NCBI GenBank assembly: GCA_020881835.1 | Contig: CP052876.1 | Span: 434,001-498,000 of the forward strand | DNA: 64,000 nucleotides | Direction: 5' to 3' | Source: Kineosporiaceae bacterium SCSIO 59966 | GTDB lineage: Bacteria; Actinomycetota; Actinomycetes; Actinomycetales; SCSIO-59966 | Shown: piece by piece, positions 1 to 64,000 of the stretch | How the letters are laid out: each line of letters begins with the position of its first letter | How positions within the stretch are numbered: position 1 is the first letter of the stretch | Notes under the pieces: generated by a model | The model's input: only the letters and a program-made list of their open reading frames with translations | Databases searched by the model: none | What the model was told of the DNA's origin: nothing | Translations under genes and position numbers: made by a program

Positions 1-174
1 GACCTGCACACCACCTCCGACCAGCTGGCCAGGGCCGCTGCCACCGGGGACCTGACCGACGTGCACGACTACACGATCGCGAGCACCCAGGCCGCGGTGG
101 CCACCGAGCTGACCGTCGCCGTCCGTAACCGCGCGGTGGAGGCGTTCACCGAGATCATGCGGATGCAGATCTGA
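1..174 (+). CDS. fliE: Flagellar hook-basal body protein FliE, 3' end only
   Basis: The window opens inside an open frame that codes for 57 residues and ends at TGA 172-174. The visible tail ([20 protein letters not shown], then [17 protein letters not shown]) has the typical FliE C-terminus: a helix ending in an aliphatic/Met-rich EIMRMQI. In the family FliE links the MS-ring to the rod. The stop overlaps the fliF start by one base (TGATG), so the two are translationally coupled, and fliE-fliF-fliG is the classical gene order. The N-terminal half lies outside the window. Confidence 0.88.
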
Positions 175-1778
175 TGCCGGGGCAGCTGTCCGCGACTGCC
201 CGCCGGTTCCGTGAGATGTTCGCGGACTTCACGACCGGCCAGAAGGCCGTCACCGTGGTCGCGGTTCTCGCGGTACTCCTCGGCGGCGTCCTGTTCGCCA
301 CCTGGGCGGCCAAGCCGACGATGGTGCCGCTCTACTCGGGGATGGAGTCCGCCGACGCCGCCGCCGTCGTCGAGGAGCTCAGTGCCGCCGGCACACCGTA
401 CGAGCTGGCGGACGGCGGTCGCACCGTGCTCGTCCCCCAGGCCGACGTGCAGCAGCTTCGGCTGGACATGAGCGCGGCCGGGCTGCCGCAGCAGGCGCCG
501 ACCGGCTACGCCCTGCTCGACGAGCAGGGCGTCACGACGAGCGAGTTCCGTCAGCGCGTCGACTTCCAGCGCGCGCTGGAGGGTGAGCTCGCGGCGACGA
601 TCTCCACCATCGACTCCGTGCAGGCCGCCTCGGTGCACCTGGTGATGCCCGAGGAGCCCCTGTTCCAGGACGACGTCCGGCAGGCCTCCGCCTCGGTGCT
701 CCTCACCCCTGCGCCGGGCAAGACCCTCGACTCCGGTCAGGTCCGTGCCATCGTCCACCTGGTCTCCTCCAGCGTCGAGGGCCTCGACCCCACCGCCGTC
801 ACCGTCGCCGACAGCGCCGGGAACGTCCTCAACGAGCCCGGGCAGGACGGCGCGGCGGCCGCTGCGCAGGACGCGCGGTCCGAGCAGACCCGCGCCTTCG
901 AGCAGCAGCTTGCCGACTCGGCGCAGGACATGCTGGACAAGGTGCTCGGCCCCGGCGGTTCCGTCGTGCGCGTCAACGCGGTTCTCGACTACGACGAGCG
1001 CACCACGGTCACGGAGTCGTTCGAGACCGACCCGGAGGCGCCGGCCGTCAGCGAGAGCATCTCCGTGGAGAACTACACCGGAACCGGCGTCCCCGTCGGT
1101 GGGGTGCTCGGACCAGAGAACGTGGAGCTGCCCGAGGGCGGCGGCGACAGCGAGTACGGCAAGGAGCAGACCGAGCGAACGTACGCGGTGGGCAAGACCA
1201 CCGAGGAGGTCACGGCCGCCCCCGGCACGGTGGAGCGTCTGTCGGTGGCCGTCGTGCTCGACCAGGCCGCCGCCGGCACCGTCCAGACGGCCGAGGTGCA
1301 GGAGCTCGTCGCGGCGGCGGTCGGGCTCGACGCCGGCCGCGGCGACGTCATCACCATCGACGAGATGGCCTTCGACACCAGCGCGGCGGACGCCGCGCAG
1401 GAGGCCGCTGCCGCTGCCGCCGCTGCCGCTGAGCGCGAGCAGATGATGTCGATGATCCGCACCGGGGTGATCCTGGTCGTCGTCGGCGCTCTGGTCGCGG
1501 TCGCACTGCGCTCGCTGCGCCGCCGGGAGCGCACACCGGTACCGATCCCCCTGTACCCGTTGCGGATCGAGGAGCAGCAGCGTGCCGAGCAGCTCACCGG
1601 GGCCGACGAGCGCGGCGCCCTGACCGCGGCCGACCAGCCGGCCCAGGTCCCGCGGCAGCTCCAGCCCGAGGAGGCCCGGCGCCTCGCCGTCCAGACCGAG
1701 ATCAACGATCTCGTCGAGCGGCAGCCCGACGAGGTGGCCCAGCTGCTGCGCGGCTGGCTCGCGGACCGGAGGGGCTGA
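174..1778 (+). CDS. fliF: Flagellar MS-ring protein FliF
   Basis: Codes for 534 residues. FliF forms the membrane-embedded MS-ring that carries the C-ring and houses the export gate. Residues about 24-45 are a hydrophobic segment (TVVAVLAVLLGGVLFATWAA). A YscJ/FliF ring-building region follows (for example YALLDEQGVTTSEFRQRVDF). A second membrane segment lies near 430-448, after an unusual Ala-rich stretch (about 402-420). The acidic C-tail (LVERQPDEVAQLLRGWL) is the expected FliG-binding helix. Length is near the family norm of about 550. The ATG overlaps the fliE stop, and fliG starts 3 bases after the fliF stop. Confidence 0.96.
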   Translation: MPGQLSATARRFREMFADFTTGQKAVTVVAVLAVLLGGVLFATWAAKPTMVPLYSGMESADAAAVVEELSAAGTPYELADGGRTVLVPQADVQQLRLDMSAAGLPQQAPTGYALLDEQGVTTSEFRQRVDFQRALEGELAATISTIDSVQAASVHLVMPEEPLFQDDVRQASASVLLTPAPGKTLDSGQVRAIVHLVSSSVEGLDPTAVTVADSAGNVLNEPGQDGAAAAAQDARSEQTRAFEQQLADSAQDMLDKVLGPGGSVVRVNAVLDYDERTTVTESFETDPEAPAVSESISVENYTGTGVPVGGVLGPENVELPEGGGDSEYGKEQTERTYAVGKTTEEVTAAPGTVERLSVAVVLDQAAAGTVQTAEVQELVAAAVGLDAGRGDVITIDEMAFDTSAADAAQEAAAAAAAAAEREQMMSMIRTGVILVVVGALVAVALRSLRRRERTPVPIPLYPLRIEEQQRAEQLTGADERGALTAADQPAQVPRQLQPEEARRLAVQTEINDLVERQPDEVAQLLRGWLADRRG

Positions 1779-1781
1779 CCG

Positions 1782-2825
1782 GTGGCCGTCACCACGTCCG
1801 ACGTCGTCGTCGACCCGGCGGCGCAGGAGCTCAGCGGAGTCCAGAAGGCCGCCGTGCTCATCCTGCACCTCGGCACGGAGCACTCGGCCAAGGTGCTGCG
1901 GTCCATGCGGGACAGCGAGGTCGAGCTGGTGATGGGTGAGATCGCCCGCCTCGGCTCGGTGAGCAGCGACACCGTCGACTCGGTCCTCACCGAGTTCCAG
2001 GAGCTGGCCCAGGCCCGCCGCTACTACAGCCGCGGGGGCATCGAGTTCGCCCGCGAGGTGCTCCAGGAGAGCCTCGGTGCGGAGCGCGCCGGGCAGATCC
2101 TCGAGCGCCTGCAGAGCTCGCTCGTCGAGATGCCCTTCCAGTTCCTCCGCCGTGCCGACCCCCAGCAGGTGCTGTCGTTTCTCCAGGACGAGCACCCACA
2201 GACGATCACGCTCGTGCTCGCGCACATGCCGGCGGGCCCCGCCGCAGCCGTGCTCTCCGCGCTGCCGGAGGACCTGCAGGCGGACGTCGCCCACCGGCTC
2301 GCGCTGATGGACCGCACCTCACCGGAGGTGGTCCGGCAGGTCGAGACCGTGCTGGAACGCAAGCTCTCGTCCGTGCTGCAGTCCGCGGACTACGCCCAGC
2401 CGGGTGGCCTGCAACCGCTGGTCGACATCATCAACCACTCCGACCGCGGCACCGAGCGGCTCATCCTGGACGGCCTCGAGCGGCGCGACCCGGCCCTCGC
2501 CGAGGAGGTCCGCAGCCACATGTTCGTCTTCGAGGACATCGTCAACCTCGACGACCGGTCCGTGCAGGTCGTGCTCCGCCAGGTCGACACCAAGGACCTC
2601 GCGACCGCGCTCAAGGGCGTGCGCGCCGACGTCCGGGACAAGGTCATGAGAAACCTCTCGCAGCGGGCCGCCACCAACCTCACGGAGGAGATCGAGCTGC
2701 TCGGCCCGGTCCGGCTGCGCGCCGTCGAGGAGGCCCAGGGCCAGATCGTGCAGGCGATCCGGGCGCTCGAGGAGGCCGGCCAGATCACCGTGAGCCGTGG
2801 GGAGCGCGATGAGTTCGTCGTCTGA
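1782..2825 (+). CDS. fliG: Flagellar motor switch protein FliG
   Basis: 347 residues, GTG start at 1782. FliG is the rotor protein of the C-ring; it binds FliF through its N-terminus and receives torque from MotA through its C-terminus. The middle domain has the diagnostic EHPQTITLVLAHM near residue 136. The C-terminal torque helix is readable near residues 245-280 (HMFVFEDIVNLDDRSVQVVL, RQVDTKDLATALKG) with the usual alternating charges. The 3' end overlaps fliH by about 17 bases if fliH starts at 2809. Confidence 0.97.
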   Translation: MAVTTSDVVVDPAAQELSGVQKAAVLILHLGTEHSAKVLRSMRDSEVELVMGEIARLGSVSSDTVDSVLTEFQELAQARRYYSRGGIEFAREVLQESLGAERAGQILERLQSSLVEMPFQFLRRADPQQVLSFLQDEHPQTITLVLAHMPAGPAAAVLSALPEDLQADVAHRLALMDRTSPEVVRQVETVLERKLSSVLQSADYAQPGGLQPLVDIINHSDRGTERLILDGLERRDPALAEEVRSHMFVFEDIVNLDDRSVQVVLRQVDTKDLATALKGVRADVRDKVMRNLSQRAATNLTEEIELLGPVRLRAVEEAQGQIVQAIRALEEAGQITVSRGERDEFVV

Positions 2826-3528
2826 GGTGCTGCTGACAAGTACGCCGCTGCGCGGCGAACGGGCCCGCGAGTGCCGGCCGGCCCGCTTCGACGTCGACCT
2901 GCGCACCAGTCCCTACGCCGGACGCCGGGCCGACCCCCGGCTGAACGACCCGGTGCTTGCCGAGGTCGTCGACCGGGCGGCCCGGCAGGCCGCCGAGGAG
3001 GGACGCGCCGCCGGGTACGTCGCCGGCTACGAGGAGGGCCGCCGGGTCGCCGCAGCGGAGGCCGCCGCTGCGGCCGACGAGGCGGAGCGTCGCAGACAGG
3101 CGGTCGAGGCCGGGCGACGCGCGTCGTCGGCCCGCGCGGTCGCCGCTCTGGAGGAGGCCGCCCGGGACCTGCTGGCGCGGGAGGCCGTGGCTCTCATCGA
3201 GGTCCAGGACGCGCTGGCCCGCGCGGCCGTCGACCTCGCCGAGATGCTCCTGGGCGCTGAGCTCGCCCTGGCCAGCTCACCCGGCACGGAGGCCATCGCG
3301 CGCGCCCTGGCGCTGCTGCCCGGCACGGCCGAGGTCGTCGTCCGGATGAACCCGGCGGACGTCGCGGCCCTGGGTGACCTCTCCCTGCTGGCACCCGAGC
3401 GCACCGTCCAGATCGTCCCCGACGACACGGTCGCAGTCGGCGACTGCCTCGCGGACTCCGCCGGCCGGCACGTCGACGCGCGCCTCGGCCCCGCGCTCGA
3501 GCGGGTCCGGGAGGTGCTCGGCGGATGA
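2809..3528 (+). CDS. fliH: Flagellar export regulator FliH-like protein
   Basis: 239 residues from the ATG at 2809. I prefer this to the in-frame GTG at 2797 because GGGGAG at 2798-2803 makes a good ribosome binding site for the ATG. FliH is the stator-like partner of the FliI export ATPase. The sequence has a central Ala/Glu/Arg-rich helical region (about residues 50-150, e.g. AAARQAAEEGRAAGYVAGY) with the GxxxG-like spacing seen in FliH, then a globular C-terminal part ending LGPALERVREVLGG. Sequence conservation in this family is low, so the call rests on position between fliG and fliI plus this architecture. Confidence 0.85.
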   Translation: MSSSSEVLLTSTPLRGERARECRPARFDVDLRTSPYAGRRADPRLNDPVLAEVVDRAARQAAEEGRAAGYVAGYEEGRRVAAAEAAAAADEAERRRQAVEAGRRASSARAVAALEEAARDLLAREAVALIEVQDALARAAVDLAEMLLGAELALASSPGTEAIARALALLPGTAEVVVRMNPADVAALGDLSLLAPERTVQIVPDDTVAVGDCLADSAGRHVDARLGPALERVREVLGG

Positions 3529-4853
3529 GCGTCGCCGCACTGCTCGCCGACCGGGTCGCCGCGGCTGCCGGTGCCGCCCGGCCGCGCGTGACCGGCCGGG
3601 TCCGCCAGCTGCTCGGCAGCACCGTCGAGGTGGAGGGCGTCGAGGCCGCGATCGGCGACGCCGTGCACATCGAGCGCGGCGACCACGACCTGGTGCCCGC
3701 CGAGGTCGTCGCCGTCCGCGCCGACACCCTCGTCTGCCAGCCCCTCGGAGACCTCACCGGGGTTCGGGCCGGCGCCCCCGTGGAGGCCGACTCGGCCCCG
3801 CTGACCGTCCCGGTGGGCCCTGCCCTGCTCGGCCGGGTGCTCGACGGCCTCGGCCGGCCGCTGGACGGCGCGCTGCCGCCCGACCTTGAACGCGTCACCG
3901 TGCACGGCGTCCCGCCGCACCCGCTGCGACGCCAGCGGGTGACCACCCCCCTGCCGCTCGGGGTCCGGGCCCTCGACACCCTGGTGCCCTTCGGGCGCGG
4001 GCAGCGCACCGGCATCTTCGCCGGTTCCGGGGTGGGCAAGTCGACCCTGTTGTCGATGATCGCCCGGGGGAGTGCCGCGGACGTCGTCGTGCTCGCCCTG
4101 GTCGGCGAGCGTGGCCGGGAGGTGCGCGAGTTCATCGAGGACGACCTCGGCCCCGACGGCCTGGCCCGCGCGGTCGTCGTCGTGGCGACCGCGGAGGAGC
4201 CGCCACTCGTCCGGATGCGCGCGGCCCTCACCGCCACCCGGATCGCGGAGTGGTTCCGGGACGCCGGTCGCGACGTCCTGCTGATGATGGACAGCCTGAC
4301 CCGGGTGGCGATGGCCGCCCGCGAGATCGGCCTGGCCGCCGGCGAGCCGCCGACCACCCGCGGCTACCCGCCGTCCGTGTTCACCCTGCTGCCCAGGCTG
4401 CTCGAGCGTGCCGGTGCCGGCGAGACCGGCAGCATCAGCGCCCTGTACACCGTCCTCGTCGAAGGCGACGACCTCAACGACCCGATCGGCGACGCCGCCC
4501 GGTCGCTGCTCGACGGGCACGTCGTGCTGTCCCGCCGACTGGCGACGTCCGGGCACTACCCGAGCATCGACGTGCTGGAGTCGGTCAGCCGCTTGGACCG
4601 GGTGCTCACCACGCCGGAGCAGCGGGCCGCGGCGACCGAGCTGCGCGGACTGCTCGCCGCCGAGCGCGACGCCCGCGACCTCGTCGAGATCGGCGCCTAC
4701 GCGGCCGGCAGCAACCCGACCGTCGACCGCGCCCTGCAGCTCAAGTCCGCGGCGAACGCCTTCCTGCAGCAGGCCACCGACGAGACGGTGCCGGTTGACC
4801 AGAGCTGGGCGGCGCTGCGGGCGCTGCTCGCCCGTCCTGGGGACGGCTCGTGA
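3525..4853 (+). CDS. fliI: Flagellum-specific export ATPase FliI
   Basis: 442 residues, ATG overlapping the fliH stop by 4 bases (ATGA). It is the F1-beta-like ATPase of the type III flagellar export apparatus. It has an N-terminal beta-barrel (about 20-90), a Walker A loop GSGVGKST (about 167-174), catalytic EERGREV-type motif here as GERGREVREF, Walker B VLLMMDS (about 250-256), and the signature SITRVA-like DSLTRVAMAAREIGLAAGEP. Downstream RGYPPSVFTLLPRLLERAG is diagnostic of FliI/YscN rather than F1 or Rho. The C-terminus overlaps fliJ by 4 bases. Confidence 0.97.
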   Translation: MSVAALLADRVAAAAGAARPRVTGRVRQLLGSTVEVEGVEAAIGDAVHIERGDHDLVPAEVVAVRADTLVCQPLGDLTGVRAGAPVEADSAPLTVPVGPALLGRVLDGLGRPLDGALPPDLERVTVHGVPPHPLRRQRVTTPLPLGVRALDTLVPFGRGQRTGIFAGSGVGKSTLLSMIARGSAADVVVLALVGERGREVREFIEDDLGPDGLARAVVVVATAEEPPLVRMRAALTATRIAEWFRDAGRDVLLMMDSLTRVAMAAREIGLAAGEPPTTRGYPPSVFTLLPRLLERAGAGETGSISALYTVLVEGDDLNDPIGDAARSLLDGHVVLSRRLATSGHYPSIDVLESVSRLDRVLTTPEQRAAATELRGLLAAERDARDLVEIGAYAAGSNPTVDRALQLKSAANAFLQQATDETVPVDQSWAALRALLARPGDGS

Positions 4854-5305
4854 GCGGCCGGCTCGACGGCGTCCTGCGAGTGCGCCGGATCCAGCGTGAC
4901 ACCGCCCGGGCCGCCGCCCTGGCCGCCTCCGCCGGCGTCCAGCAGGCCCGGGCAGCCGCGCGGGACGCTGCCGCCCGGCTCGCCGACGGGGACCCAGGCG
5001 CAGAGCTCAGCGCCGGTGAGCTGGTCGCCGTGCACGACCTCGGCCTGCGCCGCGCCCTCGCCATCACCGAGGCCAGCGCGATCCTGCGTGGAGCCGAGGA
5101 GGATCTCGCCGCCCGCCGCGCCGACGTGCTGGACGCCGACCGCCGGGTGTCGGCGGTCGAGCGGTGGGACGAGCGGCGCCGCGCCGCGGCCGCGGCCGAG
5201 CTGCTGAAGGCGGAGCAGCGCGCGAACGACGAACGAGCAGGGGCCCGGCACCAGCAGCGGTCCACCGCCCCCGCTCCAGCACCGTCCCCCAGGAGGCCTC
5301 GGTGA
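4850..5305 (+). CDS. fliJ: FliJ-like flagellar export chaperone/central stalk
   Basis: 151 residues, GTG start overlapping the fliI stop (GTGA). The protein is almost entirely Ala/Arg/Glu-rich helix with heptad character (e.g. [20 protein letters not shown], then [20 protein letters not shown]). This is expected of FliJ, the gamma-subunit-like coiled coil that sits in the FliI hexamer. FliJ sequences diverge rapidly, so assignment depends on position directly after fliI, length and helical character. The last about 20 residues are Pro/Ala/Arg-rich and probably disordered. Confidence 0.75.
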
Positions 5306-6387
5306 CCGGGCTCGCCACCATCCACGGTCGGATCGCCGAGATCCAGGGCCGCTTCGCCGCCATGGTTCCCGCGGTGCCGCAGGCCCGGTCCGGGGACGCG
5401 TCCCCGGCCGCGCCGCCGGTCGGGCAGCTCGACTTCAGGGCCGCCTTCCAGTCCGCGCTCGCAGCCACCGGGGGCGCTCCGCCCGGGCCGCAGTTCCGGC
5501 CGTGGAGCCCCTCGACGGCAGGGGCGACCGCCGGGTTGACGTCGTCGCCGTCGTGGTCGGGGTCCTCGGCGCAGCCGTGGGGCGTCACCGGCGACGACGT
5601 GGTGGCCGCCGCCCGCAAGTACCTCGGTGTGCCGTACCTGTGGGGCGGCACCGATCCGGCCCAGGGTCTGGACTGCTCCGGTCTCGTCGAGCGTACCTAC
5701 GCCGACCTGGGTGTCGACCTCCCCCGGGTGAGCCGGGACCAGGCGAGAGCCGGCACGGCAGTGCCCAGCCTCGCGCAGGCCCGTCCCGGTGACCTGGTGG
5801 CATTCAACGACCCGGTCGACCACATCGGCATCTACCTCGGCAACGGACAGATGATCGTCGCGCCGTCCAGCGGCGACGTCGTCAAGGTCCAGGACGTCTA
5901 CGAGACCCCGACCGCGATCCGCCGGGTCCTGCCGGACGGTCCTGGCCAACCGGTGCCCGCGACCGGCGGCCTGCCGGCCCCCGTCTGGGCGGGCGGCGTC
6001 CTGCCGGCGGGGACGCCGTACGCGGACCTGTTCGTCTCCGCGGGCCGCCAGCACGGTGTCGACCCGGCGCTGCTGGCAGCCGTCGCCAAGGCCGAGTCCG
6101 CGTTCAACCCGCGAGCGGTGAGCCACGCCGGCGCCCAGGGGCTGATGCAGCTCATGCCCGGCACCGCCAAGGAGCTGGGTGTCGCCGACCCGTTCGACCC
6201 GGCCCAGGCCGTCGACGGCGCTGCACGGCTCCTCGCGCAGCACCTCGGCACCTTCGGCTCGGTGGACCTGGCGCTGGCGGCCTACAACGCGGGCCCGGCA
6301 GCGGTTCGCCGGTACGGCGGGATTCCACCGTACGCGGAGACCCAGGCCTACGTCCGGAAGATCACCGACACTTTGGCGGCGCCATGA
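5302..6387 (+). CDS. Two-domain peptidoglycan hydrolase: NlpC/P60 endopeptidase plus SLT lytic transglycosylase
   Basis: 361 residues from GTG 5302, preceded by AGGAGG at 5291-5296 and overlapping the fliJ end. There is no obvious signal peptide. Residues about 1-95 are a Pro/Ser/Gly-rich leader. Residues about 98-215 are an NlpC/P60 domain ([20 protein letters not shown], catalytic Cys in DCSGLV, catalytic His in [10 protein letters not shown]). After a linker, residues about 240-355 are a soluble-lytic-transglycosylase domain ([32 protein letters not shown], then [18 protein letters not shown]) with the catalytic Glu in AESAFNP. Its position inside the flagellar operon suggests that it opens the cell wall for the rod, as FlgJ does in other bacteria, and that it may be exported by the flagellar system. 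Confidence 0.88.
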
Positions 6388-7676
6388 GCATCGGCACGGT
6401 CATCAACGCCACGGCATCCCGCAGCGGTGCGGGCACGAGGCAACCACCCGGTGCGGACGATCCCGTGACCGCCACGGCGTTCGCGGGTGTGCTGGCCGCA
6501 CTGACCTCCCCGACCGCTCCCGAGCCTCAGGCCGCTGAGCAGGGTGTCACCGGTCCGGGGGCGCCCCTCGAGGGGCCGGAGGGCGGGGAGCCGGCACCCG
6601 GGTCGCTGCCAGCCGCCGTCGCCGTCGCCGTCGTAGAGGTAGGGGTAGAGGTAGAGGCAGAGGCAGAGGCAGAGGCAGAGGCAGAGGCAGAGGTAGACGT
6701 AGACGTAGACGTAGACGCGGACGCGGACGCGCATGTAGCCGCAGACGCGGACGCTGGATCGGACCCGCTCGACCTCGCTGTCCCGGCCACGCCGCCGGCA
6801 GCCGTGCCGGTCACCGTCGCACCGTCGGCCGACGTGTCGCAGGCGGAGGCGCCCACGGTCGGTCCACCGCAGACCGGTGGACCGGGGACGAGCCCCGCTG
6901 GGACGCCGACGGCCGCCGCGGCGTCCGGCGACACGGCGGCGGGCGACGTGGAGGGCAGTGAGCATGCCGCGCAGGTCCGGTCGGAGTCCTCACGGTCCGG
7001 CGTCCGACCGGCCGGGGAGGTGCACAGTGCGCCCGCGCCGACTGCGGCCCCAGCGGGCCACGGCGCCGAGGCCTCGGCGCCGACCACGTCGCAGTCGGAG
7101 GCGGAGCGGGACGCCGAGCCGGCCGCCCCGGGCCAGTCGTCCGCACCGACCACCGCAGCTCCTGCCACGACCCGACACGCCGTCACGGCGCGAGCAGTGC
7201 CGACCCCGCTGCCGGTGCCGCCGGCGGACCTGGGCCTGCACGTCGCCGCCCTGAAAGGTGCTGACGGCGACCACGTCCTGCGCATGTCGCTGCACCCGGT
7301 CGAGCTCGGCGCGGTGCGTGTCGACGTCCGGGTGGACGGCGACCAGGTCACCGTCTCCGTCCTGGCCGCCAGCGATGCCGCGGTCGAGGCCGTCCGGCTG
7401 GCTATGCCCGAGCTGCGCGCCCAGCTGGAGACCGCGGGGCTGCTGGTCACGGACCTCGAGGTCGGCCCCGACCACGGCGAGGACGAGGAGACCGCAGGCC
7501 AGCACGCTGCCTCCGGCGAGGCCACGGACGGGCGCCCGGAAGAGCCCGACGCGGACCCGGCGGTCCCCGGCGTCCCGGGCACCGACGGGTCCGTGACGAC
7601 AGCGCCCACCGAGCACCGTCTCGCCGAACGCGGCTCTGACGGCCACCCGCGGCGATCCATCGACGTCCGGCTGTGA
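6384..7676 (+). CDS. fliK: Flagellar hook-length control protein FliK
   Basis: 430 residues, ATG overlapping the previous stop (ATGA). FliK is the secreted ruler that sets hook length and switches export specificity. Residues about 1-275 are low-complexity Ala/Pro/Glu-rich, as in FliK rulers. Within them, residues about 85-118 are an alternating V/E/A/D tract coded by a hexanucleotide repeat (see the repeat at 6637-6735). The conserved C-terminal hook-length domain lies at about 280-358 ([40 protein letters not shown]). It contains the L-x-P-x-x-LG-x-V-x-V core. An acidic tail follows. Neighbours are the hydrolase upstream and flgD downstream. Confidence 0.9.
6637..6735 (+). repeat. Hexanucleotide tandem repeat tract inside fliK
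   Basis: Runs of 6-base units occur in frame: GTAGAG-type units, then six consecutive GAGGCA units, then GTAGAC units, then GCGGAC units. They code for VEVEAE..., VDVDVD and DADA dipeptides in the ruler segment of FliK. Because the unit is a multiple of three, gain or loss of units would change ruler length without a frameshift. Confidence 0.9.
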
Positions 7677-7697
7677 GACCGGAGGACAGGAGATCAG

Positions 7698-8147
7698 ATG
7701 ATTGAGAGCAGCACCGCAGTCCCGGCGGCGCTCGCCGTCACGGCGGCCTCGTCCGCACCGGCAGCCCCCGCCGCCAAGCCGGACGACCTGGGCCAGGACG
7801 CATTCCTCCAGCTGCTGGTGGCCCAGCTGAGGTACCAGGACCCGCTGAACCCCGCGAGCAGCACCGAGTTCCTCGCCCAGACCGCCCAGTTCACGATGGT
7901 CGAGACGCTCGAGGAGATGGCGTCCACGAACGCCGAGCTGCTGTCGGCGAACCGGATGCTCGGCGCCAGCTCGCTGGTGGGCCGTGAGGTCACCTACTAC
8001 GACGACGCCGTCGGCGAGGTCAGCGGCACCGTCAGCGGTGCCCGGTTCGACGCCGCCGGCGCCGTCCTCACCATCGGCGACGTCCAGGTGCCGATGGCCC
8101 GCGTCACCGCTATCGGCGCTGCCACCGGCACGCCGCCCCAGGTCTGA
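7698..8147 (+). CDS. flgD: Flagellar hook capping protein FlgD
   Basis: 149 residues, ATG at 7698 preceded by GACAGGAGAT. FlgD caps the growing hook and is discarded after hook completion. The diagnostic N-terminal region is present at about residues 32-75: DAFLQLLVAQLRYQDPLNP, then SSTEFLAQTAQFTMVETLEE. The C-terminal part (VGREVTYYDDAVGEVSGTVS) is a single small beta domain. The protein is shorter than enterobacterial FlgD (about 230) and resembles the compact Gram-positive form. It is followed after 23 bases by the hook-type gene. Confidence 0.95.
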   Translation: MIESSTAVPAALAVTAASSAPAAPAAKPDDLGQDAFLQLLVAQLRYQDPLNPASSTEFLAQTAQFTMVETLEEMASTNAELLSANRMLGASSLVGREVTYYDDAVGEVSGTVSGARFDAAGAVLTIGDVQVPMARVTAIGAATGTPPQV

Positions 8148-8170
8148 GAAACCCTGACAGGAGAAGAGAG

Positions 8171-8977
8171 ATGCTGCGTTCCATGTACTCCGGAGTCTCC
8201 GGGCTCCGCGGCCACCAGACGATGATGGACGTCGTCGGCAACAACATCGCCAACGTCAACACCACCGGCTTCAAGTCGAGCTCCACGGTGTTCCAGGACG
8301 TGCTGAGCCAGACGGTTCAGGGTGCGGGTGCACCCGGCGCCGAGCTGGGCGGCACGAACCCGGCCCAGGTCGGCCTCGGCAGCCGGGTCGGCGCGATCAC
8401 CCAGAACTTCGGGCAGGGCGCCGTCCAGGTGACCAACCGCGCCGAGGACCTGGCCATCGAGGGTGACGGCTTCTTCGTCGTCCAGCTGGGCGCCGAGACC
8501 CTGTACACGCGGGCCGGCAACCTCAGCTTCGACCAGACCGGCACCCTGGTGACGCCTGGCGGTGGCCGCATCCTCGGCGTCGACGGCGCGCCGGTCGTGC
8601 GGCCGGAGACCAACGGCGCCGGCGAGGGGCTGCTCTCCTACACGATCTCGCCCGACGGCACCCTCGTCGGCGTGTTCGCCAGCGGCAACGAGGACCTGGC
8701 CCAGATCGCCCTGGTGACGTTCAACAACCCCGGTGGTCTGGAGAAGACCGGCAACTCCCTGTACCGGGCCACGGTGAACTCCGGCGCCCCCGAGCTCGGT
8801 GCGCCCGGTGAGGACGGGTACGGCACCTTGGCCAGCGGGATGCTCGAGATGAGCAACGTCGACCTGGCCCAGGAGTTCACCAACCTCATCGTCGCCCAGC
8901 GCGGCTTCCAGGCGAACTCGCGGACGATCACCACCTCGGACGAGATGCTCCAGGAGCTGGTGAACCTCAAGCGGTAG
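8171..8977 (+). CDS. flgE: Flagellar hook / hook-basal-body rod-family protein (FlgE-type, short)
   Basis: 268 residues, ATG at 8171 with AGGAGA upstream. The N-terminus carries the flagellar rod/hook motif (SGLRGHQTMMDVVGNNIANV, NTTGFKSS), and the C-terminus carries the matching domain (SNVDLAQEFTNLIVAQRGFQ, ANSRTITTSDEMLQELVNLK). The middle part (EDLAIEGDGFFVVQLG) is shared by FlgE, FlgF and FlgG. Position next to flgD and fliK argues for the hook protein FlgE. The length is that of FlgG (about 260) rather than a usual FlgE (about 390-430), so the outer D2-like insertion appears to be missing. A distal-rod identity cannot be excluded. Confidence 0.85.
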   Translation: MLRSMYSGVSGLRGHQTMMDVVGNNIANVNTTGFKSSSTVFQDVLSQTVQGAGAPGAELGGTNPAQVGLGSRVGAITQNFGQGAVQVTNRAEDLAIEGDGFFVVQLGAETLYTRAGNLSFDQTGTLVTPGGGRILGVDGAPVVRPETNGAGEGLLSYTISPDGTLVGVFASGNEDLAQIALVTFNNPGGLEKTGNSLYRATVNSGAPELGAPGEDGYGTLASGMLEMSNVDLAQEFTNLIVAQRGFQANSRTITTSDEMLQELVNLKR

Positions 8978-9126
8978 CCGGGGGAGGGGCCGGCGGGTCG
9001 CTGTGACCCGGCAACTCCTCAGATTCACGACGTCCGCGTCGATGGGGAAGAGGAGAAGCGGTGGGGCGACCCGCCGGCGGCGGTCACGGACGACCGCCGA
9101 CACGCCGTCCAGGGAGTGGAGTCGCC

Positions 9127-9390
9127 GTGATCCTCGTGTCGAGGTTGAACGGGGCGCGGTTCGCGCTGAACCCGGACCTGATCGAACGCGCCGAAGCGAC
9201 CCCGGACACCGTCCTGACCCTGTCCGACGGGACCAAGCTCGTGATCGCGGAGTCGGTCCCGCAGCTCGTGGACCTGGTCCGCGACTTCCGGGCGTCGGTG
9301 CTGGCCCGGGCTCATCTGCTGGAGACGACCGGTGAGACGGCCGTGCCGTCGCCGTCGCTGCGGCTGCTGCCCGTCACGGACGAGGACTGA
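9127..9390 (+). CDS. flbD: FlbD-family small flagellar protein
   Basis: 87 residues from GTG 9127 (AGGGAGTGGAG upstream). It begins MILVSRLNGARFALNPDLIE and continues ATPDTVLTLSDGTKLVIAES. This is the FlbD family pattern (I-x-x-T-R-L-N-G-x-x-x-x-L-N-x-x-L-I-E followed by T-x-x-L-x-x-G). These short proteins are found beside motA or hook genes in Gram-positive flagellar operons. Their biochemical role is not well defined. The sequence from 8978 to 9126 before it shows no clear gene or strong terminator. An in-frame GTG at 9061 would add 22 Arg/Gly-rich residues and is not favoured. Confidence 0.85.
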   Translation: MILVSRLNGARFALNPDLIERAEATPDTVLTLSDGTKLVIAESVPQLVDLVRDFRASVLARAHLLETTGETAVPSPSLRLLPVTDED

Positions 9391-9392
9391 CG

Positions 9393-10184
9393 ATGGACCC
9401 GGCAACCATCATCGGCATCTCCGCCGCCTTCGGCGCAGTGCTGCTCTCGGTGTTCCTCGAGGGCAGCAGTCCGATGAGCATCATCCTGCTGCCACCGATG
9501 ATCCTCGTGTTCGGCGGAACCCTCGGCGTGGGCCTGGCCGGCGGCCTGACCCGGGACTTCGTCGGCTCCCTCAAGTCGCTCAAGCGAGCGTTCACGGCGA
9601 AGGCGCCCCGCCCGGAGCAGCCGGTCGCGCTGATGGTGGAGCTCGCCGAGCACGCGCGTCGCAACGGCCTGCTCGCCCTCGAGGAACGGGCCCAGCGGGT
9701 CGACGACCCGTTCCTGCGCCGCGGCCTGGAGCTCCTCGTCGACGGCACCGAGCCCGACGAGCTGCACGACATCCTCGACATCGAGGTCGCGGCGGTCCGC
9801 AACGCAGGCAAGACCGACGCGCAGCTGTACGCCGACATGGGCGGCTACGCGCCGACCATCGGCATCGTCGGCACCGTGATCGGACTCGTCCACGTCCTGG
9901 AGAACCTCAGCGAGCCGGAGAAGCTCGGCCACCTCATCGCCGGAGCCTTCGTCGCCACGCTGTGGGGTGTGATGAGCGCCAACCTCATCTGGCTGCCGAT
10001 CGCCAGCCGGCTCAGGCGGCTGACCGAGCTCGAGGTTCGGCAGATGGAGCTGACCGTCGCGGGAATCATGGCGATCCAGTCCGGAAGCAACCCTCGGCTC
10101 GTCGAGCGCCGCCTGCGGTCCTTCCTGCCGCCCGGCACCGTCAAGGAGGAGCAGGACCGCGCCCCGGCCGAGGAGGCGGCGTGA
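9393..10184 (+). CDS. motA: Flagellar motor stator protein MotA
   Basis: 263 residues, ATG two bases after the flbD stop. MotA with MotB forms the ion-driven stator that pushes FliG. Four hydrophobic segments are visible: about 3-22, 30-50 (MSIILLPPMILVFGGTLGVG), 150-172 (GGYAPTIGIVGTVIGLVHVL) and 182-205 (AGAFVATLWGVMSANLIWLP). The conserved proline of TM3 is in YAPTIGIVGTV. The cytoplasmic loop between TM2 and TM3 has the charged ARRNGLLALEER and RRGLELLVDG segments. The stop overlaps the motB start. Confidence 0.96.
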   Translation: MDPATIIGISAAFGAVLLSVFLEGSSPMSIILLPPMILVFGGTLGVGLAGGLTRDFVGSLKSLKRAFTAKAPRPEQPVALMVELAEHARRNGLLALEERAQRVDDPFLRRGLELLVDGTEPDELHDILDIEVAAVRNAGKTDAQLYADMGGYAPTIGIVGTVIGLVHVLENLSEPEKLGHLIAGAFVATLWGVMSANLIWLPIASRLRRLTELEVRQMELTVAGIMAIQSGSNPRLVERRLRSFLPPGTVKEEQDRAPAEEAA

Positions 10185-11074
10185 GCGCGCGCCGCCGCCA
10201 GGGGCCGGCCCACGAGGAGGAGGAGCACGGCAATCACGAGCGGTGGATGGTCACCTACGCCGACATGGTGACGCTGCTCATGGTGCTGTTCATCGTGCTG
10301 TTCTCGATGAGCCAGGTCGACCAGCGCAAGTACGAGCAGCTCAAAGCCGGTTTCGCCGAGCAGTTCGGCACCGGGCCCAGCCTGATGGACGGCGGGTCCG
10401 GCCTGCTGACCACAGGCGCGTCCGTCGGCGACGCGCCGCTGCAACCCGGCGTCGACGAGTACAGCCCGGAGAACCTGCAGGAGACCGTGCGGCAGGCGCT
10501 CGCCGCCCCAGCCGTGCGGCCCGGCGACGTCGAGGAGACCGACCCGGGCACAGCGGACGGCGCCGACACGTCCGCGGACGGCGCCAGCCTCGAGATGGCC
10601 TCCCTGGAGAGGGTCCGCCAGCAGATCCAGCAGGCACTGGACGCCCGAGGAATGGGCGACGCCGTCAGCTTCCGGTACGACGAGCGGGGACTCGTGGTCA
10701 CCATCGTCACCGACGAGGTGCTCTTCATGCCGGGGGAGGCCGACCTGCAGAGTCACGGTCGGGAGGTGCTGGACGCCATCGGCCCCGCCCTGGCCCCGTT
10801 GCCGAACGCCGTCACCGTCGACGGGCACACCGACAACGTGCCGATCTCCACGGCGCCGTTCCCGTCCAACTGGGAGCTGTCCACCGCTCGCGCCACCACG
10901 GTGCTGCGGTACCTCCTCGACCGGCACGGGCTCGACCCGGCCCGTGCCTCCGCCAGCGGCTACGCCGACCAACGGCCGCTCGCGCCCAACGACAGCCCGT
11001 CGAACCGACAGGTCAACCGCCGGGTGGAGGTCGTCGTCCTCGCTCTTGCTCCGCTGGCCCTTGGCGAGCCCTGA
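10181..11074 (+). CDS. motB: Flagellar motor stator protein MotB
   Basis: 297 residues from GTG 10181, overlapping the motA stop (GTGA). One N-terminal membrane helix (about 23-44, WMVTYADMVTLLMVLFIVLF) carries the ion-binding aspartate, here Asp28. The central part is an acidic Ala/Asp linker. The C-terminal OmpA-like peptidoglycan-binding domain reads TVDGHTDNVPISTAPFPSNW and SNRQVNRRVEVVVL. The stop codon lies inside the first copy of a 14-base tandem repeat. Confidence 0.96.
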   Translation: MSARRRQGPAHEEEEHGNHERWMVTYADMVTLLMVLFIVLFSMSQVDQRKYEQLKAGFAEQFGTGPSLMDGGSGLLTTGASVGDAPLQPGVDEYSPENLQETVRQALAAPAVRPGDVEETDPGTADGADTSADGASLEMASLERVRQQIQQALDARGMGDAVSFRYDERGLVVTIVTDEVLFMPGEADLQSHGREVLDAIGPALAPLPNAVTVDGHTDNVPISTAPFPSNWELSTARATTVLRYLLDRHGLDPARASASGYADQRPLAPNDSPSNRQVNRRVEVVVLALAPLALGEP

Positions 11075-11120
11075 CCCCCGAGCCCTGACGCCCGAGCCCT
11101 GACGCCCGAGCCCTGACGCC
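11065..11120 (+). repeat. 14-bp tandem repeat, four copies, spanning the motB stop codon
   Basis: The unit CGAGCCCTGACGCC occurs at 11065-11078 (one mismatch, CCC for CGC), 11079-11092, 11093-11106 and 11107-11120. The motB stop TGA (11072-11074) is inside copy 1, so each later copy is an untranslated echo of the gene end. It fills most of the 73-base gap before fliL. Confidence 0.95.
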
Positions 11121-11147
11121 CAGCCCGCGCCGTCCCAGGAGACCCAC

Positions 11148-11618
11148 ATGAGCACACCTACCGCCACCGCCCCCGACGAGGAGACGGGCGCCGTCACCAC
11201 ACCGAACCGCCGCCGCCGCCTCGTCGTCGTCGGCGGGATCGTCCTCGTCGTCGTCCTCGCCGCCGCCTGGTGGTTCCTGCTGCGGCCCTCCGACGAGGCC
11301 CACGCCGAGGAGGCACCGCAGCCGGGTGCCGTCACCACCCTGGAGCCGATCACGCTGAACCTCGCCGACGGACGGCTGCTCAAGGTGGGGCTGGCCCTGC
11401 AGCTGCCCCTCAGCGAGGGCGGTGACGAAGCAGAGGCGGAGGTCAACGGCGCGGTAGCCCTCGACCAGGCGATCACGTACTTCTCCGGCAAGACCTACGA
11501 CGAGCTCATCGGCACCGACGGCCGGCAGGCCGCGAAGGCGGAGCTGTCGGCTCAGGTCGCCGAGCGGTACCACGGCGAGGTCCTCGAGGTGTACTTCACC
11601 CAGTTCCTCATGCAGTAG
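11148..11618 (+). CDS. fliL: Flagellar basal body-associated protein FliL
   Basis: 156 residues, ATG at 11148 with AGGAGA upstream. FliL is a single-pass membrane protein that surrounds the stator and rotor and supports torque. A cytoplasmic Arg patch (NRRRR) precedes a membrane helix at about 24-45 (LVVVGGIVLVVVLAAAWWFL). The periplasmic domain has LEPITLNLADGRLLKVGLAL, typical of FliL, and ends VYFTQFLMQ. The stop is within an 18-base repeat. Confidence 0.93.
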   Translation: MSTPTATAPDEETGAVTTPNRRRRLVVVGGIVLVVVLAAAWWFLLRPSDEAHAEEAPQPGAVTTLEPITLNLADGRLLKVGLALQLPLSEGGDEAEAEVNGAVALDQAITYFSGKTYDELIGTDGRQAAKAELSAQVAERYHGEVLEVYFTQFLMQ

Positions 11619-11656
11619 CGGTTCCTCATGCAGTAGCGGTTCCTCATGCAGTAGCG
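11603..11656 (+). repeat. 18-bp perfect tandem repeat, three copies, spanning the fliL stop codon
   Basis: GTTCCTCATGCAGTAGCG is present at 11603-11620, 11621-11638 and 11639-11656 without mismatch. Copy 1 codes for the last residues of FliL (FLMQ) and its TAG stop; copies 2 and 3 repeat the same gene end downstream. The rest of the gap to fliM (11657-11738) shows no clear gene. Confidence 0.96.
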
Positions 11657-11738
11657 GCACGTCCCTCGCGCAGGAGCGGCAAAAAGGGGGACGAGGCAGA
11701 CCTCAAGTCGGGGGGCCCCTGGTGCCGAAGAAGCCATC

Positions 11739-12818
11739 GTGCCCACGTCGGAGAACACCGCGAAGGAGCCGGGGACCGGGTTACCTCGCAGTGAGATGCC
11801 ACTGGCCGAGATCGAGGGCCTGATCGCACAGGTGGAGGGGACCGCCGACGGCGACCGTCTCGAGCATGAGCCCGGGGCGGAGCGCGAGCAGGCCTCTGCG
11901 GCCTCTCGCCGCTCCGGCGGTCTCCAGGCCTTCGACTTCCGTCGCCCGCGGACCCTGAGCCGTGACCAGGTTCGCGCCTTGCACATCGTGGGGGAGACGT
12001 TCGCCCGCCAGTTCACCACGGTGCTGTCGATCTCCCTGCGGTCGGTCAGCCACGTCGGTCTCGGGCAGATCGAGCACATGGCGTACGAGGAGTACGTCCG
12101 GTCCTCACCCAACCCCACCCTGCTCACCCTCGTCGATCTCGAGCCGCTGCCGGGCACCGCACTGCTCCAGCTGCCGTCGGAGGTCACGATGGCGATCGTC
12201 GACCGGATGCTGGGCGGCACCGGCGACGGCAAGCAGCCCCAACGGGCACTGACCGACATCGAGGTCCCCCTCGTGCGCGAGGTGCTGGACCGGGTGGTGC
12301 ACGAGATCGGCTACGCCTTCGAGTCCCTCAGCCACGTGCGTCCCAAAGTCACCCAGCTGGAGTCCAACCCGCACTTCGCCCAGGTGGCCGCGCCCACCGA
12401 CATGATGGTCGTGCTCTCCTTGCAGATCCGGATCGGCGCGGTCGCCGGCCGCGCCAGCCTCGCCCTGCCGCACGCAGCCGTCCAGCCGGCGCTGGAGAAC
12501 GTCACGAGCCAGTCGCTGTTCTCCGACCGCAGCGGCGTCGACCCGCAGCAGGCGGCGGCCGCCCTGGCCGAGCAGATGCGCTCGGCGCTGGTGGACGTCG
12601 CCGTCCGCTTCGACCCGGTCGTGCTCACCTCCGCCCAGATCGTCGACCTGCAGGTCGGGGACGTCGTCCCGCTTCGGCACCCGGTCTCCGCACCGCTCTC
12701 GGTCACCGCCGAGGGCACCCACGTCGCCTACGCAGTCTCCGGCGGCAAGGGCCGCCGCCTCGCCGCCATGATCGTCGACTCCGGGGCCCAGCCCGGCGCC
12801 GGGAAGGACAACCGATGA
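11739..12818 (+). CDS. fliM: Flagellar motor switch protein FliM
   Basis: 359 residues, GTG 11739. FliM is the middle C-ring protein and receives CheY-P. After a long Ser/Glu-rich N-terminal part, the CheC-like core starts near residue 70 ([20 protein letters not shown]). It includes the FliM signature [18 protein letters not shown] (about 152-169). The C-terminal SpoA domain is at about 280-345 ([20 protein letters not shown]). The short EIDALL-type CheY-binding motif is replaced by [14 protein letters not shown] near residue 21, which is similar in character. It overlaps fliN by 4 bases. Confidence 0.96.
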
Positions 12819-13663
12819 CCGACACCCCGACCACGTCCGAGAGCACCCGCGACGCCGTCGTCGCCTGCGCCACGGCGGTGGCCCGCGGCCTGTCAGCGGC
12901 CGGCGACCTGGCGGTCGACAACCCGCTGAGCGCGGCGCTGCCGGACGAGCGGTTCCACCCCGGACCGGACGCCCGTGCCGTCGTCGCCACCCTCGAGGGT
13001 GGCCTGCGGGGGAGCCTCGTGCTGCTCCTGGCCGCCGACCTCGCTGACGGCCTGGAGAACGGGCCGGTGGGCCGACAGGACCTGGCAGGGGCGCTCGAGC
13101 CGCTGCTCGCCGACGTCCGGGACGCCCTGGAGCTGCTCGCCGGCCGCGGCGTGCAGCTGCAGGCCGCCCGCGAGGTCGACCTGGCGATCGCCCTCAGCGA
13201 GCGGGCGGCCGGTGCCAGCTTCGCTGCCGCCGGGCTCGTCGCCGACGGCGCACCGGTCGCCACCGTCGCCCTGCTGCTGACCGGCGTCGAGGCCGGGGAG
13301 CAGACGGACGACGGACCGGTCCCCGCCCAGCGCGCCGAGTCGGCGACCGGCGCCAGCAGCGGGTCGTTCCAGCCGTTCGTCGCCTCCCGGCGCCCTCCCG
13401 CCCGGGACCGCTCGCTGGACCTGCTGCACGACGTCCCGATGGGTGTCACCGCCGAGCTCGGCCGGACCCGGATGACGGTGCGCGACCTGCTCGCCCTGAC
13501 CCCCGGGTCCGTCGTCGAGCTGGACCGTGCTGCGGGCAGCCCGGTCGACGTCCTCGTCAACGGCACCCTCATCGCCCGCGGCGAGGTCGTGGTGATCGAC
13601 GAGGAGTTCGGCATCCGAATCGTGGAGATCGTCGGGGCGTCCGGCGACTCCGCCCGTCGCTGA
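12815..13663 (+). CDS. fliN: Flagellar motor switch protein FliN with a long N-terminal CheC-like region
   Basis: 282 residues, ATG overlapping the fliM stop. The last about 75 residues are a FliN/SpoA domain ([20 protein letters not shown], then [33 protein letters not shown]). The first about 180 residues form an Ala-rich region with [20 protein letters not shown], resembling the CheC/FliY middle domain but without a clear intact phosphatase motif. Such FliY-like length is common in Gram-positive flagella. It completes the C-ring with FliG and FliM. Confidence 0.92.
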
Positions 13664-13672
13664 GGGGCGGTA

Positions 13673-14059
13673 GTGGACGACGTCTCGTCCGTGGGAACGG
13701 TGCTGCGTGCCGTCCTGTCCTTCGCGGCCGTGCTGGGGCTGCTGCTCGTCGCGGCCCGGTTGCTGCGCCGGTTCTCGGGCGGGCCCGCCGCCCGCCCCGG
13801 CTCCCAGCGCGCGGTGCAGGTGCTGGACCGCTACGGCGTCGGCCGTAACGCCTCCGTCGTGGTGGTGCGCGTGGCCGACGTCCCGCTCGTCCTCGGGGTC
13901 ACCGACACCCAGGTGAACCTGCTGGCCGAGCTGGACGCTGAGCGGCTCGCCGCGTACCTCGCGACGCCGGACGACCCCGGCCCCGGTGGCCCGAGGGCAC
14001 AGCTGGACGTGCGCAGTGCGGTGCAGTCGCTGCGCGACCGGACCGTGCGACGCGGATGA
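13673..14059 (+). CDS. fliO: Flagellar biosynthetic protein FliO
   Basis: 128 residues, GTG 13673. One N-terminal membrane helix (about 10-30, LRAVLSFAAVLGLLLVAARL) is followed by a small domain with VQVLDRYGVGRNASVVVVRV and ADVPLVLGVTD, the usual FliO pattern. FliO helps FliP assemble in the export gate. Its gene precedes fliP with a 4-base overlap, the standard fliOPQR order. Confidence 0.88.
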   Translation: MDDVSSVGTVLRAVLSFAAVLGLLLVAARLLRRFSGGPAARPGSQRAVQVLDRYGVGRNASVVVVRVADVPLVLGVTDTQVNLLAELDAERLAAYLATPDDPGPGGPRAQLDVRSAVQSLRDRTVRRG

Positions 14060-14829
14060 GCGGCGTTCACCGCGCCGCCCTGGTGCTGCTGAGCCTCCTG
14101 GCCCTCGGTGCGGCCGTGCTGGTCGGCGCCGACCCCGCCGCCGCTGCCGTCGCCCCGGAGGAGCCGGCCGTCACGATCGAGCTGGACGGTGACCCGGACG
14201 CCGTCCCCAGCCAGGCCATCATCGTCATCCTCGGCCTCACCCTGCTCTCCCTGGCGCCGGCCCTGCTGGTTCTCATGACCAGCTTCACCAGGATCGCGAT
14301 CGTGCTGTCGCTGACCCGCAACGCCCTCGGGCTGCAGGCGATCCCGCCGAACCCGGTGATCGTCGGGCTGGCGCTGTTCCTCAGTCTCTTCGTGATGTCA
14401 CCGGTGCTGTCGGAGGTCTGGTCGGAGGGGCTGTCGCCGTTCCTCGACGGGCTCAAGGACCAGGAGACCGCCTACGCCGACGGCATCGCCCCGCTACGGG
14501 ACTTCATGCTCGCCCACGTCGGCCGCGACGAGCTCGCCCTGTTCATGGACGCCAGCGGGGCGGAGCGTCCGGACACCCCGCAGGACGTGTCGATGGCCAC
14601 CCTCGTCCCGGCCTTCGTCATCTCCGAGCTGAAGACCGCCTTCATCATCGGCTTCATCATCTTCATCCCGTTCCTCGTCATCGACATCGTCGTCAGCTCC
14701 ACGCTGATGTCGATGGGGATGATGATGCTGCCGCCGGTGCTGATCTCCCTCCCGTTCAAGATCCTGCTGTTCGTCCTGGTGGACGGCTGGTCGCTGATCG
14801 CCCAGTCGCTGCTGAACAGCTATGCCTGA
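14056..14829 (+). CDS. fliP: Flagellar export gate protein FliP
   Basis: 257 residues, ATG 14056. A cleavable signal peptide (about 1-31, ending ADPAAAA) precedes the gate protein. Signatures include LVLMTSFTRIAIVLSLTRNA and ALGLQAIPPNPVIVGLALFL. The later part reads LVPAFVISELKTAFIIGFII, then PFLVIDIVVSS and LMSMGMMMLPPVLISLPFKI. FliP, FliQ and FliR form the helical export channel in the MS-ring. It is followed after 24 bases by fliQ. Confidence 0.97.
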   Translation: MSGVHRAALVLLSLLALGAAVLVGADPAAAAVAPEEPAVTIELDGDPDAVPSQAIIVILGLTLLSLAPALLVLMTSFTRIAIVLSLTRNALGLQAIPPNPVIVGLALFLSLFVMSPVLSEVWSEGLSPFLDGLKDQETAYADGIAPLRDFMLAHVGRDELALFMDASGAERPDTPQDVSMATLVPAFVISELKTAFIIGFIIFIPFLVIDIVVSSTLMSMGMMMLPPVLISLPFKILLFVLVDGWSLIAQSLLNSYA

Positions 14830-14853
14830 CCGCCAACCACCTCAGGGACCGCC

Positions 14854-15126
14854 ATGACCGACACCGCTGTCATCGAGATCGCCATGCAGGCGGTCATCGT
14901 CGCCGGAAAGATCGCCGGACCGATCCTGCTGGTCACCCTCGCGCTGGGCCTGCTCGTCTCGCTGTTCCAGTCGGTCACCCAGGTGCAGGAGTTCACCCTC
15001 AGCTTCGTGCCGAAGGTGCTGGGCGTGGCCGCAGTGCTGCTCCTCGGCGGCAACTGGATGCTGCACGAGATGGTGAACTTCACCCAGGGGCTCTTCGACG
15101 CCATCCCTGGTCTGATCGACGGCTGA
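14854..15126 (+). CDS. fliQ: Flagellar export gate protein FliQ
   Basis: 90 residues, ATG 14854. Two hydrophobic helices (about 15-38 and 52-75) are separated by LVSLFQSVTQVQEFTLSFVP, the hallmark of FliQ, followed by KVLGVAAVLLLGGNWML. The stop overlaps the fliR ATG by one base (TGATG), giving tight coupling within fliPQR. Confidence 0.96.
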   Translation: MTDTAVIEIAMQAVIVAGKIAGPILLVTLALGLLVSLFQSVTQVQEFTLSFVPKVLGVAAVLLLGGNWMLHEMVNFTQGLFDAIPGLIDG

Positions 15127-15923
15127 TGGTCGTCGAGGCCTCGGCGGCGCTGCTGACGAGCTTTCTGCTCGCGCTGCTGCGGACGTCGGCGTGGTTGGTC
15201 CTCGTGCCACCGTTCAACGGCCGGACGATCCCGGTCCAGGTCAAGGTCGCCGTTGCACTCGCCCTGGCGATCCCGGTGGCACCCCAGCTCGTCGACCAGG
15301 TGCCACCGCCGGAGGTGTCGGCTCTGATCGGCGCGACCCTGCTCCAGGTGCTGATGGGACTTGCGCTCGGCTTCGTCACCCTCCTGGTCTTCAGCGCCGT
15401 GCAGGCCGCCGGCGAGCTCATCGACATGCAGGTCGGGTTCAGCCTGGGCGCGATGGTCGACCCGTTGTCGGGGGTCAACCAGGCCGTGTTCGGCCGCCTC
15501 TACCAGCTGCTGGCCCTGACGCTGCTGTTCGTCATCGACGGGCACCTGCTGCTCGTGCGGGGGCTGCTCGCGTCCTTCGAGATCACTCCGTCGTGGCCGG
15601 GGGACTGGGCGCTGCTCGCCGAGCGGCTCGTGCACGACCTCGGCGCCTTCTTCGTGGCCGCCGTCCAGATCGCCCTGCCGCTGATCGCCGCGCTCTTTCT
15701 CGCCGAGGTGGTGCTCGGCCTGCTGAGCCGGGCCGCCCCGCGGATGGAGGTCTTCATCCTCGGCTTCCCGCTCAAGATCGCGCTGGCGCTGGTGCTCGTC
15801 GGTCTCACGATCCCGTTGCTGCCGGGCGCCGTGGACGCCGTGACGAACGACGCGGCCCGCGAGCACGCCCGGCTGTTCGGCGTGTTCGACGGCGGCCAGC
15901 CGACGGACGGGGGCGCGCCGTGA
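15126..15923 (+). CDS. fliR: Flagellar export gate protein FliR
   Basis: 265 residues with six likely membrane segments. Family features include RTSAWLVLVPPFNGRTIPVQ near residue 20, a central AGELIDMQVGFSLGAMVDP, and a C-terminal FLAEVVLGLLSRAAPRMEVF followed by LGFPLKIALALVLVGLTIP. FliR completes the FliPQR export channel. The stop overlaps the flhB start by three bases (GTGA). Confidence 0.97.
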   Translation: MVVEASAALLTSFLLALLRTSAWLVLVPPFNGRTIPVQVKVAVALALAIPVAPQLVDQVPPPEVSALIGATLLQVLMGLALGFVTLLVFSAVQAAGELIDMQVGFSLGAMVDPLSGVNQAVFGRLYQLLALTLLFVIDGHLLLVRGLLASFEITPSWPGDWALLAERLVHDLGAFFVAAVQIALPLIAALFLAEVVLGLLSRAAPRMEVFILGFPLKIALALVLVGLTIPLLPGAVDAVTNDAAREHARLFGVFDGGQPTDGGAP

Positions 15924-17020
15924 GCGACAAGTCCGACAAGACCGAGAAGGCCACGCCGAAGAAGCTCAAGGACGCGCGCCGGAAGGGTCAGGTCGTGCAG
16001 ACCCCGGAGCTCGCGGCGTGGCTGAGCATCCTCGCGGTCACGCTGCTGCTGGAGCACACCGCCTCGTCCGTCGTCGGCAGCTTCCGGCAGACGGTCCGCG
16101 GGGTGGCCGACCTGGTGAGCGCCCCGGACATCGACGTCGCGCTGGGGCTGTTCGGCACCGCGATGCGTGACGGCCTGCTCGCCATCGCGCTCCTCGTCGG
16201 GGTGCTGGCTGTGATCGGCACCGTCGCCAGTCTCGCCCAGGTCGGCGTCGCGTTCACGCCGGCGGCGCTCAAGCCCCAGAAGAGCCGGGTGAGCCCGGTG
16301 CAAGGGATCAAGAGGCTCTTCGGCGCCAAGGGGCTCTGGGAGGCCGGGAAGTCGGTGCTCAAGCTCGCCGTCCTGGCCGCGGTGGGCTACCAGACGCTCG
16401 CCTCGGTCCTGCCCCGCCTGGTCGACATCGACGGGCTGAGTATCCAGGGCGGCGTGGCCCTCGCCGCAGACGCCACGGTGACGCTCATGCGCAACACCGC
16501 GATCGCCGGCCTCCTGCTGGCCGCCGTCGACTACGCCGTGCAGAAGCGGAACTTCGCCAAGGACATGCGGATGAGCATGCGGGACGTCAAGCAGGAGATG
16601 AAGCAGTCAGAGGGTGACCCGCACGTCCGAGGCGCGATCCGTCAGCGCCAGCTGCAGATGTCCCGCAACCGCATGATGGCCGACGTCGCCGGGGCGGACG
16701 TGGTCGTGGTGAACCCGACGCACGTCGCCGTGGCGCTGAAGTACCACCCGGAACGGGGAGCGCCACGTGTGGTGGCCAAGGGGTCCGGCGAGATCGCGGC
16801 CGCCATCCGCCGTCGCGCCCAGGAGCACCGGGTGCCGATAGTCCGCGACGTCCCGCTGGCGCGCTCACTGGCCGCCGGCTGCGAGGTGGGGGACGAGGTG
16901 CCACCGCAGCTGTACACCGCGGTGGCTCGCGTCCTCGCGTTCATCTACTCGCTGCGCCGCCGAGGGGCCTCCCCGGTCGGCACCCACGAGCTCACTGCCT
17001 ACGGGGCCGGGGCGCGCTAG
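15920..17020 (+). CDS. flhB: Flagellar export specificity protein FlhB
   Basis: 366 residues from GTG 15920. The N-terminal EKATPKKLKDARRKGQVVQT is diagnostic, and four membrane segments follow. The autocleavage motif NPTH is at residues 265-268 (VVVNPTHVAVALKY), so the switch from hook to filament export can operate together with FliK. The C-terminal domain includes VARSLAAGCEVGDEVP-like ARSLAAGCEVGDEVPPQLYT. In most actinobacterial clusters I would expect flhA next; here only 10 bases separate flhB from csrA. Confidence 0.97.
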   Translation: MSDKSDKTEKATPKKLKDARRKGQVVQTPELAAWLSILAVTLLLEHTASSVVGSFRQTVRGVADLVSAPDIDVALGLFGTAMRDGLLAIALLVGVLAVIGTVASLAQVGVAFTPAALKPQKSRVSPVQGIKRLFGAKGLWEAGKSVLKLAVLAAVGYQTLASVLPRLVDIDGLSIQGGVALAADATVTLMRNTAIAGLLLAAVDYAVQKRNFAKDMRMSMRDVKQEMKQSEGDPHVRGAIRQRQLQMSRNRMMADVAGADVVVVNPTHVAVALKYHPERGAPRVVAKGSGEIAAAIRRRAQEHRVPIVRDVPLARSLAAGCEVGDEVPPQLYTAVARVLAFIYSLRRRGASPVGTHELTAYGAGAR

Positions 17021-17023
17021 GGT
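17018..17023 (+). promoter_or_regulatory. Possible -10 element (TAGGGT) of a leaderless csrA transcript
   Basis: TAGGGT at 17018-17023 fits the actinobacterial TANNNT -10 consensus and ends 7 bases before the GTG of csrA, the spacing expected for a leaderless mRNA. ACTGCC lies 18 bases upstream as a weak -35. It overlaps the flhB stop codon. csrA could equally be read from the flagellar mRNA. Confidence 0.35.
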
Positions 17024-17030
17024 CGGGCGT

Positions 17031-17264
17031 GTGCTCGTACTGACCCGCCGGCTCCACGAGAGCATCGTGATCGGGGCCGACGTCGTCGTCACGGTCCTGG
17101 AGGTGCGTGGCGACCAGGTCCGGCTAGGAGTGCGAGCGCCTCGTGACGTCACCGTCCACCGGGAGGAAGTGCACGCCGAGGTGGAGGCGGCCAACCAGGA
17201 GGCGGCGTCCTCCGCCTCCCGGCTGGAGCGGCTTGCCGAGTCGCTGCGACCGCCCAGTACCTGA
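17031..17264 (+). CDS. csrA: Carbon storage regulator CsrA
   Basis: 77 residues, GTG 17031. CsrA is an RNA-binding translational repressor; in Gram-positive flagellar systems it controls flagellin translation and is antagonised by FliW. The sequence MLVLTRRLHESIVIGADVVV and RLGVRAPRDVTVHREEV carry the conserved RNA-contact residues (LTR near the start, V-R-L-G-V and HREE). There is no clear Shine-Dalgarno site before it, and it stands only 10 bases after flhB. No fliW is visible in this window. Its 3' end converges on the LCP gene with a 5-base gap. Confidence 0.95.
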   Translation: MLVLTRRLHESIVIGADVVVTVLEVRGDQVRLGVRAPRDVTVHREEVHAEVEAANQEAASSASRLERLAESLRPPST

Positions 17265-17269
17265 GCGCG

Positions 17270-18472
17270 TCACGGCGTCAGGGCCCCGTCGGCCAGCCCG
17301 GCGAGGACGCCGCGTGCCTCCGGCTCCGGGACGACGATGCTCGTGCCGGCGGCCGTCGTCCCCGGCCGGGACGGGACGACGGTGTTGGGTACCCGCGCCG
17401 GGTCTGCCGTCAGCACGGCTCCGGCAAGGGTGAGCACCTGCTCGGCGGTGAGGTCGGTGACGAGGTGCGGGTCGGCGGCCTCGATGAGCCCGGGCACCGC
17501 CAGCGGTCCGGCGGACTGGACGGCCGCGCCCGCGGCGAGCAGCACGGTGCCGCCGTTGAGCTGGCGGTCGATGTCCCCGCGGGGCTGGGTCATCCGGGTC
17601 CGTGCGTAGGCCAGGGCGTCCTCGCCGTCCAGGAGGAGCTCACCGGCGGGCAGGTCCAGCTTGGCGAACCGGTCCACCAGGGCACGGTCGAGGGTGAGCT
17701 CGACCCCGCCCAGCGCGTCGACGACGGCGACGAAGCCCTCGAAGCCGGTGACCACCTGCCCCTCGAGGTCCAGGCCGGTGAACGACTCCAGCGCCTGCAG
17801 CTGCGCGTCCGGGCCGCCACGCGCCAGCTCACTGTTGATCTTGCCCTCACCGCCGGTCGTCAGCGGCACCCACGTGTCGCGGGGGATGCCGAGCACACCC
17901 CCGGCTCCGGTCCCGTCCACCCCCACGACGTGCAGGCTGTCGGCGCGGGCCCGCGCCGGGTCCTGCCCGGGGCGGGCGTCGGAGCCGACGACGGCGAGAA
18001 GCCGGGGGACCGGGCCGACGGACGGCTCCGGGACGGCGAGGGAGGGCCACCAGCCGCCGACGACCCGCCAGCCGTCCCCGCCGTCCACGGCGAGCGTGAC
18101 GTCCTGGCGGTCGCTCGGCCCGGCGACGACCACGGCCACCCGTTCCTGCCGCCACGTCCCCGTCGCACCCTCGGCGCGCACCTCGTCGTCCGCCGGGGCG
18201 CGGTCGGCCAGTGCCTCGGCGGCGGTGGCGGACGCCGGCACCTGGGCGCCGGTGTAGAGGTCGGTGAGGACGGCGGTCAGGTCCTCCGGGACGCCGGTGA
18301 CCGTCACCGCCGCGTCCGCGGACGGCGCTGCTGACGTCACTGCTGACGTCGCCGCGGGCGGCGACGTGGCGCCGGAGGGGACGGGGGCGGACCCGTCGCC
18401 GGAGCACGCGCCGACCGCGAGCGCCACGGCGAGCAGGACGGCACCGGACCGGGCGCCGGCGGGAGCGAGCAC
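17270..18472 (-). CDS. LytR-CpsA-Psr (LCP) family lipoprotein
   Basis: 400 residues, GTG start at 18472 on the minus strand. The N-terminus is a lipoprotein signal (VLLAVALAVGAC, modified Cys at about 23) followed by a Ser/Pro/Thr-rich linker and an unrecognised domain of about 100 residues. The LCP catalytic domain lies at about 155-310: VVGSDARPG, RADSLHVVGVD, VLGIPRDTWV, KINSEL, FEGFVAVVDALGGVEL and LAYARTRMTQPRGDIDRQ. LCP enzymes transfer glycopolymers from lipid carriers to peptidoglycan. Most are anchored by a transmembrane helix, so a lipid anchor is a variation. It is divergent from nuoA, with a 37-base intergenic gap. Confidence 0.85.
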   Translation of the reverse strand: MLAPAGARSGAVLLAVALAVGACSGDGSAPVPSGATSPPAATSAVTSAAPSADAAVTVTGVPEDLTAVLTDLYTGAQVPASATAAEALADRAPADDEVRAEGATGTWRQERVAVVVAGPSDRQDVTLAVDGGDGWRVVGGWWPSLAVPEPSVGPVPRLLAVVGSDARPGQDPARARADSLHVVGVDGTGAGGVLGIPRDTWVPLTTGGEGKINSELARGGPDAQLQALESFTGLDLEGQVVTGFEGFVAVVDALGGVELTLDRALVDRFAKLDLPAGELLLDGEDALAYARTRMTQPRGDIDRQLNGGTVLLAAGAAVQSAGPLAVPGLIEAADPHLVTDLTAEQVLTLAGAVLTADPARVPNTVVPSRPGTTAAGTSIVVPEPEARGVLAGLADGALTP

Positions 18473-18497
18473 CCCCCGAGAGTACGGCCGGCCGCAC

Positions 18498-18503
18498 TAC
18501 AGT
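18498..18503 (+). promoter_or_regulatory. Possible -10 element (TACAGT) of a leaderless nuoA transcript
   Basis: TACAGT (18498-18503) matches TANNNT and ends 6 bases before the GTG at 18510. This is the classical arrangement for leaderless transcripts in Actinomycetota, and there is no Shine-Dalgarno sequence in between. A -35 box cannot be named with confidence. Confidence 0.45.
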
Positions 18504-18509
18504 CCTGGT

Positions 18510-18791
18510 GTGGTTGGTGAGGCGTCCGGAGCCGAGCCCTCCGTCGTCGTGGGCGCGGTGCTCGCCGCCGGAGTGCTGTTCGTCGTGGCCGGGATGGGCG
18601 CCAACCGGCTGCTGCGTCCCAGCGTGCCGACGCCGGCGAAGTCGACGACGTACGAGTGCGGCGTCGACCCGGTCGGCACCGGCCGGGCGCACACCCGGGT
18701 CCGCTACTACCTCTACGCGTACCTGTTCCTCGGCGTGCTGGCGGTCGGGCTGCTGCACGCGTGGCGGCGGGGGGTGCTGCGGTGGCAGTAG
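18510..18791 (+). CDS. nuoA: NADH-quinone oxidoreductase subunit A-like protein, short form
   Basis: 93 residues from GTG 18510. After an N-terminal helix ([20 protein letters not shown]) come the NuoA landmarks [13 protein letters not shown] and [20 protein letters not shown]. Full NuoA (about 115-140 residues) continues after this helix with an FDxE motif and a third membrane helix; here the protein stops after RRGVLRWQ. So it keeps the ECG loop and two helices only. It overlaps nuoB by 10 bases. It is the first gene of a reduced nuo-like operon. No frameshift is apparent, so the short form looks native. Confidence 0.8.
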
Positions 18792-19294
18792 ACCTGCCCA
18801 CTCCCGGCGTCGGGCCGCTGCAGCGGGTGACCGGGGACCCGGTGCGCGTCGTGCTGAACTGGGGACGCCGGTACAGCCTGTGGGTGTTCAACTTCGGACT
18901 CGCCTGCTGCGCCATCGAGTTCATCGCCGCGTCGATGGCCCGGCACGACTTCATCCGGCTCGGCGTGATCCCGTTCGCGCCCGGCCCACGCCAGGCCGAC
19001 CTCATGGTCGTCTCCGGCACGGTGACCGACAAGATGGCCCCCGCCATCAAGCGGCTGTACGAGCAGATGCCCGAGCCCAAGTACGTCATCTCGTTCGGGG
19101 CGTGCTCGAACTCCGGCGGACCGTACTGGGACTCGTACTGCGTGACGAAGGGCGTCGACCAGATCATCCCGGTCGACGTCTACGTACCCGGGTGTCCGCC
19201 GCGGCCCGAGGCGCTCCTGCAGGGCATCGTCGCCCTGCAGGACAAGATCGCCGACGAGCACCTCGGCGAGCGGTACACCGGTGGCACGCCGTGA
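18782..19294 (+). CDS. nuoB: NADH-quinone oxidoreductase subunit B-like iron-sulfur protein
   Basis: 170 residues from GTG 18782. NuoB carries the terminal [4Fe-4S] cluster N2. All four expected ligands are present: the tandem Cys42-Cys43 in [10 protein letters not shown], Cys108 in [12 protein letters not shown], and Cys138 in [33 protein letters not shown] and [20 protein letters not shown] are typical of the family. The usual partner NuoD, with which NuoB forms the quinone site, is not encoded in this cluster. The stop overlaps nuoC (GTGA). Confidence 0.93.
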
Positions 19295-19932
19295 GCGACG
19301 TCCGCGACGCGCTCGCCGAGGTCGTCGGGGGACCGGTCGAGCAGGAGGACGCGACCGGCACCCCGTGCTACGTCGTCCCCCGCCAGGCGTGGGGTGCCGC
19401 CCTGCGGCACGCCCGGGACGCACTGGGCCACGACCTGTTCGACTGGCTGTCCGCGGTGGACGAGCCGGACGCCGACCCGCCGGCGGTCGACGTCGTCGTC
19501 CACCTCGTCGCCAGCGGCACGACGGGAGGTGGTGGGCTGCGGCGGATGCTGCTGCGGACCCGGCTGCCCGCCGACGACCTCGTGCTGGAGTCGGTGACCG
19601 GGCTGTGGGCCGGCGCGGCGTGGCACGAGCGGGAGACGTTCGAGATGTTCGGGGTGGAGTTCACCGGGTTCACCGACCCCTCCGGGCTGGGTCTGCGCCC
19701 CCTGCTGCTGCCCGACGGGTTCGAGGGCACGCCGCTGCGCAAGTCGTTCCAGCTCGCCGCGCGGGCGGCCCGGCCGTGGCCGGGCGCCAAGGAGCCCGGT
19801 GAGGGCGGGCAGGGGCACGCCGCCCCCAGCCGCCGCACGCTGCTGCCGCCGGGCGTGCCCGACCCGTCCTGGGGTCCCCTCCGGGAGGACGCCAGGCAGC
19901 CGGACGGCAACCCCGCGGACCCGACGCCGTGA
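19291..19932 (+). CDS. nuoC: NADH-quinone oxidoreductase subunit C-like protein
   Basis: 213 residues, GTG 19291. The NuoC/30-kDa signature is clear at about residues 105-150: [20 protein letters not shown], then [20 protein letters not shown]. The N-terminal domain reads [20 protein letters not shown]. The last about 60 residues are Pro/Gly-rich and low in conservation. There is no fusion to NuoD. It overlaps the next gene by 4 bases. Confidence 0.9.
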
Positions 19933-20300
19933 TCGGGCAGATCGCGCTGCGGACGGTGTCCGTGCTCGCCGCCTTCCTCGTCCTGCCGCGGGTGGCCGGC
20001 CAGCTCGAGCACAAGGTGATGGCGCACATGCGGCGCCGGCTCGGCCCGATGTACGCCGGCGGGTTCCACGAGCTGCCGCTGGTGCTCGCCGCGACGAGCG
20101 TGGCGATGGCCGCCGGCACCCTGCGGCTCAGCGGGATCGTCGAGGCGTGGAGCCCGTGGTGGCTGCTGTGGCAGGCGCCGGCCGCGGTGGTCTTCGCCGT
20201 CGCCGCCGTTGCCGAGCTGCAGCGCCTCGCGTGGGGAGTGCTCGTGCCCGTCGCGCTCGGCCAGCTCGCCCTCACTGGCGTCCTGGTGGTGGCCCTGTGA
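19929..20300 (+). CDS. Truncated NuoH-like membrane protein
   Basis: 123 residues, GTG 19929 overlapping the nuoC stop. The N-terminal helix is followed by [20 protein letters not shown] and GGFHEL, which resembles the ERKV-x-A-x-x-Q-x-R-x-GP motif between helices 1 and 2 of NuoH. Three further hydrophobic stretches follow (about 45-62, 74-92, 98-122). A normal NuoH has about 320-440 residues and eight helices, so most of the quinone-facing core is absent. The reading frame is intact and coupled on both sides, arguing against random decay. Assignment to NuoH rests on one motif and the operon order. Confidence 0.65.
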
Positions 20301-20962
20301 CCGACCGCCCTGCCACCGATCCCCCTGCCACCGACCGCCCTGCCACCGATCCCCCTGCCACCGATCTCTGGAGGGATTCCGGGGTCAAGCCGGCCTCCGA
20401 GACCCCGGAAAGCCTCCAGAGATCGCCGGGGCGGGGGCCGTTGCGGGGGCTGGCGCGGGGACTGGCGGTGACGCTGCGCACCCTCACCCAGCGGACGTCG
20501 ACGGCCGAGTACCCGGACGTGCTGCCGGACCTGCCGCCGCGTTCGCGCGGGGTGATCGCCCTGCTCGAGGAGAACTGCACCGTCTGCATGCTGTGCGCCC
20601 GGGAGTGCCCGGACTGGTGCATCTACATCGACTCGCACAAGGAGTCCGTCCAGGTCGAGGGGGCGGCGCGGGCCCGGCAGCGCAACGTCCTGGACCGGTT
20701 CGCCATCGACTTCTCGCTGTGCATGTACTGCGGCATCTGCGTCGAGGTCTGCCCGTTCGACGCGCTGTTCTGGAGCCCGCACTTCGAGTACAGCGAGTAC
20801 GACATCGCCGACCTCACCCACGAGCGGGAGCGGCTGCGCGAGTGGATGTGGACCGTGCCGCCCCCGCCCGCACCCGACCCCGGCGCCCCGCCGGCCAAGG
20901 AGGTCGAGCAGGCGTCCCGGCCCGCCCGGCCCGGACGCCGCCCGCCGGCGGGGCACGCGTGA
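20297..20962 (+). CDS. nuoI: NuoI-like ferredoxin subunit (two [4Fe-4S] motifs) with repeat-expanded N-terminus
   Basis: 221 residues from GTG 20297, overlapping the previous stop (GTGA). Two ferredoxin motifs are present: [16 protein letters not shown] (about 95-110) and [16 protein letters not shown] (about 142-157), matching the eight-Cys pattern of NuoI clusters N6a and N6b, followed by [18 protein letters not shown] typical of actinobacterial NuoI. The N-terminus is unusual. Residues about 2-22 are [10 protein letters not shown] repeats from a 30-base DNA duplication, and residues about 23-43 are coded by a 62-base palindrome. The Pro-rich C-tail is also variable. Confidence 0.9.
20301..20360 (+). 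repeat. 30-bp perfect tandem duplication in the start of nuoI
   Basis: Bases 20301-20330 and 20331-20360 are identical. Each 30-base copy is itself two near-identical 15-base units (CCTGCCACCGAT core). The repeat is in frame and gives [10 protein letters not shown] twice in the NuoI N-terminus; a further partial unit continues to 20365. Confidence 0.95.
20363..20424. repeat. 62-bp imperfect palindrome inside nuoI
   Basis: Two 24-base arms (20363-20386 and 20401-20424) are inverted copies with 22 of 24 positions paired. They flank a 14-base loop. The outer arm begins GATCTCTGGAGG and the complementary arm ends CCTCCAGAGATC. The element is read through in frame as part of the poorly conserved N-terminal extension of NuoI, directly after the 30-base duplication. 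It would fold into a strong hairpin in mRNA or single-stranded DNA. It resembles a small palindromic element inserted in a coding region. Confidence 0.85.
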
Positions 20963-21111
20963 CTGGCCTGGACGTCGCGCTCGCCGCGCTGTGGCCGGTC
21001 GTCGCCTTCGGCGGCCTGGCCGGGGTCTACCTGGCCGCGTTCGCGGTCGTCGTGCTCCTGCCGGTGCTGCCCGGGCTCGTCGCCGCGCCCTTCACCGGCC
21101 CGCTGGGCTGA
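20959..21111 (+). CDS. Small membrane protein of unknown function at the end of the nuo-like operon
   Basis: 50 residues, GTG 20959 overlapping the nuoI stop by 4 bases (GTGA). It is almost wholly hydrophobic ([39 protein letters not shown]) and would make one long or two short membrane helices. I do not recognise it. Coupling to nuoI suggests it belongs to the same complex. It could be a remnant or replacement of a small membrane subunit such as NuoK or NuoJ, but the sequence does not show that. Confidence 0.55.
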
Positions 21112-21217
21112 CCTGCCGCGCGCCGGGCCGCCCCGGGAACGGCGCCGTGCCACAGTGCGTTGGAGCAGGCGACAGAGACGGGGTACGTCCCCACGCACGA
21201 GGAGGTTGCAACCGTCG

Positions 21218-22090
21218 ATGGTCGGTCACCGGCACTTCAACGGGCTGAAGACGGCGATGCTCTTCGGCCTGCTCGGGGCGGTCGTGCTGGGCGCGAGCTG
21301 GCTGCTGTTCGGCGGGGACTCCTCCGCCCTCACGATCGGGCTGGTCCTGGCCCTGGCCATGAACGGCATCGCGTACTGGAAGAGCGACAGCATCGCGTTG
21401 CGAGCGATGCGGGCCCGCCCGGTGAGCGAGGCCGAGCAGCCGGAGCTGTACGCGATGGTCCGCGAGCTGGCCACCGCCGCCCGCCAGCCGATGCCGCGCC
21501 TGTACGTCTCGCCGACGATGGCGCCGAACGCGTTCGCCACCGGCCGCAACCCGGCCAACGCCGCGGTCTGCGTGACCGAGGGCATCCTGCAGATCCTCGA
21601 CCGGCGCGAGCTGCGCGGCGTCCTGGGTCACGAGCTCATGCACGTCTATAACCGGGACATCCTCACCTCCTCGGTCGCCGCCGCGATGTCCAGCGTCATC
21701 ACCTACCTGGCCTACATCGCGATGTTCTTCGGCGGCGGGGACCGGGAGCGCGGTGGCGGCAACCCGGTCTCGGCGATGCTCATGCTCATCCTCGGGCCCA
21801 TCGCCGCCGGCCTGGTCCAGATGGCCATCAGCCGGACCAGGGAGTACGACGCCGACGAGGACGGCGCGCGCCTCACCGGTGACCCGCTCGCGCTGGCGTC
21901 GGCCCTGCGCAAGCTGGAGGCCGGCACCCGGCAGCTGCCGCTGCCGCCGGAGCGGGACCTCGTCAGCTCCAGCCACCTCATGATCGCCAACCCGTTCCGG
22001 GGGGGCGGGGTGTCGCAGCTGTTCTCCACCCACCCGCCGATGGCCGAGCGGATCGCCCGGCTCGAGGCGATGGCGGGCTACCCGCGGTGA
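21218..22090 (+). CDS. htpX: Membrane zinc metalloprotease HtpX
   Basis: 290 residues from ATG 21218 (GGAGG at 21201-21205). HtpX degrades misfolded membrane proteins. Two N-terminal helices (about 10-48) are followed by the zinc site HELMH at residues 138-142 ([13 protein letters not shown]) and the third ligand in [12 protein letters not shown] near 209. Two more helices lie between ([29 protein letters not shown]). The C-terminus [19 protein letters not shown] is typical. An upstream in-frame ATG would add 21 Arg-rich residues and is not favoured. It overlaps the next gene by 4 bases. Confidence 0.95.
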
Positions 22091-22512
22091 GCCCGACCGG
22101 CCCGCTCGCCGTCGTCCTCAACGTCGTCTGGCTCGTCGTCACCGGCTTCTGGATGGCCGTCGGCTACGCCGTCGCGGGGCTGGTGGCGTTCCTGCTCGTG
22201 GTGACGATCCCGTTCGGCGTGGCGGCGTTCCGCACCGCCGGCTACGTGCTGTGGCCGTTCGGACGCCGCCTCGTCAGCCGCCCGGACGCCGGGCTGGGCG
22301 CCGGGATCGGCAACGTCCTGTGGCTCGTCCTGTTCGGCTGGTGGCTCGCCCTCGGGCACGTCGTCTCCGCGGTCGCGTTCTTCGTGTCCGTCATTGGGAT
22401 CCCGCTGGGCATCGCCAGCCTCAAGCTCGTGCCGATCTCGCTGCTGCCGCTGGGCCGCGAGGTCGTCCCCGCCGACCGGCCGCTCACGGCGACGACGCTG
22501 GTACGGACCTGA
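22087..22512 (+). CDS. yccF: YccF domain inner-membrane protein
   Basis: 141 residues, GTG 22087 overlapping the htpX stop. It contains two repeats of the YccF pattern: [20 protein letters not shown] and, later, [20 protein letters not shown]. Each is followed by a Gly/Pro loop ([35 protein letters not shown]) and ends in a short cytoplasmic GREVV tail. The family is widespread and its function is unknown. The stop codon is inside a 20-base duplicated segment. Confidence 0.9.
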
Positions 22513-22540
22513 GGGTCAGCCTGGTACGGACCTGAGGGTC
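22498..22540 (+). repeat. 20-bp direct duplication spanning the yccF stop codon (period 23)
   Basis: CTGGTACGGACCTGAGGGTC occurs at 22498-22517 and again at 22521-22540, separated by AGC. The first copy contains the yccF stop TGA (22510-22512). The second copy lies in the gap before the convergent yajQ gene. Confidence 0.93.
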
Positions 22541-22565
22541 ACCGTGGCCGGGTCGGCGCCCTCAG
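22532..22565. terminator. Possible bidirectional terminator between yccF and yajQ
   Basis: CTGAGGGT (22532-22539) pairs with GCCCTCAG (22558-22565) across an 18-base GC-rich loop. It lies between the ends of two convergent genes and overlaps the yajQ stop codon. No T-tract is present, so efficiency is uncertain. Confidence 0.35.
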
Positions 22566-23053
22566 CGGTAGTTGACGAACTGCAGGGCGACGTCGAGGTC
22601 GGCCTCCTTGAGCAGGGCGATCACCTGCTGCAGGTCGTCCCGGCTCTTGCTGGAGACCCGCACCTCGTCGCCGGTGACCTGGGTCTTGACCCCCTTGGGG
22701 CCCTCGTCCCGGACGAGTTTGGTGATCTTCTTGGCGACCTCCTGGGACAAGCCTTCCTTGAGCGGGGCGTCGATCCGGTACTCCTTGCCGGACGCGCGCG
22801 GCTCCCCGGCGTCGAGGGCCTTGAGCGAGACCCCGCGCTTGATCAGCTTGGTCTGCAGCACGTCGAGGACGGCCTTGACCCGCTCCTCGCTGTTGGCGCT
22901 CATCCGGATCACCTCGCCGCTCCAGGCGACCGACGCGTCGGTGCCCTTGAAGTCGTACCGCTGGGAGATCTCCTTGGCGGCCTGGTTGACGGCGTTGTCG
23001 ACCTCCTGCCGGTCGACCTTGCTGACGACGTCGAACGACGACTCGTTGGGCAC
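22562..23053 (-). CDS. yajQ: YajQ family nucleic-acid/cyclic-di-GMP-binding protein
   Basis: 163 residues, GTG start at 23053 on the minus strand with GAGGAGG upstream. Family landmarks are [39 protein letters not shown] and [20 protein letters not shown], ending [18 protein letters not shown]. YajQ proteins have two ferredoxin-like folds and have been reported to bind RNA or cyclic-di-GMP. It stands alone, convergent with yccF and divergent from the tRNA-Tyr promoter. Confidence 0.95.
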
Positions 23054-23088
23054 GGATCCTCCTCGCACTGGGGGGCTGGGCCGCTCCG

Positions 23089-23118
23089 TTCGGCGGCACC
23101 TCGTCGGCTTGCTATCCT
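23089..23118 (+). promoter_or_regulatory. Promoter for tRNA-Tyr
   Basis: TTCGGC (23089-23094) and TATCCT (23113-23118) are separated by 18 bases and lie about 37 bases before the mature tRNA-Tyr 5' end. This fits the actinobacterial TTGNNN-N18-TANNNT pattern. Confidence 0.6.
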
Positions 23119-23154
23119 TCCAGCCGCCGCAGACCGGTGCTGCGGCGCACCCGC

Positions 23155-23236
23155 GGCAGGTTGCCCGAGCGGCCAAAGGGAGCTGACTGTAAATCAGCCG
23201 GCACAGCCTTCGCAGGTTCGAATCCTGCACCTGCCA
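23155..23236 (+). tRNA. tRNA-Tyr (anticodon GTA)
   Basis: The acceptor arms GGCAGGT (23155-23161) and ACCTGCC (23229-23235) pair perfectly. The anticodon loop CTGTAAA gives anticodon GTA. The T-arm GCAGG-TTCGAAT-CCTGC is canonical, and there is a long variable arm as expected for bacterial tRNA-Tyr. CCA is not encoded (ACC follows). Confidence 0.95.
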
Positions 23237-23321
23237 CCGCGGCCAGGGGCGTCCCCGAGGGGGCGCCCCTGCGTCGTCCCGGGGCGCCGTCCGGGACGGC
23301 CGGGACGTCGGCGGGGCCGAT

Positions 23322-23351
23322 TTCCCGTCGCCGCGGACCGGCGTGTAGCCT
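23322..23351 (+). promoter_or_regulatory. Promoter for tRNA-Thr/tRNA-Met
   Basis: TTCCCG (23322-23327) and TAGCCT (23346-23351) are 18 bases apart and end 11 bases before the 5' end of the tRNA-Thr gene. The tRNA-Met gene follows 36 bases after tRNA-Thr and may be cotranscribed. Confidence 0.5.
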
Positions 23352-23362
23352 CTGCGACTGCC

Positions 23363-23435
23363 GCCCCAATAGCTCAGTCGGCAGAGCGTCTCCATGGTAA
23401 GGAGAAGGTCTAGGGTTCGATTCCCTATTGGGGCT
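23363..23435 (+). tRNA. tRNA-Thr (anticodon GGT)
   Basis: Acceptor GCCCCAA (23363-23369) pairs with TTGGGGC (23428-23434), discriminator T. The anticodon stem TCTCC/GGAGA encloses ATGGTAA, giving anticodon GGT. D-arm (GCTCAGTCGGCAGAGC) and T-arm (TAGGGTTCGATTCCCTA) are canonical. CCA is not encoded. Confidence 0.95.
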
Positions 23436-23471
23436 CTGCGGTGCCCTCGTCCTGCGGGGCGGGGCACGCCC

Positions 23472-23548
23472 GGCGGGGTAGCTCAGGTGGTTAGAGCAAT
23501 CGGCTCATAATCGATGTGTCGCGGGTTCGACTCCCGCCCCCGCTACCA
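23472..23548 (+). tRNA. tRNA-Met (anticodon CAT, elongator type)
   Basis: GGCGGGG (23472-23478) pairs with CCCCGCT (first pair a G.U wobble), then discriminator A and an encoded CCA (23546-23548). The anticodon loop CTCATAA gives CAT. The first pair is G-U, not the C-A mismatch of initiator tRNA, and the anticodon stem lacks the three G-C pairs of the initiator. An Ile2 (modified CAT) identity is possible but less likely. Confidence 0.9.
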
Positions 23549-23588
23549 CGGGCCGAGGGGCCCGCTGCCCGGCTCGAGGGCTGCCTGA

Positions 23589-23619
23589 TTCGACCCGGGC
23601 CCTGGGCAGCACGTATCCT
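23589..23619 (+). promoter_or_regulatory. Promoter for the rpmG-MaoC operon
   Basis: TTCGAC (23589-23594) and TATCCT (23614-23619) are 19 bases apart. A start near 23626 would leave a leader of about 57 bases before the rpmG GTG, which has a GAGAGAAGG ribosome site. Confidence 0.55.
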
Positions 23620-23682
23620 CGGCCTGCTCGGCTGTGCCCGCCCGCGCAGCCCCTCCGACCCCGCGAGAGAAGGCACCGTCCC

Positions 23683-23853
23683 GTGGCCAGCAAGACTGCC
23701 GACGTCCGTCCGAAGATCACCATGGCGTGCGTGGAGTGCAAGGAGCGGAACTACATCACCAGGAAGAACCGGCGGAACGACCCCGACCGGCTGGAGATGC
23801 AGAAGTTCTGCCCGCGCTGCGGCAAGCACACCGCCCACCGCGAGACCCGCTGA
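23683..23853 (+). CDS. rpmG: 50S ribosomal protein L33 (zinc-binding type)
   Basis: 56 residues, GTG 23683. The sequence contains two zinc knuckle pairs, [11 protein letters not shown] and [15 protein letters not shown], with [14 protein letters not shown] between them. This is the four-Cys (C+) form of L33. Many actinobacteria also hold a Cys-free paralogue under zinc control elsewhere; none is seen here. Being first in an operon with the MaoC-like pair is the usual actinobacterial arrangement. Confidence 0.96.
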
Positions 23854-23890
23854 CACGGCGGGTCCAGCAGGACCCGCCGCAGGAGGAGCG

Positions 23891-24340
23891 ATGGGCGTCG
23901 ACACCTCGTTCGTCGGGCGTCAGTACCCACCCGAGGAGGTCTACGAGGTGGGTCGCGAGGCGCTGCGGGCCTTCGCCGAGGCCGTGGGCGCCGCCCACCC
24001 GGCCCACACCGACCCGGACGCCGCCCGGGCCCTCGGGTACCGCGACGTCATCGCCCCGCCCACGTTCGCCGTCGTCGTCGCCCAGCGCAGCGACGCCCGT
24101 CTCGTACGGGACCCCGCCGCCGGCATCGACTTCTCCCGCGTCGTGCACGGCGAGCAGCACTTCACCCACCACCGGCCGATCACTGCCGGGGACCGGCTCG
24201 TCGCCACCCTGCACGTCGACGCCGTCCGGGAGGCCGGTGGCCACGCCATGGTCACCACCCGCAACGAGATCGCCACCGAGGACGGTGAGCCGGTGTGCAC
24301 CGCGGTGTCCGTGCTCGTCGTCCGGGGGCAGCAGTCGTGA
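23891..24340 (+). CDS. MaoC-like dehydratase, HadA-type subunit
   Basis: 149 residues, ATG 23891 right after AGGAGGAGCG. The N-terminal hot-dog half has VGREALRAFAEAVGAAHPAH and RDVIAPPTFAVVV, followed by VHGEQHFTHHRPITAGDRLV. It is the pattern of HadA, the substrate-binding partner in the (3R)-hydroxyacyl-ACP dehydratase of actinobacterial fatty-acid elongation. It is coupled to the next gene by a 4-base overlap. The acyl substrate here is not evident. Confidence 0.85.
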   Translation: MGVDTSFVGRQYPPEEVYEVGREALRAFAEAVGAAHPAHTDPDAARALGYRDVIAPPTFAVVVAQRSDARLVRDPAAGIDFSRVVHGEQHFTHHRPITAGDRLVATLHVDAVREAGGHAMVTTRNEIATEDGEPVCTAVSVLVVRGQQS

Positions 24341-24762
24341 GCGGCCTGCAGGTCGGCACCGAGATCGGCCGGGCCAGCTACCCGCTGGAGCGCGCGGACC
24401 TCGTCCGGTACGCCGGCGCCAGCGGCGACCTCAACCCGATCCACTGGAACGAGCGGGTGGCCCGCGAGGTGGGCCTGCCCGGTGTCATCGCCCACGGGAT
24501 GCTGACGATGGCGACCGCGGTCCGGCTCGTCGTCGACTGGTGCGGTGACCCCGGCGCGGTCCTCGACTACGGCGTCCGGTTCACCCGGCCCGTGGTCGTG
24601 CCCGACCCCGGCGCGGCCGTCGTCGAGGTGGTCGGCACCGTCGGGGCGGTCGACGAGGAGGCGGGTACCGTCCGCGTCGACCTCACCGTGACCTGCGAGG
24701 GCCGGCCCGTCCTGTCCCGGGCCCGCGCCGTCGTCCGGCGCGACGCCCTGGAGCGGCGCTGA
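24337..24762 (+). CDS. MaoC-like dehydratase, HadB-type catalytic subunit
   Basis: 141 residues, GTG 24337. The hydratase-2 motif with catalytic Asp and His is present in YAGASGDLNPIHWNERVAR. VGLPGVIAHGMLTMATAVRL and YGVRFTRPVVVPDPG are also typical of HadB. With the preceding HadA-like subunit it should form a heterodimeric (3R)-hydroxyacyl dehydratase. Order rpmG-hadA-hadB-(x)-murB is conserved in the phylum. Confidence 0.88.
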   Translation: MSGLQVGTEIGRASYPLERADLVRYAGASGDLNPIHWNERVAREVGLPGVIAHGMLTMATAVRLVVDWCGDPGAVLDYGVRFTRPVVVPDPGAAVVEVVGTVGAVDEEAGTVRVDLTVTCEGRPVLSRARAVVRRDALERR

Positions 24763-25976
24763 GCACCGACGACGCCCGGCGCGCCCGGACCGCCGTGCTC
24801 GCCGTCTTCGCCCTCAACGGCCTGGCGTTCGCGACCTGGGTCTCCCGCGTGCCGGAGATCCGCACCGCGCTCGACCTCACCCCCGGCCGCCTGGGCCTGC
24901 TGCTGCTCGCGCTGTCCGCCGGTGCCGTGCTCGCCCTGCCCGCCGTCGGGGCGGTGACCGCCCGGCTCGGTGCCGCCCGCACGGTGGCCGTCGGTGCCGC
25001 GGTGGCCGCGACCGGGCTGGCACTGACCGGTGTCGGCGCCGGCGTCCTCGGCGAGGTGGCCCTCACCGGCGGTGGGCTCTTCCTGCTCGGCTTCGGCTCG
25101 GGGGCCTGGGACGTCGCGATGAACCTCGAGGGCGCCGCGGTCGAACGACGCCTGCGGCGCACCGTCATGCCCCGCTTCCACGCCGGGTTCAGCATCGGGA
25201 CCGTCGCGGGGGCCGCCGCCGGGGCCGGTGCCTCCGCCGTCGGGCTGCCGGTCGCGGCGCACCTCGGCACGCTCGCCGTCGTCGTCCTCACCGGCGCGCT
25301 GCTCGCCGTCCGCACCTTCCTGCCCGTCGTCCGCGCCGAGCCCGGCGGCCCACCCCGGGCGCGGGCGCTGGCCGCCTGGCGGGAGCCCCGCACCCTGCTG
25401 ATCGGCGTGCTCGTCCTGGCCATGGCGTTCACCGAGGGCACCGCGAACGACTGGCTCGCGGTCGCCCTCGTCGACGGGTACGGGGTCTCCCCGGCCGTCG
25501 GCGCGCTCGGGTTCGCGCTGTTCGTCACCGCGATGACCGTGGGACGGGTGGCCGGGCCGGCTGCCCTGGACCGCTGGGGCCGGGTGCCGGTGCTCTACGC
25601 GACGACGGGGGTGGCGGCCGCCGGCGTCCTCGTCCTCGTCCTCGGCGGGTCGCTCGTCACCGCCGTCCTGGGCATCCTGCTGTGGGGGCTCGGTGCCTCG
25701 CTCGGGTTTCCCGTCGGGATGAGCGCCGCCGCGGACGACGAGGCCCGCGCCGCCGTCCGGGTGTCGGTCGTCGCCACCATCGGGTACGTCGCGTTCCTCG
25801 CCGGCCCGCCGCTGCTCGGCCTGCTCGGTGACCGCTTCGGGGTGCTGCCCGCGCTGCTCGTCGTCGCCGTCCTGCTCGTCCCGGCCGCCGCCGCCGTCCC
25901 GGCCGCCCGGCCCGCCGCACCGTCGACCCCGGCCGGGACGCCGGTGCAGCCGGGTCCGTCGTCCGCCGGCGACTAG
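24759..25976 (+). CDS. Major facilitator superfamily (MFS) permease
   Basis: 405 residues if read from CTG 24759, which overlaps the previous stop in the same way as the coupled GTGA pairs nearby; 393 residues from GTG 24795. The CTG reading adds LSTDDARRARTA before the first helix and gives a normal cytoplasmic N-terminus. Twelve hydrophobic segments are visible. Helix 1 reads AVFALNGLAFATWVSRVPEI. The later AFTEGTANDWLAVALVDGYG is typical of an MFS subgroup found in actinobacteria with no defined substrate. The Ala/Pro-rich C-tail is probably disordered. Confidence 0.8.
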   Translation: MSTDDARRARTAVLAVFALNGLAFATWVSRVPEIRTALDLTPGRLGLLLLALSAGAVLALPAVGAVTARLGAARTVAVGAAVAATGLALTGVGAGVLGEVALTGGGLFLLGFGSGAWDVAMNLEGAAVERRLRRTVMPRFHAGFSIGTVAGAAAGAGASAVGLPVAAHLGTLAVVVLTGALLAVRTFLPVVRAEPGGPPRARALAAWREPRTLLIGVLVLAMAFTEGTANDWLAVALVDGYGVSPAVGALGFALFVTAMTVGRVAGPAALDRWGRVPVLYATTGVAAAGVLVLVLGGSLVTAVLGILLWGLGASLGFPVGMSAAADDEARAAVRVSVVATIGYVAFLAGPPLLGLLGDRFGVLPALLVVAVLLVPAAAAVPAARPAAPSTPAGTPVQPGPSSAGD

Positions 25977-25982
25977 CCTGCC

Positions 25983-27023
25983 GTGCTCGTGAGCTGCCCT
26001 CCGCTGTCCGAGCTGACGACCCTGCGCGTCGGGGGGCCTGCCCGCTGCTGCGTCGAGGCCCGCGACGCCGACCAGCTCGTCGCGGCGGTGCGGGACGCGG
26101 ACGACGCGGGGGAGCCGGTGCTGCTCGTGGCCGGCGGGTCCAACCTGCTCGTCGACGACACCGGCTTCGCCGGCACCGCGGTCCTCGTCCGCAGCGTGGG
26201 CCTGGAGGTGCTGTCGGCCGACGCCTGCTCCGGCGCGACCGTGCGGGTGGCCGCCGGGCACTCCTGGGACGACGTCGTCGCCCGGGCGGTCGCCGAGGGC
26301 TGGTCGGGGGTGGAGGCGCTGTCGGGGATCCCCGGGTCCACCGGGGCGACCCCGGTGCAGAACGTCGGCGCCTACGGCCAGGAGGTCGCTGGCACCGTCG
26401 CCACCGTGCGCACGTGGGACCGCGTCGAGCGGCGGGTCCGGACACTCGCCGCTGCCGACTGCGGGTTCGGCTACCGCTGGTCGCGGTTCAAGGCTGAGCC
26501 GGACCGCTGGGTCGTCCTCGAGGTGACGTTCCAGCTGCCGCTGGGTGACCTGTCGGCTCCGGTCCGGTACGCGGAGCTGGCCCGCACGCTGGGGGTCGAG
26601 GTGGGGCAGCGGGCGCCGCTCGCCGACGTCCGGGCCGCAGTGCTCGGGCTGCGCGCCGGCAAGGGGATGCTGCTCGACCCGGCCGACCCTGACACGTGCA
26701 GCGCCGGGTCGTTCTTCACGAACCCCGTCCTGGACGCCGCGGACGCCGCGCGGCTGCCGGCCGCGGCCCCCCGCTTTCCGGTAGGGGACGGGCGGGTCAA
26801 GACGAGCGCCGCCTGGCTGATCGAGCACGCCGGGTTCGGTCGCGGTCACGGCCTGCCCGGGCCGGCGTCGCTGTCCACCAAGCACGCCCTGGCCCTGACC
26901 AACCGGGGCGGTGCACGGGCGGCGGACCTGCTCGCCCTGGCCCGGGAGGTCCGCGATGGCGTCCGGGCCCGCTTCGGCGTCGAGCTCGTCACCGAGCCCG
27001 TCCTCGTCGGCTGCTCCCTCTAA
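25983..27023 (+). CDS. murB: UDP-N-acetylenolpyruvoylglucosamine reductase MurB
   Basis: 346 residues, GTG 25983 (another in-frame GTG at 25989). MurB is the FAD enzyme of the second committed step of peptidoglycan precursor synthesis. FAD-binding motifs are ELTTLRVGGPARCCVEARD, VLLVAGGSNLLVDDTGFAG and VEALSGIPGSTGATPVQNVG. The catalytic serine is in CSAGSFFTNPVLD (about residue 243), and the C-terminal domain has VKTSAAWLIEHAGFGRGHGL. TAGCCT at 25974-25979 may be a -10 element. A 30-base tandem repeat starts 7 bases after the stop. Confidence 0.96.
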   Translation: MLVSCPPLSELTTLRVGGPARCCVEARDADQLVAAVRDADDAGEPVLLVAGGSNLLVDDTGFAGTAVLVRSVGLEVLSADACSGATVRVAAGHSWDDVVARAVAEGWSGVEALSGIPGSTGATPVQNVGAYGQEVAGTVATVRTWDRVERRVRTLAAADCGFGYRWSRFKAEPDRWVVLEVTFQLPLGDLSAPVRYAELARTLGVEVGQRAPLADVRAAVLGLRAGKGMLLDPADPDTCSAGSFFTNPVLDAADAARLPAAAPRFPVGDGRVKTSAAWLIEHAGFGRGHGLPGPASLSTKHALALTNRGGARAADLLALAREVRDGVRARFGVELVTEPVLVGCSL

Positions 27024-27030
27024 CCCCCTC

Positions 27031-27120
27031 CCCGTGATCATGCAATCCCGCCACCCTCCCCCCGTGATCATGCAATCCCGCCACCCTCCCCCCGTGATCA
27101 TGCAATCCCGCCACCCTCCC
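27031..27120 (+). repeat. 30-bp perfect tandem repeat, three copies, after murB
   Basis: Three identical, directly abutting 30-base units lie at 27031-27060, 27061-27090 and 27091-27120. Each contains CGTGATCATGCAATCCCGCC followed by ACCCTCCC. There are no spacers, so it is not a CRISPR array. An inverted partial copy lies at 27208-27231. Confidence 0.97.
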
Positions 27121-27207
27121 GCCGCTACAAAATGCTGTGCTTCTCGGGCTTCTTGCGGCGTGTCGCGCCAACAACCCAGCATCCTGCGGGCGAGCGGTGC
27201 AGGCCTG

Positions 27208-27231
27208 GGGTGGCGGGATTGCATGATCACG
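27208..27231 (-). repeat. Inverted 24-bp copy of the murB-downstream repeat core
   Basis: Bases 27208-27231 are the exact reverse complement of 24 bases of each 30-base unit (27033-27056 and its two copies). With those copies it can form long stems around an 87-base loop (27121-27207). The loop is less GC-rich than its surroundings and contains its own short inverted pair (ATGCTG/CAGCAT). The whole 27024-27246 gap separates convergent murB and add, so it may act as a bidirectional terminator or be a mobile repeat. Confidence 0.85.
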
Positions 27232-27246
27232 AACAGGGGGAGGTGA

Positions 27247-28299
27247 TCAGGAGGGGTTCGTGCCGGCGAGCCACGCCTCGATCCCACGCAGCAACGAGGC
27301 GCGGACGTCGTCCGGGGCCCTGCTGGCCTCGACCGACGCGCGCGCCAGCCCGGCCAGCGCCGCGTCGTCGAGGCCGTGCACCTCGCGGGCGGCCCGGTAC
27401 TGGTCCACCAGCCGGTGGCCGAACAGCAGCGGGTCGTCCGCGCCGAGCGCCACCCGCGCCCCGGCGTCCAGCAGGCGCGCCAGCGGCACGCTCGCGGCGT
27501 CGGGGTAGACGCCGAGGGCGACGTTGCTGCTCGGGCACACCTCGAGGGCGATGCCGGCGTCGACGACCCGTCGCAGCACCGCCGGGTCCTCGACCGAGCG
27601 GACGCCGTGCCCCAGCCGGTCCGGGGCGAGGGTGTCGAGGGTGACCGCGACGTGGTCGGCGCCGAGCAGCTCCCCGCTGTGCGGCACACGGGCCAGTCCC
27701 GCGCGGCGGGCGATCGCGAACGCGGGGGCGAAGTCCGCGGTCCAGCCGCGCCGCTCGTCGTTGCTGAGGCCGAACCCGACGACGTCCGCGGGCCCGTCAC
27801 CGGCGTGCCGGGCGGCCAGCCGGGCCAGGGTCCGGGCGTCGAGGGGATGGCGCACCCGGCTCGCCGCGATGACGACGGCGACCCTGGTGCCGGTCACCGC
27901 GGTCGCCTCCCGGGCGGCGTCCCGGACGATCTCCAGCGCCGGGGTGATGCCCCCGACGAACGGGGCGTAGGAGGTGGGGTCGATCTGCAGCTCGAGCCAG
28001 CCGGAGCCCTCGGTGGCGTCGTCCTGGGCGGCCTCCAGGACGATCCGGCGCATGTCGTCGGCGTCCCGGACCACCGCCCGCGCCGCGTCGTAGAGCCGCT
28101 GGAACCGGAACCAGCCGCGCTCGTCCGGGGAGAGGCGGACGTCGCGGTGCTCCCGCAGGGCCGCCGGCAGCCGGACGCCGTGCTTGTCGGCGAGGTCCTG
28201 GAGGGTCTGCGGCCGCATCGAGCCGGTGAAGTGCAGGTGCAGGTGGGCCTTCGGCAGGGCGGCCAGGTCGCGGTGCCGCTGCCCGGTCCCGAGCGCCAC
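27247..28299 (-). CDS. add: Adenosine deaminase family protein
   Basis: 350 residues, GTG 28299 (minus strand), 3 bases after the aminotransferase stop. The metal-dependent deaminase signatures are all visible: HLH ligands in KAHLHLHFTGS (His21, His23), ARVPHSGELL (His and Glu), RLGHGVRSV (His), and ALGADDPLLFGHRL (metal Asp and neighbour). PSSNVALGVY is also typical. Where mammalian and enterobacterial adenosine deaminases have HLDG, this has HFTG. The residue corresponding to mouse Asp19, which binds the 5'-hydroxyl of adenosine, is thus Thr25. Substrate may be adenosine or a 5'-modified nucleoside such as aminodeoxyfutalosine; the sequence does not decide. Confidence 0.85.
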   Translation of the reverse strand: MALGTGQRHRDLAALPKAHLHLHFTGSMRPQTLQDLADKHGVRLPAALREHRDVRLSPDERGWFRFQRLYDAARAVVRDADDMRRIVLEAAQDDATEGSGWLELQIDPTSYAPFVGGITPALEIVRDAAREATAVTGTRVAVVIAASRVRHPLDARTLARLAARHAGDGPADVVGFGLSNDERRGWTADFAPAFAIARRAGLARVPHSGELLGADHVAVTLDTLAPDRLGHGVRSVEDPAVLRRVVDAGIALEVCPSSNVALGVYPDAASVPLARLLDAGARVALGADDPLLFGHRLVDQYRAAREVHGLDDAALAGLARASVEASRAPDDVRASLLRGIEAWLAGTNPS

Positions 28300-28302
28300 G
28301 GG

Positions 28303-29529
28303 TCAGGTGGCTTCGCGCAGCAGGCCGACGAGTCGGCCGACGCCCTCGGCCAGGTCCTCGTCGCCGAGCGCGTACGACAGGCGCAGCCACCCGCTGGGAC
28401 CGAACGCCTCGCCCGGCACGACCGCCACCTCGACCTCCTCGAGGACGAGCTCGGCCAGCTCGGCCGACGTCGTGGGCGTCCGGCCGCGGATGGTCCTCCC
28501 CAGGACGCCGCGGACGTCGGGGTAGACGTAGAAGGCGCCCTGCGGGGTCGGGCAGACGACGCCCGGGGCCTCGGACAGCATCGAGACGATGGTCCGCCGC
28601 CGCCGGTCGAACGCCTCGCGCATCGCGGCGACGGCGTCCAGCGGCCCCTCGAGCGCCGCCACCGCGGCACGCTGGGACACGTTCGCGACGTTCGAGGTGA
28701 GGTGGGACTGCAGGTTCGTCGCCGCCCGGACGACGTCCCGCGGGCCGATCAGCCAGCCGACCCGCCACCCGGTCATCGCGTAGGTCTTGGCCACCCCGTT
28801 GAGCACGAGGGTGCGGTCGGCGAGCTCGGGTACGAGCACCGGCATCGACGGAGCCTGGGCGCCGTCGTACAGCAGGTGCTCGTAGATCTCGTCGGTGACC
28901 ACCCAGAGCCCGTGGCGGGCCGCCCACTCGCCGATCGCCTGCACCTGCTCCGGGGGGTACACCGCCCCGGTGGGGTTGGACGGCGAGCAGAACAGCAGCA
29001 CCTTCGTGCTCGGCGTGCGGGCCGCCTCGAGGGCCTCGACGTCGACGAGGTAACCGGCCTCGGTCCCGGCCAGCACCTCCACCGGGACGCCGCCGGCCAG
29101 CCGGATCGCCTCCGGGTACGTCGTCCAGTACGGGGCCGGTAGCAGCACCTCGTCGCCGGGGTCGAGCAGCGTGGCGAACGCCTCGTAGACGGCCTGCTTG
29201 CCGCCGTTCGTCACGAGGACCTGCTCCGGTGCCACCGCGTAGCCGGAGTCCCGCTCGGTCTTGGCGACGATGGCCGCCTTGAGCTCCGGGAGCCCGCCGG
29301 CGGGGGTGTAGCGGTGGTTGACCGGGTCCGCGCACGCGGCGGCCGCGGCCTGGACGACGTAGTCGGGGGTGGGAAAGTCCGGCTCTCCCGCGCCGAAGCC
29401 GATGACCGGCCGGCCGGCTGCCTTGAGCGCCTTGGCCCGGGCGTCGACGGCCAGCGTCGCGGACTCGGCGATGGCGCCTACCCGGGCCGACACCCGGCGG
29501 GTCGTGGGGCCGTTCTGCTGCTCGCTCAC
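28303..29529 (-). CDS. aspC: PLP-dependent aspartate aminotransferase (class I/II)
   Basis: 408 residues, GTG start at 29529 on the minus strand (GGGAGGA upstream). Fold-type I aminotransferase with [20 protein letters not shown] near the N-terminus, NPTGAVY (substrate/PLP loop), [13 protein letters not shown], and the PLP lysine in [20 protein letters not shown]. The C-terminal arginine lies in [14 protein letters not shown]. It is the usual aspartate/prephenate-type enzyme found next to tRNA-Trp-secE in actinobacteria. It forms a two-gene operon with the deaminase gene downstream. Confidence 0.92.
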
Positions 29530-29593
29530 CGGGCGATCCTCCCAGAGCCCCGCCGGCCGTCGCAGCCACGGTCCGCCTGCCGGGAGCCGGCGG

Positions 29594-29624
29594 TTCGACC
29601 CGCAGCGCCCGAACCGCGTACACT
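29594..29624 (+). promoter_or_regulatory. Promoter upstream of tRNA-Trp-secE-nusG
   Basis: TTCGAC (29594-29599) and TACACT (29619-29624) are separated by 19 bases. The element is about 88 bases before the tRNA and divergent from the aminotransferase gene. Confidence 0.5.
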
Positions 29625-29711
29625 CCTGCCCGGCGGTTGACGACCGCGATGCTGTTGCCTGCCCTGGATCGACCCCGGGGCCGGTGCGGCGGAGCGGCCC
29701 GGCACCGTCGT

Positions 29712-29784
29712 AGGGCAGTGGCGCAATTGGCAGCGCACCGGTCTCCAAAACCGGCGGTTGTGGGTTCGAGTCCCTCCTGCCCTG
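29712..29784 (+). tRNA. tRNA-Trp (anticodon CCA)
   Basis: Acceptor AGGGCAG (29712-29718) pairs with CTGCCCT (29777-29783), discriminator G. Anticodon stem CCGGT/ACCGG encloses CTCCAAA, giving anticodon CCA. D-arm and T-arm (GTGGGTTCGAGTCCCTC) are canonical. tRNA-Trp just before secE is a conserved actinobacterial arrangement. Confidence 0.97.
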
Positions 29785-29866
29785 CGGTGCGGGAGGTCCC
29801 CCACCTCCACCGGACCCACCGGAGCACGACCAGACCCGGACGACGACAGCGACGACAGCGAGGACC

Positions 29867-30145
29867 ATGACCGAGACCCGCGCGGGTGGACCCGGCGCAG
29901 ACGCGCCCCGGCCACCGCGAGGAGCGGACCGCCGTGCGAGCGGGGGAGGCCCCTTCGCTCGGCTCATGGTGTTCCTGCGTCAGGTGGTCGCCGAGCTGAA
30001 GAAGGTCGTCCGCCCGACCCGTAACGAGCTGCTGACCTACACGGCCGCGGTGCTGGTCTTCGTCGCCGCCGTCATGGTCTACGTCTCGGGCCTCGACGTC
30101 GTGTTCGGGCAGCTGGTCTTCTGGGCCTTCGGGGACGGGGCCTGA
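29867..30145 (+). CDS. secE: Preprotein translocase subunit SecE
   Basis: 92 residues, ATG 29867. An N-terminal Arg/Gly/Pro-rich tail (about 1-30) is followed by the conserved amphipathic helix [20 protein letters not shown] and [10 protein letters not shown], then one membrane helix (about 54-76, [20 protein letters not shown]). This is the single-helix actinobacterial SecE that clamps SecY. Position before nusG is standard. Confidence 0.96.
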
Positions 30146-30249
30146 CCAGCGGCACCGAGGCCTGCGGGCCCGCGCACCAACGAGCACAGCAGCCGGCCCG
30201 TCCCGGGGCCGACCGCACCAGTCACCAGCCGGAGAAAGCGAGCGCCACC

Positions 30250-31035
30250 GTGTCCCAGGACCCGACCGCGGACGACGTCGTCCTGCCCGACGTCGTGGAG
30301 GGCGAGGACAGCGTGCAGGCCGAGGACAGCGTCCAGGCCGAGGACGTGCCGTCCGACGCCCCGGTGACCCCGGACGACGGGCAGGAGCCGGACGACGGGC
30401 AGGAGCCGGACGACGGGCAGGAGCCGGACGAGATCGACGAGGTCGAGGAGTTCCGCGCCCAGCTGCGGCGCGCTCCCGGCGACTGGTACGTCGTGCACTC
30501 CTACGCCGGCTACGAGAACCGGGTGAAGGCGAACCTCGAGAACCGCATCTCCAGCCTCAACATGGAGGACTACATCTTCCAGGTCGAGGTGCCCATGGAG
30601 GAGGTCACCGAGATCAAGAACGGCGTGCGCAAGCAGGTGCGCCGGGTGCGGATCCCCGGCTACGTGCTGGTCCGGATGGACCTCACCGACGAGTCGTGGG
30701 GTGCCGTGCGGCACACCCCCGGGGTGACCGGCTTCGTCGGGCACACCCACCAGCCGGTGCCGCTCAGCCTGGACGAGGTGTTCTCGATGCTCGCCCCGAC
30801 GCTGCAGCCCAAGGAGACCGCCAAGGGCGGTTCGGCCGCCGCGCGCACCAGCGAGACGACCCTCGTCGACTTCGAGGTCGGCGAGTCGGTCACCGTCATG
30901 GAGGGTCCGTTCGAGACCCTCCCCGCCACCATCTCCGAGATCAACCCCGACGCCCAGAAGCTCAAGGTGCTGGTCTCGATCTTCGGCCGGGAGACCCCGG
31001 TCGAGCTCTCCTTCAACCAGGTCGCCAAGCTCTAG
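30250..31035 (+). CDS. nusG: Transcription termination/antitermination protein NusG
   Basis: 261 residues, GTG 30250. The first about 65 residues are an acidic low-complexity extension (Asp/Glu/Gln/Val) containing three DDGQEP units from an 18-base DNA repeat. The NGN domain runs about 75-195 ([52 protein letters not shown]). The C-terminal KOW domain begins [20 protein letters not shown] and ends [11 protein letters not shown]. NusG contacts RNA polymerase and ribosomal S10, coupling transcription to translation. Long acidic N-termini are common in actinobacterial NusG. Confidence 0.97.
30373..30426 (+). repeat. 18-bp perfect tandem repeat, three copies, in the nusG N-terminus
   Basis: GACGACGGGCAGGAGCCG is repeated at 30373-30390, 30391-30408 and 30409-30426, in frame, coding DDGQEP three times. 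Just upstream (about 30304-30339) a related pair of 18-base units codes EDSVQA twice. Confidence 0.95.
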
Positions 31036-31072
31036 CCGCGACGAGTTCCGTACGAGGTAAGGACCCGAAGCA

Positions 31073-31504
31073 ATGCCTCCCAAGAAGAAGGTCGCCGGCC
31101 TGATCAAGCTCCAGATCAACGCCGGCGCCGCCACCCCGGCGCCGCCGATCGGCCCTGCGCTGGGCCAGCACGGCGTCAACATCATGGAGTTCTGCAAGGC
31201 CTACAACGCCGCGACCGAGTCGCAGCGGGGCAACGTCATCCCGGTGGAGATCACGGTCTACGAGGACCGGTCCTTCACCTTCGTCACGAAGACGCCGCCC
31301 GCGGCCGAGCTGATCAAGAAGAAGGCCGGCGTCGACAAGGGCTCCGGCACCCCGCACACCACCAAGGTCGCCACGCTGACCCGGGACCAGGTGCGCGAGA
31401 TCGCCGAGCAGAAGATGGCGGACCTCAACGCCAACGACGTCGAGGCCGCCATGAAGATCATCGCCGGCACGGCCCGTTCGATGGGCGTCACCGTCGAGGG
31501 CTGA
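31073..31504 (+). CDS. rplK: 50S ribosomal protein L11
   Basis: 143 residues, ATG 31073. L11 forms the GTPase-associated stalk base. [40 protein letters not shown] and the C-terminal RNA-binding part ending [12 protein letters not shown] are canonical. The thiopeptide-contact prolines PPIGP are intact. Followed by rplA after 70 bases. Confidence 0.98.
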
Positions 31505-31574
31505 CCTCCCCACCCCAGTGGCAGGGCCAGCGCTGGCCCGAGCGACCACGACTGACCTGAGACCAGGAGCAGAC

Positions 31575-32291
31575 ATGAAGCGCAGCAAGTCCTACCGCGC
31601 CGCCGCGGAGTCCATCGACCGCAGCCGGCTGTACACCCCCCTCGAGGCCGTCAAGCTGGCCAAGCAGACCTCGACCACGAAGTTCGACCCGACCGTCGAG
31701 GTGGCCTTCCGCCTCGGGGTCGACCCGCGCAAGGCCGACCAGATGGTCCGCGGCACCGTCAACCTGCCCCACGGCACCGGCAAGACCGCCCGGGTCCTGG
31801 TCTTCGCGACCGGTGACCGTGCTGCGCAGGCCGAGGCCGCCGGAGCCGACATCGTCGGTTCCGACGAGCTCATCGAGAAGGTCGCCGGCGGGTTCCTCGA
31901 CTTCGACGCCGTCGTCGCCACCCCCGACCTCATGGGCAAGGTCGGGCGCCTCGGCAAGGTGCTCGGTCCCCGCGGGCTGATGCCGAACCCCAAGACCGGC
32001 ACGGTCACGATGGACGTCGCCAAGGCCGTCACCGACATCAAGGGCGGCAAGATCGAGTTCCGGGTCGACAAGCACGCGAACCTGCACTTCATCATCGGCA
32101 AGGCGTCCTTCACCCCCGAGCAGCTCGTGGAGAACTACAGCGCCGCGCTCGACGAGGTGCTGCGGCTCAAGCCGTCGGCCGCCAAGGGCCGCTACATCCA
32201 GAAGGCCACCATCGCCACGACGATGGGCCCCGGCATCCCGGTCGACCCGAACCGGACCCGCAACCTCACCGAGGAGACCGTCGACGCCTGA
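31575..32291 (+). CDS. rplA: 50S ribosomal protein L1
   Basis: 238 residues from ATG 31575 (CAGGAGCAGAC upstream). L1 binds 23S rRNA at the L1 stalk and, in many bacteria, represses its own rplKA mRNA. Landmarks include RRVD-like [38 protein letters not shown] and a C-terminal domain ending [17 protein letters not shown] perfect 15-base-pair hairpin follows the stop. Confidence 0.98.
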
Positions 32292-32315
32292 CGGCGTCCT
32301 CGGGTCCCCCGTCGT

Positions 32316-32349
32316 GCCGAGACCGCCCGCACCCGCGGGCGGTCTCGGC
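32316..32349 (+). terminator. Hairpin terminator after rplA
   Basis: GCCGAGACCGCCCGC (32316-32330) and GCGGGCGGTCTCGGC (32335-32349) pair perfectly over 15 bases with the 4-base loop ACCC. There is no T-tract, which is usual in very GC-rich actinobacteria. It separates rplKA from the signalling operon. Confidence 0.75.
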
Positions 32350-32440
32350 GTACCCCGCTGCGCCGTCCCGGTGACGGTCCGCGCCGTCGACCGCCTGCCT
32401 GCCTAGGATGCCGACACCACCTCACACGCTCGGGAGCACG

Positions 32441-33642
32441 GTGTACGAGACCACGGCCGCCCGGCGGCCTCCGACGGCGGCTGCCCCCGCGCCCGCCCGG
32501 CTGCTGCTCGTCGAGGACGACGACGGCGACGCCTTCCTCGTCACCGAGCTGCTCGCCGAGACCGGCCCGGCCTGGGAGGTGGTCCGGGCCCGCTCGGTCG
32601 CCGAGGCGACCGAGGCCCTGCGGCAGCGGACCGCGGTGGTCCTGCTCGACCTCGGCCTGCCGGACGGCGAGGGGATCGACGCCCTGCGCAGCGTCCTGGC
32701 GGCCGCCGGCGACGCGGCCGTCGTCTGCCTGACCGGTCTGGACGACGCGCACCGCGGCGTCGCCGCGGTCGCCGCCGGAGCGCAGGACTACCTCGTCAAG
32801 GACGAGGTCGACGCGAACCTGCTGCACCGCGCCCTGCGCTACGCCGTCGAGCGCCGCCGGGCCGAGGAGCAGTCCCGGCAGCTGTACGCCTCGCGCATCC
32901 AGGCAGCCGAGAACGCCCGGATGGAGCGCGGGCTGCTGCCCCAGCCGTACCTGCGCAGCGACGACCTTGCCATCACCAACCGCTACCGTCCGGGTCGGGA
33001 CAGCCTGCTGGGCGGCGACTTCTACGACGTCGTCGAGACCGACGACGGCCGGGTCTGGGTCGTCGTCGGCGACGTCGCCGGGCACGGCCCGGACGAGGCC
33101 GCCCTCGGGGTGTCCCTGCGGATCGCCTGGCGCACGCTGGTGCTCGCCGGCACCCCGGCCGAGCGGTTGCTGCCGATCCTCCAGGACGTCCTGGTCGCCG
33201 AGCGGCGGACGGCCGAGACGTTCACCACCGTGTGCATGCTCGTCGTGTCCCCGGACCGGCGCCGGCTGGAGATCTGGCTGGCCGGCCACCACGTGCCGTA
33301 CGCCCTGCACCCGCAGGCCGAGCTGCTGCCCTCCGACGGCCGCGGCCCCGCCCTCGGCCTGCTCCCCGGCGCGAGCTGGGCACCCGCGCACGTCGACCTG
33401 CCGGAGAGCTGGCGGGTGATGGCGTTCACCGACGGGCTGTTCGAGGGGCGCGTCGGGGACGGCGCTCGCCGTCTCGGCAAGGAGGGCCTGCTCGAGCTGG
33501 TCCAGGCCAGCGAGCACCTCGACGACGTCTCCGCCCTGCTCGACGACCTGCTGCGCCAGGTCGTCGACCTCAACGGCGGCCCGCTGTCCGACGACGTCGC
33601 GGTCGTCGTCGTCGGCTACCCCGCGACGACCGGGGACGACGG

Positions 33643-33646
<4 letters not shown>
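32441..33646 (+). CDS. Response regulator with C-terminal PP2C-type (SpoIIE-like) phosphatase domain
   Basis: 401 residues from GTG 32441, chosen because GGGAG (32431-32435) precedes it and TAGGAT (32404-32409) looks like its -10 element; the in-frame ATG at 32408 would overlap that. The receiver domain (about 20-135) has the acidic pair in LLLVEDDDGD, phospho-acceptor Asp70 (VVLLDLGLPDGEG) and Lys120 (DYLVKDEV). The PP2C/RsbU domain (about 175-395) has LLGGDFYDVVETDDG, VVVGDVAGHGPDEAALGVSL, MAFTDGLFEG and SDDVAVVVVG with metal-binding Asp residues intact. It likely dephosphorylates an anti-sigma antagonist or similar protein under control of the kinase encoded next door (4-base overlap). Confidence 0.9.
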
Positions 33647-35291
<1,645 letters not shown>

Positions 35292-35295
<4 letters not shown>

Positions 35296-35732
35296 CCCCC
35301 GAGACCCGCCCGATCGACGTCCTGCTCGTCGAGGACGATCCCGGTGACGTGCTGATGACCCGCGAGGCGTTCGAGGACAACAAGGTCGCGAACAACCTGT
35401 ACGTCGTCAACGACGGGGTCATGGCGATGGAGTTCCTCCGCAAGGAGGGCCAGTACGCCGACGCGCCCACCCCCGACCTCGTGCTGCTCGACCTCAACCT
35501 GCCGCGGATGGACGGCCGGGAGGTCCTCGCCGCGCTCAAGGAGGACCCCGAGCTGCGGCGGATCCCGGTGGTCGTCCTCACCACATCGGAGGCCGAGGAG
35601 GACGTGCTGCGCAGCTACTCCCTGCACGCCAACGCCTACGTGACCAAGCCGGTCGACTTCAGCAGGTTCATCGAGGTCGTCCGGCAGATCGACGAGTTCT
35701 TCGTCACCGTCGTCCGGCTACCGAGCCACTGA
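35292..35732 (+). CDS. Single-domain response regulator (Rcp1-like)
   Basis: 146 residues, ATG 35292 overlapping the kinase stop (ATGA). Acidic pair in [10 protein letters not shown], phospho-acceptor Asp67 ([17 protein letters not shown]), Thr in [11 protein letters not shown] and Lys119 in [12 protein letters not shown]. There is no output domain. The insert after beta-2 ([15 protein letters not shown]) is characteristic of the Rcp1 group that partners phytochrome-like and CHASE3 kinases. It probably acts as phosphate shuttle or sink between the kinase and the PP2C regulator. Confidence 0.93.
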
Positions 35733-35756
35733 CACCTCGTCCGGCCGGCCGGCGAT

Positions 35757-35786
35757 TTGGTCGCGGGCCGGGCAGGTGCGTATCCT
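35757..35786 (+). promoter_or_regulatory. Promoter for rplJ-rplL
   Basis: TTGGTC (35757-35762) and TATCCT (35781-35786) are separated by 18 bases. Transcription from here would give an rplJ leader of nearly 200 bases. Confidence 0.65.
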
Positions 35787-35792
35787 CACGGA

Positions 35793-35989
35793 CGCCGAAG
35801 ACCGCCGGTCACCACCCGCCAGGGTGGTCGAAGGGTCCCCACGGGGACGGCCAGCGCAGGTGTGACGAGACGACCCGACCCCGGTCGGTGCGGCCCCGTG
35901 CAGCCTGCGCGGGGCCTTTTCCGTGTCCGAGCACGCTGTCCCAGCGCGCTCGGGACCTGGGAGACCGGCACCCACCCGGAAGGAGGGCC
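35793..35989 (+). promoter_or_regulatory. Ribosomal protein L10 leader (autoregulatory mRNA)
   Basis: The long leader starts with CGAAGACCGCCGGTC, a sequence typical before rplJ in actinobacteria and part of the L10(L12)4 binding region. Hairpins can be drawn: ACCACCC/GGGTGGT (35811-35817 with 35822-35828) and GTCCC/GGGAC (35835-35839 with 35844-35848). A terminator-like hairpin with T-tail follows inside the same leader. In the known system excess L10 binds this RNA to repress rplJL; the attenuator suggests transcriptional control. Confidence 0.65.
35892..35920 (+). terminator. Attenuator-like intrinsic terminator within the rplJ leader
   Basis: GGCCCCGTGC (35892-35901) pairs with GCGCGGGGCC (35907-35916) around AGCCT, giving a 10-base-pair stem with one G.U pair, followed at once by TTTT (35917-35920). 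It is the only hairpin noted in this window with a true T-tail. It lies between promoter and rplJ start, so it should act as an attenuator rather than end a gene. Confidence 0.7.
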
Positions 35990-36577
35990 ATGGCGAGGCC
36001 TGACAAGGCAGCTGCGGTCGCTGAGCTCAGCGAGCGCTTCCGCAGCTCCACCGCGGGTGTGCTCACCGAGTACCGCGGGCTCACCGTGGCTCAGCTCAAG
36101 GAGCTGCGTCGCGCGCTCGGAGAGCACGCCACCTACACCGTGGTGAAGAACACGCTGACCGCGATCGCGGCGAAGGAGGCCGGCGTCGACGCGTTCGACG
36201 GCCAGCTCTCCGGTCCCACTGCGATCGCGTTCGTCACCGGGGACCCGGTGGAGGCCGCCAAGGGCCTGCGTGACTTCGCCCGGGCGAACCCCCAGCTGGT
36301 GATCAAGGCCGGTTACCTCGAGGGCCGCACCCTCGACGCCGCCGCGATCACGAGCCTGGCGGACCTCGAGTCCCGCGAGGTCCTGCTGGCGAAGCTGGCC
36401 GGCGCCATGAAGGCGTCGCTCACCAACGCCGCCTACCTCTTCGCCGCCCCGCTGTCGCAGGCCGCCCGCGCCGTCGACGCCCTGCGGGTCAAGCGAGAGA
36501 CCGAGACTCCGGCCGGTCAGCCGGAGGCCGCACCGGAGCAGGCCGAGCAGGCCGGCGCCGAGACCACCGAGGGCTGA
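35990..36577 (+). CDS. rplJ: 50S ribosomal protein L10
   Basis: 195 residues from ATG 35990 with AAGGAGGGCC before it. L10 anchors L7/L12 dimers. It begins [20 protein letters not shown] and has [20 protein letters not shown] and [20 protein letters not shown]. The C-terminal L12-binding helix is followed by an acidic Glu/Ala/Pro-rich tail ([19 protein letters not shown]), longer than in enterobacteria but typical of actinobacteria. Confidence 0.97.
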
Positions 36578-36607
36578 CCGCCCCGCAACGAGGAAGGACA
36601 CGCCACC

Positions 36608-37003
36608 ATGGCGAAGCTCAGCACCGACGAGCTGCTCGACGCGTTCAAGGAGATGACGCTGATCGAGCTCTCGGAGTTCGTGAAGAAGTTCGAGGACACC
36701 TTCGACGTCACCGCGGCCGCCCCGGTCGCCGTGGCCGCTGCCGGTGCCCCGGCCGCGGGCGGCGACGGCGGCGCCGAGGCCGTCGAGGAGAAGGACGAGT
36801 TCGACGTCGTCCTCGAGGCCGCCGGCGACAAGAAGATCCAGGTCATCAAGGAGGTCCGCGCCCTGACGAGCCTGGGCCTCAAGGAGGCCAAGGACCTCGT
36901 CGACGGCGCCCCGAAGCCGCTCCTGGAGGGCGTCAACAAGGAGACCGCCGACAAGGCCAAGGCCGCCCTCGAGGGCGCCGGGGCCACGGTCACCGTCAAG
37001 TGA
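36608..37003 (+). CDS. rplL: 50S ribosomal protein L7/L12
   Basis: 131 residues, ATG 36608 with GAGGAAGGA upstream. N-terminal dimerisation helices ([20 protein letters not shown]), Ala/Gly hinge ([16 protein letters not shown]), and the C-terminal factor-binding domain ([40 protein letters not shown]). Fully typical. A 10-base direct duplication (ACGGCGTGAC, 37021-37040) lies shortly after the stop. Confidence 0.98.
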
Positions 37004-37046
37004 CCTGCCGGTGTCGCGCCACGGCGTGACACGGCGTGACACCTGC

Positions 37047-37087
37047 CGCGCGGGCGGGGTGGACCACCGGTCCGCCCCGCCCGCGCG
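37047..37087 (+). terminator. Strong hairpin terminator after rplL
   Basis: A 19-base arm (37047-37065) pairs with 37069-37087 around the 3-base loop ACC; one pair is G.U and all others are Watson-Crick. There is no T-tract. It separates rplJL from rpoBC, so part of rpoBC transcription must start from its own promoter or read through. Confidence 0.75.
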
Positions 37088-37375
37088 TCGCTCCGGCCGA
37101 CGCGCTGGTGGCCCGCGTCCTTGACGGGAGCCTCCGGTGCGGTCATCCTCGTGCCGCGGCTGCGGTCCCTGCGCGGCTCGGTCGGTGCGCTCGCCCGGTG
37201 ACGGCGAGCAGCCGGCTCCCGGGGACCGTGGTGGACACGAGCGCCCGGGACGGGTACGCTGTCGCTTTGCGCTGCCCTGTGCCCCCGAACCGCGACCAGG
37301 CACCTGCCGGTCACGGACTCCTCGGTGTGCTCACGGCGCGCCCGACCCGCCCGCAGGCCCGTGGAAGGACCCCTC
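37088..37375 (+). promoter_or_regulatory. rpoB upstream region with candidate promoters
   Basis: No gene is visible between rplL and rpoB (372 bases in all). Two promoter candidates are present: TTGACG (37120-37125) with CATCCT 17 bases on, and TACGCT (37255-37260) with GTGGAC (37231-37236) 18 bases upstream. A long leader is usual for actinobacterial rpoB. GGAAGGA at 37363-37369 is the likely ribosome binding site for the TTG start at 37376. Confidence 0.45.
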
Positions 37376-40858
<3,483 letters not shown>

Positions 40859-40949
40859 CGGACCGGGACCGGGCGCCACGGGCGCCGGTCCCGCCGCCGG
40901 CCATCCGTCAGACCAGAGGCAAGACCTCAGACACGAGAGAAGGACACAC

Positions 40950-44828
<3,879 letters not shown>

Positions 44829-44835
44829 GCACCCT

Positions 44836-44873
44836 CGTCCGTGGGCCCCGCCGCGCGGCGGGGCCCACGGACG
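44836..44873. terminator. Perfect palindromic terminator after rpoC
   Basis: Bases 44836-44873 form a perfect 38-base palindrome (arms beginning CGTCCGTGGGCCCC) with no mismatches. It begins 7 bases after the rpoC stop and has no T-tract. It ends the long rplJ/rpoBC transcription block before the rpsL promoter. Confidence 0.85.
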
Positions 44874-44896
44874 CCGGACCGGTGGCCGGTGCCGTT

Positions 44897-44926
44897 TTGA
44901 CCGTGCTCACCGGCCCCGGGTAGGCT
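44897..44926 (+). promoter_or_regulatory. Promoter for rpsL-rpsG-fusA
   Basis: TTGACC (44897-44902) and TAGGCT (44921-44926) are separated by 18 bases: a near-consensus vegetative promoter. Predicted start near 44933 gives a leader of about 170 bases before rpsL. Confidence 0.8.
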
Positions 44927-45103
44927 GACCAACCGGTCCGGGCCGACACGTGCGCCCTGCCCTCGTCCGGGCGGACGGACGACACGCCCGAGCGCGGGGG
45001 TCGGGCCGGCGGACGCGGTCCGGGAGAGTCGAGCCCGGCGCGGCCCGCAGGAACCGCACCGCACGACCCAGAACCACCCACGACACGACACGGAGACACA
45101 TCG

Positions 45104-45478
45104 GTGCCCACGATCCAGCAGCTGGTCCGCAAGGGCCGCCAGGACAAGGTCGGGAAGCAGAAGACCCCGGCCCTCAAGGGGAGCCCCCAGCGGCGCGGCG
45201 TGTGCACCCGCGTGTACACGACCACCCCGAAGAAGCCGAACTCGGCGCTGCGCAAGGTCGCGCGCGTGCGCCTGTCGAGCGGGATCGAGGTCACCGCCTA
45301 CATCCCGGGCGTGGGGCACAACCTCCAGGAGCACTCCATCGTGCTCGTGCGCGGCGGCCGGGTGAAGGACCTGCCCGGCGTCCGCTACAAGATCATCCGC
45401 GGCTCGCTCGACACCCAGGGGGTCAAGGGTCGCAAGCAGGCCCGGAGCCGTTACGGCGCGAAGAAGGAGAAGAGCTGA
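45104..45478 (+). CDS. rpsL: 30S ribosomal protein S12
   Basis: 124 residues, GTG 45104 (CGGAGACAC upstream). [20 protein letters not shown] and [20 protein letters not shown] are canonical, ending [14 protein letters not shown]. The lysines altered in streptomycin resistance (PKKPNS near residue 43 and GRVKDLPG near 88) are wild type. The stop overlaps the rpsG ATG by one base. Confidence 0.98.
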
Positions 45479-45948
45479 TGCCCCGCAAGGGCCCGGCCCC
45501 CAAGCGGCCGCTCGTCGTGGACCCGGTCTACGGCTCCCCGCTGGTCACCCAGCTGGTCAACAAGGTGCTGATGGACGGCAAGAAGTCGACCGCCGAGCGC
45601 ATCGTCTACGGCGCGCTCGAAGGCTGCCGGGAGAAGACCGGCCAGGACCCGGTGATCGCTCTGAAGCGCGCCCTGGACAACGTGAAGCCGGCCCTGGAGG
45701 TCCGCTCCCGCCGGGTCGGCGGCGCGACCTACCAGGTGCCCGTCGAGGTCCGGGCCGGCCGCTCGACGACGCTCGCCCTGCGCTGGCTCGTCGGCTACGC
45801 CCGTCAGCGTCGGGAGAAGACGATGACCGAGCGGCTCATGAACGAGATCCTCGACGCGAGCAACGGCCTCGGTGCCGCGGTGAAGCGGCGCGAGGACACC
45901 CACAAGATGGCCGAGTCCAACAAGGCCTTCGCGCACTACCGCTGGTGA
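45478..45948 (+). CDS. rpsG: 30S ribosomal protein S7
   Basis: 156 residues, ATG 45478. [40 protein letters not shown] and [14 protein letters not shown] are family landmarks. S7 organises the 3' major domain of 16S rRNA. Standard rpsL-rpsG-fusA-tuf order. Confidence 0.98.
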
Positions 45949-46033
45949 CGCCGCGCGGCGGCTCCACGCCGCCGCCCGGCAAGCCGGCCCCCCCGGCCCC
46001 CCGGACGACTCCGAGACGAGGCGAGACACACCC

Positions 46034-48136
<2,103 letters not shown>

Positions 48137-48172
48137 CACCCTCCCGGCGGCCGAACCCGGTCGTCGGGGCCG

Positions 48173-48178
48173 TAAACT
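48173..48178 (+). promoter_or_regulatory. Possible -10 element of a tuf promoter
   Basis: TAAACT in the 98-base fusA-tuf gap fits TANNNT and stands out in the GC-rich context. No clear -35 box is present at 17-19 bases upstream. A separate tuf promoter is common but is not proven here. Confidence 0.35.
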
Positions 48179-48234
48179 CACGCGCCGGCACCACACCGGA
48201 CGGCGTACACGACAAGTCCTGAGGAGGACCCCCA

Positions 48235-49428
<1,194 letters not shown>

Positions 49429-49448
49429 CGTTCTGACGTCACGGGGGC

Positions 49449-49479
49449 GGGCCCGGGTACGCAGCGTGTGCCCGGGCCC
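49449..49479 (+). terminator. Hairpin terminator after tuf
   Basis: GGGCCCGGGTAC (49449-49460) pairs with GTGCCCGGGCCC (49468-49479) over 12 bases, with one U.G pair and a 7-base loop. No T-tract. Confidence 0.65.
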
Positions 49480-49757
49480 GGCCACGTCAGAGGCCGGATT
49501 GGCCAAAGGGTCACGGCCTCTGGCACACTAGACAGGTTGCTCGGCGCGGGCCGGCGCCCGGCGGTTCGCACCGGAAGGTGCGTCCCGGCGGGGACCACCG
49601 CGGCGGCGTCCGGGACCAAGCGGTCCGACAACCACGAGAGTCAAGGGCACGTCAGCGTGCCGGGCGGGACGCGGTCAGACACCGCGACACGCCCGACCTC
49701 GGGGGTCGGACCGGCCCGGGACAGAAGCGGGACGACGAGAGAGAGTCAGACGACGCC
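49480..49757 (+). promoter_or_regulatory. S10 operon upstream region with possible promoter
   Basis: No gene is seen between tuf and rpsJ (329 bases). TTGGCC (49499-49504) followed 19 bases later by CACACT (49524-49529) is a possible promoter. The leader then contains short inverted pairs such as GGCACG/CGTGCC (about 49648-49663). A structured leader with ribosomal-protein autoregulation is plausible, but I cannot match it to a known RNA family by eye. Confidence 0.4.
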
Positions 49758-50066
49758 ATGGCGGGACAGAAGATCCGCATCCGGCTCAAGTCCTACGACC
49801 ACGAGGTGATCGACAGCTCGGCGCGCAAGATCGTCGACACGGTGACCCGGGCCGGGGCGACAGTCGTGGGGCCGGTGCCGCTCCCGACCGAGAAGAACGT
49901 GTACTGCGTCATCCGGTCGCCCCACAAGTACAAGGACAGCCGCGAGCACTTCGAGATGCGGACGCACAAGCGGCTCATCGACATCATCGATCCCACGCCG
50001 AAGGCCGTCGACTCGCTCATGCGGCTCGACCTGCCGGCCGACGTGAACATCGAGATCAAGCTCTGA
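49758..50066 (+). CDS. rpsJ: 30S ribosomal protein S10
   Basis: 102 residues, ATG 49758 (GAGAGAGTC upstream). [40 protein letters not shown] and [20 protein letters not shown] are canonical. S10 is also the NusG/NusB partner in antitermination. It is the first gene of the S10 operon; 14 bases separate it from rplC. Confidence 0.98.
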
Positions 50067-50080
50067 GGGACTGCAGCGCC

Positions 50081-50749
50081 ATGACTACCGAGACGACAAG
50101 GCGTGTCACCGGCCTGCTCGGCACCAAGCTGGGGATGACCCAGGTCTGGGACGCCGACGGCCGGCTGGTGCCGGTCACCGTGATCCAGGCCGGTCCCTGC
50201 GTGGTGACGCAGGTCCGCACGCCGGAGGTCGACGGCTACAGCGCCGTTCAGCTGGCCTTCGGGGCGATCGACCCACGCAAGGTGACCAAGCCGCTCACCG
50301 GGCACTTCGAGAAGGCCGGCGTGACCCCCCGCCGCCACCTCGTCGAGCTGCGCACCTCCGACGCCGCGGAGTACTCCGCCGGCCAGGAGCTGACCGCGGA
50401 GGTGTTCACCGCCGGCCAGAGCGTCGACGTCGTGGGCACGACGAAGGGCAAGGGCACGGCCGGCGTGATGAAGCGGCACGGCTTCGCCGGCGTCGGCGCC
50501 TCGCACGGTGCCCACCGCAACCACCGCAAGCCCGGCTCGATCGGCGGCGCATCCACCCCCGGCCGCGTCTTCAAGGGCCTGCGGATGGCCGGCCGGATGG
50601 GCAACGAGCGTCAGACCACCCAGAACCTGACCGTGCACGCGGTCGACGCGGACAAGGGGCTGCTGCTCGTCAAGGGCGCGGTCCCTGGCCCCCGCGGAGG
50701 CGTCGTGCTCGTCAAGACCGCGGCGAAGGCCGCGCCCGAGGAGGCGTGA
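50081..50749 (+). CDS. rplC: 50S ribosomal protein L3
   Basis: 222 residues, ATG 50081. [26 protein letters not shown]-like [39 protein letters not shown] and [18 protein letters not shown] identify L3. The loop reaching the peptidyl transferase centre is intact. It abuts rplD. Confidence 0.97.
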
Positions 50750-50751
50750 CG

Positions 50752-51489
50752 ATGGCTCCCACCGACCAGACCCGCACCGCCGTCGACGTCCGAGACGCCT
50801 CGGGTGCCACGGTGGGCACGCGCGAGCTGCCCGCCGAGGTGTTCGACGTCCAGACCAACGTGCCGCTGATCCACCAGGTCGTCGTCGGTCAGCTGGCCGC
50901 CGCCCGCCAGGGCACGCACGACACCAGGTCCCGCGGTGAGGTGCGCGGCGGGGGGCGCAAGCCCTACCGGCAGAAGGGCACCGGCCGGGCGCGGCAGGGT
51001 TCGCTGCGCGCGCCGCAGTTCGCCGGCGGTGGCACCGTGCACGGGCCGACGCCGCGCGACTACACCCAGCGCACCCCGAAGAAGATGAAGGCCGCCGCCC
51101 TGCGGGGCGCCCTGTCCGACCGGGCCCGGCACGGCCGGGTGCACGTCGTCAGCGCCCTGGTGGACGGCGACACCCCCTCCACCAAGGCCGCGGTCCAGGC
51201 GCTGGGCGCGGTGAGCTCCCGGCGCAACGTGCTCGTCGTGCTGGAGCGCGACGACGAGGTCACCTGGAAGAGCCTGCGCAACGTCGACGGCGTGCACCTG
51301 CTCGTCGCGGACCAGCTCAACACCTACGACGTGCTGTGCTCCGACGACGTCGTGTTCACCACCGGCGCGCTCGACGCGTTCCTCGCCGGGCCGGTGACCG
51401 GACGGTCCGCGAAGGCCGTCGCCACCGAGTCCGAGGCAGCCGAGGCGGCGGCCGAGGCGGCCGGGACGTCCGAGGAGGAGGCCAAGTGA
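50752..51489 (+). CDS. rplD: 50S ribosomal protein L4
   Basis: 245 residues from ATG 50752, preferred over GTG 50746 because GAGGAGG (50738-50744) is properly spaced for the [43 protein letters not shown] and the loop that lines the exit tunnel are intact. The C-terminal about 30 residues are Ala/Glu-rich ([20 protein letters not shown]). It overlaps rplW by 4 bases. Confidence 0.96.
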
Positions 51490-51797
51490 CCACCGCAGCC
51501 AGCCACTACCGCGACCCCCGCGACATCCTCATCGCGCCTGTCGTGTCCGAGAAGTCGTACGGGCTGCTCGACGAGGGTAAGTACACCTTCCTCGTCGACC
51601 CCCGGGCCAACAAGACCCAGATCAAGCTCGCGGTCGAGAAGGTCTTCGGGGTCAAGGTGGCGTGGGTCAACACCGCCAACCGTGAGGGCAAGCGCCGTCG
51701 CACCCGGTTCGGGACCGGCAAGCGCAAGGACACCAAGCGCGCGATCGTGACGCTGCGCGAGGGCACCATCGACATCTTCGGAGGACCGGTCTCCTGA
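51486..51797 (+). CDS. rplW: 50S ribosomal protein L23
   Basis: 103 residues, GTG 51486. [40 protein letters not shown] and [20 protein letters not shown] are canonical. L23 sits at the tunnel exit and docks trigger factor and SRP. Order rplD-rplW-rplB is standard. Confidence 0.97.
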
Positions 51798-51835
51798 CCG
51801 GGCCGACGTCCGAGCACATCGAGGACTGACTCACC

Positions 51836-52672
51836 ATGGGAATCCGCAAGTACAAGCCGACGACGCCGGGCCGCCGTGGCTCCAGCGTCGCCGACTTCGT
51901 CGAGGTCACCCGGTCGGAGCCGGAGAAGTCGCTGGTCCGTCCCCTGACCAAGAAGGGCGGCCGCAACAGCAGCGGCCGGATCACCACCCGGCACCAGGGT
52001 GGTGGGCACAAGCGCGCCTACCGGGTCATCGACTTCCGTCGGGCCGACAAGGACGGCGTGCCGGCCAAGGTCGCGCACATCGAGTACGACCCGAACCGCA
52101 CCGCCCGGATCGCGCTGCTGCACTACGCGGACGGTACGAAGCGGTACATCCTCGCGCCGCACCGACTGCGCCAGGGGGACCTCGTCGAGAACGGGCCGGG
52201 TGCGGACATCAAGCCGGGGAACAACCTGCCGCTGCGCAACATCCCGGTCGGCACCGTCGTGCACGCGATCGAGCTGCGCCCCGGCGGCGGGGCGAAGATC
52301 GCCCGCTCGGCCGGCACCTCGGTGCAGCTCGTCGCCAAGGAGGGGCCGAACGCCCAGCTGCGGATGCCGTCGGGGGAGATCCGCAACGTCGACGTCCGCT
52401 GCCGCGCCACCGTCGGCGAGGTCGGCAACGCCGAGCAGTCCAACATCAACTGGGGTAAGGCCGGACGGATGCGCTGGAAGGGCAAGCGCCCGACCGTCCG
52501 CGGTGTCGCGATGAACCCGATCGACCACCCGCACGGTGGTGGTGAGGGCAAGACCTCGGGTGGTCGCCACCCGGTCAGCCCCTGGGGTCAGCCCGAGGGC
52601 CGCACCCGCCAGGCCAACAAGGCCAGTGACCGCCAGATCGTCCGTCGCCGCCGCACCGGCAAGAAGCGCTGA
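51836..52672 (+). CDS. rplB: 50S ribosomal protein L2
   Basis: 278 residues, ATG 51836. [40 protein letters not shown] and the C-terminal [20 protein letters not shown] containing the functionally important His are present. It ends [13 protein letters not shown]2 is needed for subunit joining and peptidyl transfer. Confidence 0.98.
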
Positions 52673-52687
52673 TAGGAGCCCGACACG

Positions 52688-52969
52688 ATGCCTCGCAGCC
52701 TGAAGAAGGGCCCCTTCGTCGACGACCACCTCATGAAGAAGGTGGACGAGCAGAACAGCAAGGGGACCAAGAACGTCATCCGGACCTGGTCCCGGCGCTC
52801 GATGATCGTGCCGGACATGCTCGGCCACACGATCGCCGTGCACGACGGCCGCAAGCACGTGCCGGTGTTCATCACCGAGGCGATGGTCGGCCACAAGCTC
52901 GGGGAGTTCGCGCCCACGCGGACGTTCCGCGGCCACGAGAAGGACGACCGCAAGGCCCGTCGCCGGTGA
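52688..52969 (+). CDS. rpsS: 30S ribosomal protein S19
   Basis: 93 residues, ATG 52688. [40 protein letters not shown] and [20 protein letters not shown] are canonical. The stop TGA (52967-52969) lies inside the first copy of a 24-base tandem repeat. Confidence 0.98.
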
Positions 52970-53034
52970 CGGCGCACCAGCCACAGCCGGTGACGGCGCA
53001 CCAGCCACAGTCGGTGACGGCGCACCAGCCACAG
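52963..53034 (+). repeat. 24-bp tandem repeat, three copies, spanning the rpsS stop codon
   Basis: The unit CGGTGACGGCGCACCAGCCA-CAG with one preceding base occurs at 52963-52986, 52987-53010 and 53011-53034; the third copy begins with T instead of C. The first copy holds the end of rpsS, including its TGA. The repeat fills most of the 110-base gap before rplV. Confidence 0.95.
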
Positions 53035-53079
53035 TCGCTGACGCGACGAATCTTCTAGAGACGAGAAGGCAGGACAGCG

Positions 53080-53463
53080 ATGGAAGCCAAGGCGCAGGCG
53101 CGGTACGTCCGCGTCACGCCCCAGAAGGCTCGGCGCGTCGTGGACCTCATCCGGGGCCGCCAGGCCGGCGAGGCCGTGTCGGTGCTGCGGTTCGCGCCGC
53201 AGGCGGCGAGCGAGCCGGTGCGCAAGGTCGTGGAGAGCGCGATCGCCAACGCCCGGGTCAAGGCCGACCGCGCCAGCGAGCCGTTCGACGAGCGTGAGCT
53301 CGTCGTCCGGGCGGCGTTCGTGGACGAGGGTCCGACGATGAAGCGGTTCCGCCCGCGGGCGCAGGGTCGCGCGTTCCGGATCAACAAGCGCACCAGCCAC
53401 ATCACCGTGGTCGTGGGCCCGCGCCCCGACGCGCGCAGGACCGACACAGGGAGGAACTCCTAG
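53080..53463 (+). CDS. rplV: 50S ribosomal protein L22
   Basis: 127 residues, ATG 53080 with GAGAAGGCAG before it. [40 protein letters not shown] and the tunnel loop [20 protein letters not shown] are intact. The TAG stop overlaps the rpsC GTG by one base. Confidence 0.97.
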
Positions 53464-54260
53464 TGGGCCAGAAGATCAACCCCAACGGGTTCCGGCTCGG
53501 CATCACCACCGACCACCGGTCGCGCTGGTTCGCCGACAGCACCAAGCCCGGTCAGCGGTACCGCGACTACGTCAAGGAGGACGTCGCCATCCGCCGGCTC
53601 ATGTCCACCGGCATGGAGCGCGCGGGCATCGCCAAGGTGGAGATCGAGCGCACCCGCGACCGGGTCCGTGTCGACATCCACACCGCCCGTCCCGGCATCG
53701 TGATCGGGCGCCGTGGCGCGGAGGCCGACCGGCTGCGCGGGGAGCTGGAGAAGCTCACCGGCAAGCAGGTGCAGCTCAACATCCTCGAGGTGAAGAACCC
53801 CGAGACCGACGCCCAGCTCGTCGCCCAGGGCATCGCCGAGCAGCTGTCCAGCCGGGTGTCGTTCCGGCGCGCGATGCGCAAGGGGATGCAGACCGCGCTG
53901 CGCGCCGGCGCCAAGGGCGTCCGGGTGCAGTGCTCCGGCCGGCTCGGTGGCGCCGAGATGAGCCGCTCGGAGTTCTACCGTGAGGGCCGGGTGCCGCTGC
54001 ACACGCTGCGCGCGAACATCGACTACGGCTTCTACGAGGCGCGCACCACCTTCGGCCGGATCGGCGTGAAGGTCTGGATCTACAAGGGCGACATGACGCA
54101 GCGCGAGCTCGCGCAGCAGCAGGCCGCCGCCGCCGGTCCGCGCGCCCCCCGGGGCCCGCGGAGTGACCGCCCCCAGCGCGGACGCCGTCCGGCCACTGCG
54201 GGTGCCGCCACCGGCGGCGCCCCGGCCGAGGCCGCCGCCACGACCGGATCGGAGGGCTGA
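53463..54260 (+). CDS. rpsC: 30S ribosomal protein S3
   Basis: 265 residues, GTG 53463. [22 protein letters not shown] domain [20 protein letters not shown], and the C-terminal domain with GTARTEFYREG-like [20 protein letters not shown]. The last about 45 residues are a Pro/Arg/Ala-rich tail typical of actinobacteria. It is followed by rplP with a 1-base gap. Confidence 0.97.
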
Positions 54261-54261
54261 C

Positions 54262-54681
54262 GTGCTCGTCCCCCGTCGACTCAAGCACCGCAAGCAGCAC
54301 CACCCCAAGCGGTCCGGGGCTGCCAAGGGCGGGACGACCGTCGCGTTCGGTGACTACGGCATCCAGGCGCTGGAGCCCGCCTACGTCACGAACCGGCAGA
54401 TCGAGTCCGCCCGAATCGCGATGACCCGCTACATCAAGCGCGGCGGGAAGGTCTGGATCAACATCTACCCCGACCGGCCGCTGACCAAGAAGCCGGCCGA
54501 GACCCGGATGGGTTCCGGCAAGGGCTCCCCGGAGTGGTGGGTGGCCAACGTCAAGCCCGGCCGGGTGATGTTCGAGCTGTCCGGCGTCCCGGAGCCGGTG
54601 GCACGCGAGGCGATGCGCCTGGCGATGCACAAGCTCCCCATGAAGTGCCGCTTCGTGCGGCGCGAGGGTGGTGATCAGTGA
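54262..54681 (+). CDS. rplP: 50S ribosomal protein L16
   Basis: 139 residues, GTG 54262. [40 protein letters not shown] and [20 protein letters not shown] are diagnostic, including the GSGKG region near the A-site tRNA. It overlaps rpmC by one base (TGATG). Confidence 0.97.
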
Positions 54682-54929
54682 TGGCAGTCGGTTCCAAGGA
54701 CCTCACCCCGGCCGACCTGCGCACGTTCGAGGACGAGCGCCTGGCCGAGGAGCTGCGCAAGGCGAAGGAGGAGCTGTTCAACCTCCGCTTCCAGTCGGCC
54801 ACCGGCCAGCTGGAGAGCCACGGGCGGCTCAAGGCCGTCCGGCGCGACATCGCCCGGATCTACACGGTCATGCGCGAGCGCGAGCTCGGCATCGGCGAGA
54901 TCGAGGCCGAGGGCGGGAGCGAGCAGTGA
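54681..54929 (+). CDS. rpmC: 50S ribosomal protein L29
   Basis: 82 residues from ATG 54681 (the in-frame GTG 54678 is possible). [40 protein letters not shown] and [12 protein letters not shown] are canonical. L29 lies at the tunnel exit beside L23. It overlaps rpsQ by 4 bases. Confidence 0.96.
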
Positions 54930-55249
54930 GCGAGCAGGAGAGCATGGACAAGCAGACCGAGCAGACCGGGCAGACCAGGCAGACCGGGCAGACCGGGCAG
55001 CGCGGCAACCGGAAGGTCCGTCGCGGCTACGTCGTCAGCGACAAGATGGACAAGACCGTCGTGGTCGCTGTCGAGGACCGGGTGAAGCACCCGCTCTACG
55101 GCAAGGTCATGCGGCGCACCAACAAGGTCAAGGTCCACGACGAGCAGAACACCGCCGGCACCGGCGACCTCGTCCTGATCATGGAGACCCGACCGCTGTC
55201 CGCGACGAAGCGCTGGCGCCTCGTCGAGGTCCTCGAGAAGGCCAAGTAG
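54926..55249 (+). CDS. rpsQ: 30S ribosomal protein S17
   Basis: 107 residues from GTG 54926 (overlapping the rpmC stop); ATG 54944, preceded by AGGAG, would give 101. The N-terminal extension contains four QTG/QTR units coded by a 9-base repeat (CAGACCGGG, 54962-54997). The OB-fold body [40 protein letters not shown] and [20 protein letters not shown] is typical. Confidence 0.96.
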
Positions 55250-55310
55250 TCCACCCACCAGGTTCCGTCAGGCTCGAAGAGAGAACCGACGTGACGACAG
55301 GAGTTCGACA

Positions 55311-55679
55311 GTGATCCAGCAGGAGTCGCGGCTGAAGGTCGCCGACAACACGGGTGCCAAGGAGATCCTCTGCATCCGCGTTCTCGGCGGCTCCGGGCGC
55401 CGCTACGCCGGCATCGGCGACGTCATCGTGGCGACCGTCAAGGACGCCATCCCCGGCGGCAACGTCAAGAAGGGCGACGTCGTCAAGGCCGTGGTCGTGC
55501 GCACTCGCAAGGAGCGCCGCCGCCCGGACGGCTCGTACATCAAGTTCGACGAGAACGCCGCGGTCATCCTGCGGGCGGACGGCGACCCGCGCGGCACCCG
55601 CATCTTCGGCCCCGTCGGCCGTGAGCTGCGGGACAAGAAGTTCATGAAGATCATCTCGCTGGCGCCGGAGGTGCTCTGA
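55311..55679 (+). CDS. rplN: 50S ribosomal protein L14
   Basis: 122 residues, GTG 55311 (ACAGGAGTTC upstream). [40 protein letters not shown] and [15 protein letters not shown] are canonical. It starts the spc operon part and is separated from rplX by 2 bases. Confidence 0.98.
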
Positions 55680-55681
55680 CC

Positions 55682-56047
55682 ATGGCGAAGCTCAAGATCA
55701 AGAAGGGCGACCTCGTCCAGGTGATCACCGGGGCCTCGCAGGCCAACGGCGGCGACCGCGGCAAGCAGGGCAAGGTCATCGCGGTCCTCCCAGACACCCA
55801 GCGCGTCATCGTCGAGGGTGTCAACCGGGTCAAGAAGCACCGCAAGGTCGGCAGCACCGGCCGCGGTGGCCGCACCGGCGGGATCGAGACCCACGAGGCG
55901 CCGCTGCACATCAGCAACGTGATGCTCGTCGACCCGGAGACGAAGAAGCCCACCCGGGTCGGCTACCGCACCGAGACGACCGAGCGCGACGGCCGTGAGC
56001 GCACCGTGCGCGTCCGGGTCGCCAAGCGCTCCGGTAAGGACATCTGA
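55682..56047 (+). CDS. rplX: 50S ribosomal protein L24
   Basis: 121 residues, ATG 55682. KOW motif [20 protein letters not shown], then [20 protein letters not shown] and [13 protein letters not shown], identify L24. The slightly long C-terminus ([20 protein letters not shown]) is usual in actinobacteria. One base precedes rplE. Confidence 0.97.
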
Positions 56048-56048
56048 G

Positions 56049-56624
56049 ATGACCCAGACCACCACCGCGACCGACTACGCAGGCCCGCGCCTGCGGGCCC
56101 GCTACCGCGACGAGATCGTGCCGGCCCTGCGGGAGGAGTTCTCCTACCAGAACGTCATGCAGGTCCCCGGCCTGGTCAAGGTCGTCGTCAACATGGGTGT
56201 CGGTGACGCCGCCCGCGACGCCAAGCTCATCGAGGGTGCCGTGCGCGACCTGGCCACCATCACCGGCCAGAAGCCGGCGGTGACCAGGGCCCGCAAGTCG
56301 ATCGCCCAGTTCAAGCTGCGCGAGGGCATGCCGATCGGGGCCCACACGACGCTGCGCGGGGACCGGATGTGGGAGTTCCTCGACCGGCTGCTGTCGATCG
56401 CCCTGCCGCGCATCCGTGACTTCCGCGGGCTGTCGCCCAAGCAGTTCGACGGCCACGGCAACTACACCTTCGGTCTCACCGAGCAGTCGATGTTCCACGA
56501 GATCGACCAGGACCGCGTCGACCGTGTCCGCGGCATGGACATCACGGTCGTCACGACAGCCACGACGGACGACGAGGGGCGTGCCCTGCTGCGCCGGCTC
56601 GGCTTCCCCTTCAAGGAGGACTGA
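56049..56624 (+). CDS. rplE: 50S ribosomal protein L5
   Basis: 191 residues from ATG 56049. [60 protein letters not shown] and [20 protein letters not shown] are canonical. L5 binds 5S rRNA. It is followed 1 base later by the S14 gene. Confidence 0.97.
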
Positions 56625-56625
56625 G

Positions 56626-56811
56626 ATGGCCAAGAAGGCGCTGATCGCCAAGGCCGCGCGCAAGCCGAAGTACGAGGTGCGCGCCTACACCCGGTGCCAG
56701 CGGTGCGGTCGTCCGCACTCCGTGTACCGCAAGTTCGGGCTGTGCCGCGTGTGCCTGCGCGAGATGGCCCACGCCGGGGAGCTCCCCGGCGTCACGAAGA
56801 GCAGCTGGTAA
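56626..56811 (+). CDS. rpsZ: 30S ribosomal protein S14, zinc-binding type Z
   Basis: 61 residues, ATG 56626. The short S14 form carries two Cys pairs for zinc: [20 protein letters not shown] and the next Cys in [12 protein letters not shown], ending GVTKSSW. The long zinc-free rpsN paralogue, if present, is elsewhere. Position between rplE and rpsH is normal. Confidence 0.97.
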
Positions 56812-56878
56812 CCACGACATCGCAGGTCCCCGGTCCGCCGGAGCGGGGATACCACGGTGAGGAAGGGCGGAGAGCCCG

Positions 56879-57277
56879 ATGACCATGACCGACCCGATCG
56901 CGGACATGCTGACCCGCGTGCGGAACGCCAACGCGGCGTACCACGACACGGTGAGCATGCCGTACAGCAAGCTGAAGTCCCGGATCGCCGAGATCCTCCA
57001 GGCCGAGGGGTACATCGCCGGCTGGAAGGTCGAGGACGCCGAGGTGGGCAAGAAGCTCGTCGTCGAGCTCAAGTTCGGCCCCAACCGCGAGCGGTCCATC
57101 GCCGGCATCCGCCGGGTGAGCAAGCCCGGTCTGCGGGTGTACGCCAAGTCGACCAACCTGCCCCGCGTCCTGGGTGGCCTCGGCGTCGCGATCATCTCGA
57201 CGTCGTCCGGGCTGCTCACCGACCGACAGGCAGCCAAGCAGGGCGTGGGCGGGGAAGTCCTCGCCTACGTCTGGTGA
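56879..57277 (+). CDS. rpsH: 30S ribosomal protein S8
   Basis: 132 residues, ATG 56879 (GGAGAGCCCG upstream; a second ATG two codons later). [40 protein letters not shown] and the C-terminal [20 protein letters not shown] are canonical. In E. coli S8 represses the spc operon. Confidence 0.97.
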
Positions 57278-57296
57278 GACGGGAGGAGACAAGAGC

Positions 57297-57836
57297 ATGT
57301 CCCGCATCGGCAGGCAGCCCGTCCCGGTCCCGTCCGGCGTCGACGTGACGATCGACGGCCGCACCGTGAACGTCAAGGGCCCCAAGGGGACGCTGAGCCA
57401 CACCGTGGCAGCCCCCATCGAGGTGAACCGCGGCGAGGACGGTGCCGTGACCGTCACCCGTCCCGACGACAGCCGCGAGTCCCGCTCGCTGCACGGCCTG
57501 ACCCGGACGCTGATCGCCAACATGGTGACCGGCGTGACCGAGGGCTACGAGAAGAAGCTCGAGATCGTCGGCACCGGCTACCGGGTGACCGCCAAGGGCT
57601 CGAACCTCGAGTTCGCCCTCGGCTTCAGCCACCCGGTCCTCGTCACCCCGCCGGAGGGCGTCACCTTCGCGGTGGAGTCCCCGACGAGGTTCTCGGTCTC
57701 CGGCATCGACAAGCAGGCCGTCGGTGAGGTGGCCGCGAACATCCGCAAGCTGCGTCGTCCGGACCCGTACAAGGGCAAGGGTGTCCGGTACGCCGGGGAG
57801 CAGATCCGCCGCAAGGTCGGAAAGGCTGGTAAGTAG
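57297..57836 (+). CDS. rplF: 50S ribosomal protein L6
   Basis: 179 residues from ATG 57297 (GGGAGGAGAC upstream). [46 protein letters not shown] and [20 protein letters not shown] are diagnostic. L6 contacts the sarcin-ricin loop region. It is 2 bases before rplR. Confidence 0.98.
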
Positions 57837-57838
57837 CG

Positions 57839-58210
57839 ATGGCGATCGGTATCAAGGGCAAGGGCACGCGGGTCGCCCGCAGCCGTCGTCAGCTGCGCGT
57901 CCGCAAGAAGGTCGCCGGCACCGCGGTGCGGCCGCGGCTGGTCGTCAACCGCTCGACCCGGCACGTCTTCGTGCAGGTCGTGGACGACGAGCGCGGCCAC
58001 ACGCTGGCCTCGGCCTCCACCATGGAGGCGGACCTGCGCGGGCTGGACGGCGACAAGACGGCCAAGGCGCGCCGGGTCGGCGAGCTCGTGGCTCAGCGGG
58101 CCAAGGCGGCCGGCATCGAGGCCGTGGTCTTCGACCGCGGCGGCAACCGCTACCACGGCCGCGTCGCGGCCGTCGCCGAGGGCGCCCGGTCCGCCGGGCT
58201 CGCCCTGTAA
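57839..58210 (+). CDS. rplR: 50S ribosomal protein L18
   Basis: 123 residues, ATG 57839. [40 protein letters not shown] and [20 protein letters not shown] are canonical. L18 binds 5S rRNA with L5. Confidence 0.97.
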
Positions 58211-58251
58211 AGCACGCGACCGCGAAGCAGCGAGAGAGAAGGACGTTTCCC

Positions 58252-58869
58252 ATGGCTGGACCCCAGCGCAGGGGCAGCAGCGGCGCCGCCGGTGGCGGCG
58301 AGCGCCGTGACCGGCGCGACCGCGACAACCGTCGCGGCGACGACCGGGACAAGACCCAGTACGTCGAGCGCGTGGTGACCATCAACCGCGTCGCCAAGGT
58401 CGTCAAGGGCGGCCGCCGCTTCAGCTTCACCGCACTCGTCGTCGTCGGTGACGGCGACGGCACCGTCGGCGTCGGCTACGGCAAGGCGAAGGAGGTGCCG
58501 GCCGCGATCGCCAAGGGCGTGGAGGAGGCCAAGAAGAACTTCTTCAAGGTCCCCCGGATCCAGGGCACGATCCCGCACCCGATCACCGGCGAGGCGGCGG
58601 CCGGGGTCGTGCTGCTGCGCCCGGCGTCGCCCGGTACCGGCGTCATCGCCGGGGGCCCGGTGCGGGCCGTGCTGGAGTGCGCCGGCATCCACGACGTGCT
58701 GAGCAAGTCCCTCGGCTCGGACAACGCGATCAACATCGTCCACGCGACCGTGGCCGCCCTGCGCGGCCTCGAGCGCCCCGAGGAGGTGGCCGCGCGTCGC
58801 GGCCTGCCGATCGAGGACGTCGCGCCCGCCGCCCTGCTGCGGGCCCGTGCTGCCGGGGTCGGTGCCTGA
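58252..58869 (+). CDS. rpsE: 30S ribosomal protein S5
   Basis: 205 residues from ATG 58252 (GAGAGAAGGACG upstream). A Gly/Arg/Asp-rich N-terminal tail precedes the core [40 protein letters not shown] and [20 protein letters not shown]. The sequence ends in an Ala-rich helix. The stop overlaps rpmD by one base. Confidence 0.97.
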
Positions 58870-59051
58870 TGGCCAGGCTCAAGGTCGTGCAGATCCGCTC
58901 GGAGATCGGGGGCAAGCAGAACCAGCGCGACACCCTCCGGTCCCTGGGCCTCAAGCGCATCGGTGACGCCGTGGTCAAGGAGGACCGCCCGGAGATCCGG
59001 GGCATGGTCGCTGCCGTGGCGCACCTCGTCACCGTCGAGGAGGTCGACTGA
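58869..59051 (+). CDS. rpmD: 50S ribosomal protein L30
   Basis: 60 residues, ATG 58869. [20 protein letters not shown] and [20 protein letters not shown] followed by [18 protein letters not shown] are canonical. One base separates it from rplO. Confidence 0.97.
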
Positions 59052-59052
59052 C

Positions 59053-59538
59053 ATGGCGCCCAACAGCGCTGACAACGTCCGTGCCGAGGGGCACGGTGGT
59101 GCGCTGAAGGTGCACCACCTGCGCCCGGCTCCGGGGTCCCGGACCGCGAAGACCCGGGTCGGCCGGGGTGAGGCCAGCAAGGGCAAGACCGCCGGCCGGG
59201 GCACCAAGGGCACCAAGGCCCGCTACCAGGTGTCCGCCGCCTTCGAGGGTGGGCAGATGCCGTTGCACATGCGGCTGCCCAAGCTGCGCGGGTTCAGCAA
59301 CCCGTTCCGGACCGAGTACCAGGTGGTCAACACCGGCCGGCTCGCCGAGCTGTTCCCGCAGGGCGGGACCGTCGGCGTCGCCGAGCTCGTCGAGGCCGGG
59401 GCCGTCCGCAAGGGCCAGAAGGTCAAGGTGCTCGGCACCGGTGACCTCGCGGTGGCCCTCGAGGTGAGCGCCCACAAGTTCTCCGCGTCCGCCAAGGAGA
59501 AGATCACCGCCGCCGGAGGCTCGGTCACCGAGCTCTGA
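59053..59538 (+). CDS. rplO: 50S ribosomal protein L15
   Basis: 161 residues from ATG 59053. [40 protein letters not shown] and [20 protein letters not shown] are diagnostic. L15 is a late-assembly 50S protein. It is followed by a 186-base gap before secY. Confidence 0.97.
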
Positions 59539-59724
59539 GGTCACGCTGGTGCCCGTCGGCCGCGCCGCCCGGGTGACCGCCGTTCGGGCTGTCACCCCGG
59601 GCGCCGCGGCCGACGCACGTCCGGCACCCTGCAGCACCCCCACCCGTCCGCGATAGTCTCGGCGCACCCGCCACCGACGGCGACGCCCCGACGCCCCTGC
59701 GCACGCCGCGCACCTGGAGGACCT
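59539..59724 (+). promoter_or_regulatory. rplO-secY intergenic region with hairpin and possible -10
   Basis: CGCCCGGGTGAC (about 59566-59577) can pair with GTCACCCCGGGCG (about 59591-59603) with one bulge, a possible terminator. TAGTCT (59654-59659) is a candidate -10 for a secY-adk-map transcript, but no convincing -35 box is found. GGAGGAC before the secY GTG is its ribosome site. Confidence 0.4.
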
Positions 59725-61041
59725 GTGCTCAGCGCATTCGCGCGGGCGTTCAAGACGCCCGACCTGCGGCGCAAGCTGCTGTTCACGATGGGGATCATGG
59801 CCCTGTTCCGGCTCGGGTCCTTCGTCCCGACCCCCGGTGTGAGCTACCCGAACGTCCAGGACTGCATCGGCGGCCTGGACCAGACCAACGACCTGCTCGG
59901 CATGGTCAACCTGTTCAGCGGCGGAGCGCTCCTGCAGCTGTCGGTGTTCGCGCTGGGGATCATGCCGTACATCACCGCGAGCATCATCGTGCAGCTCCTG
60001 CGGGTCGTCATCCCGCGTTTCGAGGAGCTGCACAAGGAGGGGCAGCAGGGCACCGCCAAGCTGACGCAGTACACGCGGTACCTGACGATCGCGCTGGCCG
60101 TGCTGCAGTCCACCACGTACGTGGCCGTCGCGCGCTCCGGCAACCTGTTCGGCGTCGCCGGCTCCGGTGCCCCGGCGTCCTGCCAGAACGTCATCCCGAA
60201 CGACTCGGCGATGACCATGCTGCTCATGGTGATCACGATGACCGCGGGCACCGGCCTGATCATGTGGCTCGGTGAGCTCATCACCGAGAAGGGCATCGGC
60301 AACGGCATGTCGATGCTCATCTTCACCTCGATCGCGGCGACCTTCCCGGGCTCGATCTGGGCGATCGGCCAGGCTCGCGGCTACGACGTGATGACGCTGG
60401 TCGTCGCCGTCGGGCTCGTCATCCTCACGCTCGTGGTCTTCGTCGAGCAGTCCCAGCGCCGGGTTCCGGTGCAGTACGCCAAGCGGATGGTCGGCCGCCG
60501 CATGTACGGCGGCACGAGCACCTACATCCCGATCAAGGTGAACATGGCCGGCGTCATCCCCGTCATCTTCGCCTCGTCCCTGCTGTACCTGCCGGCGCTC
60601 GTCGCGCAGTTCAACGACCCGACGGCGGACTGGGTGGTCTGGGTGACGAACACGTTCGTCACCGGCGACCACCCGGTCTACATCATCAGCTACTTCCTGC
60701 TGATCGTGTTCTTCACGTACTTCTACGTGTCGATCACGTTCAACCCCGACGAGGTCGCGGACAACATCAAGCGCGTGGGCGGGTTCATCCCCGGCATCCG
60801 CGCCGGACGACCCACGGCGGAGTACCTCGACTACATCCTCACCCGGATCACGCTGGCCGGAGCGCTGTACCTCGGCCTGGTCGCGCTGATCCCGATCATC
60901 GCCCTGGTCCTCGTCGGGGCGAACCAGAACTTCCCGTTCGGTGGCGTGTCGATCCTCATCGTCGTCGGCGTCGGACTGGAGACGGTGAAGCAGATCGAGT
61001 CGCAGCTGCAGCAGCGACACTACGAAGGGTTCCTGCGATGA
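59725..61041 (+). CDS. secY: Preprotein translocase subunit SecY
   Basis: 438 residues, GTG 59725. Ten membrane segments form the Sec channel. LSAFARAFKTPDLRRKLLFT at the N-terminus, ALGIMPYITASIIVQLLRVV in TM2, GGTSTYIPIKVNMAGVIPVI in the cytoplasmic loop to TM7, and RPTAEYLDYILTRITLAGAL are canonical. It overlaps adk by 4 bases (ATGA). Confidence 0.98.
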   Translation: MLSAFARAFKTPDLRRKLLFTMGIMALFRLGSFVPTPGVSYPNVQDCIGGLDQTNDLLGMVNLFSGGALLQLSVFALGIMPYITASIIVQLLRVVIPRFEELHKEGQQGTAKLTQYTRYLTIALAVLQSTTYVAVARSGNLFGVAGSGAPASCQNVIPNDSAMTMLLMVITMTAGTGLIMWLGELITEKGIGNGMSMLIFTSIAATFPGSIWAIGQARGYDVMTLVVAVGLVILTLVVFVEQSQRRVPVQYAKRMVGRRMYGGTSTYIPIKVNMAGVIPVIFASSLLYLPALVAQFNDPTADWVVWVTNTFVTGDHPVYIISYFLLIVFFTYFYVSITFNPDEVADNIKRVGGFIPGIRAGRPTAEYLDYILTRITLAGALYLGLVALIPIIALVLVGANQNFPFGGVSILIVVGVGLETVKQIESQLQQRHYEGFLR

Positions 61042-61616
61042 CGCGCCTGGTCCTGCTCGGTCCCCCCGGAGCCGGCAAGGGCACCCAGGCCCAGCGGCTC
61101 TCCGAGCGGCTCGGCGTGCCCGCCGTCTCCACCGGCGACATCTTCCGCTCCAACGTCGCCCAGGGGACCGAGCTCGGCCGCGAGGCGCAGTCCTACATGG
61201 AGGCCGGGGAGTACGTGCCCGACTCGGTGACCAACCGGATGGTCGCCGACCGGCTCACCCAGGCGGACTGCTCCGGCGGGTTCCTGCTGGACGGCTACCC
61301 GCGCACGGCCGCTCAGGTCGTCGAGCTCGACCGGGTGCTCGCCGCGGACGGCCACCGGCTGGACGCCGTCCTCGAGCTCGTCGTCGCCGACACCGAGGAG
61401 GTCGTCAGCCGGCTGCGCAAGCGGGCGGTCACCGAGGGCCGCAGCGACGACACCGAGGACGTCATCCGGCGGCGGCTGGAGGTCTACGCCGAGCAGACGG
61501 CGCCGCTGACCGACCTGTACCGCGAGCGGGGTCTGCTCGTGCAGGTCGACGGGACCGGGGACGTCGACGAGGTGACCAGCCGGATTCTCACCGCCCTCGA
61601 CGAGCGCACCGCCTGA
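61038..61616 (+). CDS. adk: Adenylate kinase
   Basis: 192 residues, ATG 61038. P-loop LVLLGPPGAGKGTQAQRLSE, NMP-binding region VSTGDIFRSNVAQGTELGRE and GFLLDGYPRTAAQVVELD are canonical. The LID is the short type without a zinc finger, common in actinobacteria. The secY-adk-map order is conserved. Confidence 0.97.
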   Translation: MTRLVLLGPPGAGKGTQAQRLSERLGVPAVSTGDIFRSNVAQGTELGREAQSYMEAGEYVPDSVTNRMVADRLTQADCSGGFLLDGYPRTAAQVVELDRVLAADGHRLDAVLELVVADTEEVVSRLRKRAVTEGRSDDTEDVIRRRLEVYAEQTAPLTDLYRERGLLVQVDGTGDVDEVTSRILTALDERTA

Positions 61617-61621
61617 CTCGG

Positions 61622-62437
61622 ATGTTCGGTCGCGAGCGGATCGAGTACAAGACCCCCGAGCAGGTGCTGCTCATGCGCCGGGCCGGCCTCGTCGTCGCCC
61701 GGGCGCTGGAGGCGGTGCGTGCCGAGATCCGTCCCGGCGTGACGACCGCCGAGCTCGACGCGGTCGCCGAGGACGTCATCCGCTCCGCCGGGGCCACCCC
61801 CTCCTTCCTCGGCTACCACGGGTTCCCGGCGTCGATCTGCGCGTCGGTGAACGAGGAGGTCGTCCACGGCATCCCCGGCGGGCGCACGGTGCAGCCCGGA
61901 GACGTGGTCTCGATCGACTGCGGTGCGATCGTCGACGGGTGGCACGGCGACGCGGCGTTCAGCACCGTCGTGGCACCGGCCGGCGCCGCGGACACCACGC
62001 TCAGCGCGGTCACCGAGCAGGCGATGTGGGCCGGGGTCGCCGCGCTGCAGGTCGGCGGCCGGCTCGGCGACGTCGGCGCCGCCGTCGAGGACGCCGTCGA
62101 GGGTCGGTACGGCATCGTGGAGGGCTACGTCGGCCACGGGATCGGCACCGCGATGCACCAGCCGCCGGAGGTCCTCAACTACCGGGTCCGGGAACGCGGC
62201 CCGCGCCTGCGCCCGGGACTGTGCGTCGCGGTCGAGCCGATGCTCGTCGACGGCGACCCGGACACCACCGTCCTGGCCGACGACTGGACCGTCGTGACGA
62301 CGTCCGGCGCCCGCGCCGCCCACTGGGAGCACACCGTCGCACTCGGTGAGCGCGGACCCTGGGTGCTCACCGCCCCGGACGGCGGGGTGGAGGCGCTGGC
62401 CGCCCTCGGCGTCCGCGCCGCTCCCCTTGCCGACTGA
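61622..62437 (+). CDS. map: Methionine aminopeptidase, type I
   Basis: 271 residues, ATG 61622, 5 bases after adk. Metal ligands can be read in VVSIDCGAIVDGWHGDAAFS (two Asp), GHGIGTAMHQPPEVLNY (His), and VAVEPMLVDGD (Glu), with the substrate His in SFLGYHGFPASICASVNEEV. It removes the initiator Met. No N-terminal SH3-binding extension is seen, so it is the short type. Confidence 0.96.
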   Translation: MFGRERIEYKTPEQVLLMRRAGLVVARALEAVRAEIRPGVTTAELDAVAEDVIRSAGATPSFLGYHGFPASICASVNEEVVHGIPGGRTVQPGDVVSIDCGAIVDGWHGDAAFSTVVAPAGAADTTLSAVTEQAMWAGVAALQVGGRLGDVGAAVEDAVEGRYGIVEGYVGHGIGTAMHQPPEVLNYRVRERGPRLRPGLCVAVEPMLVDGDPDTTVLADDWTVVTTSGARAAHWEHTVALGERGPWVLTAPDGGVEALAALGVRAAPLAD

Positions 62438-62472
62438 CTGGGCCGACTGACCGGACCGGCTGGCCCGACGAT

Positions 62473-62502
62473 TTCGTGGTTGCGGGCAGAGTGGCGTAGG
62501 CT
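62473..62502 (+). promoter_or_regulatory. Possible promoter for infA
   Basis: TTCGTG (62473-62478) and TAGGCT (62497-62502) are 18 bases apart in the 206-base map-infA gap. Transcription would start near 62509, about 135 bases before infA. No gene is seen in the gap. Confidence 0.5.
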
Positions 62503-62643
62503 TGTGCGTCGGCTCACGAGCACCATCGTCCTGTCGCGCCCCGCGGCTGGTTCGGCACGACCAGGACGCCGTCACGCGTGCGCCACGCCAGGTACGTCCC
62601 CGCTCCGGCGGGCCGAGAAGACGAGTGAGGACCGACCCAGGAC

Positions 62644-62865
62644 ATGGCGAAGAAGGACGGAGTCATCGAGATCGAGGGCACCGTGGTGGAGGCCCTGCCG
62701 AACGCGATGTTCCGTGTGGAGCTGTCCAACGGGCACAAGGTCCTCGCCCACATCTCGGGCAAGATGCGCCAGCACTACATCCGGATCCTCCCGGAGGACC
62801 GGGTGGTCGTCGAGCTCAGCCCGTACGACCTCACCCGCGGGCGCATTGTCTACCGCTACAAGTAA
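62644..62865 (+). CDS. infA: Translation initiation factor IF-1
   Basis: 73 residues, ATG 62644. [40 protein letters not shown] and RGRIVYRYK are nearly invariant in the family. S1-type OB fold. It is followed by rpmJ as in most actinobacteria. Confidence 0.98.
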
Positions 62866-62929
62866 CCGACCACAGCGAGCACCGCGCCGCCGACGGCGAG
62901 AGCCGGCCGGCGGGAGGCCGAGGGACACG

Positions 62930-63043
62930 ATGAAGGTACAGCCGAGCGTCAAGACGATCTGCGACAAGTGCAAGGTGATCCGCCGTCACGGCCGGGTCAT
63001 GGTGATCTGCGAGAACCCTCGTCACAAGCAGCGCCAGGGCTGA
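62930..63043 (+). CDS. rpmJ: 50S ribosomal protein L36 (zinc-binding type)
   Basis: 37 residues, ATG 62930. [20 protein letters not shown] followed by [17 protein letters not shown] shows the CxxC...C...H zinc pattern of the C+ form. Together with zinc-type S14 and L33 here, the window holds the zinc-containing set. Confidence 0.97.
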
Positions 63044-63070
63044 CGACCCACCCCACTGCAGGGCACGACC

Positions 63071-63089
63071 CCCGGGACGACGTCCCGGG
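63071..63089 (+). other. Short hairpin between rpmJ and rpsM
   Basis: CCCGGGAC (63071-63078) pairs with GTCCCGGG (63082-63089) around GAC. It lies in the 140-base gap before rpsM and could be a weak terminator or part of an rpsM leader; nothing else is recognised there. Confidence 0.3.
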
Positions 63090-63183
63090 ACGACACCCCC
63101 GGTCCGGAGGCCGGGGACTCCCACCTCGCGGCGGGAGGCCGGTCCTGCAGCAGACCTCCGGCGACACCAGGAGATAGACAGGA

Positions 63184-63561
63184 ATGGCACGTCTCGTCGG
63201 CGTCGACCTCCCCCGCGACAAGCGGCTCGAGGTTGCGCTCACCTACATCTACGGCATCGGACGCACCCGCGCCCAGCAGGCCCTTGCCGCCACCGGCGTG
63301 AGCCCCGACCTGCGCGTCCGCGACATGGGCGACGCCGAGCTCGTGGCCCTGCGTGACTACATCGACGCCAACTTCCAGGTCGAGGGAGACCTCCGCCGAG
63401 AGGTGGCCTCCGACATCCGGCGCAAGGTCGAGATCGGCTCCTACCAGGGGCTCCGCCACCGTCGCGGCCTGCCGGTGCACGGCCAGCGCACCAAGACGAA
63501 CGCCCGGACCCGCAAGGGGCCCAAGCGCACCGTCGCGGGCAAGAAGAAGGCCAAGAAGTAG
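63184..63561 (+). CDS. rpsM: 30S ribosomal protein S13
   Basis: 125 residues, ATG 63184 (CAGGAGATAG upstream). [37 protein letters not shown] and [20 protein letters not shown] are canonical. S13 contacts S19 at the subunit head. It is followed by rpsK. Confidence 0.98.
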
Positions 63562-63633
63562 ACCCAGCGGCCCCCGCCGCGCCCCCGACCTCCCGACACA
63601 GCGTCACCGAACCAGCCAGGAGAGAAGCAGCAC

Positions 63634-64000
63634 ATGCCTCCCAAGACCCGAGCAGCCGCCGGGGCGCGCCGTCCCCGCCGCAAGGAGAAGAAGAACGTCT
63701 CCCACGGCCAGGCGCACATCAAGAGCACCTTCAACAACACCATCGTCTCCATCACCGACCCGTCCGGTGCGGTGATCTCGTGGGCCTCCGCCGGTCAGGT
63801 CGGCTTCAAGGGCTCCCGCAAGTCGACCCCGTTCGCGGCGCAGATGGCGGCCGAGGCCGCGGCGCGCCGTGCCCAGGAGCACGGGATGCGCAAGGTCGAC
63901 GTGTTCGTCAAGGGACCTGGCTCCGGCCGGGAGACCGCGATCCGCTCGCTGACGGCCGCCGGGCTGGAGGTCGGGTCCATCTCGGACGTGACTCCCACCC
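63634..64000 (+). CDS. rpsK: 30S ribosomal protein S11, 5' part (runs off the window)
   Basis: 122 codons are visible from ATG 63634 (CAGGAGAGAAG upstream). [40 protein letters not shown] and [20 protein letters not shown] are diagnostic, followed by [15 protein letters not shown]. The last few residues, including the RPKKRRRV-type tail, lie beyond the window. Confidence 0.96.

Follow-up and report, generated by a model that had tools for sequence, protein, structure and literature searches.

A REP-like palindromic repeat between murB and add of Kineosporiaceae bacterium SCSIO 59966, and similar palindromes with lineage-specific arms in other Actinomycetes

The murB-add intergenic region

The window, i.e., the whole 64,000-nucleotide stretch of DNA that was analyzed, covers positions 434001-498000 of the single-contig genome (3,095,448 bp) of Kineosporiaceae bacterium SCSIO 59966. 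The genes murB and add converge in this window, as verified by the ORF list and by family matches (for murB, NF010478 scores 490 bits, with the cut-off at 231; for add, NF006849 scores 573 bits, with the cut-off at 494). The two genes and the features of the gap between them are as follows (window positions).

25983..27023, plus strand: murB, left flank, 3' end at 27023 (family match and ORF list)
27034..27057, plus strand: U unit 1, with the core TGATCATGCAATCCCGCC at 27035-27052
27064..27087, plus strand: U unit 2, core starting at 27065, 30 bp past unit 1, with a C-rich linker
27094..27117, plus strand: U unit 3, core starting at 27095
27124..27190, minus strand: P element, a 67-bp imperfect palindrome (59-bp core at 27128-27186) whose minus strand reads GGCGCGACACGCCG, placed by coordinates and fold (copy 461128(-) among the genomic P copies) and by relatives in other genomes
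27187..27211, minus strand: 25-nt linker separating the inverted U core and the 59-bp P core; the U-P gap measure gives 26 nt, inside the usual 24-28 nt
27208..27231, minus strand: inverted U unit, core at 27212-27229, which is the U preceding P on the minus strand
27247..28299, minus strand: add, right flank, 3' end at 27247

The first-pass annotation, which was made from the letters of the sequence, had described the tandem units and an inverted copy, and both descriptions hold: the three 30-bp units at 27031-27120 are identical, and after 87 further bases the third unit is followed by an inverted copy, exact over 24 bp (27208-27231). The U core has four matches with up to three mismatches in the window, compared with 0.01 expected in shuffled sequences. 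The small inverted pair noted earlier in the loop is also present; it is, however, more than a local feature, being P, a second element that is repeated genome-wide. Folding of the 27031-27231 transcript had been proposed as a check; the plus strand of 27024-27245 forms a strong hairpin (-109.7 kcal/mol; z = -7.0). An Rfam 15 scan of positions 26000-28400 gave no family at its gathering cut-off, which leaves a known structured RNA unsupported; a sub-threshold mir-486 match at 26033-26098 lies outside the feature.

The U unit and its arrays

Other genomic copies, whose absence the first-pass annotation had named as part of a refuting result, clearly exist. A genome-wide search for the 18-bp U core found 336 exact copies in 3.1 Mb (168 per strand) and 423 copies with up to two mismatches, while a reversed-pattern control had no match in the genome. 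The lists of exact copies are complete on both strands to approximately 1.6 Mb, and the copies up to that point group into 61 clusters; the remainder of the genome was sampled via P hits (20 stretches chosen for the P arm). The surrounding 320 kb was taken, and genes were called by codon usage with a caller trained on this genome, which was applied to other genomes as well; 85% of these bases and of the window fall in called genes. This set contains 206 U units with four or fewer mismatches (162, 27, 9, 7, and 1 with 0, 1, 2, 3, and 4 mismatches, respectively), only 4 of which lie within called genes. This distribution and the tandem clustering differ from those of DNA uptake sequences, the motif of which is frequent inside genes also.

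The unit reads GTGATCATGCAATCCCGCCACCC and is followed by a linker that is unalignable between arrays, often identical inside one array, and highly variable in length (from 5 nt up). Tandem arrays comprise up to six half units. A CRISPR array was considered and rejected, because linkers of variable length that are C biased and often identical within an array are not regular unique spacers. On the U strand, the linkers contain approximately 57% C and 18% G, and C exceeds G (in unit orientation) in all 79 unique linkers of the first 49 stretches, whereas C and G make up 40% and 35%, respectively, of control 3' flanks. The bias persists where the array is antisense to genes (21 linkers) and where it is divergent to them (6 linkers). 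Because it is independent of the orientation of the neighboring gene, this strand bias is a property of the element and not of transcription. The arrays also face inward: in the fully examined half of the genome, 26 of the 64 intergenic regions that have units carry both orientations, and all plus units are located left of all minus units in each of the 26.

The P palindrome and the U-P module

A search that allowed 15 values for the inner spacing found 52 P matches, 51 of which shared one length, namely, 67 bp with flanks. The arms in this genome are AGAATGCTGGGTT; the consensus of 87 distinct 67-bp copies reads CAGAATGCTGGGTTGNTGGCGCRACACGCCG on one side and CAGCATTCTG on the other, with a variable center. 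None of the 14 arm pairs has changed on both sides inside this genome. A search upstream of 86 P copies in 69 stretches (nearest U within 400 bp) identified a U in the same orientation for 72 copies, in the opposite orientation for none, and no U for 14. The U-to-P gap is 24 to 28 nt in 56 of these 72 cases, and the linker sequence is unconserved; U and P form a module with near-fixed spacing. Some loci are symmetric (i.e., U-P-...-P'-U'), some contain tandem U+P copies of 129 to 131 bp, and some contain P only. L105 (positions 1339230-1345560 of the genome) contains two similar copies of a two-gene segment, each bracketed by U+/P at the start and U- at the end; we read the first ORF as lipoprotein-like and the next gene as encoding a PKD-like motif.

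A diverged unit, V, which is near GTGATCAGTCGAAAATCCCC, was observed at the outer ends of arrays, away from P (e.g., in L159 and L162). This variant is adjacent to P in none of 72 chains and is exclusively distal in 13 of 17 mixed chains. Among multi-unit chains (n = 48), the distal unit is more diverged in 17 and the proximal unit in 5 (p = 0.017). These counts are no more than suggestive of an array polarity in which older V variants lie away from P.

Related palindromes in other genomes

The exact U core was found in five stretches from four genomes of the genome contig collection; two of these stretches belong to one Actinomycetales MAG, where the U arrays are degenerate. A degenerate U pattern had 411 matches in our genome, 26 in G093, 15 in G028, and 0 to 11 in the others of a class sample of 296. 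In G093 and G028, which belong to one family, U-like units also form arrays, with a continuation of their own. The P core search led to G074 and to G271 and G334, which contain near-perfect palindromes of almost equal length with other arms; palindromes similar to P exist in other families. A covariance model built from our own P copies alone detected full-length relatives in G271/G334 and G074 (E values down to 2.6e-7 in 64 kb), had no match at E<=1 in five G093 loci or in both MAG loci, and reached only E = 0.33 in L061. A plasmid search had no match at E<=0.01, and viral contigs contained U in two stretches and the P core in four. The palindrome TGATCATGAAGTTGTTG, which we presumed to be a Micromonosporaceae palindrome and took as a lead, was not confirmed: the pattern TGATCATGMARTTNNTG occurs in 12 of 292 class genomes, with more than one match only in G074 (34 matches) and G093 (10 matches).

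When 20 sequences were aligned jointly, 93.6% of the arm cells paired, compared with 31 to 42% in slid versions, and 79 cells were changed on both sides, compared with 29.6 in shuffles. Counted by pairs, both-sided changes affect 9 of 14, which is not above shuffles (mean, 8.6), and the same is true of the number of pair types. Because no arm pair has changed on both sides inside our own genome, the paired changes rest on three arm dialects, and they therefore represent few independent events.

With E<=1e-3 as the limit, the joint model (R2) matched at least 52 of the 345 genomes of the class, in a search that scored 15 candidates per genome and whose counts are lower bounds. In a phylum sample, 6 of 296 matched at E<=1e-4, five of the six being in the class. 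We read 69 sites in 26 genomes (65 loci entered this site reading; four R2 loci, L323 and L326-L328, were left out of it). One palindrome is 57 bp long and the others are 65 to 68 bp long, with arms that broadly follow the pattern CG.TGA..(G)TG..GTT. The apex CGACACGCC, which the site-finding model contained, is exact in 39 of the 69 sites and in 16 of the 26 genomes, and is missing from all sites read in G177, G327, G026, and G048. In the 42 of 69 sites suited to a comparison of arms (exactly 67 nt, no N, own genome left out), the 5' arm pairs at 0.92 with its own 3' arm, at 0.91 with that of another copy in the same genome, and at 0.69 with those of other genomes; the arms of the two G048 sites pair only at 0.61. 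The self-pairing value is partly built in, since R2 matches were selected for pairing and contain the apex; the sites in G271, G334, and G074, which were first found with apex or one-arm strings without structure, are the independent part. One palindrome arm in G005, TGATCATGCAATC, equals the first 13 bases of U, so that U is most simply viewed as a half-arm of this palindrome family and may descend from a palindrome arm.

Dispersal and insertions

The elements recur at unrelated sites. A flank of approximately 102 bp on the downstream side of P (flank Q) is present in 11 of 69 stretches of our genome, at sites megabases apart and with up to 94% identity to the query. Two copies in G256 are 97.5% identical over 79 bp, and their 2.4-kb surroundings share nothing else. 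In G271 and G334, which are members of one genus, an orthologous stretch (84.5% identical over 2,150 bp) has elements at the same two places, indicating that movement is slow. In these genomes (L358:1100-1880 and L285:830-1610), the centers of two neighboring palindromes look exchanged between the places. The copies in G256, together with the shared places and centers in G271 and G334, indicate that copies spread, persist for long periods, and seem to recombine with each other.

Copies of P serve as landing sites for other mobile DNA. An ISL3-family transposase (PF01610, 242 bits) lies inside P at L105:6015-7440 (approximately 1342350-1343775), with the same 8 bases on each side, and a group II intron (RF01999, RF00029) lies inside P at L145:10130-13690 (approximately 1256630-1260190). 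The reverse transcriptase gene of this intron appears to be interrupted by a DDE transposase gene (PF00078, PF13701). Y1_Tnp (PF01797) has no match at E<=1 in our genome, although 10 of 14 control genomes match (6 over the cut-off), and the RAYT route of REPs is therefore unavailable here. No target duplication was recognized by eye in the flanks of the P-only copies viewed. Two P copies in L145 lie 1.2 kb apart; inspection of the ORFs viewed there showed no transposase between them, and on the basis of this pair P is probably not an insertion sequence terminus.

Gene context

Of the 64 gaps that carry units, 23 are convergent, compared with 12 of 91 gaps without units (Fisher p = 0.0015), and 6 are divergent, compared with 36 of 91 (p = 2e-5); the control gaps without units were drawn from the same stretches and are at least 40 bp long. 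The relatives show the same preference, with 25 of 61 sites in convergent gaps compared with 7 of 47 control gaps (p = 0.005), 8 of the 69 sites being without assignable gene context. With the codon-usage caller, convergent loci number 4 of 8 in G093, 4 of 8 in G028, and 4 of 7 in G074. Single-orientation arrays in gaps between tandem genes (n = 24) are sense in 13 cases and antisense in 11, which rules out a polarity in which each unit trails a gene. This placement fits tolerance away from promoters and does not demonstrate an orientation by transcription.

Relationship to known repeats

Reported REPs come predominantly from gamma- and alphaproteobacteria, and those of the GTAG type are tied to RAYT transposases (PMC3733652); a term search of that article gave no actinobacterial names. 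REPs and REPINs share with U and P their nature as short, extragenic, high-copy palindromes whose units of opposite orientation fold together, as well as their placement past the ends of coding regions, in gaps of unidirectional and convergent genes (PMC3733652, PMC3116915, PMC1525189). Here, this corresponds to the 336 exact cores, the inverted order in all 26 two-orientation regions, and the near absence from called genes. REPs are also described as targets of insertion sequences (PMC1525189), as P is here. In length, P (59 to 67 bp) exceeds the 20 to 40 bp of REPs. The U and P repeats further differ from the REP/RAYT system in their arm dialects, in their half-unit tandem arrays of up to six, and in having no Y1 transposase in the genome and no conserved, unpaired GTAG/CGTC end tag: the tag is conserved neither in the columns of the 87 distinct P copies nor in the consensus of 17 genome representatives, and in the window copy taken by itself, GTAG adjoins one arm. 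We therefore rejected REP/RAYT membership and retain the comparison in the sense of "works like." The finding is real and exceeds its first description. It is probably a REP/MITE-like family of palindromes with lineage-specific arms that has grown into nested arrays in this genome, and we class it beside the REPs and not among them.

M. tuberculosis CDC1551 has 64 listed REPs (PMC1525189), which may overlap with the present repeats, so that we make no claim that members of the family were never noted. A different palindromic pair, CGAAA(N)19TTTCG, is described in Mycobacterium (PMC5217627). Our literature search, which covered few subscription papers, found no description of the U/P palindrome family. 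MITEs are likewise noncoding and dispersed with inverted ends; as a difference, no target duplication was recognized around the P-only copies viewed here, and no autonomous partner was identified among the ORFs viewed.

The BOX repeat is modular; in the present element, modularity takes the form of arm-like units plus a separate palindrome, and no sequence relation is claimed. BOX, RUP, and SPRITE of pneumococcus are described as small, interspersed, structured, and patchy repeats that are considered parasites, move slowly, and may affect neighboring transcripts (PMC3049150).

Origin of the locus and alternative explanations

The first-pass annotation had named four options for the locus and was correct in part. 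Its REP/MITE-like option is the best supported of the four in view of the hundreds of dispersed extragenic copies and their inverted organization; however, no RAYT-type Y1 transposase was found, and no target duplication was recognized. We consider it probable that this locus represents a single copy of a nonautonomous, REP/MITE-like palindromic element that is dispersed in the genome and is here nested and expanded into tandem arms. Its building block would be a hairpin of approximately 66 to 68 bp, the apex of which is often kept and the arms of which are lineage specific, and which may spread within a genome, where vertical inheritance can follow. Our genome would hold two arm dialects, namely, P as a complete palindrome with AGAATGCTGGGTT arms and U (TGATCATGCAATCCCGCC...) as an arm-derived half unit that has presumably been amplified in tandem and borders P, in many cases on either side of it, giving rise to nested palindromes. 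The window locus would accordingly represent a palindrome of one dialect (U...U') enclosing a palindrome of another (P). As single-stranded DNA, the hairpin may be recognized and copied by an enzyme acting in trans, and the tandem U arrays may grow by slippage beside it. Points counted against this explanation are that no mobilizing enzyme was identified, that no target duplication was recognized, that movement is slow, that the paired arm changes rest on three dialects, and that the apex is exact in only 39 of 69 sites.

A more far-reaching proposal, which we put forward tentatively, is that mobile palindromes extend across the class Actinomycetes, with an apex that is often kept and arms that switch dialect. 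They would be spread by an unrecognized non-Y1 enzyme whose specificity co-evolves with the arms, and the U arrays would be the amplified footprint of one dialect, like iterons beside a hairpin origin. Palindromes that are found across Actinomycetes, are abundant in a genome without Y1, and show paired arm changes offer a concrete system in which to seek another mobilizing enzyme and to examine whether it co-evolves with the arm dialect. The element also accounts for hundreds of intergenic repeat units in our genome, and a covariance model would make these units annotatable.

A host-maintained bidirectional terminator, in which the U and P arms fold in each transcript and stop transcription or protect the 3' ends of murB and add, is an unlikely alternative. 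The strong fold of the plus strand, the enrichment in convergent gaps in our genome and in others, and the paired arm changes between dialects are all consistent with such a role, but no T-run follows the hairpins in 26900-27400, a region with no promoter- or terminator-like sites, so that the combination of GC-rich hairpin and T-run that defines an intrinsic terminator is missing there. The nearly even sense and antisense counts in tandem contexts and the 12 convergent gaps (>=40 bp) that lack a unit in the same stretches also argue against this alternative. Moreover, arms are common to the copies of one genome (pairing of 0.91, versus 0.69 between genomes), and independent terminators need no such sharing. 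Non-U-tailed (I-shaped) terminators of actinobacteria are hairpins without a T-run at convergent 3' ends and resemble the present elements in these respects; here, however, the sequence is common to copies, the dialects are genome specific, and there is no sense bias in tandem contexts. Under the mobile-element explanation, bidirectional termination or the protection of mRNA 3' ends may be a secondary role of the hairpins, and termination as such a side effect is possible.

We regard as less likely still that the repeats form an array for a host DNA-binding protein (for nucleoid structure, supercoiling, or segregation), with selection keeping the 24-bp U and the P apex. The near-invariance of U (162 of 206 units exact) beside unalignable linkers could reflect selection on a candidate binding site, and the near-fixed U-P spacing points the same way. 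Against this, the arms differ wholesale between lineages, the U pattern is unenriched in all 26 of the other same-order genomes sampled (0 to 6 matches each), and among the matches listed for the palindrome model, one same-order genome appears, with a single weak match; such scarcity is unexpected for a core chromosome function. Finally, Rho-utilization (rut-like) arrays, in which C-rich, G-poor transcribed units precede a pause hairpin, would suit the linker composition (C above G in 79 of 79) but are very improbable, because the C bias ignores gene direction and is found in antisense and divergent linkers as well.

U-like and P-like repeats in other settings

Three loci outside our genome show U- or P-like sequences in other arrangements. 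L061:7725-7815 (Actinomadura sp. HBU206391) contains a single U-like pair in an outward-facing order. G028 has an inverted repeat at L197:1440-1624 that is GC rich and combines the P apex with different arms; in the same genome, a U-like array at L235:1500-1600 runs in frame through the linker region of a gene for 2-oxoacid dehydrogenase E2, where it encodes a repeated PGRDHA peptide.
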